From: Roseicella frigidaeris
GTDB lineage: Bacteria > Pseudomonadota > Alphaproteobacteria > Acetobacterales > Acetobacteraceae
NCBI RefSeq assembly: GCF_003258945.1
Contig: NZ_QLIX01000015.1
Location: forward strand, 1-64,000
DNA length: 64,000 nt
Direction of reading: 5' to 3'
Position 1 is the stretch's first letter. The number at the start of each line of letters is the position of its first letter. The notes under the pieces were generated by a model. It had not been told where the DNA came from, did not search any database, and worked only from the letters and a program-made list of their open reading frames with translations. Position numbers and translations under genes: made by a program. Positions 1 through 64,000 of this stretch are shown one piece after another.

Positions 1-96
1 CCCCCGGGTCACCCGGGAGACCGTAGGTTGAGGGACGGCAGGTGGGCCAAAATTCGCCAGCACGCCTGGGCCAACATTCAGTAGCAAAGCCACCGC

Positions 97-2256
97 ATGA
101 CCTTCTCTCTCCCCGTCCGCCCTGGCGGCGCGCTCCTACTCGCCGCCGGCCTGCTGCTCGCCCTGTCGCCGGCCCGCGGCCAGCCGGCCGCCGCCACGGA
201 GGGCGGCCCCATCGCCCTGCCACAGATCGACGTGCAGGAGAGCCGCCCGACCGGCACCTCGCCGGTGCGGGGCTATGTCGCCCCCGTCACCGCCAGCGCC
301 ACCAAGACCGACACGCCGCTGCTCGAGACGCCGCAATCGATCACCGCCATCACCCGCGACCGGCTGGACACCCAGGCGGTGCGCAGCGTCGAGGAGGCGC
401 TGCGCTACGTGCCGGGCGTGACCATCGGCAGCTCGGGCTTCGATCCGCGCTTCGACGGCGCCCGCATCCGCGGCTTCGACGCGCGGGCGAGCCAGTATCT
501 CGACGGGCTGCGCCTGCTGCGCCAGTTCGGCCCGACCTCGATCGAGCCCTACGGCCTCGAGCGGATCGAGGTGGTGCGCGGCCCGGCCTCGGTGCTCTAC
601 GGCCAGACCGTGCCGGGCGGGCTGATCAACATGGTCAGCAAGCGCCCGACCGACACACCCTTCGGCGAGGTCGTCTTCTCCGCCGGCAGCCATGGCCGCG
701 TCCAGGGCGCCTTCGACCTCGGCGGCCCGGCCAGCCAGGATGGCAGCGTGCTCTACCGCATGACCGGCCTGGTGCGGGGCAGCGGCACGCAGATCGACTA
801 TGTCGACGACAACCGCTACTTCCTCGCCCCCGCCGTCACCTGGCGGCCGACCGGCGACACCTCCCTCACCCTGCTCGGCCACTTCCAGTACGACCAGGCG
901 CCCTCGCCGATCGGCCTGCCGGCGGTCGGCACGCTGCAACCCAGCCGCAACGGCACGATCCCGCGCAGCCGCTACGCCGGCGAGCCCGGATTCCGCGATT
1001 CCGACGTCTCGGTCTACGGCCTCGGCTGGGACTTCCGGCACGAGTTCAACGACACCTTCAGCCTCCGCCAGAACGGCCGCTGGCTGAACAACCGCGTCGA
1101 CTACCAGACCATGTACGGCACCGCGCTCACGGCCGACCAGGCGACGCTCTCGCGCGGCGCGCTGCTGCAGCGGGAAGGCTCGGACACGGTGAACATCGAC
1201 ACCACCGGCACGGCGCGCCTGGCGACCGGGCCGGTCTCGCACACCATCCTCGCCGGCATGGACTACCGGCAGTACTGGGGCAACTACCAGTCCTATTTCG
1301 GCCGGGCGCCCTCGCTCAACCTCTACAACCCGGATTACGGCGCCTTCGTCGCCGATCCGCGCGGCGCCTTCACCTCGCGGACCAACCGCGACGACCGGCT
1401 ACTGCAACTCGGCCTCTACGCGCAGGACCAGCTCCGCTTCCGCAACTGGCTGCTCACCATCGGCGGCCGGCAGGACTGGGCGCAGAGCACCCAGACGAGC
1501 AACGTCGTGGCCTCCCGCAACAGCAGCAACGACAATGCCTTCACCGGCCGGGTCGCGCTGATGTACCTCTTCGACCTCGGCCTCGCGCCCTACGCCTCCT
1601 ACTCCACCTCCTTCGACCCGGTGGTGGGCGCGGCGGCGCCGCAGCGCGGCAGCACGAGCTTCCGCCCGACCGAGGGCGAGCAGTGGGAGATCGGCTTCAA
1701 ATACCAGCCGCCGGGCAGCAACAGCATGATCTCGGCCGCCTATTTCGACCTGACCCAGACCAATGTCGCGACCCGCGACCCGGTCTACACCACCTTCCAG
1801 GTGCAGACCGGCGAGATCGCCGTGCATGGCCTCGAGCTCGAGGCGCTGGCGAGCCTCGGCTCCGGCCTCAACCTCATCGGCAGCTACACCTGGCTCGACG
1901 GCAAGATCGCCAAGGCCAATGACGCGACGGTCGGCAACCGCCCGGCGCTGGTGCCGGAGCACATGGCCAATCTCTGGCTCGACTACCGCATCCAGGAGGG
2001 GCGCTTCCAGGGACTCGGCTTCGGCGCCGGCACGCGCTTCATGAGCGCGCTCTACGGCGACAACGCCAATCTCTACCGCTCTCCCTCGGTTTGGCTCGCC
2101 GATGCCTCGATCAGCTACGTGATCGGCGGCTGGCGGGCGACGGTGAACGCCTCGAACCTCTTCGACAAGAGCTACGTCGCCTCCTGCCAGGGCGGCTTCT
2201 ATTGCTACTACGGCACCGGCCGCACGGTGATCGGCAGCCTCGCCTATCGCTGGTGA
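97..2256 (+). CDS. TonB-dependent siderophore receptor
   Basis: Outer-membrane gated channel, predicted to import ferric siderophores using TonB energy. The 719-residue length is normal for the family. Residues 1-28 form a signal peptide (hydrophobic run, then PARG-Q). LPQIDV near residue 46 may be the TonB box. The plug domain (about 65-170) has the typical TPQSITAITRDRL and EALRYVPGV segments and VVRGPASVLYGQ. The rest is a beta barrel rich in aromatic strands and ends in ...YRW, as expected for Bam-dependent insertion. No clear Shine-Dalgarno precedes the ATG, but the signal peptide supports this start. No TonB, ExbB or transport partner is adjacent. The substrate cannot be read from sequence. 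Confidence 0.92.
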   Translation: MTFSLPVRPGGALLLAAGLLLALSPARGQPAAATEGGPIALPQIDVQESRPTGTSPVRGYVAPVTASATKTDTPLLETPQSITAITRDRLDTQAVRSVEEALRYVPGVTIGSSGFDPRFDGARIRGFDARASQYLDGLRLLRQFGPTSIEPYGLERIEVVRGPASVLYGQTVPGGLINMVSKRPTDTPFGEVVFSAGSHGRVQGAFDLGGPASQDGSVLYRMTGLVRGSGTQIDYVDDNRYFLAPAVTWRPTGDTSLTLLGHFQYDQAPSPIGLPAVGTLQPSRNGTIPRSRYAGEPGFRDSDVSVYGLGWDFRHEFNDTFSLRQNGRWLNNRVDYQTMYGTALTADQATLSRGALLQREGSDTVNIDTTGTARLATGPVSHTILAGMDYRQYWGNYQSYFGRAPSLNLYNPDYGAFVADPRGAFTSRTNRDDRLLQLGLYAQDQLRFRNWLLTIGGRQDWAQSTQTSNVVASRNSSNDNAFTGRVALMYLFDLGLAPYASYSTSFDPVVGAAAPQRGSTSFRPTEGEQWEIGFKYQPPGSNSMISAAYFDLTQTNVATRDPVYTTFQVQTGEIAVHGLELEALASLGSGLNLIGSYTWLDGKIAKANDATVGNRPALVPEHMANLWLDYRIQEGRFQGLGFGAGTRFMSALYGDNANLYRSPSVWLADASISYVIGGWRATVNASNLFDKSYVASCQGGFYCYYGTGRTVIGSLAYRW

Positions 2257-2331
2257 GCCGCCGCGGGCCTGTCCCGCCGCGACCCGGCGCGGCACAGTCG
2301 GCCCGGTGGTGATCCAGGGAGGGACGCATCC

Positions 2332-3273
2332 ATGACCGACAGCATCGGCTTCCTCGGCCTCGGCTCCATGGGCGGGCCGATCGTGGCGCGGCTCGCCGCC
2401 TGGGCGCGGGAGGGCGGGGGCGACCATGGCTGCCGCATCCTGGTGCATGACGTGCGGCCGGAGGCGATGGCGCGCGCCGCCGCCGCCGGCGCCGAGCCGG
2501 TCGCGGGCGGCGCGCGGGAGCTCGGCGCCCGCTGCCCGCTGGTCCTCGCCTGCCTGCCCGGCACGGCGATCTCGGAGGCGGTCGCGCTCGGCGAGGACGG
2601 CGTCGCCTCCGCCCCCGGCCATGCGCTTCGCACCTATGTCGAGATGTCGACCATCGGCGGCGAGGCGATCCGCCGCATCGCCGCCGGGCTGGCGGCGCGC
2701 GGCGTCGCGCTGGTCGACAGCCCGATCAGCGGCGGCGCGATCGGCGCCGAGACCGGGGCCCTCGCGGTGATGGCCGCCGGGGCGCCGGAGGCGGTCGCCG
2801 CCGCCCGGCCGGTGCTCGAGGTGGTGGGCAGGCGCGTCTTCACGGTGGGCGAGACGCCCGGGCTCGGCCAGGCGATGAAGCTGGCCAACAACCTGCTCTC
2901 CCTCGCCGGCATGGTGCTGACCGCCGAGGCGCTCTCGCTCGGCGCCAAGGCGGGGCTCGACCCGGCGCTGATGTGCGAGGTGATCAATGCCGGCACCGGG
3001 CGCAACAGCTCGACCGACTCCAAATATCCGCGGGCGGTGCTGACCGGGCGCTTCGATGTCGGCTCGACCAACCGCATCGCCCACAAGGACATGGCGCTGG
3101 CCATGGCGGAATGCGCCGCCCTCGGCGTGCCGGCGCCGCTCACCGGCCTGGCGCGGGAGATCTGGGCGATGACCGAGGCGGCGCAGGGCGCGCAGGCCGA
3201 CATGACGACGGTGGCGAAGCTCTACGAGGGCTGGACCGGCGCGCCGCTCCGGGCGCGGGGCGCGACGGACTGA
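2332..3273 (+). CDS. NAD(P)-dependent beta-hydroxyacid dehydrogenase (3-hydroxyisobutyrate dehydrogenase family)
   Basis: Predicted cytoplasmic oxidoreductase of 313 residues that oxidises a beta-hydroxyacid or reduces the matching semialdehyde. The Rossmann motif GFLGLGSMGGP is at residues 6-16. DSPISGG near residue 128 is the family's substrate-binding motif. MKLANN near residue 182 holds the expected catalytic lysine. The C-terminal all-helical domain is present. A strong GGAGGGA precedes the ATG. It follows the TonB receptor by 75 bp on the same strand, but no functional link is apparent. Close paralogues use tartronate semialdehyde, 6-phosphogluconate or 3-hydroxyisobutyrate, so the substrate is open. 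Confidence 0.88.
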   Translation: MTDSIGFLGLGSMGGPIVARLAAWAREGGGDHGCRILVHDVRPEAMARAAAAGAEPVAGGARELGARCPLVLACLPGTAISEAVALGEDGVASAPGHALRTYVEMSTIGGEAIRRIAAGLAARGVALVDSPISGGAIGAETGALAVMAAGAPEAVAAARPVLEVVGRRVFTVGETPGLGQAMKLANNLLSLAGMVLTAEALSLGAKAGLDPALMCEVINAGTGRNSSTDSKYPRAVLTGRFDVGSTNRIAHKDMALAMAECAALGVPAPLTGLAREIWAMTEAAQGAQADMTTVAKLYEGWTGAPLRARGATD

Positions 3274-3367
3274 CCGCCGCGGCCCGTTGCCCTGCCGCGG
3301 CGGGCTGCAGGCCCGGCGCGAATCCAGCGTCCCCGCGGTGCCGCGCGGCGGCATCGCGGGGAACGGG

Positions 3368-4768
3368 TCAGCGCCCCGTCAGGATGCGCTCGACCAGCTG
3401 CTTCGCCGTCGGGATGAAGCCGTTCGAGTAGAAGGGGTCGGCCGCGAAGCGATAGGCGTTGTGGCCGGCGAACATCAGGTTGTGCTCGGTCGTGCCGTCA
3501 TGCGCGATGTCCTGCAGCGTCTTCTGGATGCAGAAGCTGCGCGGGTCCGCCTTCTTGCCGGTGTCGTAGTCCGGCCCGTGCTGCGACCAGTTGGAGAACC
3601 TGCAGGCGGACAGGCAGCCCATGCAGTCCACCTGGTCCTTGACGATCTCCGCCTGCTTCGCCGGCGTGACGAAGATCAGCGTGTTGTCCGGCGTGCGCAT
3701 CGCCTCGCCATAGCCTTCGGCCTCGAAGCCGCGCACCCGCTCCAGGTCGTGCGGGGTCAGCCAGACCTTGCGCTTGCGCGGGCCGACGCCGAACTCGGCG
3801 GTGTGGTCGCCGATCGGCTCGGCGGTATAGGCCACCTGCCGCTCGTTGCGCGCCTCCAGCTCCCGGATGAAGTCGTTGCGCACCGCCGAGGAGTAGAAGC
3901 CGGTCGGCGAGAAGCGCTGCAGCAGCACGTCGCCCGGCTTCAGCGTCAGCAGCCGCTGCTTCCAGGCCTCGGGGATCGGGCTCTCCCGCGTCAGCAGCGG
4001 GCGGGTGCCGAACTGGAAGGCGACCGGCCCGAGCTCGGGGTTGTCGATCCAGTCCTCCCACTCCTCGAGCCACCAGACGCCGCCCGCCATGATGATCGGG
4101 ACGTCGCCGAGGCCGAGCTCGCGCATCTGCTGGCGCAGCTTGAGGACGCGCGGATAGGGGTCCTCCGGCCGGGTCGGGTCCTCGGAGTTGGAGAGGCCGT
4201 TATGGCCGCCGGCCAGCCAGGGGTCCTCGTAGACCACGCCGCCCAGCCAATCGCGCGCCTTGTGGTAGCTGCGCTTCCACAGCGCCCCGAAGGCGCGGGC
4301 GGAGGAGACGATCGGGTAGTAGTGCACCGCGTATTCGCGGGCGATCTCCGACAGCCGGTAGGGCATGCCGGCGCCGCAGGTGATGCCGTGGATCAGCCCC
4401 TTGGCGCCGTCCAGCACGCCGCGGATCACCCGCTCGGCGCCGCCCATCTCCCAGAGGATGTTGGCGTGGATGCGCCCCTGGCCGCCGGAGCGCTCATGCG
4501 CCTCGCGCGCCTGGGCGATGCCGCCGGCGATGCCGTAGGCCACCAGCTCCTCGTGCCGGTCGCGGCGGGTCTTGCCGTGATAGACCTGCCGGATGACCTC
4601 GCCCTCGGGGGTGTAGCTGTCGGCGTTGACGGCCGAGAAGGTGCCGACGCCGCCGCCCGAGGCCCAGCCGCCGCAGGTCGCGCCGTTGGAGACGGCGACG
4701 CCCTTGCCGCCCTCGACCAGGGGGAGCACCTCGACCCCACCCATGCGGATCGCGTTGATCGCCTTCAC
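3368..4768 (-). CDS. Nitronate monooxygenase-like FMN oxidoreductase
   Basis: A 466-residue TIM-barrel flavoprotein resembling the nitronate monooxygenase / 2-nitropropane dioxygenase family, which oxidises nitronates with FMN. Supporting segments are SNGATCGGWASGGGVGTFSAVNAD near the N-terminus, GLIHGITCGAGMP, and VPIIMAGGVWW in the phosphate-binding region. An extra C-terminal segment near residue 380 carries CMGCLSAC plus a later Cys, which looks like a metal or Fe-S binding insertion absent from the short enzymes. The start is GTG with GAGG nine bases upstream; no in-frame ATG fits better. Convergent with the upstream dehydrogenase. The physiological substrate is unknown. Confidence 0.8.
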   Translation of the reverse strand: MKAINAIRMGGVEVLPLVEGGKGVAVSNGATCGGWASGGGVGTFSAVNADSYTPEGEVIRQVYHGKTRRDRHEELVAYGIAGGIAQAREAHERSGGQGRIHANILWEMGGAERVIRGVLDGAKGLIHGITCGAGMPYRLSEIAREYAVHYYPIVSSARAFGALWKRSYHKARDWLGGVVYEDPWLAGGHNGLSNSEDPTRPEDPYPRVLKLRQQMRELGLGDVPIIMAGGVWWLEEWEDWIDNPELGPVAFQFGTRPLLTRESPIPEAWKQRLLTLKPGDVLLQRFSPTGFYSSAVRNDFIRELEARNERQVAYTAEPIGDHTAEFGVGPRKRKVWLTPHDLERVRGFEAEGYGEAMRTPDNTLIFVTPAKQAEIVKDQVDCMGCLSACRFSNWSQHGPDYDTGKKADPRSFCIQKTLQDIAHDGTTEHNLMFAGHNAYRFAADPFYSNGFIPTAKQLVERILTGR

Positions 4769-4853
4769 GCCATTGTCCTCGATACCTGGACGCCGCCTGA
4801 GATTGGGTGGGCCGGGGCAGGTTGCAGCCCCCCGGCCCGCCGCATCGACTGCC

Positions 4854-7079
<2,226 letters not shown>

Positions 7080-7533
7080 GCGTCGTTCCTTCGCGGGACC
7101 AGCGGCCGGGGACCCTTGCCCCGCCTCCGGTCCGGCCGGCCCCCTCCCCGCATGGGCGGCGGCGCGGCATGGCTGCAAACCCGGATGGCCGGCCGCGCAT
7201 GCGGCCGGCGGTCCGGAGGGTGCGACGCGGTGGGATGGCAGTCCTCGGCCGGAAGCCCCTCGCGGAGCCCGCTCCCCGGGGCCTCTGCAAGGCCGGCCCC
7301 CAGGGGACCCTCCGGGTATCCCGGGGGATCGGGCCCGGCGCTTCGGGCTGCATGGAATGCGAACCGCCCCGATCCGGGACGCCCGCCCCCGTCGCCGGGG
7401 ATCCATGTGGCCGGAAACGCCGCACCGTCCCGGGCAGGGGGTCGCGGCTTGTCCTGTCAGCCCGCCGCGCTCGCGGCGGTGATCCCGGATGCCTCGGCCG
7501 GATGGGCCTGTCCCAGGATCGCCGGCGTCATAT

Positions 7534-7566
7534 GGACAATCCCTGCCGGGATTGCCACGGTTTTTT
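7534..7566 (+). terminator. Stem-loop plus T-run within the pnp leader region (plus strand)
   Basis: CAATCCC and GGGATTG pair across a 4-base loop, extended by GG/CC with a bulge, and are followed by ACGG and six T. This has the form of an intrinsic terminator on the plus strand, yet no plus-strand gene lies nearby. It may end an unannotated antisense or small RNA, or act as a leader hairpin for pnp on the other strand. Confidence 0.3.
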
Positions 7567-7717
7567 GGCCCAGGCCGAAGCCCGGGCGGATCACCCCTGC
7601 CCGGCGCAAGGATCACGTTCGGGTGTGGTCAGGCCCTGACCGCCCGAGCCGCCCCTCGCCCTGCCGCGGCGTCGCCGCGGCGGGCCGTGGCGCATCCGGG
7701 CCGGCGGACCATGGGGC

Positions 7718-7748
7718 CCCCACGACGTCGCTGCGCGCCGCCGTGGGG
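7718..7748. repeat. 31-bp hairpin repeat, rpsO copy
   Basis: Imperfect inverted repeat with outer arms CCCCACG and CGTGGGG, starting six bases beyond the rpsO stop codon. The same 31 bp, with one base different and inverted, lies beside the dnaJ stop (23479-23509). It could act as an mRNA 3'-end stabiliser or weak terminator. There is no T-run after it. Confidence 0.7.
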
Positions 7749-7754
7749 AAATCC

Positions 7755-8027
7755 CTAGCGCCGCAGGCCGAGGCTGGCGATCAGCCGCTCGTAGCGGCCC
7801 TGGTCCTTGCGCTTCAGGTAGTCCAGCAGCCCGCGCCGCTGGCCGACCAGCACCAGCAGGCCGCGCCGGCTGTGGAAGTCCTTGGCATGGGTCTTGAGGT
7901 GCTCGGTCAGGCCCGAGATGCGCTCGGAGAGCAGGGCCACCTGCACCTCCGGCGAGCCGGTGTCGCCGGGCTTGGTCTGGTACTGCTCGATCAGCGCCTT
8001 GCGGCGCTCGGCCGAAACTGCCGACAT
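7755..8027 (-). CDS. rpsO: 30S ribosomal protein S15
   Basis: Primary 16S rRNA-binding protein of the small subunit platform, 90 residues, the usual length of about 89. The family core [17 protein letters not shown] is followed by [19 protein letters not shown] and the C-terminal [14 protein letters not shown]. The start ATG has AGGAGA seven bases upstream. It sits 47 bp after truB and before pnp, the conserved bacterial order. Confidence 0.98.
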
Positions 8028-8074
8028 CGGGTTGTTCTCCTGTTGGCCGGGCCCTGCGGGGCCTTCGGCATGCC

Positions 8075-9037
8075 TCAACCGCCGGCCGCGAGGCTCTCCT
8101 GCGCCACCAGGCGTTCCGGCACCACGAGGCCGGACTCCAGGCGGCAGAGCCCCACGAACCGTCCCCCCGCCATGGCGCGGACCAGCCCCCCATCGGGATT
8201 GGCCTCGCCCGGAATGCGGCCCATCAGCTCGACCAGGCCGATGGCCTGGCCTTGCAGCAGCCGCATGGCCTCCGCCTGCGTGAGGGCCAGCGCCGGGATG
8301 TCGGCCAGCGCGGTCGTCACGGGCAGCAGGAGGTCCGGAGAAGGGGGCGGGGTATCGCCCGGCTGGCCGAGCTTGTCCAGGGGGATCGCCGTCGCCTCGT
8401 GGAAGGGGCCGACCCGCATGCGGCGGAGCGCGGCGATATGCCCGACCGTGCCGCAGGCCCGCGCCAGGTCGCGCGCCAGGGAGCGCATATAGACCCCCTT
8501 CCCGCTCTGGACGAGGAAGATGGCGGTGTCGGCATCCGGCCGGCTCTCCAGCTCGAAGCGGTCGACGCGCGCCGGCCGCGGCGGCAGGTCCACCGCCTGG
8601 CCCTCCCGCGCCAGGTCGTAGGCCCGCTCGCCCGCCACCTTGATGGCGGAATAGATCGGCGGGACCTGCATGATGTCGCCGCGGAAGGCGGGCAGCGCCG
8701 CCTCGATCGCGGCATCCTCCGGCCGCGCCGCGCTGGTCTCGATCACCTGGCCATCGGCGTCGTCGGTGTCGCGCGCCTCGCCGAAGCGGAGCGTGAAGCG
8801 GTAGGTCTTGGTGCCGTCCATGACATAGGGGACGGTCTTGGTGGCGGCGCCGAAGGCGATCGGCAGAACGCCGGTCGCCAGCGGGTCGAGTGTGCCGCCA
8901 TGGCCGCATTTCTGCGCCTGGAACAGCCGCTTGAGGCGGTTGACGACATCGGTGGAGCCCATGCCGGTGGGCTTGTCGACGATCAGCCAGCCATCGATCG
9001 GCTGGCCCTTCGGCTTGCGGCGCTGGAAGCGGGACAT
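8075..9037 (-). CDS. truB: tRNA pseudouridine(55) synthase
   Basis: Makes pseudouridine 55 in the T-loop of tRNAs. It has 320 residues. [15 protein letters not shown] opens the catalytic domain, and [13 protein letters not shown] contains the catalytic Asp. [18 protein letters not shown] matches motif II-like regions. The C-terminal region resembles the shorter PUA-like extension of alphaproteobacterial TruB. It lies downstream of rbfA in the order rbfA-truB-rpsO-pnp and is probably co-transcribed with rpsO. Confidence 0.97.
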
Positions 9038-9147
9038 GCGGGGCGGTCTTCTGGGATGCGGGCTGCGGGGCGCGCCACGACCGCCCGCGCCGGGTGGCGG
9101 GGTGGCGGGGCGGGCGCGGATGGGCCGGGGCGTTGGAGCAGTGTCCG

Positions 9148-9262
9148 TTCACCTGCGTTCACGGCCAATGCTCCAGCCTTCCGTTTTCGAAGCATCTCCA
9201 CCCGTCCGAGTGTCTCCACCTGATCGGGAGAAGATGCTCCGAAAACAATAGTCTAGGGCACT
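9148..9262. repeat. Composite palindromic repeat at the rbfA 3' end
   Basis: An inverted repeat pairs TTTTCGAAGCATCT (from about 9183) with AGATGCTCCGAAAA (to about 9246). It then runs into GTCTAGGGCACTTCTCC, which contains the rbfA stop codon. The minus-strand reading TTGTTTTCGGAGCATC next to GTGCCC resembles sequences after the LpoA-like gene (about 34229-34270) and recX (about 37727-37775), so it appears to be a dispersed 3'-flank element. Confidence 0.5.
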
Positions 9263-9702
9263 TCTCCGGGGCCGCGCCCGGCCTGCGGGTCGGGGTCGCC
9301 CTCCGCGCGCGGGCCGAGATCGCGCGCGACCTCGGGCTGGCGCAGGGCGCGGTCGATCTGCATCGCGTAGTCGAGCGCGGTGTCGGGCTGGAAATGCAGG
9401 TCGGGCGCGTATTTCAGCCGCACCGATTTCGCCACCTGGCCGCGCAGGAAGGGCGCAGCGCGCTTCAGGGCGCGGAACTGCGCCTCGGGCAGGTCCTTGC
9501 CGAGGCCGCTGACGAAGGCGGTCATGTGCTTGAGGTCGGGCGAGGCGCGGACCTCGGTGACGGTGACATGGATGTTGGCGAGGTCCGGATCGCGGAAGTC
9601 GCGCCGCTCGAACAGCGCGGCGAGGGCGTGGCGCACCTCCTCCGCGACGCGGAGCTGGCGCTGGGACGGGCCTTCGCCATGGCTGGCGTGCCGCTTGGTC
9701 AT
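9253..9702 (-). CDS. rbfA: Ribosome-binding factor A
   Basis: Late-stage 30S maturation factor acting on the 5' helix of 16S rRNA. It has 149 residues with the KH-like fold: RQLRVAEEVRHALAALFER, then VTVTEVRASPDLKHMTAFVS, ending VRLKYAPDLHFQPDTALDYAMQID. The acidic, Gly/Pro-rich tail (PRAEGDPDPQAGRGPGE) is low complexity. The ATG at 9702 has AAGAAGGG upstream. It lies 88 bp after infB with an intrinsic terminator in the gap, so expression probably depends on read-through or its own promoter. Confidence 0.96.
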   Translation of the reverse strand: MTKRHASHGEGPSQRQLRVAEEVRHALAALFERRDFRDPDLANIHVTVTEVRASPDLKHMTAFVSGLGKDLPEAQFRALKRAAPFLRGQVAKSVRLKYAPDLHFQPDTALDYAMQIDRALRQPEVARDLGPRAEGDPDPQAGRGPGEVP

Positions 9703-9723
9703 GGGGTTGGAACCCTTCTTGTC

Positions 9724-9762
9724 GGAAAGCAAAGGGCGCGGCGCCTGACTGGCGCCGCGCCC
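9724..9762 (-). terminator. Intrinsic terminator between infB and rbfA
   Basis: Read on the minus strand, GGGCGCGGCGCC and GGCGCCGCGCCC form a perfect 12-bp stem around a 5-base loop, followed by TTTGCTTT. It begins 28 bp after the infB stop and ends 21 bp before the rbfA start. The T-run is interrupted, so partial read-through into rbfA-truB-rpsO is likely. Confidence 0.75.
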
Positions 9763-9790
9763 CGGTGGTGTCGCCGGAGGGTGGCGCGGG

Positions 9791-12619
9791 TTACGCCGCG
9801 GCCACCGTCTCCGTCTCGTAGCACTCGATCTGGTCGCCGACGCGGATGTCGTTGTAGTTGGCGAAGGACATGCCGCATTCGTAGCCGTTGGTGACCTCGC
9901 GGACATCGTCCTTGAACCGCCGGAGCGTGCTGAGCTCGCCCTGGTGGATGACGACGCCGTCGCGCAGCAGGCGCACGCCGGCGCCACGCCGCACCACGCC
10001 CTCGGTCACGCGGCAGCCCGCCACGTTGCCGACGCGCTTGACCTCGAAGACCTGCAGGATGGTGGCGTAGCCGAGGAAGTTCTCGCGCTGCACCGGGGCC
10101 AGCCGGCTCTTGAACATCTTCTCGATGTCGTCCGCCACCTCGTAGATGATCGAGTAGTAGCGGATGTCGACGCCCTCGCGCTGCGCCAGCTCCCGCGCCT
10201 GGGAGGTGGCGCGGACGTTGAAGGCGACGACCACGGCGTTGGAGGCCTTGGCGAGCTGGATATCGCTCTCGGTGATCTGGCCGACCGCCGAGTGCAGCAC
10301 GCGCACGCGCACCTCCTCGTTGCCAATCTTGCCCAGCGTCACGCCGATCGCCTCGGCGGAGCCCTGGACATCGGCCTTCACCACCACGGCCACCTCCTTC
10401 TGCTCGCCCGCCTGGATGCGGGCCAGCATGTCGGTGAGCGTGCCGCGGCCGGCGACGGCGGCCGCCGAGCTCTTCTCGCGCGCCCGGCGCTGCCGGTACT
10501 CGGAGATCTCGCGCGCCCGGGTCTCGTCCTCGACGGCGACGAAATTCTCGCCCGCCCCCGGCACGCCGGAGAGGCCGAGGATCTCGACCGGGAGCGAGGG
10601 CGGCGCCTCCTTGAGCTGGCGGCCGCGGTCGTCGAGCATCGCCCGCACCCGGCCCCATTCGGCGCCGGCCACCACGATGTCGCCCTGGCGCAGCGTGCCC
10701 TTCTGCACCAGCACCGTCGCCACCGGGCCACGGCCGCGATCGAGCTTGCTCTCGATCACGGTGCCCTCGGCAGCGCGGTCCGGATTGGCCCGCAGGTCGA
10801 GGATCTCGGCCTGCAGCGCGATCGCCTCGAGCAGCTTGTCGAGGTTGATCTTCTTGGTCGCGGAGACCTCGATCTCCTGCGTCTCGCCGCCCAGGCTCTC
10901 GACCACCACCTCGTGCTGCAGCAGCTCCTGCCGCACGCGGTCCGGGTTGACGCCCGGCTTGTCGATCTTGTTGACCGCGACGATCAGCGGGACATTGGCC
11001 GCGCGGGCGTGGTTGATGGCCTCGATGGTCTGCGGCATCACGCCGTCATCCGCCGCCACCACCAGCACGACCATGTCGGTCACGCTCGCGCCGCGGGCCC
11101 GCATCGCCGTGAAGGCGGCGTGGCCCGGCGTGTCGATGAAGGTCACCTTGCCGCCATCCGGCACCGTCACCTGGTAGGCGCCGATGTGCTGGGTGATGCC
11201 GCCGGCCTCGTGCCCCGCGACATCGGCCTGGCGCAGCGCGTCCAGCAGCGAGGTCTTGCCGTGGTCGACATGGCCCATGATGGTGACCACCGGCGGCCGC
11301 GACTGCAGGTCGGTCTCCACATCGACCGCGCCCTCGAGGCCGAGCTCGACATCGGATTCCGAGACGCGGCGGACGCGGTGGCCGAACTCCTGCACCACCA
11401 GCTCGGCGGTGTCGGCGTCGATGGTCTGGGTCAGCGTCGCCATCACGCCCATGCGGAACAGCGCCTTCACCACCTCGCCGCCGCGGGCGGCCATGCGGTT
11501 GGCGAGCTCCTGCACCGTGATCGCCTCGGGGACGATGACGTCGCGCACCACCCGCTCGGCGCCCGAGCGGAGGCGGGCCAGCTCCTGCTGCCGCCGCTCG
11601 CGCTCACGGGCGCGGCGCAGCGAGGCGATGGAGCGGCTGCGCTCGTCCTCGCCCTCGATCGCCGCCTGCACGTCGATGCGGCCGCCGCGCCGGTCGGCGC
11701 CGGGCAGGCCCTTCTTCGCCGGGGCGAGGGCGGGCTTCTTCGGCGCCGCGGCCGGCAGGCCGGGACGCCTCGCGGCGGGACGGCTGCGGTCGTCCTCCTC
11801 CTCGGTGCGCGGCCGGAGCGAGAGCTTGTTGGCCGCGGCGCCGGGCGCGGCGGCCGGGGCGGCCGCGGCGGGCTGCGCCGGGGCGCCGGGGCGCGGCCGC
11901 TGCGCGGCGGGGCCGACCGGCACCGGGCCGGGACGGCCGGGCGTGCGCAGGGGCGGCGCCACCGGCCGCACCGGGCGGGCCGGCGCCTGGGCCGGGCCCG
12001 GGGTCGGGGCGGGCGTGGCGGCGACGGGCGCCGCGGCCGGCCCAGGGGCGGCGGGGGCGGCGGCCGGCGGCTGCGCCGCCTCCTCGGCGGCACGGCGCGC
12101 GGCCTCCTCGGCCTCGGCCCGGGCGCGCGCCTCGTCCTCCTCGGCCTGGCGCGCCGCCTCCTCGGCCTGGCGCTTCTCCTCCTCCTCGCGGCGCCGCGCC
12201 TCCTCGGCGGCGGAGCGGACCATGAGCGCCTGGCGCTCCCGCTCCTCGCGCTGGCGCTGCGCCTCGAGCCGGCGCTGCTCCTCCAGCACGCGCTGGCGCA
12301 CCGCCTGCTCGGCGGCGGTCAGCGGCCGGTTGCCGGCGGGCGCGGGGCCGCGCGCCTGGGCGCCGCCCGGCCGCGCCGGGTTGGCCGGGCGCGGCCCGCC
12401 GCCGGCCGGGACCGGGGCGGCCGGGCCGGCCGCCTGCCGCGGCGCCGGCGCCATGGTCCGCTTCTTCACCACCTCGACCTGCACGGTCTTGCTGCGCCCG
12501 TGGCTGAAGCTCTGGCGGACGCTGCCCGCATCCACCGTCTTGCCCAGCTCCAGGCGGCCGCCAGCTGGCCGAAGGCTCAGCCTGCTCTTGCCCGCGTCCT
12601 GGTCGTTCTGGTCGCTCAT
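9791..12619 (-). CDS. infB: Translation initiation factor IF-2
   Basis: GTPase that delivers fMet-tRNA to the 30S subunit and promotes subunit joining. It has 942 residues. The start [18 protein letters not shown] matches the alphaproteobacterial IF-2 N-terminus. A Glu/Arg-rich coiled coil (about 110-195) and an Ala/Pro-rich linker follow. The IF2_N segment ([25 protein letters not shown]) precedes the G domain: GHVDHGKTS near residue 447, DTPGHAAF and NKIDKP. Domains II-IV follow. Two in-frame ATGs lie upstream (12652, 12673) but add residues not expected in the family. It follows ylxR in the nusA operon. Confidence 0.97.
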
Positions 12620-12760
12620 TCTCTGGTCCGAACCCGATCCGTCTGCCGTCATGCCACTCGTGCCAAGGGACATGCCGGGGGACGGGCCTGCATGGCGCCA
12701 GCCCCGGGCATGTCCGGTGAATCCACCGGGCGCGAGATGGCGCGCCCAACCGTTACCCGC

Positions 12761-13474
12761 TCATCGGCCCATCGGGCCATCTCTCCTGTCGTCTCGCCCC
12801 GCGGCGCGGGACGGGCCCGGCCGGGACGGGGCCGGCGCCGCCGTGCCGGCAAGCCCGGCCAGCCCGGCCAGCCGCCCCGCCTCCACGGCGATCGCCGCGG
12901 CCAGGCGCCCGGGCGCAATCGCCACATGCACGGCATGGTCGCGCCCGAAGACGCCGCCGAGCCTCTCTGCCGGGAGCGGGGCGACCACCGGCACCTCGCG
13001 CCCACCGACCAGGCGCGCCCTCTCGGAAGGGCTGCCGTCGGATGCCTCCACCAACAGGCCGGCACGGCCGGCCCGCAACCATTCCCGCACGGTGTCCCGC
13101 CCGCAGACCGCCTGGCCGCTCCGACGCGCGAGGCCGATGAGATCGCGGATGCGGCCCTGGAGGCCTTCCATGATCCGCGCAGCAAGGTCGGGGGGCAGTT
13201 GCACGGTCGCACGGGCCGCCTTGGCAAAGGCGCCGCGCTTCACCGCGCGTTCTAACACATCGGCCCTTGCCGACAACCACATTCCCCGGCCCGGCAGCTT
13301 CCCGGCCAGGTCCGGCACCAGCATCTGGTCCGGCCCCAGCACGAAGCGGATCATCGCCTCCTTCGGCCCGCTCTCGCGGGTCACGATGCAGCGACGCAGC
13401 GGCCCGCGCTCGGCCTCCGCCGCCGCGGCGGCCTCGTCCGGCGCCCCGGGCGGCGGCTCAGGCTTCGTGCTCAT
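12761..13474 (-). CDS. YlxR-family RNA-binding protein with L7Ae-like C-terminal region
   Basis: Residues about 25-95 match the YlxR (DUF448) fold: [19 protein letters not shown] and [27 protein letters not shown]. Residues about 105-195 ([34 protein letters not shown]) resemble an L7Ae/L30e-like RNA-binding module, a pairing seen in other alphaproteobacteria. The last 40 residues are Ala/Gly/Arg-rich and probably disordered. The start overlaps the nusA 3' end by 17 bp, so it is translationally linked to nusA. Homologues are nucleoid- or RNase P-associated in some bacteria; the role here is not established. Confidence 0.85.
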
Positions 13475-15086
13475 CCGCCGCGCGCGTCTCCGTCCCTGCC
13501 TCGACCTCGGGCTCGGCCTCCGCCGCGCCAGCCTCGGCCTCGGTCTCCACCTCGGCCTCCGCCTCGGCGCCCTCCTCGCCCTCGAACCAGTGCTGCCGCG
13601 CCGCCATGATGATGGCGTTCGCCGTCTCCTCGTCCATCGAATCCGGGCCGAGGATCTCGATCAGCTCGTCGGAGGCGAGGTCGGCGAGGTCGTCGAGCAG
13701 CTTCACCCCCTTCTCGCCGAGCGCCACGAGCTGCTGCGGCGTGAAGCCGCCCGCCTCGGCCACCGCGTCCTCGACGCCGAGGCCGCGGCGCTGCTCGTCA
13801 TATTCCTGGTCGCGCCGCTCGAGGAAGGCCTCGGCGCGGCGCTTCAACTCGGCCGCGACGCTCTCGTCGAAGCCCTCGATGCCGGCCAGCTCCTCGTCCT
13901 CGACGGCGACGATGTCCTCGATCGAGGTGAAGCCCTCGGTGACCAGCAGGCCGGCGATCACGTCGTCCACGTCGAGCGCCTCGACGAACAGGCCGGTGCG
14001 CTTGCGGAACTCCTCCTGCCGGCGCTCGCTCTCCTCGGCCTCGGTCAGGATGTCGATGTCCCAGCGGGTGAGCTGGGAGGCGAGGCGCACATTCTGGCCG
14101 CGCCGGCCGATCGCCAGCGACAATTGGTCGTCGGGCACCACCACTTCAACCCGCCGCGCCTCGTCGTCCAGCACCACTTTCGTCACCTCGGCCGGGGCGA
14201 GGGCGTTCACCACGAAGGTGGCGTTGTCGGGCGACCAGGGGATGATGTCGATCTTCTCGCCCTGCAGCTCCTGCACCACCGCCTGCACGCGGCTGCCGCG
14301 CATGCCGACGCAGGCGCCGACCGGGTCGATGCTGGAATCGCGGCTGATCACCGCCATCTTGGCGCGGCTGCCGGGGTCGCGCGCCACCGCCTTGATCTCG
14401 ATGATGCCGTCGTAGATCTCCGGCACCTCCTGGGCGAAGAGCTTGGCCAGGAAGCCCGGATGGGTGCGGGAGAGGAAGATCTGCGGCCCGCGCGGCTCCT
14501 CGCGCACGTCGTAGATATAGGCGCGCACCCGGTCGCCGTTGCGGAAGGCCTCGCGCGGGATGGTCTCGTCCCGCCGGAGGAGGGCTTCCGCGCGGCCGAG
14601 ATCGACCATCAGGTTGCCGTACTCGGTGCGCTTGACGATGCCGTTGACGATCTCGCCGACGCGGTCCTTGTACTCGTCGAACTGCTTCTTGCGCTCGACC
14701 TCGCGCACCCGCTGCACGATCACCTGCTTGGCGGTCTGCGCCGCGATGCGGCCGAAATCGATCGGCGGCAGCGGGTCGACGATGAACTCGCCGGCATTGA
14801 TCTCGGGCTTGAACTTGCGGGCGATGCGCAGCGGGATCTGCGTCGCCTCGTTCTCCACCGGCTCCTCCTCGACCACCTCGGTCCAGCGGGAGAGGCGGAC
14901 CTCGCCGCTGCGGCGGTCGATGACGGCGCGGATGTCCTTCTCATGGCCGTACTTGGCGCGGCCGGCCTTCTGGATGGCCTGCTCCATCGCCTCCAGCACC
15001 TCGTCGCGCTCGATCATCTTCTCGCGCGCGACGGCATCGGCGACCTGCAGCAGCTCAGGGCGCGCGATCGCGACATCCACGGCCAT
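13458..15086 (-). CDS. nusA: Transcription termination/antitermination protein
   Basis: RNA polymerase-associated factor controlling pausing, termination and antitermination. It has 542 residues. The N-terminal polymerase-binding domain ([30 protein letters not shown]) is followed by an S1 domain (around [25 protein letters not shown]), then KH1 and KH2 ([22 protein letters not shown] and [15 protein letters not shown]). Helix-hairpin-helix acidic repeats and a Glu/Ala-rich tail follow. It lies 12 bp after rimP and overlaps ylxR. The family autoregulates its operon, which makes the leader terminator upstream of rimP of interest. Confidence 0.97.
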
Positions 15087-15098
15087 GGTCAGTTCCCT

Positions 15099-15671
15099 TC
15101 AGTGTGGTTTGCCGTCGGGGCCCGGCGGCGCATCCGCGTCCTCCGGGTCCTGGCTGGCGGGCGCCGCGGTGGCGGCGATGAGATCGTCGGTCAGCACCAG
15201 CTTGGCGCGGCGGATGTTGCTGCGGGCGATGCTCGCCTCGCTGCCATCCTCGAGCCGCAGCCGGGCGGTCTCGGCATCGGCGCCGAGGGCGATGCCCCGG
15301 AGGCGCTTGCGGCCCTCCTGCGGCACCTGCAGCTCGACCTGCGCCAGATGGCCGGCGAAGCGGTTCCAGTCCTTGGTGCGGGTCAGCGGCCGGTCGATGC
15401 CGGCCGAGGAGACCTCGAGCGTCCACTCGCCGCGGATCGGGTCCTCGACATCCAGCACGGCGCCGACGGCATGGCTGATCGCCTCGCAATCCTCGACGCG
15501 GAAGGGCGCCTCGTCGGCGCGGTCGGCCATGATTTGCACGACCGGGCGCTCCTTGCCGGAGACCTGCACGCGGACGAGCTCATAGCCCATGTGTTCGATG
15601 GTCGGGGCGACGGCATCGGCGATGCGCGCCTCCAGGCCCTCATGCTGCGGACGTTCGATGTCAGTGGCCAA
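15099..15671 (-). CDS. rimP: Ribosome maturation factor RimP
   Basis: Assembly factor for the 30S subunit, 190 residues from the proposed TTG. The conserved segments [47 protein letters not shown] and YTLEVSSPGIDRPL-like [14 protein letters not shown] are present. No ATG lies close to the conserved N-terminus. TTG at 15671 gives [14 protein letters not shown] and starts just after the leader terminator. Upstream in-frame ATGs would put the terminator inside the coding sequence. No strong Shine-Dalgarno is visible, so the start is less certain than the gene. First gene of the nusA-infB operon. Confidence 0.88.
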
Positions 15672-15674
15672 TGC

Positions 15675-15700
15675 AAAAAAGGCGGCCCTTTCAGGCCACC
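15675..15700 (-). terminator. Intrinsic terminator/attenuator in the rimP leader
   Basis: On the minus strand GGTGGCCT and GGGCCGCC form an 8-bp stem (two G-U pairs) closed by a GAAA loop, followed directly by six T and then the rimP TTG. It lies about 30 nt downstream of the predicted transcription start, so most transcripts could stop before the operon. Such placement suggests attenuation. Confidence 0.75.
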
Positions 15701-15734
15701 CCCCGAAGAGCCCGGATGGTGATTGATCCGTGAG

Positions 15735-15763
15735 GATATAGGCCCGCCCTCCGCGGAGGGCAA
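15735..15763 (-). promoter_or_regulatory. Sigma-70-type promoter for rimP-nusA-ylxR-infB
   Basis: On the minus strand TTGCCC (15763-15758) and TATATC (15740-15735) are separated by exactly 17 bp. Transcription should start near 15728, giving a leader of about 55 nt that contains the terminator hairpin. No tRNA-fMet gene precedes rimP, unlike enterobacteria. Confidence 0.6.
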
Positions 15764-15855
15764 GCATTTGCGAGCAAGCGGCAGCGCCGCGGGAGGTGAG
15801 GCCGCCTGCCGCCGAGTTTAACCCCGGTTTTTCCGCCGCGTGGTGGAATGGCGGC

Positions 15856-16128
15856 ATGCCGACCTTGCCTCCCGCCCATGGCTTCTTCCAGGAGGCGCCT
15901 GCCCAGGCGCCCAGGACCTACGACCTCGCCGCCTTCCACCGCCTCGCCCGGCCCGCGGCGCGGCGCCCGCCGCGCCGGCTGCTCCGGGAATTCGTGTTCC
16001 ACGGCGCCGGCGGGACGCTGCTGCTCGGCCTCGCCCTGCTGCTCTACCTGATGCAGCGCGCCCTCGGCGGCGGCGGGCTGCCGGATTTCGAGCTGGAGCA
16101 GGCGGTGAGCGCCCTGCTGGCGCTTTAG
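15856..16128 (+). CDS. Small single-pass membrane protein, unknown function
   Basis: A 90-residue protein from the ATG at 15856; upstream in-frame starts exist, so the N-terminus is uncertain. An Ala/Arg/Pro-rich half precedes [29 protein letters not shown], which contains one strong transmembrane helix. The last 18 residues are polar and acidic ([16 protein letters not shown]). It is divergent from rimP and convergent with the amidohydrolase. The composition fits coding DNA of this genome, but no family is recognised. Confidence 0.5.
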
Positions 16129-16130
16129 AT

Positions 16131-16254
16131 ACCAACGGCCGTTGATGGATGGCCCATCAACGGCCCCTCCGTCGCCGGGCGGTTCGCTCCGCAAACCTTG
16201 GCGACGCGCCACTGGGCGCGGCGCCCGTTCGGGCGCTCGGCCCTGCGGGCCGCA
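16131..16254 (+). repeat. Dispersed palindromic mosaic repeat, copy A
   Basis: Begins ACCAACGGCCGTTGATGG, which contains the palindrome CAACGGCCGTTG. It includes the hairpin GCGCCCGTTCGGGCGC and ends with GGCCCTGCGGGCCGCA. The same ordered blocks recur at 43301-43442, 54647-54788 (inverted) and 61011-61150. It lies between two convergent genes. Confidence 0.75.
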
Positions 16255-16278
16255 GGCCAGAACGTCGTGCGTCCGCTA

Positions 16279-17745
16279 TCAGCCCAGCCGGTTCCGGTAG
16301 ATCCGCCCGTCCTTCATGATCAGCGCCAGGGTCCGCTCCGGATCGGCGATGCGGTCGAGCTCGGCGATCGGGTCCCCCTCCAGCACCAGCAGGTCGGCCA
16401 GCGCCCCCGGCGCGATGACGCCGACCTTCCCGGCATAGGGCGTGCGCGGGCCGGACATCGCCAGCAGCGCGCCGTTCTGCCCGGTCGCCATGGCCAGGAT
16501 CTCGGCCGCGCCGTACCAGCGCTTCATCTTGGCGAGCTGCGCCCCCTGCCGCTCGGCCAGCCGGGCGCTGAACAGCGTGTCCGTGCCCCAGGCGGTCAGC
16601 GGCCGGTGCTGCACCGCCAGCGCATAGGCGGCGTCCGTCCCGGCCGTCATCTCGCGCTGCTTGGCGCGGCTCGGCGAGCCCTCGGGGAAGGGCGTCGCAT
16701 CCTCGTCGTCGAGGAAGGGCTGCGAGCTGAACCAGATGCCCTGGTCGACCAGCAGCCGCATCGTCGCCTCGTCGATGAGCTGGCCATGCTCGATGCAGCG
16801 CACCCCGGCCTTCACCGCCATCCGGATCGCCCGCGGCGTATAGGCATGCACCGCGACATAGGTGCCCCAATCCGCCGCCGCCTCCACCGCCGCATGCATC
16901 TCCGCCTCGGTGTACTGCGTCACGTCGAGCGGATCGTGGTCCGAGGAGACGCCGCCGCCGGCGGCGAGCTTGACCTGGCTGGCGCCGAGCATGAGCTGCT
17001 CGCGCACCCGCTTCAGCACCTGCGGCACGCCATCGGCGACCATGCCGGCCCCGAGCGCCTCGCCATGGCTGAGCGGCGGGTTCCAGGGCGCCGGCAGATC
17101 GGTGAGCGGGCGGCAATCGCCATGCCCGGAGGTCTGCGAGATCATCGCGCCCGAGGGCCAGATGCGCGGCCCCGCCACCAGCCCGGCATCGATCGCCCGC
17201 TTCAGGGCGAAGCTGGGCCCGGCCATGTCGCGCACGCTGGTGAAGCCGCGCATCAGCGTCCGCTGCGCCTGGTCGGCGGCGGCGAGGGTGATGAAGCCGA
17301 TATCGGCCGTCATCAGCGTGCGGATGTCGAGCGAGGCCATCATGGCGTGCCAATGCGCGTCGATCAGGCCGGGCATCAGGGTGCGGCCGCCGCCCTCGAT
17401 CACCTGCATTCCCTCGCCGGGCGGGTTGCGCGCGGCATCGACCGCCTTGATGCGGTTGCCCTCGACGAGGACGGCGAGCCCGTCGCGCAGCGCCTTGCCC
17501 TCGCCATCGAAGACCCGGAGGTTGCGGAAGAGGATCGGGCCCTTCGGCGGCGCCGGCAGGGCGGCCGCCGCGCCGCGCGGCAGGGCCGCCGCGGCGGCGA
17601 GGCCGGCGCCGCCGGCGAGCAGCGACCGCCGGCCGAGCCGCGCCGTCATCAAGCCGTTCAGCCGGGCGAAGGCGGGGCTCTGGCAGGCGCAGGGCACGGC
17701 GGGGGCCGGGCTGGGGTTGGGATCGGTCGGCGCGCAGACGAGCAT
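16279..17745 (-). CDS. Tat-exported metal-dependent amidohydrolase
   Basis: Amidohydrolase-superfamily hydrolase of 488 residues. A twin-arginine signal (GRRSLLAGGAGLAAAAALP, about 36-55) predicts folded export to the periplasm. Metal-site residues appear in order: DAHWH near 127-131, a Lys in QVKLAAGGG, His in VAVHAYT, His in CIEHGQ and Asp in WGTDTLF. This resembles the imidazolonepropionase/prolidase-like group. The ATG at 17745 has GAAAGG upstream. An alternative ATG at 17649 would give a conventional short Tat n-region and drop the Cys-containing segment PCACQSPAFARLNGL. The substrate is unknown. Confidence 0.85.
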   Translation of the reverse strand: MLVCAPTDPNPSPAPAVPCACQSPAFARLNGLMTARLGRRSLLAGGAGLAAAAALPRGAAAALPAPPKGPILFRNLRVFDGEGKALRDGLAVLVEGNRIKAVDAARNPPGEGMQVIEGGGRTLMPGLIDAHWHAMMASLDIRTLMTADIGFITLAAADQAQRTLMRGFTSVRDMAGPSFALKRAIDAGLVAGPRIWPSGAMISQTSGHGDCRPLTDLPAPWNPPLSHGEALGAGMVADGVPQVLKRVREQLMLGASQVKLAAGGGVSSDHDPLDVTQYTEAEMHAAVEAAADWGTYVAVHAYTPRAIRMAVKAGVRCIEHGQLIDEATMRLLVDQGIWFSSQPFLDDEDATPFPEGSPSRAKQREMTAGTDAAYALAVQHRPLTAWGTDTLFSARLAERQGAQLAKMKRWYGAAEILAMATGQNGALLAMSGPRTPYAGKVGVIAPGALADLLVLEGDPIAELDRIADPERTLALIMKDGRIYRNRLG

Positions 17746-17931
17746 GCGGTTGCCTTTCGTGAGGGCGCTGCCCGGCGCGGCGGGGCCCGAGCGCGAGAGC
17801 CTGGCCGATAGGGCGTGGCCGACGGGGCATGGCCAACGGGGCATGGCCGCGGCCCCGATGCGCGGCGCCGCGGGCGATGCGGGTGAGGATGACCACGCCC
17901 GCCCCGCCGAAGGCAACCCCTGGCGCAGGCC

Positions 17932-17952
17932 GGTAGTGTCTCAGTTTGAGAT
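17932..17952 (+). repeat. Left terminal inverted repeat of the mobile element
   Basis: 21 bp, 18 matching the right end; mismatches at positions 4, 8 and 19. The flanking octamer CGCAGGCC immediately precedes it. Its inner part, TCTCAGTTTGAGA, is itself nearly palindromic. Confidence 0.85.
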
Positions 17953-18040
17953 GTGGGTCCGCCCGCGTCCGTAGCGGCTTGATCATCGCGGTGCCGCCCC
18001 GCACTCCTGTATGCTCGGAATCGAGCCGAGAGGAGATCGG

Positions 18041-18343
18041 ATGAGCGATAATTTGCCCTTGCTGGCATCGGCCATTCTCGTTTGGCTTCCAGACTGCCAG
18101 CGGCCAGACATCCGAAGCTTCGACCCTTCGAAGCTACAGCCGCCTCCTCACCCTAACCCGGAGGCATTCTGGGTGTTACACGAAGCCATAACCCATGCCG
18201 TGGAGACCCATCACCTCGCGGTGGAGAAGGCGCATGACAAGGTGCCTTGGGTTAAGGTCGGAGACCGGATCATGGGGCCTGAGGAAATCCTTCGTATTTA
18301 CAAGGGCATGGGCAATCTGAAGGGTTTTGCCAGCCATGCCTAA
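18041..18343 (+). CDS. Mobile-element passenger protein A, unknown function
   Basis: A 100-residue protein starting MSDNLPLLASAILVWLPD. AGGAGA lies six bases before the ATG, which favours it over an ATG ten codons upstream. The middle is Pro-rich (KLQPPPHPNPEAFWVL). The second half is polar and helical with several His (EAITHAVETHHLAVEKAHDKVPW) and ends in a GPEEILRIYKGMGNLKGFASHA segment. Codon use is more AT-tolerant than in neighbouring genes. Its last 8 bp overlap the next small gene, so the two are probably translationally coupled. No family is recognised. Confidence 0.7.
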   Translation: MSDNLPLLASAILVWLPDCQRPDIRSFDPSKLQPPPHPNPEAFWVLHEAITHAVETHHLAVEKAHDKVPWVKVGDRIMGPEEILRIYKGMGNLKGFASHA

Positions 18344-18488
18344 GGGGCCAAAAGGCGAGAAGTGCCCGGCCCACGTAATCGGAAACGCGGTGCGAGTGAT
18401 GCGGATCGCGACGGGGGAGGAGGCGGAGGACGTGCCGCCGAAGAAGTGTGGCCCCTACAAGCCGCGCCAGAGGAAGATTGCGGCCTAA
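18336..18488 (+). CDS. Mobile-element passenger protein B, short MPKGPKGEK-type protein
   Basis: A 50-residue basic protein beginning MPKGPKGEKCPAHVIGNA and continuing VRVMRIATGEEAED. The start overlaps the stop of the preceding gene by 8 bp. From memory, the opening resembles small proteins (MPKGP-GEKRPADVIGNAV..IATGE) common in rhizobial and related genomes, often in many copies; this was not checked. Those usually continue into a Gly/Lys/Ala-rich tail, whereas this one ends early with GPYKPRQRKIAA, so it may be a shortened variant. Probable nucleic-acid contact is inferred only from its positive charge. Confidence 0.6.
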   Translation: MPKGPKGEKCPAHVIGNAVRVMRIATGEEAEDVPPKKCGPYKPRQRKIAA

Positions 18489-18733
18489 TGGTGGGACCGG
18501 ATCAGCGCGGGCGCAATCACGTCGATCAGCCGCATGGCCGCATCATACGATGCGGCCTTCGCCAGCACTTCGATCCCGCGATCCACCGCTTCCGGGTCGA
18601 ACTCGTAAATGAAGTATCCGGTGTCATCTCCCAATGTCTGAGCTTTGTTTGCCTCAAAGGCATCGAGCGAGATTGGGGAAACACGTAGTTCTCTCCCATC
18701 ACCGATGGGCGCAGCGAATAGGAGGTGGTGCAT
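18485..18733 (-). CDS. Mobile-element passenger protein C, unknown function (opposite strand)
   Basis: An 82-residue acidic protein on the minus strand, MHHLLFAAPIGDGRELRVS onward. It contains a TGYFIYEFDPEAVDRGIEVLAKAASYDAAMRLIDVI segment of plausible alpha/beta composition. It fills the gap between two plus-strand passenger genes. Its start lies over the Shine-Dalgarno of the next gene, so the two promoters or translation starts must interleave. Its 3' end overlaps passenger B by 4 bp. The tight packing argues for a real gene, but no homologue is recognised. Confidence 0.55.
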   Translation of the reverse strand: MHHLLFAAPIGDGRELRVSPISLDAFEANKAQTLGDDTGYFIYEFDPEAVDRGIEVLAKAASYDAAMRLIDVIAPALIRSHH

Positions 18734-19511
18734 GGCGAGTTCCGATTACCGGTGGCGGATCAATAGTCGGCCACGCTTCACGGTGTTGGAAATGGGCGAA
18801 TACATGGCGGCAGACGACGGCCCTCGTGAGACGATGCTCCGAGACATGAGGTTCGAACGCTTGTCTCGCACTCTCATCTATAGGTTTCTCCGCCCGGCCG
18901 TTACACGGTTCCTCACCAGCCCGACGCGCGACCGCGGAATCCTACATCGGTGCCGGGCCACCTTGGAGCACGAAATCGCGGCTGCCTCCAATCCGCAGCA
19001 GCGGGAAAATCTCACGTACGAACTACGGGCACTGCAAGCTTTCGAGGGGAGCCTGAATGCCCTGGAAATGGCCGGCTTGAACTTCGAACCTGCTCAAGCG
19101 GCCCCGCCGCTGCGGATTGAAGGCGTCACGGTCAGCGTGCAGCCGACCGCCCACATTCGGGTGCGGCGTCCACGCGGGACCGACCTTGCCGGAGCAATCG
19201 TGGTGGATGTGGCCAAAGGAATTGCCCTCAAGTCCGACGAGGCAGTCGCGCGCCGATCTGACGGCATGCGACACGCCGCGGTGCTGGTCCACGAGTACGT
19301 GGCCGGTGCGCTTGGCCCCGACGGCGCCAAGCCATCGCCGGACCACTCAATCATCTTTCACAGCCATCGTCAGGAACGGGTGTGCGCGCCAAGCGGATAT
19401 CGGAGAATGTTACGCAACGTTGAGGCCGCCTGTCGGAACATCGCCCGAAGTTGGGAAGGCATCCAGCCACCAGCGAATTTTGACCTGAATCTGGCCAGGA
19501 CGCGTCGCTAA
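18732..19511 (+). CDS. Mobile-element passenger protein D, unknown function
   Basis: The largest passenger, 259 residues. The ATG at 18732 has a strong AGGAGG about seven bases upstream; an earlier in-frame start lacks this. The N-terminal half is Arg-rich and helical (RETMLRDMRFERLSRTLIYRFLRP, then RCRATLEHEIAAASNPQQRENLTYELRALQAFE). The second half looks like a beta-rich domain (LRIEGVTVSVQPTAHIRVRRP, then GAIVVDVAKGIAL) ending HEYVAGALG and a His/Arg-rich helix. The stop codon TAA shares its last base with the right inverted repeat, so the element ends exactly at the gene. No transposase motif is seen. Confidence 0.7.
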   Translation: MASSDYRWRINSRPRFTVLEMGEYMAADDGPRETMLRDMRFERLSRTLIYRFLRPAVTRFLTSPTRDRGILHRCRATLEHEIAAASNPQQRENLTYELRALQAFEGSLNALEMAGLNFEPAQAAPPLRIEGVTVSVQPTAHIRVRRPRGTDLAGAIVVDVAKGIALKSDEAVARRSDGMRHAAVLVHEYVAGALGPDGAKPSPDHSIIFHSHRQERVCAPSGYRRMLRNVEAACRNIARSWEGIQPPANFDLNLARTRR

Positions 19512-19531
19512 TTTCAAACTGAGGCACCACC
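19511..19531 (-). repeat. Right terminal inverted repeat of the mobile element
   Basis: Inverted copy of the left end, 18 of 21 identical, followed directly by CGCAGGCC (19532-19539). It begins at the final base of the passenger D stop codon. Confidence 0.85.
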
Positions 19532-19613
19532 CGCAGGCCCGGTGGATGCCGGCCGGAACCGTCGCCGCCTTGTACCGCCCCTGGGGCCCCTCCCCTGGCC
19601 CGGCGGGGCGCCC

Positions 19614-20333
19614 CTACCCGTCCCTGCGGCGGAGCGACCAGTAGAGCGGCTGCCGCCCCTCGCGCAGCGCCTTCGCCTCGTAGCGGGTCGGCGGCCAGCC
19701 CTCCGGCCGCGTCCTGGCCGGGGGCGGCGCCTCGAAGAGGTCCTGCGCCGCCAGCACCTCGGCGGTCCAGGCCTGGTAGGTCGGGTCGTCGGAGGCGATG
19801 CGCCACTCGCCGCCCGGGCGGATCGCCCGCGCCACCAGCGGCAGCAGGCCCGGATTGACGAAGCGCCGCTTGGCGTGCCGGGCCTTCGGCCAGGGATCGG
19901 GGAAGAGCAGGAAGAGCCGGTCGAGCGAGGCCGCCGGCAGCAGGCCGAGCAGGTGCCGCGCATCCTGCGGCCAGAGGCGCAGGTTGGGCGGCAGCGGGCC
20001 GCTTGCCTCCTCGCCCTCGACGACGAGGCGCGAGAGCAGGGAGCAGAGCCCGTTCTCGAAGACCTCGGCGGCGATGTAGCCGATGCCGGGATTGGCCCCG
20101 ACATGCGCCAGCGCATGCTCGCCGCCGCCGAAGCCGACCTCGAGCCACAGCGCCTCGACCGGGATGGCGAAGGCGGCGCGCGGCTCCCCCGCCGCCGCGG
20201 GGGCGAGGCGGAGCCGCGGCAGGGTCTCGTCCAGCAGCCGCTGCTGGCGGGGCCGCAGCGGGTGGCTGCGGCGGCGGCCATAGAGGCGGTCGGGGATGCC
20301 CTCGGCGAGGGGCGGCCGGTCGGCCGTGGTCAT
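19614..20333 (-). CDS. trmB: tRNA (guanine(46)-N7)-methyltransferase
   Basis: SAM-dependent enzyme that methylates G46 in the variable loop of tRNAs. It has 239 residues. The SAM-binding motif is LEVGFGGGEH. RLFLLFPDPWPKARHAKRRF is the family signature. The C-terminus has PPTRYEAKALREGR, matching the conserved T-x-YE motif. The ATG at 20333 (MTTADRPPLAEGI) is chosen because the frame further upstream runs through a tandem repeat and encodes only Arg/Gly-rich sequence. It lies downstream of metK, as in other alphaproteobacteria. Confidence 0.93.
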   Translation of the reverse strand: MTTADRPPLAEGIPDRLYGRRRSHPLRPRQQRLLDETLPRLRLAPAAAGEPRAAFAIPVEALWLEVGFGGGEHALAHVGANPGIGYIAAEVFENGLCSLLSRLVVEGEEASGPLPPNLRLWPQDARHLLGLLPAASLDRLFLLFPDPWPKARHAKRRFVNPGLLPLVARAIRPGGEWRIASDDPTYQAWTAEVLAAQDLFEAPPPARTRPEGWPPTRYEAKALREGRQPLYWSLRRRDG

Positions 20334-20336
20334 CTG

Positions 20337-20498
20337 TTGCCCGCCGGCGCGCAGCCGCCACGCCAACCCTGCGCGCCGGCGGAATGGTGGTTGCCCGCCG
20401 CCGCGCAGCCGCCACGCCAACCCTGCGCGCCGGCGGGATGATGGTCGCCCGCCGCCGCGCGGCCGCCACGCGAGCCCCGTGCGCCGGCGGAAGGGTGC
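20337..20498. repeat. 54-bp hairpin unit in three tandem copies
   Basis: Copies start at 20337, 20391 and 20445. In the first copy CCGCCGGCGCGCAG pairs perfectly with CTGCGCGCCGGCGG around a 14-base loop. The second and third carry a few changes. The array fills almost all of the metK-trmB gap. It may protect or terminate the metK mRNA. Confidence 0.8.
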
Positions 20499-20514
20499 AT
20501 CGCCCGCGGCACCC

Positions 20515-21705
20515 TCAGCGGTTGAAGGCGCGCTTCAGCTCCGGCGCGAGCAGGTCGGTCCGCTCCCAGGTGAAGCTGTCCTGCGCCAGGTCGGGCTTGC
20601 GGCCGAAATGGCCATAGGCGCTGGTCGGCACGTAGATCGGCCGGTTCAGGCGCAGCATCTCGCGGATGCCGCGCGGCGAGAGGTTCACCGCATCCTGCAC
20701 CACCGCCGCCAGCTTCGCCTCGTCGATGTCGCGGCCGGTGCCGTGCAGGTCGAAATAGACCGAGAGCGGCTTGGAGACGCCGATGGCATAGGAGACCTGG
20801 ATGGTGCAGCGATCGGCGAGGCCGGCCGCGACCACGTTCTTCGCCACGTAGCGCGCGGCATAGGCGGCGGAGCGGTCGACCTTGGTCGGGTCCTTGCCGC
20901 TGAAGGCGCCGCCGCCATGCGGCGCGGCGCCGCCATAGGTGTCGACGATGATCTTGCGGCCGGTGAGGCCGGCATCGCCGTCGGGGCCGCCGATGACGAA
21001 ATTGCCGGTCGGGTTCACGTAGAACTCGGCCTCCGGCACCTCCCAGCCCGCGGGCAGGACCTGGCGCACGATGGGGCGGAGCAGCTCCTTGATCTCGGCC
21101 TGCTCCAGCCCCTCCTCGTGCTGCGTCGAGATGACGACGCAGGTGACGCCGACCGGCTTGCCGTCCACGTAACGCAGCGTGACCTGGCTCTTGGCGTCCG
21201 GCAGCAGGCCGCGGGCGCGCTTGTCGCCGGCATGGCGCAGCTCGGCCATGATGCGCAGGATATTGTGGGCGTAGGTGAGCGGCGCGGGCATCAGCTCGGG
21301 CGTCTCGTTCGTCGCGTAGCCGAACATGATGCCCTGGTCGCCGGCGCCCTCGTCCTTGTTGCCGGCGGCATCGACGCCGACGGCGATGTCGGCCGACTGG
21401 GCGTGCAGGTGGCACTCGAAGGCGGCGTTGCGCCAGGAGAAGCCGGCCTGGTCGTAGCCGATCTCCTTCACCGCCTCGCGCACCAGCCCTTCCAGATGCG
21501 CGGCGTTGACGCTCTCCGGCCCGCGGGTCTCGCCGGCGAGGACGATGCGGTTGGTGGTCACCAGCGTCTCGCAGGCCACGCGCGCATAGGGATCGGCGGC
21601 GAGGAAGGCGTCCAGCACCGTGTCGGAGATGCGGTCGGCGACCTTGTCGGGGTGGCCTTCGGACACGGATTCGGAAGTGAAGAGATACTCGCCCTTATCG
21701 CGCAT
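20515..21705 (-). CDS. metK: S-adenosylmethionine synthetase
   Basis: Makes SAM from methionine and ATP; cytoplasmic tetramer. It has 396 residues. Motifs are [12 protein letters not shown] near the N-terminus, [12 protein letters not shown] (ATP site), and [19 protein letters not shown] (P-loop-like). The ATG at 21705 ([17 protein letters not shown]) is preceded by AAGAGGAC and fits the family start; the frame is open 32 codons further upstream without similarity. A palindrome 150 bp upstream (21855-21876) may be the regulator site. It is followed by the 54-bp hairpin array and trmB. Confidence 0.98.
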
Positions 21706-21854
21706 GGCGTGATTCGTCCTCTTGTCGCGCGGGGAAACCGATGGGGTCCCGGCCTGGCCACACCGGCGGGTTCGGGCGCGGCGAGCGACCAAGGCACGCA
21801 CCCAACCGGTCGCCCGCTGTTTCGCAGCAAGCGGGGCGCAGGGTCAAGGCCGCT

Positions 21855-21876
21855 GACATAAAGGTATGCTTATGTC
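21855..21876. promoter_or_regulatory. 22-bp palindrome upstream of metK
   Basis: GACATAA and TTATGTC form perfect 7-bp arms around 8 bases, in AT-rich DNA between dapB and metK. ArsR-type SahR regulators of methionine genes in Proteobacteria use AT-rich palindromes of similar size upstream of metK. Assigning this site to that regulator is inference from location and shape only. Confidence 0.5.
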
Positions 21877-21918
21877 GCGGAAGTGTCGGTCCCAGGACGA
21901 TGCTGCAGCGCGGCGGCG

Positions 21919-22695
21919 TCATGCCATGCCGAGGACGTGCTTCATGTCGTAGAGGCCGGGCGGCCGGCCCTGCAGCCAGAGCGCGGCGCGCACCGCGCCG
22001 GTCGCGTAGACCCGCCGGTCGAAGCTGCGATGGGTGAGCGCGATGTGCTCCGAGGCGCCGGCGAAGAGCAGCATGTGCTCCCCCACCACCTGCCCGCCGC
22101 GCAGCGCCGCGAAGCCGATGCGGCCGGTGCCGCGGGCGCCGGTATGGCCGTCCCGCCCGCTCTCCGTTCCGGCCGCCTCCAGCGTCGTGCCCCGGCCGCG
22201 CGCGACGGCCCGGCCGAGCGCGACCGCGGTGCCGGAGGGCGCATCCACCTTCTGGCGGTGGTGCATCTCGAGGATCTCGGCATCGTACTGCGCCGCCGGC
22301 AGCGCCGCTGCCATGCGCTCGGCCAGGGCCAGGACGAGGTTGACCCCCGGGGCGAAATTGGCGGCGTAGACGATCGGCACGCGCCCCGCCGCCGTGGCCA
22401 CCGCCGCCTCCGCCGCGGCATCCAGGCCGGAGGTGCCGAGCACCAGCGGCTTGCCCGCCGCCGCGGCGGCGGCGGCATGGCCGGCGGCGGCCGAGGCATG
22501 GGTGAAGTCGATCACCACCTCGCTCGCGGCGAAGAGCGCGGCGATGTCGGGCAGCAGCGGCGCCGGCAGGTCGCCCGCCTCGCCCGGACGGGCCCGGGTG
22601 CCGCCGGCGAGGCTGGCGCCGGCGGCCAGCGCCTCCTCGGCCAGCAGCCGCCCCATGCGGCCGGCCAGGCCGGCGATGCCGATGCGAACGGGCAT
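21919..22695 (-). CDS. dapB: 4-hydroxy-tetrahydrodipicolinate reductase
   Basis: NAD(P)H-dependent step of the diaminopimelate/lysine pathway. It has 258 residues. The nucleotide site is GIAGLAGRMGR at residues 6-16. DFTHASA and GTSGL are conserved. EMHHRQKVDAPSGTA contains the catalytic His and Lys. The C-terminus has HRSFDRRVYATGAVRAALWL. It is clearly shorter than enterobacterial DapB between the first strands, as in other Rhodospirillales. It lies upstream of metK on the same strand but separated by 213 bp that holds the metK control region. Confidence 0.95.
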   Translation of the reverse strand: MPVRIGIAGLAGRMGRLLAEEALAAGASLAGGTRARPGEAGDLPAPLLPDIAALFAASEVVIDFTHASAAAGHAAAAAAAGKPLVLGTSGLDAAAEAAVATAAGRVPIVYAANFAPGVNLVLALAERMAAALPAAQYDAEILEMHHRQKVDAPSGTAVALGRAVARGRGTTLEAAGTESGRDGHTGARGTGRIGFAALRGGQVVGEHMLLFAGASEHIALTHRSFDRRVYATGAVRAALWLQGRPPGLYDMKHVLGMA

Positions 22696-22809
22696 GAACT
22701 CCTCCCCAGCGGGTCCGGCCCGTCATGGCCGGGCGCGCCGGCGGCGGCAAGCCCCGCCCCCGCGGCGAACGGCCGGGGCTGCCCCGCTGGCGAGGCGGCC
22801 GGGCCGCCC

Positions 22810-23229
22810 TCAGGGCAGGCCGGCACCCCAGATCGAGCGGGCGCCCCAATAGTCATCGACCTGCCGGCCCCAGTCGCCGCCGCCCCAGTCGGGCGCGCTG
22901 CCGGCGTCATAGGCCGGCGCCCCGTGCAGGCGGTCGCGGTCGAGATCGACCACATAGCCGCCACGGGCCGGGTCGTAGTCCAGCACCGACCAGGGCAGCG
23001 GATGGTAGCGCTCGCCGATCCCGAGGAAGCCGCCGAAGCTCATCACCGCATAGGCGACCCGGCCGGAGCGCTTGTCCAGCATCAGGTCCTCGACGGTGCC
23101 GAGCGCCTCGCCGGCGCGGCTGTAGACCGGGGTGCCGTGCACCTTGCCGGCGGCGATGAGGCTGGGGGTCTCCTCGCGCTCCATGCCGGGGGTCACGGCC
23201 GGCTCGGCGCTGGGCTCACGATCGGGCAT
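22810..23229 (-). CDS. PRC-barrel domain protein
   Basis: A 139-residue soluble protein. Residues about 28-100 form a PRC-barrel (SLIAAGKVHGTPVYSRAGEALGTVEDLMLDK, then YAVMSFGGFLGIGERYHPLPW), a small beta-barrel found in RimM and photosynthetic reaction-centre H subunits. The C-terminal 40 residues are Gly/Asp/Trp-rich (GSAPDWGGGDWGRQVDDYWG). The ATG at 23229 is the first sensible start; the preceding 73 codons are Pro/Arg low complexity. A related domain, with a signal peptide, occurs at 39183-39764. Such proteins are often envelope or stress-associated; the role here is unknown. Confidence 0.82.
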   Translation of the reverse strand: MPDREPSAEPAVTPGMEREETPSLIAAGKVHGTPVYSRAGEALGTVEDLMLDKRSGRVAYAVMSFGGFLGIGERYHPLPWSVLDYDPARGGYVVDLDRDRLHGAPAYDAGSAPDWGGGDWGRQVDDYWGARSIWGAGLP

Positions 23230-23478
23230 GCGGGCCTCCTCGATGCGGCGGGACGGTGGAGGCGGGGATGCGGGAGGGGGGGGCGGGCGGCGATGCGGGT
23301 GGGACCGCGTCCGCACCGCCGCCTGCCAGAGCCGCCGCTGGGGGGAAGTGCGACGGTCGGACCATAGAACGCCGCTCCGCGCGGCCGGTTCCCGTCGGTC
23401 GACCGACTCGGCGCGCCCGCGGGCCGCCGCACCGGCCCGGCAGGCCATGCCGCATCAAGGGTCAGGCACGAATCCTAC

Positions 23479-23509
23479 CCCCACGGCGTCGCGCAGCGAC
23501 GTCGTGGGG
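23479..23509. repeat. 31-bp hairpin repeat, dnaJ copy
   Basis: Imperfect inverted repeat with arms CCCCACG and CGTGGGG, six bases beyond the dnaJ stop codon. It is 30/31 identical to the inverted sequence beside the rpsO stop (7718-7748). Confidence 0.75.
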
Positions 23510-23515
23510 CAGCGA

Positions 23516-24670
23516 TCAGCGCCCCAGCCCGTCCCAGAACTCCTTCACCCGGGCGAAGAAACCCTCCGCCTCCGGGCTGGTCCGGCCGGCCTGCGACGCC
23601 TCGGCCTCGAACTGCTCCAGCAGCTCGCGCTGCCGCGGCGAGAGGTTCTGCGGCGTCTCCACCGAGACCTGCACGAACATGTCGCCGCGCGCGGCGCTGC
23701 GCAGCACCGAGAAGCCCTTGCCGCGCAGCCGGAACTGGTCGCCGGCCTGGGTGCCGGCGGGGATGGTGACGCGGGCGCGCCCGCCATCGATGCTCGGCAC
23801 CTCGACGCTGCCGCCGAGCGCCGCCTGGGTCATGCGCAGCGGCACCCGGACGAAGATGTTGGCGCCGTCGCGCTGGAAGATCGGATGCGCCCGGATGGAG
23901 ACGTCCACATAGAGGTCGCCCGCCGGCGCGCCGCGCAGCCCGGCCTCGCCCTCGCCGGCCAGGCGGATGCGGGTGCCGTCCTCGACGCCGGCCGGGATGG
24001 AGACGCTGAGGGTGCGGTCGCGCTGCACCCGCCCGGCGCCCTGGCAGACCTTGCAGGGGTTCTTGATCACCCGGCCCTGGCCGCCGCAGGTGGGGCAGGT
24101 CCGCTCGATCAGGAAGAAGCCCTGCTGCGCCCGCACCTTGCCGGCGCCCTGGCAGGTCGGGCAGGTCTGGGCGGCGCCGCTGCCGCCCTCGGCGCCGGTG
24201 CCGGAACAGGCCTCGCAGCTCACCGAGGAGGGGACGCGCACCGTCTTCTTGACGCCGTTGAAGGCCTCCTCCAGCCCGACCTCGACCATGGTGCGGAGGT
24301 CGGCGCCGCGGCCCGAGGCCTGGCGGCGTCCGCCGCGGCCGCCGCCACCGCCGCCGAAGCGGCCGAACATCTCCTCGAAGATGTCCTCGAAGCCGGCGCC
24401 GAAGGGGTTGCCGCCGAAGCCGCCGCCCGCGCCGCCGCCGCCCTGCTCGAAGGCGGCATGGCCGAAGCGGTCATAGGCCGCGCGCTTCTCGCCATCCTTC
24501 AGGCAGTCATAGGCCTCGTTGGCTTCCTTGAACCGGGCCTCGGCGTCCTTGTCACCCTGGTTGCGATCCGGGTGATACTTCATCGCAAGCTTGCGATACG
24601 CCTTCTTCAGGTCGTCCTCGGTCGCCTCGCGCGAGACGCCCAGTATCTCGTAGTAATCCCGCTTCGCCAT
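23516..24670 (-). CDS. dnaJ: Chaperone protein DnaJ (Hsp40)
   Basis: Co-chaperone that delivers substrates to DnaK and stimulates its ATPase. It has 384 residues, full length. The J domain (1-70) has YHPDRNQG with the HPD motif. A Gly/Phe region follows (about 75-110). Four CxxCxGxG-type zinc repeats are visible ([32 protein letters not shown]). The C-terminal substrate-binding domains complete it. It lies after dnaK with a 299-bp gap in which no gene or clear sigma-32 site is seen. Confidence 0.98.
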
Positions 24671-24969
24671 AACCGCGCCCTGTCTCAGGGACCCGCCTGC
24701 CGAACCCCGGGCTCCGCCCCCCGGGTTCCGCCGACCGTCCTGCCCCGCCCCGGGATACCCTGCCTCGCGCAGTATCCCCCTCAAGCGATGACCCATCCAT
24801 GGATGCCCGGAACGGCGCGGCGCCCGGCCCGCCACCCGACCCAGGCCGGGGGACGGTCACCGGGCGCCCGCCCTTCGCGTCCGGGCGCGGCGGGTGCCAC
24901 CGCACCGCGCCGCGCCGTATCCCTCCGGCCGGCGGGCCGGCCCGAAGGCCATCCCGCCGGCCGCCGGAC

Positions 24970-26895
<1,926 letters not shown>

Positions 26896-27109
26896 CCGTT
26901 AGTTCTCCTTTGCGGCGGGCGAGGGCGGCCCCGGGAAGGCACCGCGCCTGGCCCCCTTGATGCTCCGGGGGGCGAGATCCCCCACGGTTTCGACGGTGTC
27001 GGATGGGGTCCTGGCCGCCGGCTGGCGGCCTCGCCCGTGGATGTATTCGCGGGGTATCAGTGGAACAAGTCCCGCGGCCGGACGGGCCGACAAATATTCG
27101 GGCGGCGCC

Positions 27110-27673
27110 TCAGCGCGCCGCGCCGCCGCCGGCGGCGACCACCACCATCGCCGGCTTCAGCAGCCGGCCGTTCAGCGTCCAGGCCGGGGTCCAGGCCTGC
27201 AGCACCGTCCCCGGGGCCGTGCCGGGCGGCGCCGGCTGCTCGGCCATCGCCTGGTGCAGCTCGGGGTCGAAGGGCTCGCCCTGCGCCTCGCGGCGGGCGA
27301 CGCCGTTGCGCTCGAGGATGCCGATGAAGCTGCGCTCCACCCCCTCGAAGCCCTCGCGCAGCTTGGTCAGCAGCTCGGGCTCGTCCTCCCGCGGCGGCGG
27401 CAGGGCCTCGAGGCCGCGGCGCAGGTTCTGCGCCGCCTCCACCACGTCGCCGGCGAATTTCTGGATGGCGTATTGCCGCGCATCCTGCACCTCGCGCTGG
27501 GTGCGGCTGCGCAGGTTCTGCATCTCCGCCTCGGCCCGCAGCCAGCGGTCGCGGAAATCCGTCACCTCGGCCTCGAGCGCAGCGATGCGCGCCTCGGCTG
27601 TCACCGACTCCCCTGGCGCGGCAGTCTCCTCCGCGGGCGGGGTCACCGGCGGGATCTCGGCTGGGTTGCTCAT
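27110..27673 (-). CDS. grpE: Nucleotide exchange factor GrpE
   Basis: Releases ADP from DnaK. It has 187 residues from MSNPAEIPP. A long coiled coil comes first (ARIAALEAEVTDFRDRWLRAEAEMQNLRSRTQRE), then the four-helix region and a C-terminal beta wing ending VLQAWTPAWTLNGRLLKPAMVVVA. The GRLLRPA-like motif is family-typical. A second ATG two codons upstream (27679) is equally possible, and neither has a clear Shine-Dalgarno. CCCCATTC lies about 20-30 bases upstream and resembles a heat-shock -10, without a convincing -35. Order grpE-dnaK-dnaJ; no hrcA in the window. Confidence 0.95.
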   Translation of the reverse strand: MSNPAEIPPVTPPAEETAAPGESVTAEARIAALEAEVTDFRDRWLRAEAEMQNLRSRTQREVQDARQYAIQKFAGDVVEAAQNLRRGLEALPPPREDEPELLTKLREGFEGVERSFIGILERNGVARREAQGEPFDPELHQAMAEQPAPPGTAPGTVLQAWTPAWTLNGRLLKPAMVVVAAGGGAAR

Positions 27674-27788
27674 ATCCATGACTTGTCTAAGGAATGGGGG
27701 CCCCACGGGGGGACCGGTCGGCACCTCAGGTAATCGCTGCGGGGCCCCAGAGCAACCATATGCCGCAATGGGGCCGCAACCGGGCGCC

Positions 27789-27962
27789 GGACCAGGGTCC
27801 AGGCCATCGCTCGGCCGCGTGAGTCACGCCTTCGGTGCGTCCACCTCGGGCGATCACGCTCTGGACCATGATCCGCTCACCCCGGTTCGCGGACCAGGGT
27901 CCAGGCCATTGTTCGGTCGCGTGATTCACGCCTTCGATGAGTCCGCCTCGGGCGATCACGCT
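27789..27962. repeat. About 102-bp direct repeat between luxR-type gene and grpE
   Basis: GGACCAGGGTCCAGGCCAT starts at 27789 and again at 27891. After each come GTGA-TCACGCCTTCG and CTCGGGCGATCACGCTCT. The second copy is cut short at the stop of the regulator gene. The block GATCACGCTCTGGA..GATCCGCTCAC recurs in altered form at 34166-34212. Confidence 0.7.
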
Positions 27963-28661
27963 CTACAACAGCACCAGCCCCGCCCGCGCCCCGCGCGCCA
28001 CCGCATCCGCCCGGCTGCCGGCGCCGAGCTTCTGCAGCACCGAGGCGACATGCGCCTTGGCGGTGTGGAAGGACAGGTTCAGCCGCCGCGCGATCACCTT
28101 GTTCGAGGCGCCGGCCGCGAGCAGGTCGAGCACCTCCCGCTCCCGCCGCGTCAGGCCGCTGCCGGCCGGGGCCGGTCCGCGCCCGGCCAGCGCCGGCAGC
28201 AGCGCCGGCGGCAGCACGACGAGGCCGCGGGCCAGCGCCAGCAGCGCCGCCTCGAGCTGCGCCGGCGGCGCCTCCGGGGCGAGGACGCCGCGCGCCCCGG
28301 CGCGGAGCGCCTGCAGCGCCGCCGCGCCCTCGGCCAGCACCAGCACCGGAACCGCCCCTGGAACCTCTCCCGCGGCCACCCCCGTCGCCGCCCCCGGGAC
28401 CTCCGCCCGGACCTCCTCCGGGATCTCGCCGGGGATATCCTCCGGCCCGCCCCCGGGATCCGGCGGCATCGCCTCGGCGACCAGCACATCGGCCGCCGTC
28501 GGGTCGCTCACCAGGCGCAGCCCGGCGAGGCCGGCGAGCCGGGACGCCCGCTCCGGGTCCAGGGACCGCAGCGCCACCGCGACCGGGGCCCGGTGCGGCG
28601 GGCGCTGCGGCGCCGGCCGCGGCGCCTCGGGCAGCAGGGTGTCTTCCGCCAACCGTGCCAT
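27963..28661 (-). CDS. LuxR-type transcriptional regulator with degenerate receiver domain
   Basis: A 232-residue protein. The C-terminal NarL/FixJ-type helix-turn-helix is clear: GLTRREREVLDLLAAGASNKVIARRLNLSFHTAKAHVASVLQKLGAGSR (about 165-215). The N-terminal part resembles a receiver domain, but the position of the phosphorylated Asp reads ADVLVAEAMPPD, with Ala/Glu instead. A Pro/Glu/Gly-rich insertion (PEDIPGEIPEEVRAEVPG) splits it. It may work without phosphorylation. Two bases separate it from the upstream protease-like gene, and the sensor kinase lies just before that. Target genes are unknown. Confidence 0.8.
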   Translation of the reverse strand: MARLAEDTLLPEAPRPAPQRPPHRAPVAVALRSLDPERASRLAGLAGLRLVSDPTAADVLVAEAMPPDPGGGPEDIPGEIPEEVRAEVPGAATGVAAGEVPGAVPVLVLAEGAAALQALRAGARGVLAPEAPPAQLEAALLALARGLVVLPPALLPALAGRGPAPAGSGLTRREREVLDLLAAGASNKVIARRLNLSFHTAKAHVASVLQKLGAGSRADAVARGARAGLVLL

Positions 28662-28663
28662 GG

Positions 28664-29551
28664 TCAGGCCGCCGCCCGCTCGCCGATCCGCACCTGCAGC
28701 CGGTGCGGCTGCCCGGCCCGCACCAGGTCGAGCGTCACCTGGCGGCCGACGCTGTCCGGGTCGAGCCGCACCAGCATCTCCCGCACCGAGCCGAGCGGAT
28801 CGCCGTCCCAGGCGGCGAGCACGTCGCCGATGAGGATGCCGGCCTCCCCCGCCGGGCTGCGCGGGTCGACGCCGACGACGATGAGGCCGCGCCGCTCGTC
28901 GAGCTGGACCGGCTGCATGGCGAGGCCGAGATAGCCGCGCGCCACCCGGCCGCGGGTGCGGAGCTGCTCGACGGCGCGGGCGATGGTCTCGGCCGGGATG
29001 GCGAGGGCCCGCCGCCGCGGCCCCGGCACCGCCATGCCGACCAGCCGCCCGGCATGGTCGAGCACCGCCCCGCCCTCGGCGACGGGGTCGAGCTTCAGGC
29101 CGAGCTCGATCCGCCGGTCGAGCCGGCCGCCGCGCATCGAGCGCCAGGGGCCGGCGACGACCGAGGCCAGCCCGTAGGCGGCGGTCGGGCCGTGCTCGCC
29201 GCGGCCGAGGGCGAGCAGCAGGTGCCCGGCGGCGAGCGCGGCCGGCGGCGCCGGGACCAGCGGCGCGACGGCGCCGGTCTCGGCCCGCAGCAGCGCGACA
29301 TCGGTGCCGGGGTCGCGGCCGGCGAGGCTGGCCGGGATCACCCGGCCGTTCGCCAGGGTGACGGCGAGCTCGTCGTCGCGCTCCAGCGCCTCCTCGGCGG
29401 TCACCACCAGCCCGTCGGACCAGAGCAGGCCGGAGCGGGCGCGGCCGTCGCGGCCATGCACCGCGACCACCCGCGCCGCCCCCTCGGCAACGAGCTGGGC
29501 GAGGCGATCGGACAGGGCGGCGAGCGGGTCGGCGGCGAAGGCATCGGTCAT
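28664..29551 (-). CDS. Trypsin-like/PDZ protein with altered catalytic residues (HtrA-like pseudoprotease)
   Basis: A 295-residue protein with an HtrA-like layout: two beta-barrel halves, then a PDZ domain (about 195-285, GYLGLAMQPVQ and SPAGEAGILIGDVLAAWDGDPL). Where HtrA has TNxHVV, this has VTAEEAL, so the catalytic His is Glu. The Asp is kept (DPGTDVALLRAE). Where HtrA has GNSGGP, this has VAEGGAV, so the nucleophilic Ser is lost. No signal peptide or transmembrane helix is seen, so it is probably cytoplasmic. It may be a peptide-sensing scaffold for the adjacent LuxR regulator, as inferred from the operon. Confidence 0.78.
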   Translation of the reverse strand: MTDAFAADPLAALSDRLAQLVAEGAARVVAVHGRDGRARSGLLWSDGLVVTAEEALERDDELAVTLANGRVIPASLAGRDPGTDVALLRAETGAVAPLVPAPPAALAAGHLLLALGRGEHGPTAAYGLASVVAGPWRSMRGGRLDRRIELGLKLDPVAEGGAVLDHAGRLVGMAVPGPRRRALAIPAETIARAVEQLRTRGRVARGYLGLAMQPVQLDERRGLIVVGVDPRSPAGEAGILIGDVLAAWDGDPLGSVREMLVRLDPDSVGRQVTLDLVRAGQPHRLQVRIGERAAA

Positions 29552-29604
29552 GGCAGGCTCCTCTGTCCCGCAGAAGGTGGGGATGGCGGCAGGGCCAGAC
29601 CATT

Positions 29605-29690
29605 GCCCGGATGGGCATGGGATGAAGGGCCGGATGGGCATGGGGTGAAGGGCCCGGATGGGCCTGGGGTATGGGCCTGGGATACGGGGC
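29605..29690. repeat. Tandem repeat of about 23 bp
   Basis: CCGGATGGGCATGG recurs at 29607 and 29630 and as CCGGATGGGCCTGG at 29654, followed by a partial copy. It occupies the gap between the sensor kinase and the protease-like gene. Confidence 0.6.
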
Positions 29691-29699
29691 CGGGGCGGC

Positions 29700-32366
29700 T
29701 CAGGCGGGGATGGGCACGGGGCCGGCCGGCTGCGGCGCCGGCGGCTCGGCCTGCAGCCGCCAGGGCGGCAGGGTGATGCGGCAGCACATCCCCTCGGGCT
29801 GCCAGTCGAAGGTGATCTGGCCGCCGAGCTGCTGCCCGACCAGGGTGGCGACGAGCCGCGAGCCGAAGCCGCGCCGCCCGCCCGGCGCCGCCACCGCCGG
29901 GCCGCCCCGCTCCTGCCAGTCGAGCCGGAGCCCGCCCTCGGCATCGTGCTCCCAGCGCAGCGCCACCTGGCCGCCGGCGCGGCTCAGCGCGCCGTATTTC
30001 GCGGCATTGGTCGCCAGCTCGTGCAGCAGCATCGCCACCGGCTGCACCGCATCCGGCGAGAGGCCGAGGCGCGGCCCGGCCAGGCTGACCTGCCCGGCAT
30101 GCGCGGCCAGCTCGCCCTCGGCCAGGCCGCGCAGCTCGGCGCCCCGCCAGCCGCCGGTGGCGAGGACGGAATGCGCCCGCGCCATGGCGGCGATGCGGCC
30201 CTCGACCGAAGCGGCGAACTGCGCCGCATCCGCGCGCGGCGTCAGCCGCAGCAGCGAGAGGGCGACGGCCAGCACGTTCTTGGCGCGGTGGTCGACCTCG
30301 CGGGCGAGCAGCGACCGCATTTCCTCCTCCCGCCGCCGCTCGGTGACGTCGCGCGACACCTTGGCGAAGCCGCGCAGCCGCCCGGCCTCGTCGCACAGCG
30401 CGGTGATGGTCACCGCGGCCCGGAAGCGGGAGCCGTCCCGCCGCAGCCGCCAGCCCTCGCCGCGATAGACGCCGTGGCGCCGGGCATCCGCCAGGATCGA
30501 CGCCGGCAGCCCGGCGGCGCGGTCCTCGGCGGTGAAGAACAGCGCGTAGGGCTGGCCGATCGCCTCCTGCATCGGCCAGCCCTTCACCCGCTCGGCGCCG
30601 GTGTTCCAGCTCGCCACCCGCCCCTCGGCATCGAGCATCAGCAGGGCATGGTCGGTGACGCCCTCGACGAGCAGCCGGAACCGCTCCTCGCTCGCGGCGA
30701 GGTCGGCGGCGGCGCGGCGCTGCTCGGTCACGTCGTAGGCGACGATGCTGACGCCCCAGATCTCCCCCGCCTCGTCGCGCACCGGGGCATAGGAGACGAG
30801 GCGCTCGCGCGGCTCGGCCAGCGGCCGCGGCGCACCGCGCACCAGACGGTCGAGCACCGGCTCGCCGGTCTCGAGGACTGTGCGGTAATAGGGCTCGACC
30901 TGCGGCCAGAGCGCCGGCGCCACCTCGGCGACGTGGCGGCCCAGATGCAGCGCCACCGGCAGCTCGTGCATCTCGGCGAGGGCGTTGTTGAGGCTGCGGT
31001 AGCGGCACTCGCGGTCGAGCAGGGCGAGGCCGACCGGGACGGCGGCATAGATGGCGTTCAGCCCGGCCAGCGCCCGCCGCTCGGCGGCGGCGCGCTGGTG
31101 CAGCGCCCCCTCCGCCGCCGCGAAGCCGCGGCGCAGCGCCTCGAGCTCGGCGACCGGCAGCGGCGGCAGCCGCGCCGGGTCGGGATGCGCCCGGTCGGCG
31201 GAGAGGGCGAGGGCGTGGTCGTGCAGCCGGGCGAGCGGGCGCAGGATGCGCCGCGCCTGGAGGAGGGCAAGGCTGCCGCCGAGGGCGAGCGCCAGCAGGC
31301 CGCCGGCGGCCAGCGCCAGCAGCGGCCCGCGCCGCGCCGCCTCGATCGCCGCGGCGGGCTCGCCGACGAAGACCGTCCAGCCGGGCGCGGCGGCCAGGCC
31401 GTGGAAGGCGTAGACGGTGTCGATGCCCATCAGGGAGATGCCGCGGAAGCGGCCCTCCCGGTGGTTGACGAACTGCGCCTGGTTGGCCGGCGGCAGCGTC
31501 CGGCCGACCATCTGCCCGTGCCGCGCGTCGGAGCGGGCGATGATGCGGCCGCCGGCATCGCTGATGGCGGCATAGGCCGCCTCGCCCAGATATTGCGACG
31601 CCAGGAGGCGCTGCATCCGCGCGAGCGGCGAGGCGGCGCAGAGCACCATCACCGCCTCGCCGGCGGCGTTGCGGACCGGGACCCCGACCGAGAAGACCTG
31701 CCGCCCGGTGGCCGGGTTGGTGATGAGGTCGCTGACCAGCGGCCGGCCGGCGGCGAGCACCTCGGCGACGAAGGCCGGGCGCGACACCCGCGACGGCGTC
31801 TCCTCCGGCGCCAGGGCGGTGTTGATCAGCGCCTGGCCGTCGGGCCGGACGAGGCTGACCGGGATGCCGATCTGGCGGGCGAGGCGCCGGGCATAGGCAT
31901 CGAGCTCGGCCAGGCCCCCCGCTGGCAAGGCCCCCGCTGGCAAGGTCCCGGGCGGCGGCCCGGCCCGCAGCGCCGGCGCCGCGGCGAAGGCCTCGAGCGC
32001 CGCGATCTGCGTGCCGAGCTCGCGGTCGATGGCCAGCGAGAAGGCCCAGGCGGCATCGTGCAGCCGCATCACCTCGGCCGCCTCCTCGCCCTCGACGGCG
32101 ATCCAGGCGGCCATGGTCCCGACCGCCAGCGCCGGCACCAGCGCCGCCAGCACCAGCGCCAGCAGATGCGCCCTTAGCCCGGCGCGGGTGAGCCGCCAGC
32201 GCCGCCGGAGCATGCCGCGCATCGCGCGCGGCAGGGCAACCCCGGCCAGCCGCCGCAACGCCCGGCGCCAGCGGCCGCCGGGGAGGGAGGCGAGGGAGGG
32301 GCGGCCATGCGGCAGGGCGGCGGGAAGGACGTCCCCCAGAGATGTGGCATCCTGCCGGTGGGTCAT
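29700..32366 (-). CDS. Membrane-bound HWE/HisKA_2-type sensor histidine kinase with PAS domains
   Basis: An 888-residue two-component sensor. An N-terminal transmembrane helix (about 72-95, ALVLAALVPALAVGTMAAW) precedes a periplasmic dCache-like domain (about 100-330). A second helix (LLALAAGGLLALALGGSLALL) is followed by a HAMP-like linker, two PAS domains and the kinase. The phosphoacceptor box EVDHRAKNVLA is typical of HWE/HisKA_2 kinases, and the ATPase region has HELATNAAKYGAL. The ATG at 32366 lacks a strong Shine-Dalgarno, and other ATGs lie upstream. It heads an apparent operon with the protease-like and LuxR genes. The signal is unknown. Confidence 0.88.
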   Translation of the reverse strand: MTHRQDATSLGDVLPAALPHGRPSLASLPGGRWRRALRRLAGVALPRAMRGMLRRRWRLTRAGLRAHLLALVLAALVPALAVGTMAAWIAVEGEEAAEVMRLHDAAWAFSLAIDRELGTQIAALEAFAAAPALRAGPPPGTLPAGALPAGGLAELDAYARRLARQIGIPVSLVRPDGQALINTALAPEETPSRVSRPAFVAEVLAAGRPLVSDLITNPATGRQVFSVGVPVRNAAGEAVMVLCAASPLARMQRLLASQYLGEAAYAAISDAGGRIIARSDARHGQMVGRTLPPANQAQFVNHREGRFRGISLMGIDTVYAFHGLAAAPGWTVFVGEPAAAIEAARRGPLLALAAGGLLALALGGSLALLQARRILRPLARLHDHALALSADRAHPDPARLPPLPVAELEALRRGFAAAEGALHQRAAAERRALAGLNAIYAAVPVGLALLDRECRYRSLNNALAEMHELPVALHLGRHVAEVAPALWPQVEPYYRTVLETGEPVLDRLVRGAPRPLAEPRERLVSYAPVRDEAGEIWGVSIVAYDVTEQRRAAADLAASEERFRLLVEGVTDHALLMLDAEGRVASWNTGAERVKGWPMQEAIGQPYALFFTAEDRAAGLPASILADARRHGVYRGEGWRLRRDGSRFRAAVTITALCDEAGRLRGFAKVSRDVTERRREEEMRSLLAREVDHRAKNVLAVALSLLRLTPRADAAQFAASVEGRIAAMARAHSVLATGGWRGAELRGLAEGELAAHAGQVSLAGPRLGLSPDAVQPVAMLLHELATNAAKYGALSRAGGQVALRWEHDAEGGLRLDWQERGGPAVAAPGGRRGFGSRLVATLVGQQLGGQITFDWQPEGMCCRITLPPWRLQAEPPAPQPAGPVPIPA

Positions 32367-32428
32367 TGCGCGAGACGTCTCGTGCTGCGGTGACGCCTTC
32401 CGTTCCGGAGGGCGATGCTGCCGCATGG

Positions 32429-32457
32429 TATACATTCGAAAATGCGTGATCAAACAA
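32429..32457 (-). promoter_or_regulatory. Possible promoter for the HWE kinase gene
   Basis: On the minus strand TTGTTT (32457-32452) and TGTATA (32434-32429) are 17 bp apart in a locally AT-rich stretch. It would start transcription about 55 bp before the kinase ATG. Confidence 0.45.
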
Positions 32458-32477
32458 GTTGTGAGATTAAATCTGGG

Positions 32478-32493
32478 AACCTGTGCACAGGTT
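32478..32493. promoter_or_regulatory. Perfect 16-bp palindrome upstream of the HWE kinase promoter
   Basis: AACCTGTGCACAGGTT is fully self-complementary and sits about 20 bp upstream of the proposed -35 element. It is a plausible activator or repressor site. The cognate regulator is unknown. Confidence 0.5.
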
Positions 32494-32581
32494 TCACTCG
32501 GCATTCACCCCGGCCCGGCCGAGAATCGCCAAATAAATTGGCTTAAAGTAGAAATATTCAACTAAAAGTATCAATGCCCGG

Positions 32582-34024
32582 TCAGGCTCCGCCCCGCCCC
32601 GCCGGCCCCCGCTCCTGCTGGCCGCCGGGCAGCCAGACCCGGAACAGCGCCCCCATCCCCTCGTCGCTCTCGATCGCCATCTGGCCGCGATGGCGGTTGA
32701 CCACGTGCTTGACGATGGCGAGGCCGAGCCCGGTGCCGCCGGCGCTGCGCGAGCGGCCCTTGTCCACCCGGTAGAAGCGCTCGGTCAGCCGCGGGATGTG
32801 CTCGCGCGGGATGCCCGGCCCGTCATCGGCCACCTCCAGCACCACCCCGGCCCGCCGGCCGCCCCCCTCGCCGGCGCGCACCGTGACGGTGACCTCGCCG
32901 CCCTCCCGGCCATGCCGGATGGCGTTCTCCACCAGGTTGCGCGCCACCTGGGCGAGCTGCTCGGGGTCCGCCGGGCTCGCCACCGCCGCCGCGTCGAGCC
33001 GCGCCGCGAGCCGGATGCGGCGGCTGCGGAGCAGCGGCTCGAGCGCCTCGAGCTCGGCGCGGAGGATGCCGGCGAGCGGCGCCGTGCCGGTCGGCGGCTG
33101 GTGCTCCGTCATCTCGATGCGCGACAGGCCGAGCAGGTCGTCGATCAGCCGCCGCATCCGCTCGGACTGCTCGGCCATGATGCCGAGGAAGCGGGTGCGC
33201 GCCGCCGCATCGTCCTCGGCCGGGCCGCGCAGCGTCTCGATGAAGCCGATCAGGCTGGCGAGCGGGGTGCGCAGCTCGTGGCTGGCATTGGCGACGAAAT
33301 CCGCCCGCATCCGCTCCAGCGCCCGCTCCCGCGTGCGGTCGGAGAGCACGATGACCAGCCGGCCGCCATCGGCGAGCGGCGGCTCCATCGGGATCACCTG
33401 CGCCGCGATCTCGCGCGAGACCGGCACCGGCAGCGTCAGGTCGGCGGTCTGCGCCCGGTGCTCCGCCAGCGCCCGGTCGACCGCCTCGGCCATCACCGGG
33501 TGGCGGAGCAGGGCGGCGATGTCGCCGTCGCGCGGGCCCGCCGCCGCGCCGGCCGCCGCCAGGCCGAGCGCCGCCTCGCCGAACAGCGCCCGCGCCGCCG
33601 CATTGGCGCGCAGCGGCCGCCGCTCGGGCGAGAGCACGAGCAGGGGATCGGGCAGGCATTCGACGATCGCCGCATCCGCCTGGCGCAGCCGCCCGACCAG
33701 CAGGTCGCGCTCGGCGAGGCTGCGGGCCAGCCGGTCGACGCCCTCGGCGATCTCCTCCACCGCCGGCAGCAGCGGCGTCGTGACGGGCGGGACGAGGCGG
33801 CCATCCTCGGCGGCGGCGCGATCGAGCGCCTCGCCCAGCCGCGCCAGGTTGCCGAGCCAGAGCGCCGCCACCAGCAGCGCCCCCAGGGCGCAGGCGAGCA
33901 GCGCCAGCAGGCCCGGGCCGGCCGCCAGCGCGCCGAGCAGCAGCAGGCACAGCAGCACCGCCCCCGGCACCGCGCCGATCAGGCCGGTCGCCCCGAGCAG
34001 CCGCAGGAATGGCACTCGCCGCAT
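32582..34024 (-). CDS. PhoR-like sensor histidine kinase
   Basis: A 480-residue inner-membrane kinase. Two N-terminal transmembrane helices (about 10-65) lie close together, so there is almost no periplasmic domain. A PAS-like region follows (AAIVECLPDPLLVLSPERRPLRANAAARALFGE). The HisKA box is DFVANASHELRTPLASLIGFIETLRG, and the HATPase_c domain has NLVENAIRHG and GTGLGLAIVKHVV. This architecture and the FVANASHELRTPL box match PhoR of the phosphate regulon. No phoB, pst or phoU gene is adjacent, so the symbol is withheld. A 215-bp AT-rich gap separates it from the HWE kinase gene. Confidence 0.85.
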   Translation of the reverse strand: MRRVPFLRLLGATGLIGAVPGAVLLCLLLLGALAAGPGLLALLACALGALLVAALWLGNLARLGEALDRAAAEDGRLVPPVTTPLLPAVEEIAEGVDRLARSLAERDLLVGRLRQADAAIVECLPDPLLVLSPERRPLRANAAARALFGEAALGLAAAGAAAGPRDGDIAALLRHPVMAEAVDRALAEHRAQTADLTLPVPVSREIAAQVIPMEPPLADGGRLVIVLSDRTRERALERMRADFVANASHELRTPLASLIGFIETLRGPAEDDAAARTRFLGIMAEQSERMRRLIDDLLGLSRIEMTEHQPPTGTAPLAGILRAELEALEPLLRSRRIRLAARLDAAAVASPADPEQLAQVARNLVENAIRHGREGGEVTVTVRAGEGGGRRAGVVLEVADDGPGIPREHIPRLTERFYRVDKGRSRSAGGTGLGLAIVKHVVNRHRGQMAIESDEGMGALFRVWLPGGQQERGPAGRGGA

Positions 34025-34165
34025 GCGCTGGGGCCCGCCTCCTTCCCCCGCCGCCTCGCCCTCCCCGGCGCATCCCGCATTCCCGCGGCGCGCTCCGGGG
34101 CATCGGCGTTCAGGGCCTCGTCGCCCGGTCGGCCGCGCCCAGCCGATCCGGGCCCGCCCCGGTGG

Positions 34166-34270
34166 CCCGATGAGTCGCGGACATCACGCTCTGGAGCAGA
34201 TTCCGCTCACGCGGCATCGCCCGATCGGGTGACAATTCCTTGAAAACAACACGCTGGGGCATTTGCCGCG
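34166..34270. repeat. Composite repeat downstream of the LpoA-like gene
   Basis: Contains GATGAGTC, ATCACGCTCTGGAGCA, GATTCCGCTCAC, the palindrome CCCGATCGGG and GAAAACAAC-ACGCTGGGGCATTTGCC. The first blocks resemble 27789-27962; the last resembles the sequences after rbfA and recX. It lies 22 bp beyond the LpoA-like stop. Confidence 0.55.
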
Positions 34271-34291
34271 CAGGGGGGAACGGGACATGCC

Positions 34292-35488
34292 CTAGCTCGC
34301 CGGGCTGCCCGGGATCGGCGCCGGCTCGACCAGCGTCGGCTCGCCGGCCGGATCGACGGCGAAGATGGCCAGGCCGCGCTGCGCCAGCCCGTTCGGCGCC
34401 AGCAGGATCGGCCCGTCGGCGCCGAGCATGGGCTGGCCGAGCGGCGGGTTGCCGCCCGGCTCCCGCACCGCCCGCGCCGCCAGCGCCGCGGCGTCGTAGG
34501 CGACGCCGGCGAGGCGCGGCGGCTTCTCGCCGAAGGCGGCCTGGTAGCGGCTGTCGAAGCCGGCGCGGGCCTGCGGGTCGGGGCCGGGGAACCAGGCCCC
34601 GGCCAGGGCCGGCTCCTGCGCCAGCGAGGCATCCCCGGCCCAGAGCGCGGTGCCGAGGAAGCGGGGCGCCATCGGCAGGGCAGCGACCAGCGCCGCCGCC
34701 GCCTGCCGCGCCCGTTCCCCGCCATGGCCGAGCAGCACCGCGTCCAGCCCGTCCGGCTGCGCCTTCTCCGCCAGCTCGCGCGCCGCGGCGGCCACGTCGC
34801 CGAGCCGCGCATGCAGCTGCAGCAGCGGCGCCGGCAGGCCGAGCGCGGTCGCCCGGGCGCGCAGCCCGGCGCCGAGCCGGCGCCCGAACTCGTCATCCGC
34901 GGCGAGCAGCCCGACGCGGCGGGCGCCGGCCGCCGCCGCCGCCTCCAGCATGCGCTCCGCCTGCTCGCCCGGCGTCAGCCCCATCACCCAGACCCCGCGC
35001 CCGGCCTGCGAGGCGTCGCTGGTATAGGCGAGCACCGGGGCGCCGGAGGCGCGGGCGGCGCCGGCCGCGGCGGCGGTCTCGCCGAGCGTCAGCGGCCCGG
35101 CGAAGGCCTTAGCGCCCTCGGCGAGGGCGACGCGCGCCGCCTCCCCGGCGCCGGCGGCGGTGCTGCCGGTGTCGCGCGGCAGCAGCTCGATCCCCGGATC
35201 GCCCTGATCGAACAGGGCGAGCTGCGAGGCGTTCAGCATGGCCTGGCCGAGGGCGCGGTTGCCGCCCGAGAGCGGCAGCAGCAGGCCGACGCGGTTGCGC
35301 GGCGGCTCCACCGGCAGGGCGGCGAGCGGCGCCTGGCCGGGGGCGACGGCCACCGGGCGCGAGGGGGCTTGCGGCGCACAGGCGGCTGCGGGCAAGAGCA
35401 GCAGGGCGGCGCCGAGCAGCCGGCGCCAGGTGGCGCGGCGCCCGGCCGGGATCCCGGCGCTGCCGCCGGGCCGGTCCTGGCGGGACAC
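34292..35488 (-). CDS. LpoA-like penicillin-binding protein activator (lipoprotein)
   Basis: Periplasmic-binding-protein fold resembling the C-terminal domain of LpoA, an outer-membrane lipoprotein that stimulates peptidoglycan synthase PBP1A. It has 398 residues from GTG 35488. A lipobox LLLLPAAAC follows the signal helix. NRVGLLLPLSGGNRALGQAMLNASQLALFD starts the two-lobed ligand domain, and GVAYDAAALAAR lies near the end. A TTG at 35533 is also possible but would overlap the divergent rsmI start. LpoA-like genes next to rsmI are common in Proteobacteria, which supports the call. Confidence 0.8.
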   Translation of the reverse strand: MSRQDRPGGSAGIPAGRRATWRRLLGAALLLLPAAACAPQAPSRPVAVAPGQAPLAALPVEPPRNRVGLLLPLSGGNRALGQAMLNASQLALFDQGDPGIELLPRDTGSTAAGAGEAARVALAEGAKAFAGPLTLGETAAAAGAARASGAPVLAYTSDASQAGRGVWVMGLTPGEQAERMLEAAAAAGARRVGLLAADDEFGRRLGAGLRARATALGLPAPLLQLHARLGDVAAAARELAEKAQPDGLDAVLLGHGGERARQAAAALVAALPMAPRFLGTALWAGDASLAQEPALAGAWFPGPDPQARAGFDSRYQAAFGEKPPRLAGVAYDAAALAARAVREPGGNPPLGQPMLGADGPILLAPNGLAQRGLAIFAVDPAGEPTLVEPAPIPGSPAS

Positions 35489-35511
35489 CGGCGCAGGCCG
35501 GTGGGCGGAGC

Positions 35512-36441
35512 ATGACGGAACTGGCAAACGCAACTCCTCACCCTGTGACCGACCCCCTGGCGGCGACGCCGGCGGCGCCGGTCCCGCTCGGGTTGACGCT
35601 GGTGGCGACGCCCATCGGCAATCTCGGCGACCTCTCTCCCCGCGCCCTCGCCACGCTGCGCGGCGCCGATGCCGTGCTCTGCGAGGATACCAGGGTCACC
35701 GGCGCCATGCTGTCGCGGCATGGCGTGGCGGCAACCATGATCCCTCTGCACGAGCACAACGAGGATGACCAGACCCCGCGCGTGCTCGCACGGCTTCGTG
35801 GCGGCGAACGCCTCGCGCTGGTCTCGGATGCCGGCACGCCGCTGGTCTCCGACCCCGGCTACCGGCTGGTGCGGGCGGCGATCGCCGAGGGGCTGGCGGT
35901 GCATGCCGTTCCCGGGCCGAATGCGGCGGTGATGGCGCTCACCCTCTCCGGCCTGCCGCCGCACCCCTTCCTCTTCCTCGGCTTCCTGCCGCCGCGGGCC
36001 GGGCCGCGGGCGGCGGCGATCGCCCGGCAGCGGGCGGCGGAGCGGGCCGGGCTGACGGCGACGCTGATCCTCTACGAGGCGCCGCACCGCCTCGCCGAGA
36101 CGCTCGCCGCCCTCGCCGCGGGGCTGGGCGGCGAGCGCCCGGCCGCCGTCGCGCGGGAGCTGACCAAGCGCTTCGAGGAGGTGCGGCGCGACAGCCTGGC
36201 GGCGCTGGCCGCGCATTACGCCGACGCGCCGCCCCGCGGGGAGGTGGCGCTGGTCATCGGCCCGGCGCCGGAGGAGCGCGGCAGCGAGGCGGAGCTGGAG
36301 GAGCGGCTGCGCGCGGCGCTGGCCGGCGGGCTGAGCCTGCGCGACGCCGCGGCGCTGGTCGCCGAGGCGACCGGCCTGCCGCGGCGGCAGGTCTATGCCC
36401 GGGCGCTGGCGCTCGGGCGGGGGGATGCCGAGGGATCGTAG
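35512..36441 (+). CDS. rsmI: 16S rRNA (cytidine(1402)-2'-O)-methyltransferase
   Basis: Methylates the 2'-O of C1402 in the decoding centre of the 30S subunit. It has 309 residues. The signature TLVATPIGNLGDLSPRAL begins near residue 30, followed by LCEDTRVTGAML, LVSDAGTPLVSDPGY and AVPGPNAAVMALTLSGLP. These are typical of the SAM-dependent tetrapyrrole methylase fold. It is divergent from the LpoA-like gene with 23 bp between the chosen starts. No yraN homologue follows, unlike in many relatives. Confidence 0.96.
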   Translation: MTELANATPHPVTDPLAATPAAPVPLGLTLVATPIGNLGDLSPRALATLRGADAVLCEDTRVTGAMLSRHGVAATMIPLHEHNEDDQTPRVLARLRGGERLALVSDAGTPLVSDPGYRLVRAAIAEGLAVHAVPGPNAAVMALTLSGLPPHPFLFLGFLPPRAGPRAAAIARQRAAERAGLTATLILYEAPHRLAETLAALAAGLGGERPAAVARELTKRFEEVRRDSLAALAAHYADAPPRGEVALVIGPAPEERGSEAELEERLRAALAGGLSLRDAAALVAEATGLPRRQVYARALALGRGDAEGS

Positions 36442-36475
36442 CCGGCGGGGCCGCGACGGGACAGGAGGGACGGGA

Positions 36476-37345
36476 ATGGCGAAGGCGGCAGGACGGGCGG
36501 CGGGGCCGCGCCAGCCATCGCAGGCCTTGCTGCGGCTGCTGGAGCGGCTGGCGCCGGAGCTCGACGCCTCGGTCAACGACGCCCAGCTCCGCTGCTTCGA
36601 TGCCATGGAGGCGCCGGACCAGGCGGGCCGGCTCCGCATCGCCGCCGAGGCGCTGCGGCTCAACCCCGCCGCCGCCGATGGCTGGGGCCTGCTGGCCCAG
36701 GCCTCGCCGCCGGGCTCGCCGCTCACCCTGCATCTCTGGCGGGTGGCCGCGGCGGCGGGGCTGGTCGCCCTCGGCCCCTTCCCCCTCGCGCCCGGGGAGG
36801 CCTGGGGGGTGATGGAATCGCGCCCCTACATGCGGGCGCGCTGCGGCCTGGCGCTGGAGCTGCGGCGGCAGGGCGAGGCGGCGGCGGCGATCGCCGAGGT
36901 CGAGGGCATGCTGGCGCTCAACCCGAACGACAACCAGGGCATGCGCTACATCCTGTTGGCCTGGCTGCTGGAGGATGGCGCCGATCCGGCCGCCGCGGCG
37001 CTGTTCGAGCGCTACGAGGAGGACGGCTCCGCCTTCTGGGCCTATGGCGCGGCGCTGCTCGCCTATCGCCGGCAGGGCCCGGGCGAGGCGGCGGATGCGG
37101 CGCGGGCGGCGGCGGTCGCCAACAACCCGCATGTCGCCGCGGCGCTGCTCGGCCGCAGCACGCCCCGGCCCGGCGCCATTGGCTACACGCCGGGCTCGCC
37201 CGAGGAGGCGGCCGAGGTGGTGCCGGATGCCCTGCCCGCCTGGCGCGGCACGGCGGGGGCGCTCGACTGGCTGGCGGCCGGGCTGGGGGCGGCCCCCGCC
37301 CCGAAGCGCGGGCGCCGGCCCCGCGCCGCCGGCGAGGAGGCGTGA
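36476..37345 (+). CDS. Tetratricopeptide-repeat protein (ST7-like)
   Basis: A 289-residue helical protein. The ATG at 36476 has GGAGGGA upstream and lies 34 bp after rsmI. TPR-like helices run through most of it (LRIAAEALRLNPAAADGWGLLAQ, then MRARCGLALELRRQGEAAAAIAEVEGMLALNPNDNQGMRYILLAWLLEDG). The NPNDNQGMRY segment resembles the ST7/TPR group. The C-terminus is basic (PAPKRGRRPRAAGEEA). It has no signal peptide. It overlaps the next gene by 4 bp (GTGA). It probably mediates protein contacts; partners are unknown. Confidence 0.75.
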   Translation: MAKAAGRAAGPRQPSQALLRLLERLAPELDASVNDAQLRCFDAMEAPDQAGRLRIAAEALRLNPAAADGWGLLAQASPPGSPLTLHLWRVAAAAGLVALGPFPLAPGEAWGVMESRPYMRARCGLALELRRQGEAAAAIAEVEGMLALNPNDNQGMRYILLAWLLEDGADPAAAALFERYEEDGSAFWAYGAALLAYRRQGPGEAADAARAAAVANNPHVAAALLGRSTPRPGAIGYTPGSPEEAAEVVPDALPAWRGTAGALDWLAAGLGAAPAPKRGRRPRAAGEEA

Positions 37346-37713
37346 GCGGGGCGGCCAGCCCGGAGGCCGACGGCGCGGCCGGCCTGGCCCGCGCGGCGCG
37401 GGCCCGGCGGCGGGTGCTGTGGATGAACCTGCTCTTCTCCGCCGGGCTGGCCCTCGCCCTGCCCTGGTTCGCCGCCGGGGTGATCGCGCATCGCTGGGGC
37501 GCGGCGCGGGGCACCGCCTGGTCGAGCCACCACGCCTATGCGGTGCGGACCTTCTGGTTCGGGGTGATCGGCATGCTGGCGCCGCTGCTGGCGCCGGGGG
37601 TGGGGCTCGGCTTCCTCGCCATCGTCTGGCTCTGGTGCGCGGCGCGGCTGACGCGGGCCTGGCTGGCCTGGGAGCGCGGCGAGTGGATCACCGATCCCGG
37701 GCGATTTGTGTGA
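37342..37713 (+). CDS. Two-helix inner-membrane protein, unknown function
   Basis: A 123-residue protein starting at GTG, with a GTGA overlap to the TPR gene. Two transmembrane segments are visible: WMNLLFSAGLALALPWFAAGVI and FWFGVIGMLAPLLAPGVGLGFLAIVWLW. Between them HRWGAARGTAWSSHHAYAVRTFWFG is conserved-looking, similar to DUF4870-type membrane proteins. The coupling to the TPR gene suggests a shared role, which is unknown. Confidence 0.7.
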   Translation: MSGAASPEADGAAGLARAARARRRVLWMNLLFSAGLALALPWFAAGVIAHRWGAARGTAWSSHHAYAVRTFWFGVIGMLAPLLAPGVGLGFLAIVWLWCAARLTRAWLAWERGEWITDPGRFV

Positions 37714-37775
37714 TCCGCTCCCCGCCCATCTTGCTCCGAGAACAACAGGCCGGGGCATGGGCCGCGAACGCGGGT
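37713..37775. repeat. Composite repeat at the recX 3' flank
   Basis: GATCCGCTCCCC, then CTTGCTCCGAGAACAAC and CCGGGGCATGGGCCGCG match in order the blocks at 34195-34270 and partly 9229-9262. It lies 14 bp beyond the recX stop codon. Confidence 0.5.
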
Positions 37776-37789
37776 GGGCGGACACGGCC

Positions 37790-38428
37790 CTAGCCCTGGC
37801 GCAGCGCAAGCAGCCGCGCCTCGGCCTCGTCGGGGTCCATCGCCAGCGCCGCCTCGGCCACCTCCCGCCCGAAGCCGGCCCGGGCCAGCGCCGCCAGCGC
37901 CTTCCGCCGCGCCGCCCGGGCGGCCTGCGGGTCCGCCGGCGCCGGCGCGGCGGCGAAGGGGCCGATGCGCCGCCGCCGGCACTGCGCCAGCGCCGCATCC
38001 AGCTCGGCCGCCGCGTCCGGCAGCGCCGCCGCCGCGGCCTCGGCCGCCACGCCCTTGGCGCCGAGATGCGCGGCGATGGCGCGGCGCGAGCGCCCGGCCC
38101 GGGCGAGGCGGCGGGCGCGGGCGGCGGCGAAGCCGGCATCGTCCACCGCCCCGGCCGCGACCATCGCCCGCGCGACCTCGGCCGCCGCCGCCCGCGCCGC
38201 CGCCGCCTGCGGCGCGATCTCCTCGGCCGGGCGGCCCTCCGCCTCGGCGCGGCGCGCCCAGCGATCGACCCGCCGCTGCAGCACCCGCCGCAGCCCGGCC
38301 TCGGTGGCGGCGAAGCGGGCGAGATGCGCGAGCGCCGCCTCGCGCAGCCCGGCCTCGCCCGGGGCCGGGCCGGCGGGGCGGGGCGGCGCGCGGGACGGCC
38401 GGCCGCGGCGGTCCGGATCCTCGGTCAT
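37790..38428 (-). CDS. recX: RecA regulatory protein RecX
   Basis: Modulates RecA filament growth. It has 212 residues, all helical, with the RecX three-helix repeats: LREAALAHLARFAATEAGLRRVLQRRVDRWARR, AAAEVARAMVAAGAVDDAGFAAARARRLARAGRSRRAIAAHLGAKG, and KALAALARAGFGREVAEAALAMD. The N-terminal 30 residues are Pro/Arg-rich. The ATG at 38428 starts MTEDPDRRGRPSRAP; the frame stays open upstream without similarity. recA is not in the window. Identification rests on helix pattern and length. Confidence 0.82.
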   Translation of the reverse strand: MTEDPDRRGRPSRAPPRPAGPAPGEAGLREAALAHLARFAATEAGLRRVLQRRVDRWARRAEAEGRPAEEIAPQAAAARAAAAEVARAMVAAGAVDDAGFAAARARRLARAGRSRRAIAAHLGAKGVAAEAAAAALPDAAAELDAALAQCRRRRIGPFAAAPAPADPQAARAARRKALAALARAGFGREVAEAALAMDPDEAEARLLALRQG

Positions 38429-38539
38429 GCCGGCATCCTGCCATGCGCGGCGGGCGCGGCCCATGGCCCGGGGGGCTGGCCGATGCCGCGGCGGCGGGGC
38501 ACAAGGCGCCGGAGACAGGGCAGCCGCAAGGAGATCGCC

Positions 38540-38992
38540 ATGGCCCGCTACCCGACCAACGGCCTCAGCCTCGAGCAGGCCAGCACCATCATCGCCGCCG
38601 CCCGCGCCAAGGGGCGGGAGCTGAACCTGCTGCCGCTGACCGTCGTCGTGCTCGATGCCGGCGGCCAGGTGAAGGCGAGCCAGCGCGAGGACGGCGCCTC
38701 GCTGCTGCGGCCGGAGATCGCCCTCGGCAAGGCCTATGGGGCGCTGGCGCTCGGCCTCGGCGGGCGCGAGCTGGCGCGGCGGGCGCAGGCGATGCAGGGC
38801 TTCATGAACGCCCTCTCCGACATCGCCGGCGGCCGCGCGGTGCCGGTGCCGGGCGGCGTGCTCGTCTGCGACGCCGCGGGGACGATCCTCGGCGCCGTCG
38901 GCATCAGCGGCGATGCCTCGGCGCAGGACGAGGTCTGCGCCGTCGCCGGCATCGAGGCGGCCGGGCTGCGGCCCGATACCGGCGACGCCTGA
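38540..38992 (+). CDS. GlcG/HbpS family protein
   Basis: A 150-residue soluble protein with a PAS-like fold of the GlcG/HbpS (DUF336) family, some of which bind haem or act in redox sensing or glycolate loci. Family features are LSLEQASTIIAAARAKGRELNLLPLTVVVLDAGGQVKASQREDGASLLRPEIALGKAYGAL and VPVPGGVLV-D-AGTILGAVGISGDASAQDE. AAGGAGA lies seven bases before the ATG. It stands alone between recX and a PRC-barrel gene. The ligand is unknown. Confidence 0.85.
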   Translation: MARYPTNGLSLEQASTIIAAARAKGRELNLLPLTVVVLDAGGQVKASQREDGASLLRPEIALGKAYGALALGLGGRELARRAQAMQGFMNALSDIAGGRAVPVPGGVLVCDAAGTILGAVGISGDASAQDEVCAVAGIEAAGLRPDTGDA

Positions 38993-39182
38993 CGCCGGGG
39001 GCATTGGCCACGGGGCCGTCGATGCGCGCCCCTTCGTCAGCCCTTGGCGCGGGCCGGCCCGGAGGCGCCGGCAAACCCGCCCCGGCGCACGGCGTTGCAG
39101 CGGCTTTGCCGGTCCCGGCATCCCCTTTCCGGCCCCGCCGCGGGGCCTGCCGCGGGCCCGACCAGCGACGGAGGCCGCGCCC

Positions 39183-39764
39183 ATGACCACGACCCGACCG
39201 CGCCTGGCGATCCTCGCCGCCCTTGCCGGGCTGCTGGCCGCGCCGCCCGTGTTCGCCCAAGGGACAAGCCAGGGGGCCGGCCAGGGAGGGGGAGCCACCG
39301 GCGCCGGCGATAGCACCTCGCCCGCCCTGCCGGGCGGTACCACCTCGCCCGCCCTGCCGGGCGAGGCCGCCTCCCCCGCCCTGCCGGGCGGGCCGTCCGC
39401 CGCGCCCAACCTCGCCCGTGGCAGCGGCGCCGCCACGCCCGGCAGCGCCTTCACGGTCGACACCGCCGGGCTGCGCGGCGGCCGCCGCGCCAGCAAGGTG
39501 GTCGGCTCGGCCGTCTACAACGAGAACAACGAGAGCGTCGGCGAGGTGGACGACCTCATCCTGCCGGCCGCGGGCGGCGGCCCGGTGGCGGTGATCTCGG
39601 TCGGCGGCTTCCTCGGCATCGGCGCCAAGCTGGTGGCGGTGCCCTATGAGCGGCTGCAGGTCGCCAGCGGCAGCGGCCGCTGGCTGCTGACGGGCGCGAC
39701 CAAGGACAGCCTCGGCAGCCTGCCGACCTTCACCTATGACAGCATCGCCGAGAAGAAGGGCTGA
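39183..39764 (+). CDS. Exported PRC-barrel domain protein
   Basis: A 193-residue protein. Residues 1-25 are a signal peptide ending VFAQ, so it is predicted to be periplasmic. A low-complexity Gly/Ser/Pro segment follows with three near-identical units of TSPALPGG (about residues 45-70). Residues about 100-185 form a PRC-barrel: SKVVGSAVYNENNESVGEVDDLILP and VAVISVGGFLGIGAKLVAVPYERLQ. The domain is related to the cytoplasmic-looking protein at 22810-23229 (both have GGFLGIG). Function unknown. Confidence 0.82.
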   Translation: MTTTRPRLAILAALAGLLAAPPVFAQGTSQGAGQGGGATGAGDSTSPALPGGTTSPALPGEAASPALPGGPSAAPNLARGSGAATPGSAFTVDTAGLRGGRRASKVVGSAVYNENNESVGEVDDLILPAAGGGPVAVISVGGFLGIGAKLVAVPYERLQVASGSGRWLLTGATKDSLGSLPTFTYDSIAEKKG

Positions 39765-39914
39765 ACGGCGCCGGCCCGGCGGCGGTCCATCGCATCGTCA
39801 TCAGAATTCCACCCGGCCCGGTTTGACGCGCCCCCTGCTTTCCGGCCAAATCCCAGGCTTCCCCAGGAAGTGCCGCGCGCCTCGCGGCACGGGGGAAGTC
39901 TGGAGACCACGCTG

Positions 39915-41117
39915 GTGATCCCCGCCCTGATGCCGACCTACAACCGCGCCGACCTCGCCTTCGAGCGGGGCGAGGGCGCCTGGCTGTGGACGGCGGACGG
40001 GCGACGATTCCTCGATTTCGGCGCCGGCATCGCCACCGCCTCCGTCGGCCACGGCAACCCGCACCTGGTGCAGGCCATCGCCGAGCAGGCGGCGCGGGTG
40101 ATGCACACCTCGAACCTCTACCGCATCCCGCAGGCCGAGCGGCTGGCGGCGCGGCTGGTCGAGACCTCCTTCGCCGACAGCGTCTTCTTCTGCAACTCGG
40201 GCGCCGAGGCGAACGAGGGCATGATCAAGGCGGTCCGCAAGTACCATGCGGAGAACGGCCATCCCGAGCGCTTCGTGACCGTCTGCTTCGAGGGCGCCTT
40301 CCACGGCCGGACGCTCGCCACCCTGGCCGCGACCGGCAACGAGAAGTACCTCGCCGGCTTCGGCCCGCCGGTCGAGGGCTTCCGGCATGTGCCCTTCGGC
40401 AACATGAACGCGCTGCGCGACGCGATCGACGGCACGGTGGCCGCGGTCATGCTGGAGCCGATCCAGGGCGAGGGCGGCGTCCGCCCCGCCTCGCTCGACT
40501 ACCTGCGCCAGGTCCGCGCCGCCTGCGACGAGTTCGGGGTGCTGCTGGCCCTCGACGAGGTGCAGACCGGCATGGGCCGCTCCGGCAAGCTCTGGGCGCA
40601 TCAATGGGCCGGGATCGAGCCGGACGTGATGTCCTCGGCCAAGGGCATCGGCGGCGGCTTCCCGCTCGGCGCCATCCTGGCCAAGGAGAAGGTGGCGCAA
40701 TACCTGAAGCCGGGCACGCATGGCAGCACCTATGGCGGCAACCCGCTCGCCTGCGCCGCCGGCAATGCCGTGCTCGACATCCTCCTCGCCCCCGGCTTCC
40801 TGGACGGCGTGGACCGGGTGGCGCGGCATCTCTGGCGCGGGCTGCAGGGCCTGGCGCAGCGCCACCCGACGGTGATCGAGGGCATCCAGGGCGCCGGGCT
40901 GCTGCTCGGCATCAAGCTGCGGCCCGAGGTCAGCAACGGCGAGGCGCAGAACGCGGCGGTGGCCGAGGGGCTGCTGACCGTCGCGGCGGGGATGAACGTG
41001 CTCCGTCTCGCCCCGCCGCTGATCATCACCGAGGCCGAGGCGGAGGAGGCGGTCGCGCTGCTCGACCGCGCCATGCGCCGCATCACGCCCTCCCGCGCCA
41101 AGGATGCCGCCAAGTGA
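39915..41117 (+). CDS. argD: Acetylornithine aminotransferase
   Basis: PLP enzyme of arginine synthesis, converting N-acetylglutamate semialdehyde to N-acetylornithine. It has 400 residues. [20 protein letters not shown] starts the fold. [12 protein letters not shown] and [15 protein letters not shown] bind cofactor. [12 protein letters not shown] holds the Asp, and [14 protein letters not shown] the PLP lysine. GTG at 39915 has GGAG nine bases upstream; ATG at 39930 is the alternative. The stop overlaps the argF GTG by 4 bp. Order argD-argF-hslO is standard in Alphaproteobacteria. Confidence 0.95.
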
Positions 41118-42070
41118 GCGCCGCCTTGAAGCCGATGACCGCCGGGGGGGAGCCTCCCCCCCGGCATTTCCTCGAGCTGATGGATTTCGAGCCGGCGGTG
41201 CTGCGCCGCATGCTCGATCTCGCCGCCCAGGCCAAGCGCGGCGCCCTGCCCGGCAAGCCGCTCGCCGGCAAGGCGGTGGCGCTGATCTTCGAGAAGCCGA
41301 GCACCCGCACCCGGGTCAGCTTCGAGGTCGGCATCCACCAGCTCGGCGGCCATCCGATCGTGCTCTCCTCGAAGGACATGCAGTCCTCGCGCGGCGAGTC
41401 GATGAGCGACACGGCCAAGGTGCTGTCCCGCTACGTCGATGCCATCATGATGCGCACGCATGACGTGAACCGCATCCGCGAGCTGGCCCACTACGCGACC
41501 GTGCCGGTGATCAACGGCCTCACCGACATCTCGCATCCCTGCCAGCTCATGGCCGATGTGCTCACCTTCGAGGAGCATCGCGGCCCGATCGCCGGCCAGA
41601 CCATCGCCTGGATCGGCGACGGCAACAACGTCGCGCAGAGCTTCATCCAGGCCGCGGCGCGCTTCGGCTTCACGCTGCGCCTGGCGACCCCGGCGGCGCT
41701 GCGGCCGCCGCAGCCGCTGCTCGACTGGGCGCGCGGCGAGGGGGCGCGGATCGAGCTGACCGAGGACCCGGTGGAGGCGGTGCGCGGCGCCCGCTGCGTC
41801 GTCACCGACACCTGGGTGAGCATGAGCGACGAGAGCCCGGACAGCGGCGCGCCGAGCCGGCACAACCTGCTCGCCCCCTATCAGGTGACCGAGGCGCTGA
41901 TGCGCCAGGCGGCGCCGGACGCGATCTTCCAGCACTGCCTGCCGGCGCATCGCGGCGAGGAGGTGGCGGCGGAGGTGATCGACGGGCCGCAGAGCGTGGT
42001 CTTCGACGAGGCGGAGAACCGGCTGCACGCGCAGAAGGGCGTGCTGCTCTGGGCCCTCGGCGGCGGCTGA
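41114..42070 (+). CDS. argF: Ornithine carbamoyltransferase
   Basis: Forms citrulline from ornithine and carbamoyl phosphate. It has 318 residues from GTG 41114; an ATG at 41135 is possible. Carbamoyl-phosphate motif [13 protein letters not shown], then [26 protein letters not shown], and the ornithine-site [10 protein letters not shown] with [13 protein letters not shown] are all intact. Translational coupling with argD by a GTGA overlap. Confidence 0.97.
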
Positions 42071-42284
42071 GGCGCCGGCGGGCGCGGCGGCACCGGGCCA
42101 AGCGGGATCAAGACGGGCGCGGCTGGTCGTCCACCACGGCCGACCCTATCTATGGGCGAGAGCGGCGGGCTTCCTTTGCCAGGGAGCCACGCCTTGCCTT
42201 GATCCCATTCCTCGGGCGGTCTCCGGCCGCCGGGCCCTTCGCGCCCGGCTGGAGGCAGGCCCGCGCAGCCCAGGGTGCCCCGCC

Positions 42285-43262
42285 TTGCCCGACCCCACCC
42301 AGCCCTCCGCCACCCCTGCCTTCCTGCAGCATGACCGCCCGCCGGTGCCCGACATCACCGTGCCGCGCGGCATCCAGCCCTTCCACCTCGAGGCCCAGCC
42401 GGTGCGCGGAAGGCTGATCCGCCTCGGCCCGCTCGCCGATGCGCTGCTCACCCGGCACGACAACCACCCCGCCGTCACCCGCCTCGCCGGCCAGAGCCTG
42501 GCGCTGGCCGCCGGCCTCGCCGGGGCGCTGAAATTCCGCGGCAGCTTCTCGGTCCAGGCCAAGGGCAACGGCCCGGTGCCGATACTGCTCGCCGACTGCA
42601 CCGAGGCGGGGGCGCTGCGCGGCTATGCCAAGCCGGTGCCGGAGACGCTCGCCAGCCTGCTCGCCGAGGTGCCCGCCCCGGGGGCCGCCGCCCTGCTCGG
42701 CAGCGGCTACCTCGCCTTCACCTGCGACCAGGGCCTCGACATGGACCGCTACCAGGGGATCGTGGCGATCGAAGGCGAGACGCTGGCCGAGATGACGGAC
42801 CATTATTTCCGCACCTCCGAGCAGCTCCGCACCTTCGTCCGCCTGGCCTGCGACCGGACGCCGGCCGGCTGGCGGGCCAGCGCCTTCATCATGGAGAAGG
42901 TGGCCGGCGAGGGCGGCATCGACCCCGGGCTCGATGCCGAGGCGCAGGAGGAATCCTGGCGCACCGCCCTGGCGCTGGCCGGCACCCTGACCGATGCCGA
43001 GCTGCTGGACGATGCCCTCGCCTCGCCGCAGCTCCTGCACCGGCTGTTCCATGCCGAGGGGCTGGCGCTCGACCGGCCGCGCAGCCTCTCCTATGGCTGC
43101 CGCTGCTCGCGGGCGCGGCTCGCCGGGGTGCTGCAGGGCTTCCCCGAGGACGATCTCGACCACATGGCCGAGGACGGCGCCATCATCATGACCTGCGAGT
43201 TCTGCAACCTCGATTTCCGCTTCGACCGGGGCGAGGTGCGGGGCGCCGCCGGGCGGGCCTGA
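42285..43262 (+). CDS. hslO: Redox-regulated chaperone Hsp33
   Basis: Holdase activated by oxidation of a zinc-bound Cys cluster. It has 325 residues from a TTG; GTG at 42345 is an alternative, and no ATG fits. The core includes GSFSVQAKGNGPVPILLADCTEAGALRGYA and GYLAFTCDQGLDMDRYQGIVAIEGETLAE. The C-terminal redox switch has CRCS and, 30 residues later, CEFC, giving the expected CxC...CxxC. A 214-bp gap follows argF; nothing recognisable is in it. Confidence 0.93.
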   Translation: MPDPTQPSATPAFLQHDRPPVPDITVPRGIQPFHLEAQPVRGRLIRLGPLADALLTRHDNHPAVTRLAGQSLALAAGLAGALKFRGSFSVQAKGNGPVPILLADCTEAGALRGYAKPVPETLASLLAEVPAPGAAALLGSGYLAFTCDQGLDMDRYQGIVAIEGETLAEMTDHYFRTSEQLRTFVRLACDRTPAGWRASAFIMEKVAGEGGIDPGLDAEAQEESWRTALALAGTLTDAELLDDALASPQLLHRLFHAEGLALDRPRSLSYGCRCSRARLAGVLQGFPEDDLDHMAEDGAIIMTCEFCNLDFRFDRGEVRGAAGRA

Positions 43263-43300
43263 TGCCGGGCGCGGGACGGTTCCACCATCCTGCGCCTCAT

Positions 43301-43442
43301 ACGAACCGCCGTTGCTGGCGACCCATCGGCGGTCCCCTTGGCGCCGGGCGCACCCCTCCGGCTTGCCCGGTCCTTCGCCGCGTCGCGCCGTTTGCGGCGC
43401 GACCCGCGGCGCCCGTTCGGGCGCCCGGCCCTGCGGGCCGCA
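43301..43442 (+). repeat. Dispersed palindromic mosaic repeat, copy B
   Basis: Same block order as copy A: CCGCCGTTGCTGG, TTGGCGCCGGGCGCA, CTTCGCCGCGTCGCGC, the hairpin GCGCCCGTTCGGGCGC and GGCCCTGCGGGCCGCA. An extra inverted repeat, GTCGCGCCGTTTGCGGCGCGAC, sits in the middle. Located between hslO and a lipoprotein gene. Confidence 0.75.
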
Positions 43443-43535
43443 GGCCGGACCGTCCTGCGCCGGCATGGACGCCGCAGGCGTTTACGCCCCGCCGCGATCG
43501 GTTCTACAGGAGGGGCGGTTCGCACAGGCAGACGG

Positions 43536-44180
43536 ATGACCTCCCCGGTGGTTGCTTCCCGCGCATCCCGACCCCACCCGCGCCCCGGCCTGGCGCGGCG
43601 GCAGGCCCTGCTGCTGCCGCTCGCCCTCGCCGCCTGTGCCACGCCCGAGCCGGCCGCGGTGCCGCCCGGGCCGATGCGCTTCAACTACCTGACGCCGCTG
43701 GCGCTGAACGTCGCCTCGATCGAGGTGGCGGAGGGCAGCCCGCCGCCGCAGCCCGGCGATATCGGCCCGCGCCTGCTGCCCTCTCCGGTGGAGGCGGTGC
43801 GCATCATGGGCCAGGACCGGCTGGTCGCCCTCGGCACCACCGGCACGGCGCAGTTCGTGGTCACCCAGGCGGCGATGCTCCGCACCGGCGACGGCCTAGC
43901 CTGCCTGGTCGGCTGCCGGCTCGACATCCTCTCGGCGACCGGCGAGCGGCTCGGCTTCGTCGAGGCGCAGTCGCGCCGCGCGGTGAGCGGCGCCGATGCC
44001 GGCCGGCCGCGAGCCGAGGACGCCCTGCTGCGCAGCACGATGGACGACCTGAACGTGGAGTTCGAGTTCCAGCTCCGGCGGGCGCTGAAGGACTGGCTGG
44101 TGCGGGTGACGCCGGGCGAGGAGGGCACCATCCCCGCCCCCGCGCCGGAGGGCGTCACCATCGAGGAATTGCCGAAATAG
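43536..44180 (+). CDS. Putative lipoprotein, unknown function
   Basis: A 214-residue protein. An N-terminal basic stretch is followed by LLLPLALAAC, a lipobox. The mature part starts with a Pro-rich linker, then MRFNYLTPLALNVASIEVAEG, a beta-rich body, and a C-terminal Glu/Pro tail. It is predicted to be anchored in the envelope. AGGAGGGG lies about 22 bases upstream of the ATG, rather far, so the start could be slightly different. A conserved-looking FNYLTPLALNV segment suggests a family restricted to related bacteria. No function can be assigned. Confidence 0.7.
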   Translation: MTSPVVASRASRPHPRPGLARRQALLLPLALAACATPEPAAVPPGPMRFNYLTPLALNVASIEVAEGSPPPQPGDIGPRLLPSPVEAVRIMGQDRLVALGTTGTAQFVVTQAAMLRTGDGLACLVGCRLDILSATGERLGFVEAQSRRAVSGADAGRPRAEDALLRSTMDDLNVEFEFQLRRALKDWLVRVTPGEEGTIPAPAPEGVTIEELPK

Positions 44181-44232
44181 GGCATCGCGGGACGGTGCGG
44201 GGGCGGCCGGGCCGGCCACCCCGCCCCCTCCC

Positions 44233-45048
44233 TCAATGCGGGTGGCCGTGCCGGTGGCCGGCCTGCGGGTCCGGCGCCCCGTCCCGCCCCGGCCCCGCCT
44301 GGCCGGCGCGCGGGTCGCCGCCACGTTGCATCCCTTCCATGCCATGCACCATGCCGGGCGGCACCGCGACCGCCGCCGCATCGCCTGGATAGGCGGCGAC
44401 GACGCGGCGCATCAGCGTGATCTCCTGCGTCTGGTCGGTGACGATGTCGGTGTTCAGCAGGGCGAGGAAGCCGTTGCGCGCCGCCGGGTCGCCGAGATAG
44501 CCGCGCGCCATCGTCACCGCCGCCTGATGGTGCAGGATCATCGCCTTGGCGAACTGCACGTCCCGCGCCGTGACCGGGCCGGTCGCGGCGGTCAGCGGCC
44601 CCGGCATGGGCGAGCGGAGGAAGCGTTGCAGCTGCGCCATCCCCTCGGTGGCGGCGGGCTGCAGGCGCAGCGCGAGAAGGCCGAGATCGAGCCGCAGCGG
44701 CGGCCTGTCGAGGTTGCGCGCCACCTCGTCGAGCAGCCCGATCTCGAATTGCTGGTTGCGGATGATCCCGCGCGCCAGGGCCTGCAGCAGGGGGCTGCCG
44801 GCGCCGGGATCGGCGAGGTAGTCGCGGCTCATCGAAAGCGCGCCCGCATGGTGCGGGCGCATGCCGGCGACATAGGCGCGGTCGGCCTGCTGGGCGGCCG
44901 GATCGGCCGGCACGTACCAGGTGCTCGGCACCGGCGCGGCGGCAGGGTCGTAGCCATCCTCGATGGCGGCGCGGGCCGGGCCGGCGGCGGCCGGGGCGAG
45001 GGCGAGCAGCAGCGCGGCGGCGCGCAGGGCGGGCGGCAGGCGGGTCAT
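44233..45048 (-). CDS. Exported DUF305 protein
   Basis: A 271-residue protein. The signal peptide ends near residue 28 (GPARAA). The DUF305 fold is duplicated: RPHHAGALSMSRDYLAD and ILHHQAAVTMARGYLGD each carry the HHxxAxxM motif of this ferritin-like family. The C-terminal 60 residues are Gly/Met/His-rich and end GHRHGHPH, a probable metal-binding tail. ATG at 45048 has AGGA eight bases upstream; another ATG lies five codons earlier. Metal (copper or nickel) handling is suggested by the family and tail only. Confidence 0.85.
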   Translation of the reverse strand: MTRLPPALRAAALLLALAPAAAGPARAAIEDGYDPAAAPVPSTWYVPADPAAQQADRAYVAGMRPHHAGALSMSRDYLADPGAGSPLLQALARGIIRNQQFEIGLLDEVARNLDRPPLRLDLGLLALRLQPAATEGMAQLQRFLRSPMPGPLTAATGPVTARDVQFAKAMILHHQAAVTMARGYLGDPAARNGFLALLNTDIVTDQTQEITLMRRVVAAYPGDAAAVAVPPGMVHGMEGMQRGGDPRAGQAGPGRDGAPDPQAGHRHGHPH

Positions 45049-45157
45049 GGTCCTGATCCTCATCGGGCCGCCGGCGCCGGGAGGACGCTCCGCGACGGGC
45101 CGGCGGCACCCCGCTTGGGCGGGGATGCTGGGTGGGTGCGATGCTGGGGGCGCGGGA

Positions 45158-45670
45158 TCAGGCGGCGCGCGGCGGCTTCCAGGCCGGTGGCACGGCCCGG
45201 CCGGGCGGCACGGGCAGGGCGGTGACGGGCCGCGCCGCGGACCGGCGCGGCCAGGGCAGGGCGAGGCCCGCCGCCGGCATGGCCGGCAGGCCGGCGCAGC
45301 CCGCGGCGAGGCAGCAGGCGGCCGTGGCGCAGCCCTTGGTCCCGGCGCCGCCGGGCGGGGCGGCCGCCGGGTCGGCCTGCGGCGGCGCGGCGGGCCCGGC
45401 CGGCGCCAGGGCGTGATCCGGGCAGGGCGGCAGGGCGGCCGGCGCCGTATCGGCCAGCGGCGGTACGGCCGCCTGGGTCACCCCCGGCGCGGCCGTATGC
45501 GCCATCCCTGGCGCAGCCGCGCCGGCCTGCACCCCAGGCGCAGCCGCATCCATCATCCCTGGCGCAGTCGCATCCATCATCCCTGGCGCAGTCGCGCCGG
45601 CCTGCGGCACCACGCCCCCCGGCAGGAGCAGCAGCGCGAGCGCGAGCAGGACCGTCACGGCCCGCCGCAT
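45158..45670 (-). CDS. Exported low-complexity protein with Cys cluster, unknown function
   Basis: A 170-residue protein from ATG 45670 (45697 also possible). The signal helix is AVTVLLALALLLLPGG. Then come five degenerate units of the type ATAPGMMD / AAPGVQAG. The second half has CPDHALAPAG and a Cys cluster KGCATAACCLAAGCAG, and ends basic and Pro-rich. The Met, His and Cys content, and its position 109 bp before the DUF305 gene on the same strand, suggest a joint role with metals. No family is recognised. Confidence 0.5.
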   Translation of the reverse strand: MRRAVTVLLALALLLLPGGVVPQAGATAPGMMDATAPGMMDAAAPGVQAGAAAPGMAHTAAPGVTQAAVPPLADTAPAALPPCPDHALAPAGPAAPPQADPAAAPPGGAGTKGCATAACCLAAGCAGLPAMPAAGLALPWPRRSAARPVTALPVPPGRAVPPAWKPPRAA

Positions 45671-45938
45671 CCGGCCGCGCCCTCCCCCGCCGCGCATGCG
45701 CCGCCCTCCTCCATCCCCAGCGGGCCTCATCGCCCCGGGCAGGATGCGGCTTCCCATCATGGCAAGGTCAAGGCCCGGCGACGCGCTGCAATCGCCCGCC
45801 GCGTGGGCTACACTCGGGGCCGGAGCGGATGGCGAGAGGGCGTGACCAGCCGGCCGCCCGAATCGGCACCGGACACGACAGGCCATGGCGGCGCGTTCCA
45901 CCCGGACCGCATCCGACCACGGCCGCAGGATTCCCACC

Positions 45939-47144
45939 GTGCTCTATCATCTCTTCGAGGCCCAGGAGGCATGGCTGGCCCGGCTGCGGCCGGCGGCCCG
46001 GCAGGCCGCGGGGCTGCTGCGCGGCTCGCCGAGCCGGCCGCCGCTGCGGCATGCCGCGGCGCTGCTGGAACTCGCCGAGAGCCTCGGCACCACCCATCGC
46101 AAGCCGGAATTCGGCCTCGACCGGGTCCGCGTCGGGGGCGCCGCGGTGGCGGTGCGGCAGGAGGTGGTCCGCGCCGCGCCCTTCGGCCGGCTGCTCCGCT
46201 TCGCCAAGGAGGGCGTGGCGCCGGGCCCGCGGCTGCTGGTCGTCGCGCCGCTCTCCGGGCATTTCGCCACCCGGCTGCGGGACACCGTGGCGGCGCTGCT
46301 GCCGGCGCATGACGTGCACGTGACGGACTGGACCGATGCCCGCTGCGTGCCGCTGGCCGCCGGCCCCTTCGGCCTCGACGCGCTGGTGGCGCAGCTCATC
46401 GACTGGCTCGGGGCGCTCGGGCCCGGCACGCATCTGCTCGCCGTCTCCCAGCCCGCCGTGGCGGTGCTGGCGGCGACGGCGCTGATGGCCGAGGCGCGGC
46501 ATCCGGCGCGGCCGCGCAGCCTGACGCTGATCGGCGGCCCCATCGATCCGCGCATCGACCCGACGCCGGAGGCGGCGCTGGCGCGGGCCCTGCCGATCTC
46601 CTGGTTCGAGGCGGCCGAGGTCGCCACCGTGCCGGCGCCGCATGCCGGGATGGGCCGGCGGGTGCGGCCCGGCGCGCAGCAGATGGCGGCCTCGGTGCTG
46701 GCCGACCTGCCGCTGCACTTGGCGGCACAGCTCGCCCAGTGGCAGAACCTCGCCCTCGGCCAGGCCGGGGCGGCGGCGGCGCATCGCCGGCGCTACGACG
46801 AGTTGCTGTCGGTGATGGACGTGCCGGCCGAGCTCTACCTCGACACCATCCGCCGCGTCTTCCAGACCGCCGAGCTGGCCGAGGGCCGGATGCGCTGGGA
46901 TGGCCGGCCGGTGCGGCCGGAGGCGATCCGCGACACCGCGCTGCTGGTCATCGAGGGCGAGCGGGATGCGAGCTGCCCGCCCGGCCAGGGCAGCGTCGCC
47001 CTCGCCCTTTGCCGCGGCCTGCCCGCCACGCTGCGGCATCACCACCTGCAGCCCGGGGCCGGGCACGACACGCTGTTCGAAGGCGCCGCCTGGCGGCGCG
47101 AGATCTGCCCGCTGGTCGCGGCGATGATCCGGCGACGCGGCTGA
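45939..47144 (+). CDS. Intracellular polyhydroxybutyrate depolymerase (PhaZ-type)
   Basis: Mobilises storage PHB granules. It has 401 residues from GTG 45939, giving MLYHLFEAQEAWLARLRPAARQ, the family start; an ATG 54 bases upstream is less likely. PGPRLLVVAPLSGHFATRLRDTVAALLPAHDVHVTDWTDAR is conserved. The nucleophile region reads LLAVSQPAVAVLAATAL; many relatives have Cys at that position (VCQP), so this enzyme has Ser. VIEGERDASCPPGQ and PGAGHDTLFEG supply the Asp and His. A possible phasin lies 1.5 kb downstream. Confidence 0.88.
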   Translation: MLYHLFEAQEAWLARLRPAARQAAGLLRGSPSRPPLRHAAALLELAESLGTTHRKPEFGLDRVRVGGAAVAVRQEVVRAAPFGRLLRFAKEGVAPGPRLLVVAPLSGHFATRLRDTVAALLPAHDVHVTDWTDARCVPLAAGPFGLDALVAQLIDWLGALGPGTHLLAVSQPAVAVLAATALMAEARHPARPRSLTLIGGPIDPRIDPTPEAALARALPISWFEAAEVATVPAPHAGMGRRVRPGAQQMAASVLADLPLHLAAQLAQWQNLALGQAGAAAAHRRRYDELLSVMDVPAELYLDTIRRVFQTAELAEGRMRWDGRPVRPEAIRDTALLVIEGERDASCPPGQGSVALALCRGLPATLRHHHLQPGAGHDTLFEGAAWRREICPLVAAMIRRRG

Positions 47145-47217
47145 GCCGGCCGGTCAGCCGCCCTCGCCCCGCTCTTCCGGCCTGGCGGGGACGCAGCCGG
47201 GCGCCCCGCGGGGCCGG

Positions 47218-47820
47218 TCAGGCGTGGCCGGCGGCGCCGGAGAGGAGCAGCGGGTCCACCTTCAGCTTCGCCATGGCCTGGAACCACTTCCGGTCGCCCT
47301 CGGCGCCGAAGAGCAGCTCCTCGTCCGGCGGCACGGAGAGCCAGGCATTGGCCTGGATCTCCTCCTCGAGCTGGCCCGGGCCCCAGCCGGCATAGCCGAG
47401 GGCGAGCAGCCCCTGGCGCGGCCCGCCGCCGCCGGCGATGGCGGTGAGGATGTCGACGCTCGCGGTGAGCGCCAGGTCCTCCGTCACGTGCAGCGACTGG
47501 TCGCTGGCCCAGTCGAGGGTGTGCAGCACGAAGCCGCGGCCGCCCTCCACCGGCCCGCCCTGGAACAGCCGGATGCGCCGCTGCGGCGGCACCGGCTCCA
47601 GCCCGAGCTGCTTCAGCAACTCGTCGAAGGACAGGCCCTCCAGCGGCTTGTTCAGGACGATGCCCATCGCGCCGTCGGGCGAATGGGCGCAGAGGCAGAT
47701 GACGGACCGGGCGAAGCGCGGATCCTCCATGCCGGGCATGGCGATCAGCACCTGGCCCCCGAGATATCCGTCCTGGGGAGCAGCACCGGATCCCGATCCG
47801 GAACGAGCGCGTCTGGCCAT
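47218..47820 (-). CDS. YqgE/AlgH family protein
   Basis: A 200-residue soluble protein of the UPF0301 family. Characteristic segments are GYLGGQVLIAMPGMEDPRFARSVICLCAHSPDGAMGIVLNKP, RLFQGGPVEGGRGFVLH and LLALGYAGWGPGQLEEEIQANAWLSVP. A Ser/Gly-rich 20-residue N-terminus precedes the domain. The family was linked to alginate regulation in Pseudomonas, but its biochemical role is not settled. Divergent from the peroxiredoxin, with 142 bp between the starts. Confidence 0.93.
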   Translation of the reverse strand: MARRARSGSGSGAAPQDGYLGGQVLIAMPGMEDPRFARSVICLCAHSPDGAMGIVLNKPLEGLSFDELLKQLGLEPVPPQRRIRLFQGGPVEGGRGFVLHTLDWASDQSLHVTEDLALTASVDILTAIAGGGGPRQGLLALGYAGWGPGQLEEEIQANAWLSVPPDEELLFGAEGDRKWFQAMAKLKVDPLLLSGAAGHA

Positions 47821-47962
47821 GTGGGAAAAGATGGCCGCGCCCGGTCCCGGGCGCAAGCGCGATGGCGGGCCGGGGCCGGGATTGCGCGACACGGCGCGGT
47901 GACAGCCTCGCCAGGAGCCTCTACACCCGGGACGGGTCCAGCATCGAGGGAGGGACCAACCC

Positions 47963-48445
47963 GTGACGATCAAGGTCGGAGACAGCATCCCCGCCGCCCG
48001 GCTCACCGAGGCGACGGCCGACGGTCCGAAGGAGGTCAGCACCGAGGAGCTGTTCGGCGGCAAGACCGTCGTGCTGTTCGGCGTGCCCGGCGCCTTCACC
48101 CCGACATGCTCGGCCAAGCACCTGCCGGGCTTCGTCGAGCAGTACGACGCGCTCAAGGCCAAGGGCGTCGACGTCGTCGCCTGCATGGCGGTGAACGATG
48201 CCTTCGTCATGCGCGCCTGGGGCAAGGACCAGGGCGTCGCCGAGAAGGTGGTCATGATCGCCGATGGCAGCGGCGACTTCACCAAGACGCTCGGCCTCGA
48301 GCTCGACCTGACGGCGCGCGGCCTCGGCATCCGCAGCCAGCGCTTCGCGCTGATCGCCAGGAACGGCAAGGTGACCCATATCGGCGTCGAGGCCCCGGGC
48401 GCCTTCGAGGTCAGCAAGGCCGAGGCGGTCCTCGAGGCGTTGTAG
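47963..48445 (+). CDS. Peroxiredoxin of the Prx5/glutaredoxin-dependent type
   Basis: Reduces hydroperoxides. It has 160 residues, the usual size. The active site PGAFTPTCSAKHLPGF places the peroxidatic Cys at residue 49. VNDAFVMRAWGKDQG and GIRSQRFALIARNGKVTHIGVE are family segments. The start is GTG, preceded by GGGAGGGA. It is divergent from the AlgH-like gene. A resolving Cys is not obvious; only Cys49 and one other (near residue 74) are seen. Confidence 0.94.
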   Translation: MTIKVGDSIPAARLTEATADGPKEVSTEELFGGKTVVLFGVPGAFTPTCSAKHLPGFVEQYDALKAKGVDVVACMAVNDAFVMRAWGKDQGVAEKVVMIADGSGDFTKTLGLELDLTARGLGIRSQRFALIARNGKVTHIGVEAPGAFEVSKAEAVLEAL

Positions 48446-48658
48446 CCGCCGCCCCGGCGCCTCCGGCCGGGGGCGCCGATGGCGGGTCCGGCGCCGCAAC
48501 GGCCGCCGCCCGGCGGCGGCCGGCCGACAAAGGCCGCTCGCGCTCCGCGCGGCGATGCCTATATAGGGGCTGTGCGCGACGTCCCATGCCGACCCGGCCC
48601 CGCTCCGCGGCGACCGGCCCGGCCCGGCCGCCGCTGGCCCAGTCGGAGACCGCCGGCC

Positions 48659-48946
48659 TTGAATCCCTTCGCCGCCGCCACCAACCCGTTTTCCACCGCC
48701 ACCCTCGCTTGGCAGACCGCCTTCGTCTTCACCCTCCGCAGCCTGCGGCTCTGGGCCGAGCCGGCCGCGGCGCAGGCGCGGCTCGCCGCCTATGCGCTCG
48801 AGAAGCAGAAGGCCTTCGCGGCGGGCGCCATGGCGGCCGGCCAGGCGGCGCTGGCCGGCGCCGCGGCGCCGGCGGTGTTCGAGGCCGCCCTCGCCCCGGC
48901 GCATCGCCGCGTCCGGGCCAATGCGCGCAAGCTCATGCAGGGCTGA
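48659..48946 (+). CDS. Possible phasin-like protein
   Basis: A 95-residue helical, Ala-rich protein, LNPFAAATNPFSTATLAWQTAFVFTLRSLRLWAEPAAAQARLAAYALEKQKAFAAGAMAAGQ onward. TTG 48659 is chosen with GGAG ten bases before it; the frame is open 60 codons upstream, but that part is Pro/Arg low complexity. The helix content, small size and nearness to a PHB depolymerase suggest a granule-associated phasin. This is inference, and a short hypothetical protein is the alternative. Confidence 0.5.
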   Translation: MNPFAAATNPFSTATLAWQTAFVFTLRSLRLWAEPAAAQARLAAYALEKQKAFAAGAMAAGQAALAGAAAPAVFEAALAPAHRRVRANARKLMQG

Positions 48947-48964
48947 ACCGGCCGCCCGCCGGCC

Positions 48965-50059
48965 TCACGGCCGGGGCGGCGCGCCCGGCCAGCGCCAGTC
49001 CGGCAGCAGCGCCAGTCGCAGCCGCGCCGCGCTCAGCACCCGGTTCTCCAGCGTCAGCGGCAGGTCGAGCACCGGCGCCCCGCCCGTGGCGGGCCGGCGG
49101 CTGAGCAGCCCGAGCAACGTCTGACCGCCCAGCGCCGCCTGCCGCGTCAACAGCCCGGCCTGCACGCCGACCTGCAGCAGCGCGTCGGCACCGGCGAGCT
49201 GCAACGCCGCCTCGCCCGCGGGCTGCAACGCCCGATCCAGCCCAAGCCGCGCCGTGCCCTCCGCCGCCAGCGGCCCCCAGCGCAGCAGCAGCGCCTGCGC
49301 CTCCAGCCGGCCGCCGCCATCGCGCCAAGCCGCCGCCCGCGCGGCGAGGCTGCCGGTCCCCGGCAGCGGGCCGGTCAGGGTGAGCTGGGCCTGCAACGCC
49401 TGCACCGCCCGGCCCAGCACCGCCGTCGCCGGCCCCGTATCCTCCGGCAGCAGCAGGCCGCTGGCGGCGAGGTCGAGCCGCGCCGCCGGCCCGGCGCCCC
49501 CGGGCGCCTCGACCTGCAGCGCGAGCTGCTCCACCTCGGCCTGCCCCGCCGGGCTGCGCAGCCGCAGGCGCCGCGCCTCGACCGGCAGCGCCGGCGCGCC
49601 GGAGCCGCCCCCGAGCGGCAGATGCGATTCCAGCCGGTCGGCGGCGAAGCGCAGGTCGAACCCCTCGCCGAAGATCCGCTGCCAGCCGAGGAAGGCCAGC
49701 GTCAGGCGGCGCGGCTGCACCGGCGAGAGGCGCAGCAGCAGCCCCTCGGCCTGCCACTCCACGCCGCCGGGCAGCAGCGCCGCGCCGCCGCCGAGGCGGG
49801 GCCAGGGCACGAACAGGGTGGCCGCGAAGGGCCAGCCGCCGCGCTCCGGCGCGTCATGCGCCACCTGCCAGCCCTCGCCGCGTCGCGCCGCCGCCCATCT
49901 CTCGAACCCCGCCTCCAGCTCGCCGACCGCCCAGCGCCAGAGCAGCGCGTGCAGCATGGCGAGCCCCAGGGCGAGGACCAGGACGCCGCGCAGGAGGCGC
50001 GCCAGCAGGCGGCCGGAGCGCGACGGGGGCCGGATGGCGGGGAACGGCTTGAGGGACAT
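48965..50059 (-). CDS. DUF2125 domain protein
   Basis: A 364-residue protein. One N-terminal transmembrane helix (about 21-42, RGVLVLALGLAMLHALLWRWAV) anchors it. The rest is a large beta-rich domain of the DUF2125 type, with GGWPFAATLFVPWPRLGG early and a long series of amphipathic strands. It is predicted to face the periplasm. Alphaproteobacteria often carry such proteins; function is unknown. The start is 85 bp from the divergent ChaC-type gene. Confidence 0.8.
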   Translation of the reverse strand: MSLKPFPAIRPPSRSGRLLARLLRGVLVLALGLAMLHALLWRWAVGELEAGFERWAAARRGEGWQVAHDAPERGGWPFAATLFVPWPRLGGGAALLPGGVEWQAEGLLLRLSPVQPRRLTLAFLGWQRIFGEGFDLRFAADRLESHLPLGGGSGAPALPVEARRLRLRSPAGQAEVEQLALQVEAPGGAGPAARLDLAASGLLLPEDTGPATAVLGRAVQALQAQLTLTGPLPGTGSLAARAAAWRDGGGRLEAQALLLRWGPLAAEGTARLGLDRALQPAGEAALQLAGADALLQVGVQAGLLTRQAALGGQTLLGLLSRRPATGGAPVLDLPLTLENRVLSAARLRLALLPDWRWPGAPPRP

Positions 50060-50144
50060 TTCGCGGGGCGATATACGCCCCTGCCTTGCTCCGGGCGAGC
50101 GTCACGGCGCCCCCGGCCGGGCGCCGCTCCATCCTGGGACCCGC

Positions 50145-50720
50145 ATGTCCAGCCCGCCCGCTGCGAACCACCCGCTCGATCCCGACGGCCATCTCTACGT
50201 CTTCGCCTATGGCTCGCTGATCTGGCGCCCCGGCTTCGCCCATGCCGCCATGCACCCGGCGCTGCTGCGGGGCTTCCATCGCCGCTTCTGCATCTGGAGC
50301 CGGTATTACCGCGGCTCGCCCGAGGCGCCGGGGCTGGTCCTCGGCCTCGACCGGGGCGGCGCCTGCCGCGGCGTCGCCTTCCGCGTGCCGGCGGCGGCGG
50401 CGCCGGCGGTGCTCGACTACCTCGATGCGCGGGAGAATATCGGCGACGAGATCGTCTATGCCCGCCGCCTTCTGCCGGTGCGGCTGCTGGACGAGGACCG
50501 CCTGGTGCGGGCCGTGGCCTATGTGGTGGATCGCGGCACGGCGCATTATTGCCGCCCCGCGGCCGAGGAGGCGGCGCGGGCGATCGCCCGGGGCATGGGC
50601 CAGGCCGGGGCCAACCGCGACTACCTGCTGAACACGCTCTCGCACCTGCGGGCGCTGGGGGTGCAGGATGCCGGGCTGGACCGCATCGCGGCGCTGCTGC
50701 CGCCGGCGGAGGCCGGCTGA
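50145..50720 (+). CDS. ChaC-type gamma-glutamylcyclotransferase
   Basis: Predicted to break gamma-glutamyl peptides, such as glutathione, to 5-oxoproline. It has 191 residues. YVFAYGSLIWRPGF near residue 18 is the substrate loop. LDARENIGDEIVY holds the catalytic Glu region, and AYVVDRGTAHYCRP and GANRDYLLNTLSHLRALG follow. The order of these blocks matches the ChaC group. The next 250 bp on its 3' side is an AT-rich, DnaA-box-bearing region. Confidence 0.92.
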   Translation: MSSPPAANHPLDPDGHLYVFAYGSLIWRPGFAHAAMHPALLRGFHRRFCIWSRYYRGSPEAPGLVLGLDRGGACRGVAFRVPAAAAPAVLDYLDARENIGDEIVYARRLLPVRLLDEDRLVRAVAYVVDRGTAHYCRPAAEEAARAIARGMGQAGANRDYLLNTLSHLRALGVQDAGLDRIAALLPPAEAG

Positions 50721-50756
50721 GGGCGCGTCACGGCGGCGAACCATCCCGCCTGCCGC

Positions 50757-51017
50757 ACGGGTTGTCCACAAGCCCCAGCGTGACCCAGGGGGGCCTCGCC
50801 GGCAGGTTGTGAGAGTCGATGACGGATGCCGGCGCCCGGCCGGGATTCCCCATAATTATCCTTGATACTCAATCACTTATAGCACAAGCGCGCTGTGGAC
50901 AAATGTGGCCCGCGCCAGGACGGGTTGCAAAAAACCAGCCTTTTGCAGCCACTTGCGCTTATTGGCTGGAATCAAGGGCGAAGCGTCGCCGCGGCACTTT
51001 CCACTGGTTTATCCACA
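50757..51017. other. AT-rich patch with three DnaA-box-like sites (possible origin or DnaA titration site)
   Basis: DnaA-box-like 9-mers are TTGTCCACA at 50762-50770, TTGTCCACA (inverted) at 50894-50902, and the consensus TTATCCACA at 51009-51017, which lies inside the 3' end of plsC. Between the first two is CATAATTATCCTTGATACTC and further AT-rich sequence up to about 50887, rare in this genome. Chromosomal origins pair such boxes with an AT-rich unwinding element. The usual alphaproteobacterial neighbours (hemE, parAB, dnaA) are not here, so a regulatory or titration site is the alternative. Confidence 0.45.
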
Positions 51018-51730
51018 GGAACCGCCGCCTGGGGTTGATTCGGCTCCAACTCGATCGCGGCCGCCAGCTCGCGCGTCAGCGCGGCGCGCGCCCGCCCGGC
51101 CGGGATCGGCGGCCGCACCGCGACGGTGATGGTCCCCGGCATCTTGCGGAAGGCGCGCCGGCCCCAGTGCCGGCCGCTATCGGTCGCCACCGGCACCACG
51201 GGCAGCCCCGTCGCCGCGGCCAGCGCCGCGATCCCCGGCTGGATCGGGCGCCGCTCGCCCGGCGCGGCGCGGGTGCCCTCGGGGAAGATCACCACCTGCC
51301 GCCCGGCCGCCACCGCCTCCCGCGCCGCCTTCACCAGGTGGCGCAGCGCGCTCGCCCCGGCCGTCCGGTCCACCGCGATCTGCCGCGTCTTCCAGGAATA
51401 CCAGCCATAGACCGGCAGCCAGAGCAGCTCCTTCTTCAGCACATAGACCGCGTCCGGCAGCAGGGCGAACCAGACGAAGGTGTCGAAGGCCGACTGGTGC
51501 TTGGCGGCGATGAGGGCCGGGCCGCCGGCCGGCAGGTGGTCCCGCCCCTCCACCCGCAGATGGATGCCGCAGAGCCAGCGCAGCAGCGCCAGCACCGCCA
51601 GGGCGTGCCAGCGCATCGGCGGCACCAGCCAGCGCCGCGGCGCCAGCAGCAGCGGGAGGGCGAGCAGCCCCATGGCCACGGTCACGCTCCAGAAGGCGAT
51701 GTTGAACAGCAGGGACCGCAGCCAGATCAT
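50972..51730 (-). CDS. plsC: 1-acyl-sn-glycerol-3-phosphate acyltransferase
   Basis: Second acylation in phosphatidic acid synthesis, at the inner membrane. It has 252 residues. An N-terminal hydrophobic helix (LLFNIAFWSVTVAMGLLALPLLL) anchors it. The catalytic H(x)4D is AAKHQSAFDTF, and FPEGTR is the substrate motif, with VPVVPVATDSG after it. Its ATG overlaps the ydcF stop (ATGA). Last gene of ftsE-ftsX-ydcF-plsC. The 3' end carries a perfect DnaA box. Confidence 0.94.
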   Translation of the reverse strand: MIWLRSLLFNIAFWSVTVAMGLLALPLLLAPRRWLVPPMRWHALAVLALLRWLCGIHLRVEGRDHLPAGGPALIAAKHQSAFDTFVWFALLPDAVYVLKKELLWLPVYGWYSWKTRQIAVDRTAGASALRHLVKAAREAVAAGRQVVIFPEGTRAAPGERRPIQPGIAALAAATGLPVVPVATDSGRHWGRRAFRKMPGTITVAVRPPIPAGRARAALTRELAAAIELEPNQPQAAVPVDKPVESAAATLRP

Positions 51731-52407
51731 GATCGTGCATCCAGGGCCCCCGCCGCCGGCCCGGTGAGGCCGGCCCGGACGGCGAGGTATTTCAGGTATT
51801 CGCGCCCGAGCAGCGACCAGGTGTGCAGCCGCCCCGCCGCCCCGGCCTCGCGCAGCGGCGCCGGCAGCAGCGGATAGGGCAGGAGCGCCACCTCGGGGAG
51901 GGCGCGGCGCAGCTCGAGCAGCGCGCGCGGCATGTGATAGCCGGCGGTGACGATGCGAAGCGAGGCGAGATGCTCGGCCCGCGCCCAGGCGGCGATCTCC
52001 GTCGCGTTGCCCCGCGTGGTGGTCGCCGCGCGCCCGAGGGTGACGCGGCCCGACACCGCCTCGGGCGGCAGGGCGGCGAGCCGCGCCAGGTCGCCGAGCG
52101 TCACCTGCGGATGCACGCCGGAGACCAGGAGAAGCCGCCCCCGCCCGTCACGCAGCAGCCGCAACCCGGTCTCCACCCGCTCCGCCCCGCCGGTCAGCAC
52201 CGCGATCCCATCGGCCAGCCGCTCCGGCGCCTCCGGCCCGGCGGCGGCGAGGGCGAGGAAACGGAGGAAGCCAGCGCCGAGCAGCAGCAGCGGCAAGACC
52301 GGGACGAGCAGCAGCAGCCAGCGGCGCCGCCCGGGCCGCCCCTCGGGCCGCCGCGCGGCGGGGGCCATGGCCGCCGGCCGCGCCGGGCCGCTCGCCGGCA
52401 GGCTCAT
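51727..52407 (-). CDS. YdcF-family protein
   Basis: A 226-residue inner-membrane protein of the DUF218/YdcF family. A basic N-terminus precedes one transmembrane helix (WLLLLVPVLPLLLLGAGFLRFLALAA). The domain has IAVLTGGAERVETGLRLL, LLLVSGVHPQVTLGDLARL, TRGNATEIAAWA and IVTAGYHMPRALLELRRALP. The ATG overlaps the ftsX stop by 4 bp, and its stop overlaps plsC. The family includes ElyC, involved in envelope carrier-lipid homeostasis; the role here is probably envelope-related. Confidence 0.88.
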   Translation of the reverse strand: MSLPASGPARPAAMAPAARRPEGRPGRRRWLLLLVPVLPLLLLGAGFLRFLALAAAGPEAPERLADGIAVLTGGAERVETGLRLLRDGRGRLLLVSGVHPQVTLGDLARLAALPPEAVSGRVTLGRAATTTRGNATEIAAWARAEHLASLRIVTAGYHMPRALLELRRALPEVALLPYPLLPAPLREAGAAGRLHTWSLLGREYLKYLAVRAGLTGPAAGALDARS

Positions 52408-53279
52408 GGCAGGCGCCGCAGCCAGCGGCGCAGGGTGAGCTGCGCCGTCACCCAGCCGATCAGCGCCGCCGCCGGCGGCAGCAGGGCAAGATCCGCCCAG
52501 GGCAGCACGGCCCAGGGCAGGTCGAGCGGCCCGGCGCCGGCGCGGCCGCCGAGCAGCGGCGCCGCCAGGTCGGCGAAGGCGGCCAGCACCGGCGCCGCGA
52601 CCAGGGTGCCGCCGAGCGCGCCGATGCCGACCAGCAGGGCGACGCGGCGGGCGAAGCGGGCGGCGATGTCGCCATCCGTCGCGCCGAGGGCGTGCAGGAT
52701 GGCGATCGCCTCCCGCCGCGCCGCGATGCCGGCGCGGACCGCGACGGCGACCACGGCGGTGGCGATGCCGGCGACGAGCAGCAGGACGGCGAGCGCGATC
52801 GCCTCCAGGCTGCGGGCGAGCGCCAGCAGCCGCGCCACCCAGACGCCATGCGCCTCCACCGTCGCGCCGGGCACCGCGGCGGCGATGCGGGCGGTGAGCG
52901 CCGCGGCGTCGGACGGCAGCCGGGCGAGGCGGAGCTCGATGATCTGCGGCAGCGGGATGGTCGGCACCTCGCCGAGCCAGGGCCGCAGCAGGGCCTTCAG
53001 CCGCGCCGGGTCGGCGAGCCGCGCCTCGGCGACCTCCGGCAGGGCATCGAGGGCGGCCAGCGCCCGGTCGGTGCCGGCGCCGTGCGGCAGCTGCAGGGTG
53101 AGCGCCGTGGCCGCGCCCCCCTCCCAGCGCGCCACCAGCCCGCCGGCGCCGCGGGCCCCGGCGAGGGTGAGGGCGGCGAGCAGCGCCATCGCCGCGACCA
53201 GGGCCGGCAGCAGCCGGTCGGAGAGGACGCGGCGCAGGCCGAGCGGGTCGCGCCCCCGGGTCCGGCGCAGCCTCACCAT
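52404..53279 (-). CDS. ftsX: Cell division ABC transporter permease FtsX
   Basis: Membrane partner of FtsE that couples ATP hydrolysis to periplasmic peptidoglycan hydrolase control. It has 291 residues. One N-terminal helix (LLPALVAAMALLAALTLAG) precedes a periplasmic domain (about 45-160). Three C-terminal helices follow in the FtsX arrangement, including EAIAILHALGATDGDIAARFARR between helices 2 and 3. It is 66 bp after ftsE and overlaps ydcF. Confidence 0.9.
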   Translation of the reverse strand: MVRLRRTRGRDPLGLRRVLSDRLLPALVAAMALLAALTLAGARGAGGLVARWEGGAATALTLQLPHGAGTDRALAALDALPEVAEARLADPARLKALLRPWLGEVPTIPLPQIIELRLARLPSDAAALTARIAAAVPGATVEAHGVWVARLLALARSLEAIALAVLLLVAGIATAVVAVAVRAGIAARREAIAILHALGATDGDIAARFARRVALLVGIGALGGTLVAAPVLAAFADLAAPLLGGRAGAGPLDLPWAVLPWADLALLPPAAALIGWVTAQLTLRRWLRRLP

Positions 53280-53345
53280 GGCGCGCCCCCGGCCCGGCGC
53301 CGCCCGGCCGGGCCTGGCCCGCCCGCCCCCCGGTCATCGCATCCG

Positions 53346-54008
<663 letters not shown>

Positions 54009-54097
54009 GCGGCGGACAATGCCGATGGCGGGCCGCAGCGCCAAGTACCGTTACCATGCTTGCGGCGCGCGACACGCAACCGCACATTGCGCTGGCG

Positions 54098-54631
54098 ATG
54101 CGGATCCATTGTCCGGCCTGCCAGGCCACCTATGAGGTTCCCGATCACCTGATCGGCCCCGGCCGCAGCCTGCGGTGCCGCAGCTGCGGCCATGCCTGGC
54201 GCGTGGCGCCAGAGCGGGAGTGGGAGCCGGAACCGGCGCTGCCGGAGCCCGCGGCGCCGGTGGCGGCGAGGCCGCGGCCGCTGCCGGCGCCGCCCCCGCC
54301 AGCGGCCCTGGCCTCACCCCCACCTCTGCCCCCGGACCCGCCGCGCGAGGCTCCGCCGCCGGACCCGGTGCCGGACCCATCGGACGCGGCGCCGCCGGCG
54401 GCGCGGCCGCGCTTTCTCGCCGCGCTGCGGCGCCCGGCGCGGCCGATCGAGCCGCCCCTCGCCACGCCACCGGCGGCCCGGGCCGATCTGGCGCTGCGAC
54501 TGGCCTGGGCCGGCTCGCTGCTGGTGCTGCTGCTGTTCGGGCTGGCCCTCTGGCTGTTCCGCGCCGAGGTCGCCGCGGCCTGGCCGCCCGCGGCGCGCCT
54601 GTACCTGATGTTCGGCGCGACGCCGGATTAG
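54098..54631 (+). CDS. MJ0042-type zinc-ribbon membrane protein
   Basis: A 177-residue protein. MRIHCPACQATYEVPDHLIGPGRSLRCRSCGHAW at the N-terminus has two CxxC pairs of the MJ0042 zinc ribbon. A Pro-rich linker (about 50-115) follows, then one transmembrane helix (LAWAGSLLVLLLFGLALWLF) and a short C-terminus. The ATG at 54098 starts directly at the domain. Such genes commonly sit opposite ftsE in Alphaproteobacteria; the function is unknown. Confidence 0.85.
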   Translation: MRIHCPACQATYEVPDHLIGPGRSLRCRSCGHAWRVAPEREWEPEPALPEPAAPVAARPRPLPAPPPPAALASPPPLPPDPPREAPPPDPVPDPSDAAPPAARPRFLAALRRPARPIEPPLATPPAARADLALRLAWAGSLLVLLLFGLALWLFRAEVAAAWPPAARLYLMFGATPD

Positions 54632-54646
54632 GGCGCCTTCACCCGA

Positions 54647-54788
54647 TGCGGCCCGCGGGGCCGAGCGCCCGGATGGGCGCCGCGGCGTATGCCGCGAAGC
54701 CCCAGGCGAACCGGAGGGTTGCGCCCGGCGCCAAGGGGGCCGCTGATGGGGGCCGTCGCTGGGTCACCAGCAACGGCCGTTGGCATCA
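54647..54788 (-). repeat. Dispersed palindromic mosaic repeat, copy C (inverted)
   Basis: Read on the minus strand it begins TGATGCCAACGGCCGTTGCTGG and continues TTGGCGCCGGGCGCAACC, CTTCGCGGCATACGCCGCG, GCGCCCATCCGGGCGC and GGCCCCGCGGGCCGCA. It ends exactly in the stop codon of the RTX gene and lies between two convergent genes. Confidence 0.75.
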
Positions 54789-57700
54789 GACCACCATCCA
54801 GGCGTTGTCGACGTAGGAGATCAGGTCGTCGCTGGTGACGACCTGGCCGTTCGTCGTCCAGAGCCGCAGCTCGCTATGGCCCTGGCCGGCGACGGGGTCC
54901 TGCCGCCACAGCACCTCGGCGCGGCCATTGCCGTCGTAGTCGCCGATGGCCGCCACCGTCCAGCCGGCGCTCTGGCTGTCGAGGACCGTCTTGGAGAGGA
55001 TGGTGGTGCCGTCCATGCGCCAGGCCTGGACCTTGCCGGCGCTGCTCTGCAGCAGGATGTCCGAGCGGCCGTCGCCGTCGAAATCGCCGGTGCCGACCAC
55101 CGACCAGCCGGCCCCCGGGGTCGCAATCGTGTCGCCGCCCAGATACTGCGTCCCGTCCATCCGCCAGACCGAGACCGCGCTGTTGGCGTTCTGCCAGAGG
55201 ATGTCGGCGCGGCCGTCGCCGTCGAAGTCGCCCGAGCCGGCCACCGACCAGCTCGCATCGACCGTGCCGACGACCCCGCCGCCGATGCCGCCGAGGCCAT
55301 CCATCTCCCAGAGCGACAGGGTGACGTAATCATGCCCGCCCCAGCTCACCTGCCGGCTGAACAGGATGTCGGACCGGCCATCGCCGTTGAAGTCGTCGAC
55401 CCCGGCGATGTCATAGGCGGTGCCGGCGGCGGGAGCGTAGACGGTGGCGCCGTCGACATAGGCGGTGCCGCTCATCAGCCAGATGGCGGCCGTGCCGTCC
55501 GCCTGGTGCCAGAGCAGGTCGGCCTTGCCGTCGCCGTTGAAATCGCCGGTGCGGGCGACGGACCAGGCGGGATCGACGAAGGTGAAGGTCGCGCCGGCGG
55601 CGAAGGCGGCGCCGTTCACCTGCCATTGCGACAGGGCGTAGTAGCCGGCCGAACCGGGCAGGTCGTTGGCTTCGAAGAGGATCTCGCTCTTGCCGTCGCC
55701 ATCGAAATCCTGCGCCACGCTGCGCAGCTGCGCCAGGCCGTCGCTGAACTGCACCGCCTCGACATCGTGCAGCAGCACGGTGCCCTGCGGGCCGGTCACG
55801 GTCCAGCCGCCATCCGCGGTGCGCGCCAGGCTGGCCTCCGCGGCGCGGATGTCGAGGACCAGGGTGTCGTGCCCGGCGCCGCCCGCGATGGTCGCGTTGC
55901 CCGCGCCGGGGAGGATGCGGTCGTTGCCGGCGCCGCCATCGAGGCTGTCGGCGCCGCCGCCGCCGGCCAGGGTGTCGTCCCCGGCGCCGCCCCACAGCGT
56001 CTCGGCCGCGGCGGTGCCGGCGATCGCATCCGCCTGGGCGGAGCCGCGCAGCGCGACGATGCCGGTCAGCCGGTCGGTGCTCGGCGTGGCATAGGCCTCG
56101 ACCACCGTGCCGGCGCCGAGATCGGCCTGGATGGCCGCGCCGCCCTGGTAGTCGGCGACCAGCAGGGCGCTGCCGCCGCCGGCGATCGAATCGCTGCCGG
56201 CGCCGCCGAAGACATAGACGGCATGGGTGATCGCGGCATGGCCGGCGATGCTGTCGGCGAAGCCGGTGCCGACGATATGATCGATGCCGCCGAAGCTGTC
56301 GGCCTTGTCGGTGCCGAGCTTGGCGACGCTGCCCGAATCGGCGCCGGTCCAGGTCGCGGCGATGCCCGCGGCGAGGCCGGCCTGGCCGTAATCCAGCGTG
56401 TCGTGCCCGCCGCCGCCCGCGATGGTGTCGTTGCCGCCGGAGCCGATGACGCGCTCATCCGCCGCGCTGCCGGTGATGCGGTCGGCCTGCGCGGTGCCGC
56501 GGATCGCCACGATGCCGACCAGCCGGTCGACCTCGCCGCCGGCGAGCGAGGCGGTGCCGCCGGCGCCGAGCACCGCGGTGAGCGGCCCGGTGCGGGCGGC
56601 GTAGTCGGCGACGTTCTCGTCGAGGCCGTAGCCGCGGAGGGTGTCGTTGCCGCTGCCGCCATCGAGGAAGAGCGTGGTGCCGAGGGCCGCCACATGGCCG
56701 CCGAGATCATCCGCCGCCCGGCCTCCGACGAGGGTGTCGATGCCGGTGACGCTGTCGGTGCCGAACGCGCCGCCGGCCTTGGACACGGTGCCGGTGCCGG
56801 CGGCGTCGAAGCGGGTGGTGATCCGGATGCCGTCGGTCCAGGCATAGCTCAGCGTGTCGGCGGCGCTGCCGCCGGTGTAGCGGTCGTTGCCGGTGGTGCC
56901 GTAGAAGACCGTGGCCGCGCTGCCGCCGACGATCGTGTCGGCCAGGCGCGAGCCCTGCACCGCGACGACATGGGACAGGCGGTCGGAGGCGCCCTCGCCG
57001 TCGGCGGCGATGCCGTTGGCCAGGTTGACCGCCACGCCGGCGGCGCTCTGGCTGTAGTCGACGACGTTCAGCGCATTGCTCGCGCCGTCGATGGTGTCGG
57101 TGCCGCCGAGGCCGCGCAGCAGGGTCACGCCGGTGGCGCCGGCGGCGGCGCGGATCATGTCGCCGCCGCTGCTCCCCTGCACCACGCCGATGCCGGAGAA
57201 GCTGTCCGTCCCGCCGCCGCTGCTCTTCACGGCGGTGCCGGTGCCGGCGGCGGTCAGGACGATGGTGACGCTGCGGCCGAGGAGGCCGGAATAGCTCAGC
57301 GTGTCGCTGCCGCCGCCGCCGGCATAGCTGTCGCTGCCGAGGCTGGCATCGAAGGTCTCGCTCTTGCCGCTGCCCTTGATGGTGTCGGCGAAGTCCGAGC
57401 CGCGGATGCGCAGCACCTTCTGCAGCGCGTCGACATCGCCCCAGCCGTCGCGGGCGGTCCCGGCGCCGAGGTCGATCGAGACGCCGGCGATGTCGAGCGC
57501 GTAGTCGACGAGGTTCAGCAGCGAATCGGCGCCGTCGATGGTGTCGGCCCCGGCCATCCCCCGCAGCACCTGCATCGAGGCGGCGGCCTTCGCCGCCTCG
57601 ATGCGGTCGGCGCCGCCGCCGGCATTGATGGTCTGGAAGGCGGTGAAGCCGTCCGTGCCGCCGCCGCTCTTCTCGGCGGTGCCGCTGCCGTCGCTGTTCA

Positions 57701-58343
57701 GCGTGATCCGGAGCGTGGTGCCGTCCGGCGCGACCATGCGGGAATAGTCGAGCAGGTTGGAGCCGGCGCCGCCCGCCAGGGTGTCGTTGCCGAGGCTGCC
57801 GGTGACGGTGTCGTTGCCGGCGCCGCCGGTGATGCGGTCGGCATGGGTCGAGCCGCGGATGCGGTGCAGGTCGATCAGCGTGTCGATGCCGCCATCGCCG
57901 TCCACCGCCTGGCCGATCTGGTGCCCATCGGCATCCGTCCGCATCTGCAGCGAGGCGATGACCGAGCCGGCGGCGCCGGTGTAATCCGCCTCCACCCAGG
58001 AGCGCCCGGCGGCCTTGATGGTGTCGTTCCCGGCGCCGCCGGCGATGTCCGTCACCGCGGCGGTGGTGCTCGCCCGCCCATAGGCGGCGGTGAAGTCGAA
58101 GAGGTCGCGCCCGGCGCCGCCGGTGATGGCGGCGATGCCGGCGACCCTATCCGTGCCGACCGGCGTGCCCTGGCTGGATTTCACGACCGCCGCGCTGCCG
58201 GGGGCGCTGAAGGTGACAGCCAGGTCATAGCCGGGGGCGAGCCCGGCATAGGTGAGCGTGTCGGTGCCGCCGCCACCCTCGATCGAATCCGAGCCAAGGT
58301 CGCCCGTCAGGGTATCGTTCGCCGAGGTGCCGATCTTCCGCAT
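54786..58343 (-). CDS. Large RTX-type calcium-binding protein with C-terminal FG-GAP/VCBS repeats
   Basis: A 1,185-residue acidic protein. The first two thirds consist of haemolysin-type units such as GGAGNDTVTGSLGNDTLAGGAG and GGTDTLSYSGLLGR, spaced about 100 residues apart and separated by beta-rich stretches; these bind calcium in a parallel beta-roll. About residues 840-1170 hold FG-GAP/VCBS repeats (DFNGDGKADLLWHQ, DFDGDGRADILWQN, DFDGDGRSDILLQS, DYDGNGRAEVLWRQ). There is no N-terminal signal peptide, so type I secretion is likely; the C-terminus is DNAWMVV. No type I exporter genes are adjacent. Function could be adhesin, matrix or surface-layer; it is not determinable here. Confidence 0.85.
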   Translation of the reverse strand: MRKIGTSANDTLTGDLGSDSIEGGGGTDTLTYAGLAPGYDLAVTFSAPGSAAVVKSSQGTPVGTDRVAGIAAITGGAGRDLFDFTAAYGRASTTAAVTDIAGGAGNDTIKAAGRSWVEADYTGAAGSVIASLQMRTDADGHQIGQAVDGDGGIDTLIDLHRIRGSTHADRITGGAGNDTVTGSLGNDTLAGGAGSNLLDYSRMVAPDGTTLRITLNSDGSGTAEKSGGGTDGFTAFQTINAGGGADRIEAAKAAASMQVLRGMAGADTIDGADSLLNLVDYALDIAGVSIDLGAGTARDGWGDVDALQKVLRIRGSDFADTIKGSGKSETFDASLGSDSYAGGGGSDTLSYSGLLGRSVTIVLTAAGTGTAVKSSGGGTDSFSGIGVVQGSSGGDMIRAAAGATGVTLLRGLGGTDTIDGASNALNVVDYSQSAAGVAVNLANGIAADGEGASDRLSHVVAVQGSRLADTIVGGSAATVFYGTTGNDRYTGGSAADTLSYAWTDGIRITTRFDAAGTGTVSKAGGAFGTDSVTGIDTLVGGRAADDLGGHVAALGTTLFLDGGSGNDTLRGYGLDENVADYAARTGPLTAVLGAGGTASLAGGEVDRLVGIVAIRGTAQADRITGSAADERVIGSGGNDTIAGGGGHDTLDYGQAGLAAGIAATWTGADSGSVAKLGTDKADSFGGIDHIVGTGFADSIAGHAAITHAVYVFGGAGSDSIAGGGSALLVADYQGGAAIQADLGAGTVVEAYATPSTDRLTGIVALRGSAQADAIAGTAAAETLWGGAGDDTLAGGGGADSLDGGAGNDRILPGAGNATIAGGAGHDTLVLDIRAAEASLARTADGGWTVTGPQGTVLLHDVEAVQFSDGLAQLRSVAQDFDGDGKSEILFEANDLPGSAGYYALSQWQVNGAAFAAGATFTFVDPAWSVARTGDFNGDGKADLLWHQADGTAAIWLMSGTAYVDGATVYAPAAGTAYDIAGVDDFNGDGRSDILFSRQVSWGGHDYVTLSLWEMDGLGGIGGGVVGTVDASWSVAGSGDFDGDGRADILWQNANSAVSVWRMDGTQYLGGDTIATPGAGWSVVGTGDFDGDGRSDILLQSSAGKVQAWRMDGTTILSKTVLDSQSAGWTVAAIGDYDGNGRAEVLWRQDPVAGQGHSELRLWTTNGQVVTSDDLISYVDNAWMVV

Positions 58344-58711
58344 GCCACCCGTTCCGTTCCCAACTCGGTACGGATTAACCAGATGCGAGAATTTGATCCA
58401 GAAATTAATTAAATCCCCTGTTGCCTTCGCCGCTCCGCACGATCGTTTGCAAGCAACAATAATGACGAAACCGCGAAGTTCGAAGTCTCCCCCAATCCCG
58501 GGGCCGGAGCACCCGATAGCGCCGGCCATCCCGCCCCGCCCATCGGCGCGGCCTGCATTCCCTTGATCGCAAACGATGCTGCACAGCATGGGCGGCCGGG
58601 ATGCGACGGCCTGCCGGCCTCGGCGGCTGACCATCGGCGGTCGGCCGCACCGACGGACCGGCAATTTACATTCAATTTAATATTACCGTTTCGTCATATT
58701 TCCCGGGGCGG
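58344..58711. other. AT-rich intergenic region upstream of the RTX gene
   Basis: 368 bases with no recognisable gene. It has two AT-rich pockets, near 58380-58465 (TTAATTAAAT and CAACAATAATGACG) and near 58665-58700 (TTCAATTTAATATTACCG). The RTX promoter is presumably here, but no convincing -35/-10 pair was found. The second pocket lies beside the folC stop. Confidence 0.5.
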
Positions 58712-60070
58712 TCAGGGTGACGGATCGGCAGGGTCATCCGCCTTCAGCACCTCGCCGGCGAGGTAGAGGCTGCCGCAGATCAGCACCCGCGCCGGGTCGG
58801 GGGCGCGCGGCAGCGCGGCCAGCGCCTCGCCGACCGTCGGGCCCGGACGGGCGCGGCCGCCGCTCGCCGCGACGATCCGCTCCACCGGCACCGCCTGGTG
58901 CTGTCCTGGCTCCGCCACCGCCCAGAGCGTCGTCGCATGCGGCAGCAGCGGGCGCAGGAACTCCTCCACCGCCTTGCTGCCCTTCATCCCGACCAGCAGG
59001 TGCAGCGGCCGGTCGTCCCAGCGGGCGAGCTGCCCGGCCAGGGCCAGGCCGCCGCCGGCATTGTGGCCGCCATCCAGCCAGAGCTCCCAGCCCGCGGGCA
59101 GGGCCCCGGCCAGCCGGCCGCGCAGGCGCTGCAGCCGGGCCGGCCATTCCGCCGCGGCGATGCCCTCGGCGATGGCGGCATCGCTCAGCCAGTCTGGTGC
59201 CCAGGCGCGCAGGGCGGCGATGGCGATGCCGGCATTCTCCGCCTGGTGCGCGCCGAGCAGGGCGGGCGGCGGCAGGTCGAGCGCGCCCGCGGCATCCTCG
59301 TAGCGCAGCCCGCCCGCCCGCTCGGCGATGCGCCAGTCGCGGCCGCGCGCCAGCAGCCGCGCGCCGAGCTGTGCCGCCTCGGCCTCCAGCACCGCCTGCA
59401 CCGCCGGGTCCTGCGCCCCGGTCGCGCAGGCCACGCCCGGCTTCATGATGCCCGCCTTCTCGGCCGCGATCCCGGTCAGCCGGTCGCCGAGGAACTCCAT
59501 ATGGTCCATGGAGATACTGGTGATGGCGGTGGCGGCGGGGCGGTCGATCACGTTGGTTGCGTCGAACCGGCCGCCGAGCCCGACCTCCAGCACCAGGAGG
59601 TCGGCGGGCACGCGGCTGAAGAGCAGCAGCGCGGTCGCCGTGATCACCTCGAAGACGGTGATCGGCGCGCCGGCGTTGCGCGTCTCCACCTCCTCCAGCG
59701 CGGCGGCGAGCGCCGCCTCCTCCACCAGCCGGCCGGCGAGGCGGATGCGCTCGTGGAAGCGCACCAGATGCGGCGAGGTGTAGACATGCACCCGCTGCCC
59801 CGCCGCCTCGGCGATGGCGCGCAGGAAGGCGCAGGTCGATCCCTTGCCGTTGGTCCCCGCCACATGGATCACCGGCGGCAGGGCGCGCTCGGGGTGGCCG
59901 AGGGCGGCGAGCAGGCGCTGGAGGCGCCCGAGGCTGAGATCGATCAGCTTCGGATGCAGCCCGTGCAGCCGGTCGAGCACCGCCTCCGACCGGCCGGAGG
60001 GCGCGGCCATGGCGCCGATCGGGGCGCCGATCGGGACACCGGGCGGGACGCCAATCGGGACACCGGTCAC
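58712..60070 (-). CDS. folC: Bifunctional folylpolyglutamate/dihydrofolate synthase
   Basis: Adds glutamate to dihydropteroate and folates. It has 452 residues from GTG 60070, which overlaps the accD stop (GTGA). [17 protein letters not shown] is the ATP P-loop, [14 protein letters not shown] follows, then [24 protein letters not shown] and LDGGHNAGG. The first 20 residues ([17 protein letters not shown]) come from a short tandem DNA repeat and are not conserved-looking; an ATG at 60010 would remove them. The order accD-folC is standard in Proteobacteria. Confidence 0.94.
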
Positions 60071-60999
60071 GGCGCCGGCCCGGCCCCCTCGGGCTCGGCC
60101 GGGGCGGGCAGCGGCAGCGGCGAGGCGGCGGCATCCTCGCCGCTCAGCCGTTCCGGCAGCCGCAGCAGGCCGATCAGCCGGGCCAGGGTCGGGCGCATCT
60201 CGGCGCGCCGCACCACCATGTCGAGGATGCCGTGCTCCAGCAGGTACTCGGCGCGCTGGAAGCCCTCCGGCAGCTTCTCGCGCACCGTCTGCTCGATGAC
60301 GCGGGCGCCGGCGAAGCCGATCAGCGCCCCCGGCTCGGCGATCTGGATGTCGCCCAGCATGGCGAAGCTCGCGGTCACCCCGCCGGTGGTGGGGTCGGCC
60401 AGCACCACGATGAAGGGCAGCCCGGCCTCCTTCACCATGCGGGTGGCGATGACGGTGCGCGGCATCTGCATCAGGCTGATCGCGCCCTCCTGCATGCGGG
60501 CGCCGCCCGAGGCGGTGAAGACGATCAGCGGGCTGTCCTGCAGCACGGCGAGGCGGGCGGCGGTGACGATCGCCTCGCCGATGCCGGCGCCCATGGAACC
60601 GCCCATGAAGCTGAACTCGAAGGCGGCGGCGACGACGCGGTTGCCCTCGATGGCGCCATGCGCCACCACCACCGCATCCTCCTGGCCCGCCTTGGCCTGG
60701 GCCTCGCGCAGCCGGTCGCCGTAGCGGCGCTGGTCGCGGAAGCGCAGCGGGTCGGCCGGCGCCTTCGGCAGCTCGATCCGCTGCCAGCCCTCATCCAGCG
60801 TGTAGTCCAGCCGCTGCCGGGCGCCGATGCGCAGGTGATGCGCGCAATGCGGGCAGACATGCAGGTTCCGCTCGAGGTCGCGGTGGAAGATCATCTGCTC
60901 GCAGGCGGGGCATTTGTGCCAGAGATTCTCCGGCACCTCGCGCGGCGCGCCGAACAGCGTCTTGATCTTCGGCAGCGCCCATTCGCTGATCCAGTTCAT
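60067..60999 (-). CDS. accD: Acetyl-CoA carboxylase carboxyltransferase subunit beta
   Basis: Half of the carboxyltransferase making malonyl-CoA for fatty-acid synthesis. It has 310 residues. The zinc ribbon uses Cys 30, 33, 49 and 52 (CPAC, CPHC). [12 protein letters not shown] and [17 protein letters not shown] lead to [12 protein letters not shown], the family signature, then [20 protein letters not shown]. The last 40 residues are Pro/Ala-rich. Separated from trpA by repeat copy D. Confidence 0.97.
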
Positions 61000-61010
61000 C
61001 GGGCCCTCAC

Positions 61011-61150
61011 ACCAACGGCCGTTGATGGGTCGCCATCAACAAGCCCCTCAGACGCCGGGCGCAAACCTCCGGTTTGCCTGGCTTCGCCGCGTCGCGCTGA
61101 CGGGCGCGCCCGGCGGCGCGACCGGCGGCGCCCATCCGGGCGCTCGGCAT
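61011..61150 (+). repeat. Dispersed palindromic mosaic repeat, copy D
   Basis: Begins ACCAACGGCCGTTGATGG, followed by CGCCGGGCGCAAACCTCCGG, CTTCGCCGCGTCGCGC and GCGCCCATCCGGGCGC, and stops after CTCGG, lacking the final hairpin of the other copies. It lies between trpA and accD, which share a strand. Confidence 0.75.
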
Positions 61151-61175
61151 GAATGGAATATCCATGCCCTTGGTA

Positions 61176-61993
61176 TCAGCCCTCGCCGCGGATCGCCTCG
61201 GCCAGGCCGCGCACCTGGTCGAGCACCTGGCGCACCGTCTCCGGCCGCGCCCGCCCCTCCTCGTCGAGCGAGGCGGCCAGCGTATCGACCAGCGCCGTGC
61301 CGACCACGGCGCCATCGGCCAGCCGCGCCGCCTCGGCCGCCTGCTGCGGCGTGCGGATGCCGAAGCCGATGCAGACGGGCAGGTCCGTGTGCCGGCGGAT
61401 GCGGGGGATCGCCTCGGCCAGGCTGGCGCTGCTGGCGCTCCGCGTCCCGGTGATGCCGGCGATCGAGACGTAGTAGACGAAGCCCGAGGTGGCGGCGAGG
61501 ACGCGCGGCAGCCGCGCCTCGTCGGTGGTCGGCGCCACCAGGCGGATCAGGTCGAGGCCCTGCGCCCGCGCCTGCGGCTCCACCTCGTCCGCCTCCTCCG
61601 GCGGGACGTCGACGATGATGAGGCCATCGACGCCCGAGGCGGCGGCATCGGTGCAGAAGCGCTCGATCCCATAGGCGAGGATGGGGTTGTAGTAGCCCAT
61701 CAGCACCACCGGCGTCGCCGCGTTGCCGCGGCGGAAGTCGCGCACCATGGCGAGCACGCGCGAGAGCGTGCCGCCCGCCTTCAGCGCCCGGAGCGCCGCC
61801 CGCTGGATGGAGGGGCCGTCCGCCATGGGGTCGGTGAAGGGCACGCCGATCTCGATGACATCGGCGCCGGCGCCGGGCAGGCCGCGCAGGATGGCGAGGG
61901 AGGTGGCCGGGTCGGGGTCGTAGGCCTGGAGATAGGTGACGAGGGCGCCGCGGCCCTCGCGCTTCAGGGCGGCGAAGCGGTCGGCGATGCGGC

Positions 61994-61997
<4 letters not shown>
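61176..61997 (-). CDS. trpA: Tryptophan synthase alpha subunit
   Basis: Cleaves indole-3-glycerol phosphate to indole. It has 273 residues from GTG, overlapping the trpB stop (GTGA). [19 protein letters not shown] holds the catalytic Glu. [12 protein letters not shown] holds the Asp region; many relatives have [27 protein letters not shown] and [12 protein letters not shown] are all typical. Confidence 0.97.
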
Positions 61998-63232
<1,235 letters not shown>

Positions 63233-63266
63233 TTGCGTTCCCCGGGGATCCCGCATCCCTCGCGCC

Positions 63267-64000
63267 TCATAGCGCCGCCGCCCCCCTGACGGAACCCGGG
63301 GCCGCGGCCCCCGCCCCGCCCCGCGCCGCGGCATCCTCTCCGCGCCGCGCCGCGGCGTCCTCTCCGCGCCGCGCCGCGGCGTCCTCTCCGCGCCGCGCCG
63401 CGGCGACGAAGGCGGCGATCAGCGCCGGGTCCTTCACCCCCCGCGCCCGCTCGACGCCGGAGGAGACATCCACCCCCGGGGCGCCGGACTGGCGGAGCGC
63501 CTCCGCCACCGTCGCCGGCGTCAGCCCGCCGGCCAGCAGCCAGGGGCGCGGGATGGGCTGGCCGGCCACGATCCGCCAGTCGAAGGCGGCGGCGTTGCCG
63601 CCCGGCAGGCTGGCCCCGGGCGGCGGCTTGGCATCGAGCAGGAAGCGGTCCACCGCCGGGGCGTAGTCGGCGAGCCGCGCCAGGTCGGCCGGCCTGGCGA
63701 TGCCGAGCGCCTTCATCACCGGCCGGCCGAAGCGGGCGCGGATGGCGGCGGCGCGGGCCGGCGTCTCCTCGCCATGCAGCTGGATCAGGTCGAGCGGCAG
63801 GGCGGCCAGCGCCGCCGCGAGCAGCGCATCCTCCGGATCGACGAAGAGGCCGACGCGGAGCGGCCCGCCGGTGGCGCGGCGGGAGAGCGATGCGGCCTGT
63901 TCGGGCGTCACCGCCCGGGGCGAGGGCGGGTAGAAGACGAAGCCGAGGAGATCGGCGCCGGCGGCGAGGGCGGCATCGAACCCCGCCGCGTCCTTCACCC
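63267..64000 (-). CDS. trpF: Phosphoribosylanthranilate isomerase (5' end beyond the window)
   Basis: Third step of the tryptophan branch. About 244 residues are visible; the first residues, including the KICG-type start, lie past 64000. [92 protein letters not shown] are family blocks. The C-terminus carries three units of RRGEDAAA, from a 24-bp DNA repeat (63328-63400), then a Gly/Ala tail absent from typical enzymes. It heads trpF-trpB-trpA-accD-folC in the visible part. Confidence 0.95.

Follow-up and report, generated by a model that had tools for sequence, protein, structure and literature searches.

A transposase-less 1.6-kb segment of a Roseicella frigidaeris contig, very probably a passenger-carrying IS1-type transposon shortened by internal deletion

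The segment at positions 17,932-19,531 of the window, the whole 64,000-nucleotide stretch of Roseicella frigidaeris contig NZ_QLIX01000015.1 that was analysed, very probably derives from a passenger-carrying IS1-type transposon by internal deletion. According to this reading, the ancestral transposon would have carried a small gene (B), its transposase and a gene pair (C/D), in that order, between ends typical of its group. An internal deletion would have cut out almost the entire transposase together with the remainder of B and any DNA between them, leaving both ends and C/D in place. Either before or after that deletion, a transposase of the group, acting on the two ends, would have inserted the element between trmB and an amidohydrolase gene.

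The element is bounded by terminal inverted repeats of the IS1-type group at 17932..17952 (left, plus strand) and 19511..19531 (right, minus strand). These 21-bp ends are identical at 18 of 21 positions and are directly flanked by a perfect 8-bp target-site duplication, CGCAGGCC, located at 17924..17931 and 19532..19539. A scan of the whole window, in which this was the best inverted pair adjoining a perfect 8-bp repeat, confirmed what the original prediction had said of the ends and their repeat. First-order Markov resamples of the window (n = 20) reached a best pair of 17/21, so the end pair taken alone is only moderately convincing and outside evidence was needed; the recurrence of the end sequence in public genomes settles the question. 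The original prediction also described an interior richer in AT than its surroundings, devoid of a transposase and followed by a right end that begins on the last base of a stop codon. All three descriptions hold: GC content is 60.9% in the element versus 74.1% in the window, a transposase profile search over the ORFs of the window element (L001) finds no transposase, and the last base of the D stop codon, 19511, is also where the right end starts. The four tightly packed genes that it listed stand in part, with A, C and D kept as genes and the second ORF (18336-18488) reinterpreted as a fusion scar; the four do not form one operon because the third lies on the minus strand.

The exact end pattern is present in at least 118 stretches of public genome contigs, assigned by record title mostly to Alphaproteobacteria and further to Acidobacteria, Bacteroidetes, Planctomycetes and others; metagenome bins make up many of the records. 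When one end was allowed at most 1 mismatch and the other at most 6, 69 end pairs were obtained in the 118 listed loci, and 33 of them are flanked by a perfect 8-bp repeat, an outcome expected by chance at about 1.5e-5 per pair. Full elements with the same ends, whose search had been proposed as a check, are found among these 33, all of them elements other than that of the window: transposase-matching frames totalling more than 800 nt occur in 22 (broken in two, L029 and L061), a remnant in two and none in nine. In viral contigs, where 88 stretches were recovered, 25 of 60 end pairs have a perfect 8-bp repeat, and these 25 elements comprise ten with transposase-matching frames of at least 732 nt, ten with a remnant and five with none. 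They reduce to 22 distinct cases, as a single insertion seems to underlie four of the remnant rows, one target repeat being common to all of them (L254, L285, L301 and L309, inverted in L285); the first three are near-identical, L309 having been left out of that comparison. That the ends are a product of chance, and the segment no transposon at all, could be argued from the resampled GC-rich windows, which do yield such a pair beside an 8-bp repeat, but both ends match the sequence of those at least 118 genome stretches, and B and D are common to elements with such ends. This reading is already refuted by the recurrence of the ends, the duplications and the scar alignments described below, and its probability is vanishingly small.

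The transposase of the group is a single ORF of about 290 aa (22 aligned). When four of these proteins were compared with Pfam, DDE_Tnp_IS1 was the top match, above the cut-off in L004, L054 and L197 and at 19 bits, below the cut-off of 24.1, in L071. In NCBIfam, the best match of the L004 transposase is IS1, at 70.6 bits (curated cut-off 100), with IS1595 at 19.5 bits. On an Acidiphilium plasmid, the NCBI annotation 'IS1 family transposase' is given to a gene of an element that has ends of this kind and the repeat AAGCCGAG. The ends are those of IS1-type transposons whose IS1-like DDE transposase is encoded by a single ORF. Target duplications in the IS1 family range from 8 to 9 bp; that of the window element measures 8 bp and its terminal repeats are those of IS1-type transposase-bearing elements, while of an IS1-type DDE transposase of its own it retains no more than the final 20 or so residues. 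An IS1595 origin, the first guess from the ends, was ruled out: the end-sharing transposases match IS1 models better, and the transposase of L004, the sole one scanned against NCBIfam, is not of the IS1595 type. The two IS1595 matches of the R. frigidaeris genome, a transposase (G000:C67:77827-78264) and a fragment (G000:C38:18704-18826), sit on other contigs. Other cargo among the relatives includes HTH-M78, P63C and SocA/Panacea proteins. Ends of the same type also surround transposase-less segments with a P63C-like gene (L027:2192-3105, left end with 6 mismatches), a DUF2335 gene (L070:3992-5049), a uracil-DNA-glycosylase-like gene (L093:4486-5294) and a SocA/Panacea-related gene (L078:4644-5701, repeat matching at 7/8).

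The trace of the lost transposase lies in the second ORF, a B'-tnp' fusion of 50 aa at 18336..18488 (plus strand), whose junction is placed at about 18415-18440 by alignments with B and the transposase. This ORF has the N-terminus of B, lacks its C-terminal part and continues in frame into approximately the last 20 transposase residues. The transposase C-terminus, which reads KRGPYKTRQPKAA in L197 and KRGSYKPRQPKAA in L212, has its counterpart in the tail of this ORF, KKCGPYKPRQRKIAA; in the L197 transposase, DAREAPAAKRGPYKTRQPKAA is the stretch aligned with the scar tail EAEDVPPKKCGPYKPRQRKIA. The tail was compared in a shuffle test with nine transposase C-termini, among them L197, L203 and L212, included because their DNA match was already known. 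None of 2000 shuffles reached the score for four of the nine, and 1, 2 and 13 of 2000 equalled it for three others; the remaining two, L198 and L169, gave no match to the scar tail, and neither did any of three B C-termini. At the DNA level, the scar matches the 3' end of the L197 transposase gene (E 9.7e-5), the matches to L203 (E 0.05) and L212 (E 0.61) being weak on their own. An independent in-frame B'-tnp' fusion exists in a viral contig (L256:2454-3188), within a perfect duplication TAGGACCG, and a Mesorhizobium neociceri contig (L090:6945-7154) has a similar B-transposase junction, out of frame and beside a right end, at which neither a left end nor a matching repeat was seen. Judged from these alignments, the 50-aa ORF is the start of B fused to the C-terminus of the transposase, so a deletion took what followed in B, all but the end of the transposase and anything between them.

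The undeleted order B - transposase - C - D is found in four elements, three of them with perfect 8-bp repeats (L071, L165 and L179) and one, L241, with both ends and without a matching repeat; the order in L071 is that of L165 when read from the right end. In L165 the profile detects B only weakly (E about 0.01), and in L179 B was identified by eye. The scar and these relatives together indicate that an ancestor with the order B - transposase - C/D lost its transposase internally. Two of the elements have an extra minus-strand gene between B and the transposase, without a Pfam match in L165 (5529-6026) and HARE-HTH-like, just below the curated cut-off, in L179 (2927-3379). Profile matches to the small protein B (MPKGPKGEKRPADVIGNAVKVMRIATGE...) occur in 36 of 123 loci, three of which are copies of the window element, and a relative on one plasmid is annotated 'RNA-binding protein'. 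Ahead of the scar lies gene A (100 aa, 18041..18343, plus strand), which matches no Pfam or NCBIfam family and has no homologs in plasmids or among the ORFs that precede B elsewhere. It overlaps the next gene by 8 bases, comparable to the overlaps at other B loci, where by hand count 17 of 36 have a short ORF running 1, 8 or 17 bases into B. No two of these upstream ORFs are alike at E 1e-3, copies of the window element excepted. Accessory gene B, a short gene ahead of it and cargo that varies are frequent in transposase-bearing members of the group.

The cargo of the window element consists of two orphan genes in divergent orientation, C (82 aa, 18485..18733, minus strand) and D (259 aa, 18732..19511, plus strand), whose predicted starts overlap in CATG; an AGGAGG lies just upstream of D and its stop overlaps the right end. 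Leaving out the fragment-only loci L167 and L183 and repeat fetches, D is present, full-length or split (L168), in 19 loci: the window, L071, L165, L166, L168, L178-L182, L241, L280 and L327-L333. C stands divergently beside it in 18 of the 19, the exception being L327, which has no C and contributes the closest relative of the window D (48%). This D may have outlived its element. At its stop (L327:4483-4503) there is a possible eroded IS1-type end with 8/21 mismatches. C without a detectable D occurs in L239 and L326. The first plausible starts share CATG in six of ten inspected loci (window, L165, L178, L179, L180 and L181). IS1-type ends lie beside C/D in the window, L071, L165, L179, L241 and L280 and are degenerate in L332; clear ends of this type were not found for L166, L168, L178, L181, L328-L331 and L333. 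At L180 (563-5119) the pair is borne by an element of 4,557 bp that encodes an IS1595-type transposase, has ends CGC(T/C)TATATCCCCTTGAA matching at 17/18 and shows the repeat TTTTTGCA, and at L182 an IS1595 transposase fragment adjoins C/D. The L180 element has two further ORFs with no Pfam match. Searches for D with peptide patterns gave nothing in viral contigs, two of which were later found to contain it through the end pattern (L241 and L280), and a search of phage records with the L166 homolog as query gave none.

At the level of function, C/D might be a self-contained module, hitching on transposons and maintained for its own sake, in which the small C would control or neutralise D. Its identity as a toxin-antitoxin-like or anti-phage module, the selfish cargo of the element, is a tentative proposal. 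It draws on the divergent small and larger genes being kept together in 18 of the 19 D loci, on their occurrence in IS1-type elements and one IS1595-type element, and on the SocA-Panacea antitoxin-like and HTH-M78 genes borne by related elements. The libraries speak against it: D has only scattered weak matches in Pfam, PHROG and PADLOC (E 0.096 or worse), C has none in Pfam, and the window pair matches no described toxin or antitoxin family in NCBIfam. None of nine D proteins, the only ones of the pair scanned for defence systems, matches a PADLOC model, and nothing convincing was obtained for C and D among PDB sequences (best E 1.7 and 0.086). Predicted structures are likewise uninformative, the model of D, built on a 2-sequence alignment, having been set aside (pLDDT 38.9) and that of C (pLDDT 68) showing no fold match at E <= 0.001. 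The solitary D of L327 and the two solitary copies of C also weigh against a module, as does the divergent layout, since type II toxin-antitoxin pairs are usually co-directional. A more far-reaching view, in which C/D is a new autonomous two-gene selfish or defence module, often with starts overlapping head-to-head, that travels with transposases of two or more families (IS1 and IS1595 among them), outlives the transposase and lets the element persist through its cargo, appears unlikely at present. Among the open-licence papers listed by literature searches, no title or abstract opening describes IS1-family elements with passenger genes or the C/D pair.

At the insertion locus, between trmB and the amidohydrolase gene, the sister genome G003 has its rimP side and trmB side about 44 bp apart, so the element and the amidohydrolase gene are both extra there. 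The 3.5-kb block comprising the two (window 16126-19626) is absent between rimP and trmB in G003. Relatives of the amidohydrolase are found elsewhere in G001 (75%) and G003 (66%). An exact empty site was not found, G003 lacking the amidohydrolase gene at that place too. The original prediction would have been undermined by orthologous genomes bearing the segment at the same locus without empty sites, or by an absence of matching ends anywhere else; the closest sister genome among those compared lacks the segment, and the ends recur as described. The search of its own genome for the 21-bp ends and the full 1,600 bp came back empty: in this draft of 87 contigs the element has no second copy, its ends do not recur within 3 mismatches and no group transposase was detected, the same transposase query having matched other genomes. 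The transposase profile matches 38 of 249 family genomes, 14 of them near full length (counted from rows), and many of the remaining short weak matches may be other DDE transposases. Possible helper transposases thus circulate in the family and are not seen in the R. frigidaeris genome. In ten genomes searched, out of those with the 11 transposase-poor elements, there is one near full-length transposase match; G781 has a 313-aa frame, matched in two pieces. No near-identical D was detected in sets of 59, 398 and 397 genomes, which overlap (best 48%). None of the genomes searched showed this deletion at any other site, and no deletion form is repeated at different sites among the small related elements compared.

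Within the internal-deletion reading, two histories have to be weighed. The original prediction favoured a cargo element moved by a helper transposase, and the part of it describing a transposition product with cargo, intact ends, a target duplication, no transposase and transposase-bearing kin stands. Movement of the transposase-less form itself to this site, with the transposase supplied in trans, is possible and somewhat doubtful. Ends near the consensus with a perfect duplication are consistent with it, as is the frequency of transposase-poor elements with perfect duplications (11 of the 33 listed genome elements and 15 of the 25 viral ones, four of whose rows look like one insertion) and the near full-length transposases of the 14 family genomes; the single copy, the lack of a co-resident group transposase and the failure to find a near-identical D in the genome sets point the other way. 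Should a transposase of the group enter the cell, the deleted element could still move in trans. Alternatively, a complete element may have inserted here and lost its transposase later, a course of events with about even chances. Deletion after insertion explains the data equally well, because the scar shows that the element once had its own transposase. This course agrees with a scar that joins two genes of one ancestral element, with the single copy in a genome that has no helper, and with the frequency of broken or partial transposases in the group. Against it, there is no further sign of decay: the reading frames of A, C, D and the fusion ORF are intact, and the ends stay near the consensus.

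Under the preferred reading of an internally deleted IS1-type transposon, what began as a guess of a passenger-only element acquires a readable history, with the kind of parent, the lost part and the junction. The element also leads to a widely distributed set of IS1-type transposons in which one accessory gene recurs and the cargo varies, along with their transposase-less derivatives, and to an orphan pair, C/D, which occurs with both IS1-type and IS1595-type transposases and has a function that is directly testable. Two-gene passenger modules tied to transposons have precedents in the toxin-antitoxin modules on Tn3-family transposons outlined in one report (PMC7157771) and in the Panacea pairs near transposase genes mentioned in another (PMC8832971). 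Unlike these, C/D has no similarity to toxin or antitoxin families in the libraries tried. The passenger-bearing 'transporter IS' of the IS1595 family, as presented in PMC3129680, which cites Siguier 2009, are likewise IS with passenger genes, and the IS1595-type element of L180 bears the same C/D pair; the transposase type and the ends of the window element differ from theirs. A closer likeness in the ends is offered by ISAba3-type elements. PMC6382973 describes IS1-family copies 81% identical to ISAba3, with the terminal repeat GGTGGTGTTTCAAAAAGTATGCTG and ends GGTGGTGTTTCA, that bound an 8.5-kb insert with 8-bp duplications at its ends; the GGT(A/G)GTG-type ends and the 8-bp duplications are shared with the window element and its relatives, and the IS1-like transposase with the relatives. 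Unlike ISAba3-type elements, many relatives here are 2-4 kb long with passenger genes, and the window copy keeps only about 20 C-terminal transposase residues.

Mobile insertion cassettes carry passenger genes, and IS-type ends around passenger genes without a transposase are what the window element displays. In this it resembles MIC231, a mobile insertion cassette reference entry in PMC6542083, and other transposase-less IS derivatives, some of which can be activated by a cognate transposase according to PMC3129680. Unlike those cassettes, it combines IS1-type ends, a readable junction with the parent transposase, the undescribed C/D as cargo and a genome in which no helper was seen. The window element is therefore of a known kind, a transposase-less IS derivative or mobile insertion cassette, distinguished by an IS1-type parent, a readable scar and a divergent gene pair not described before as its cargo.
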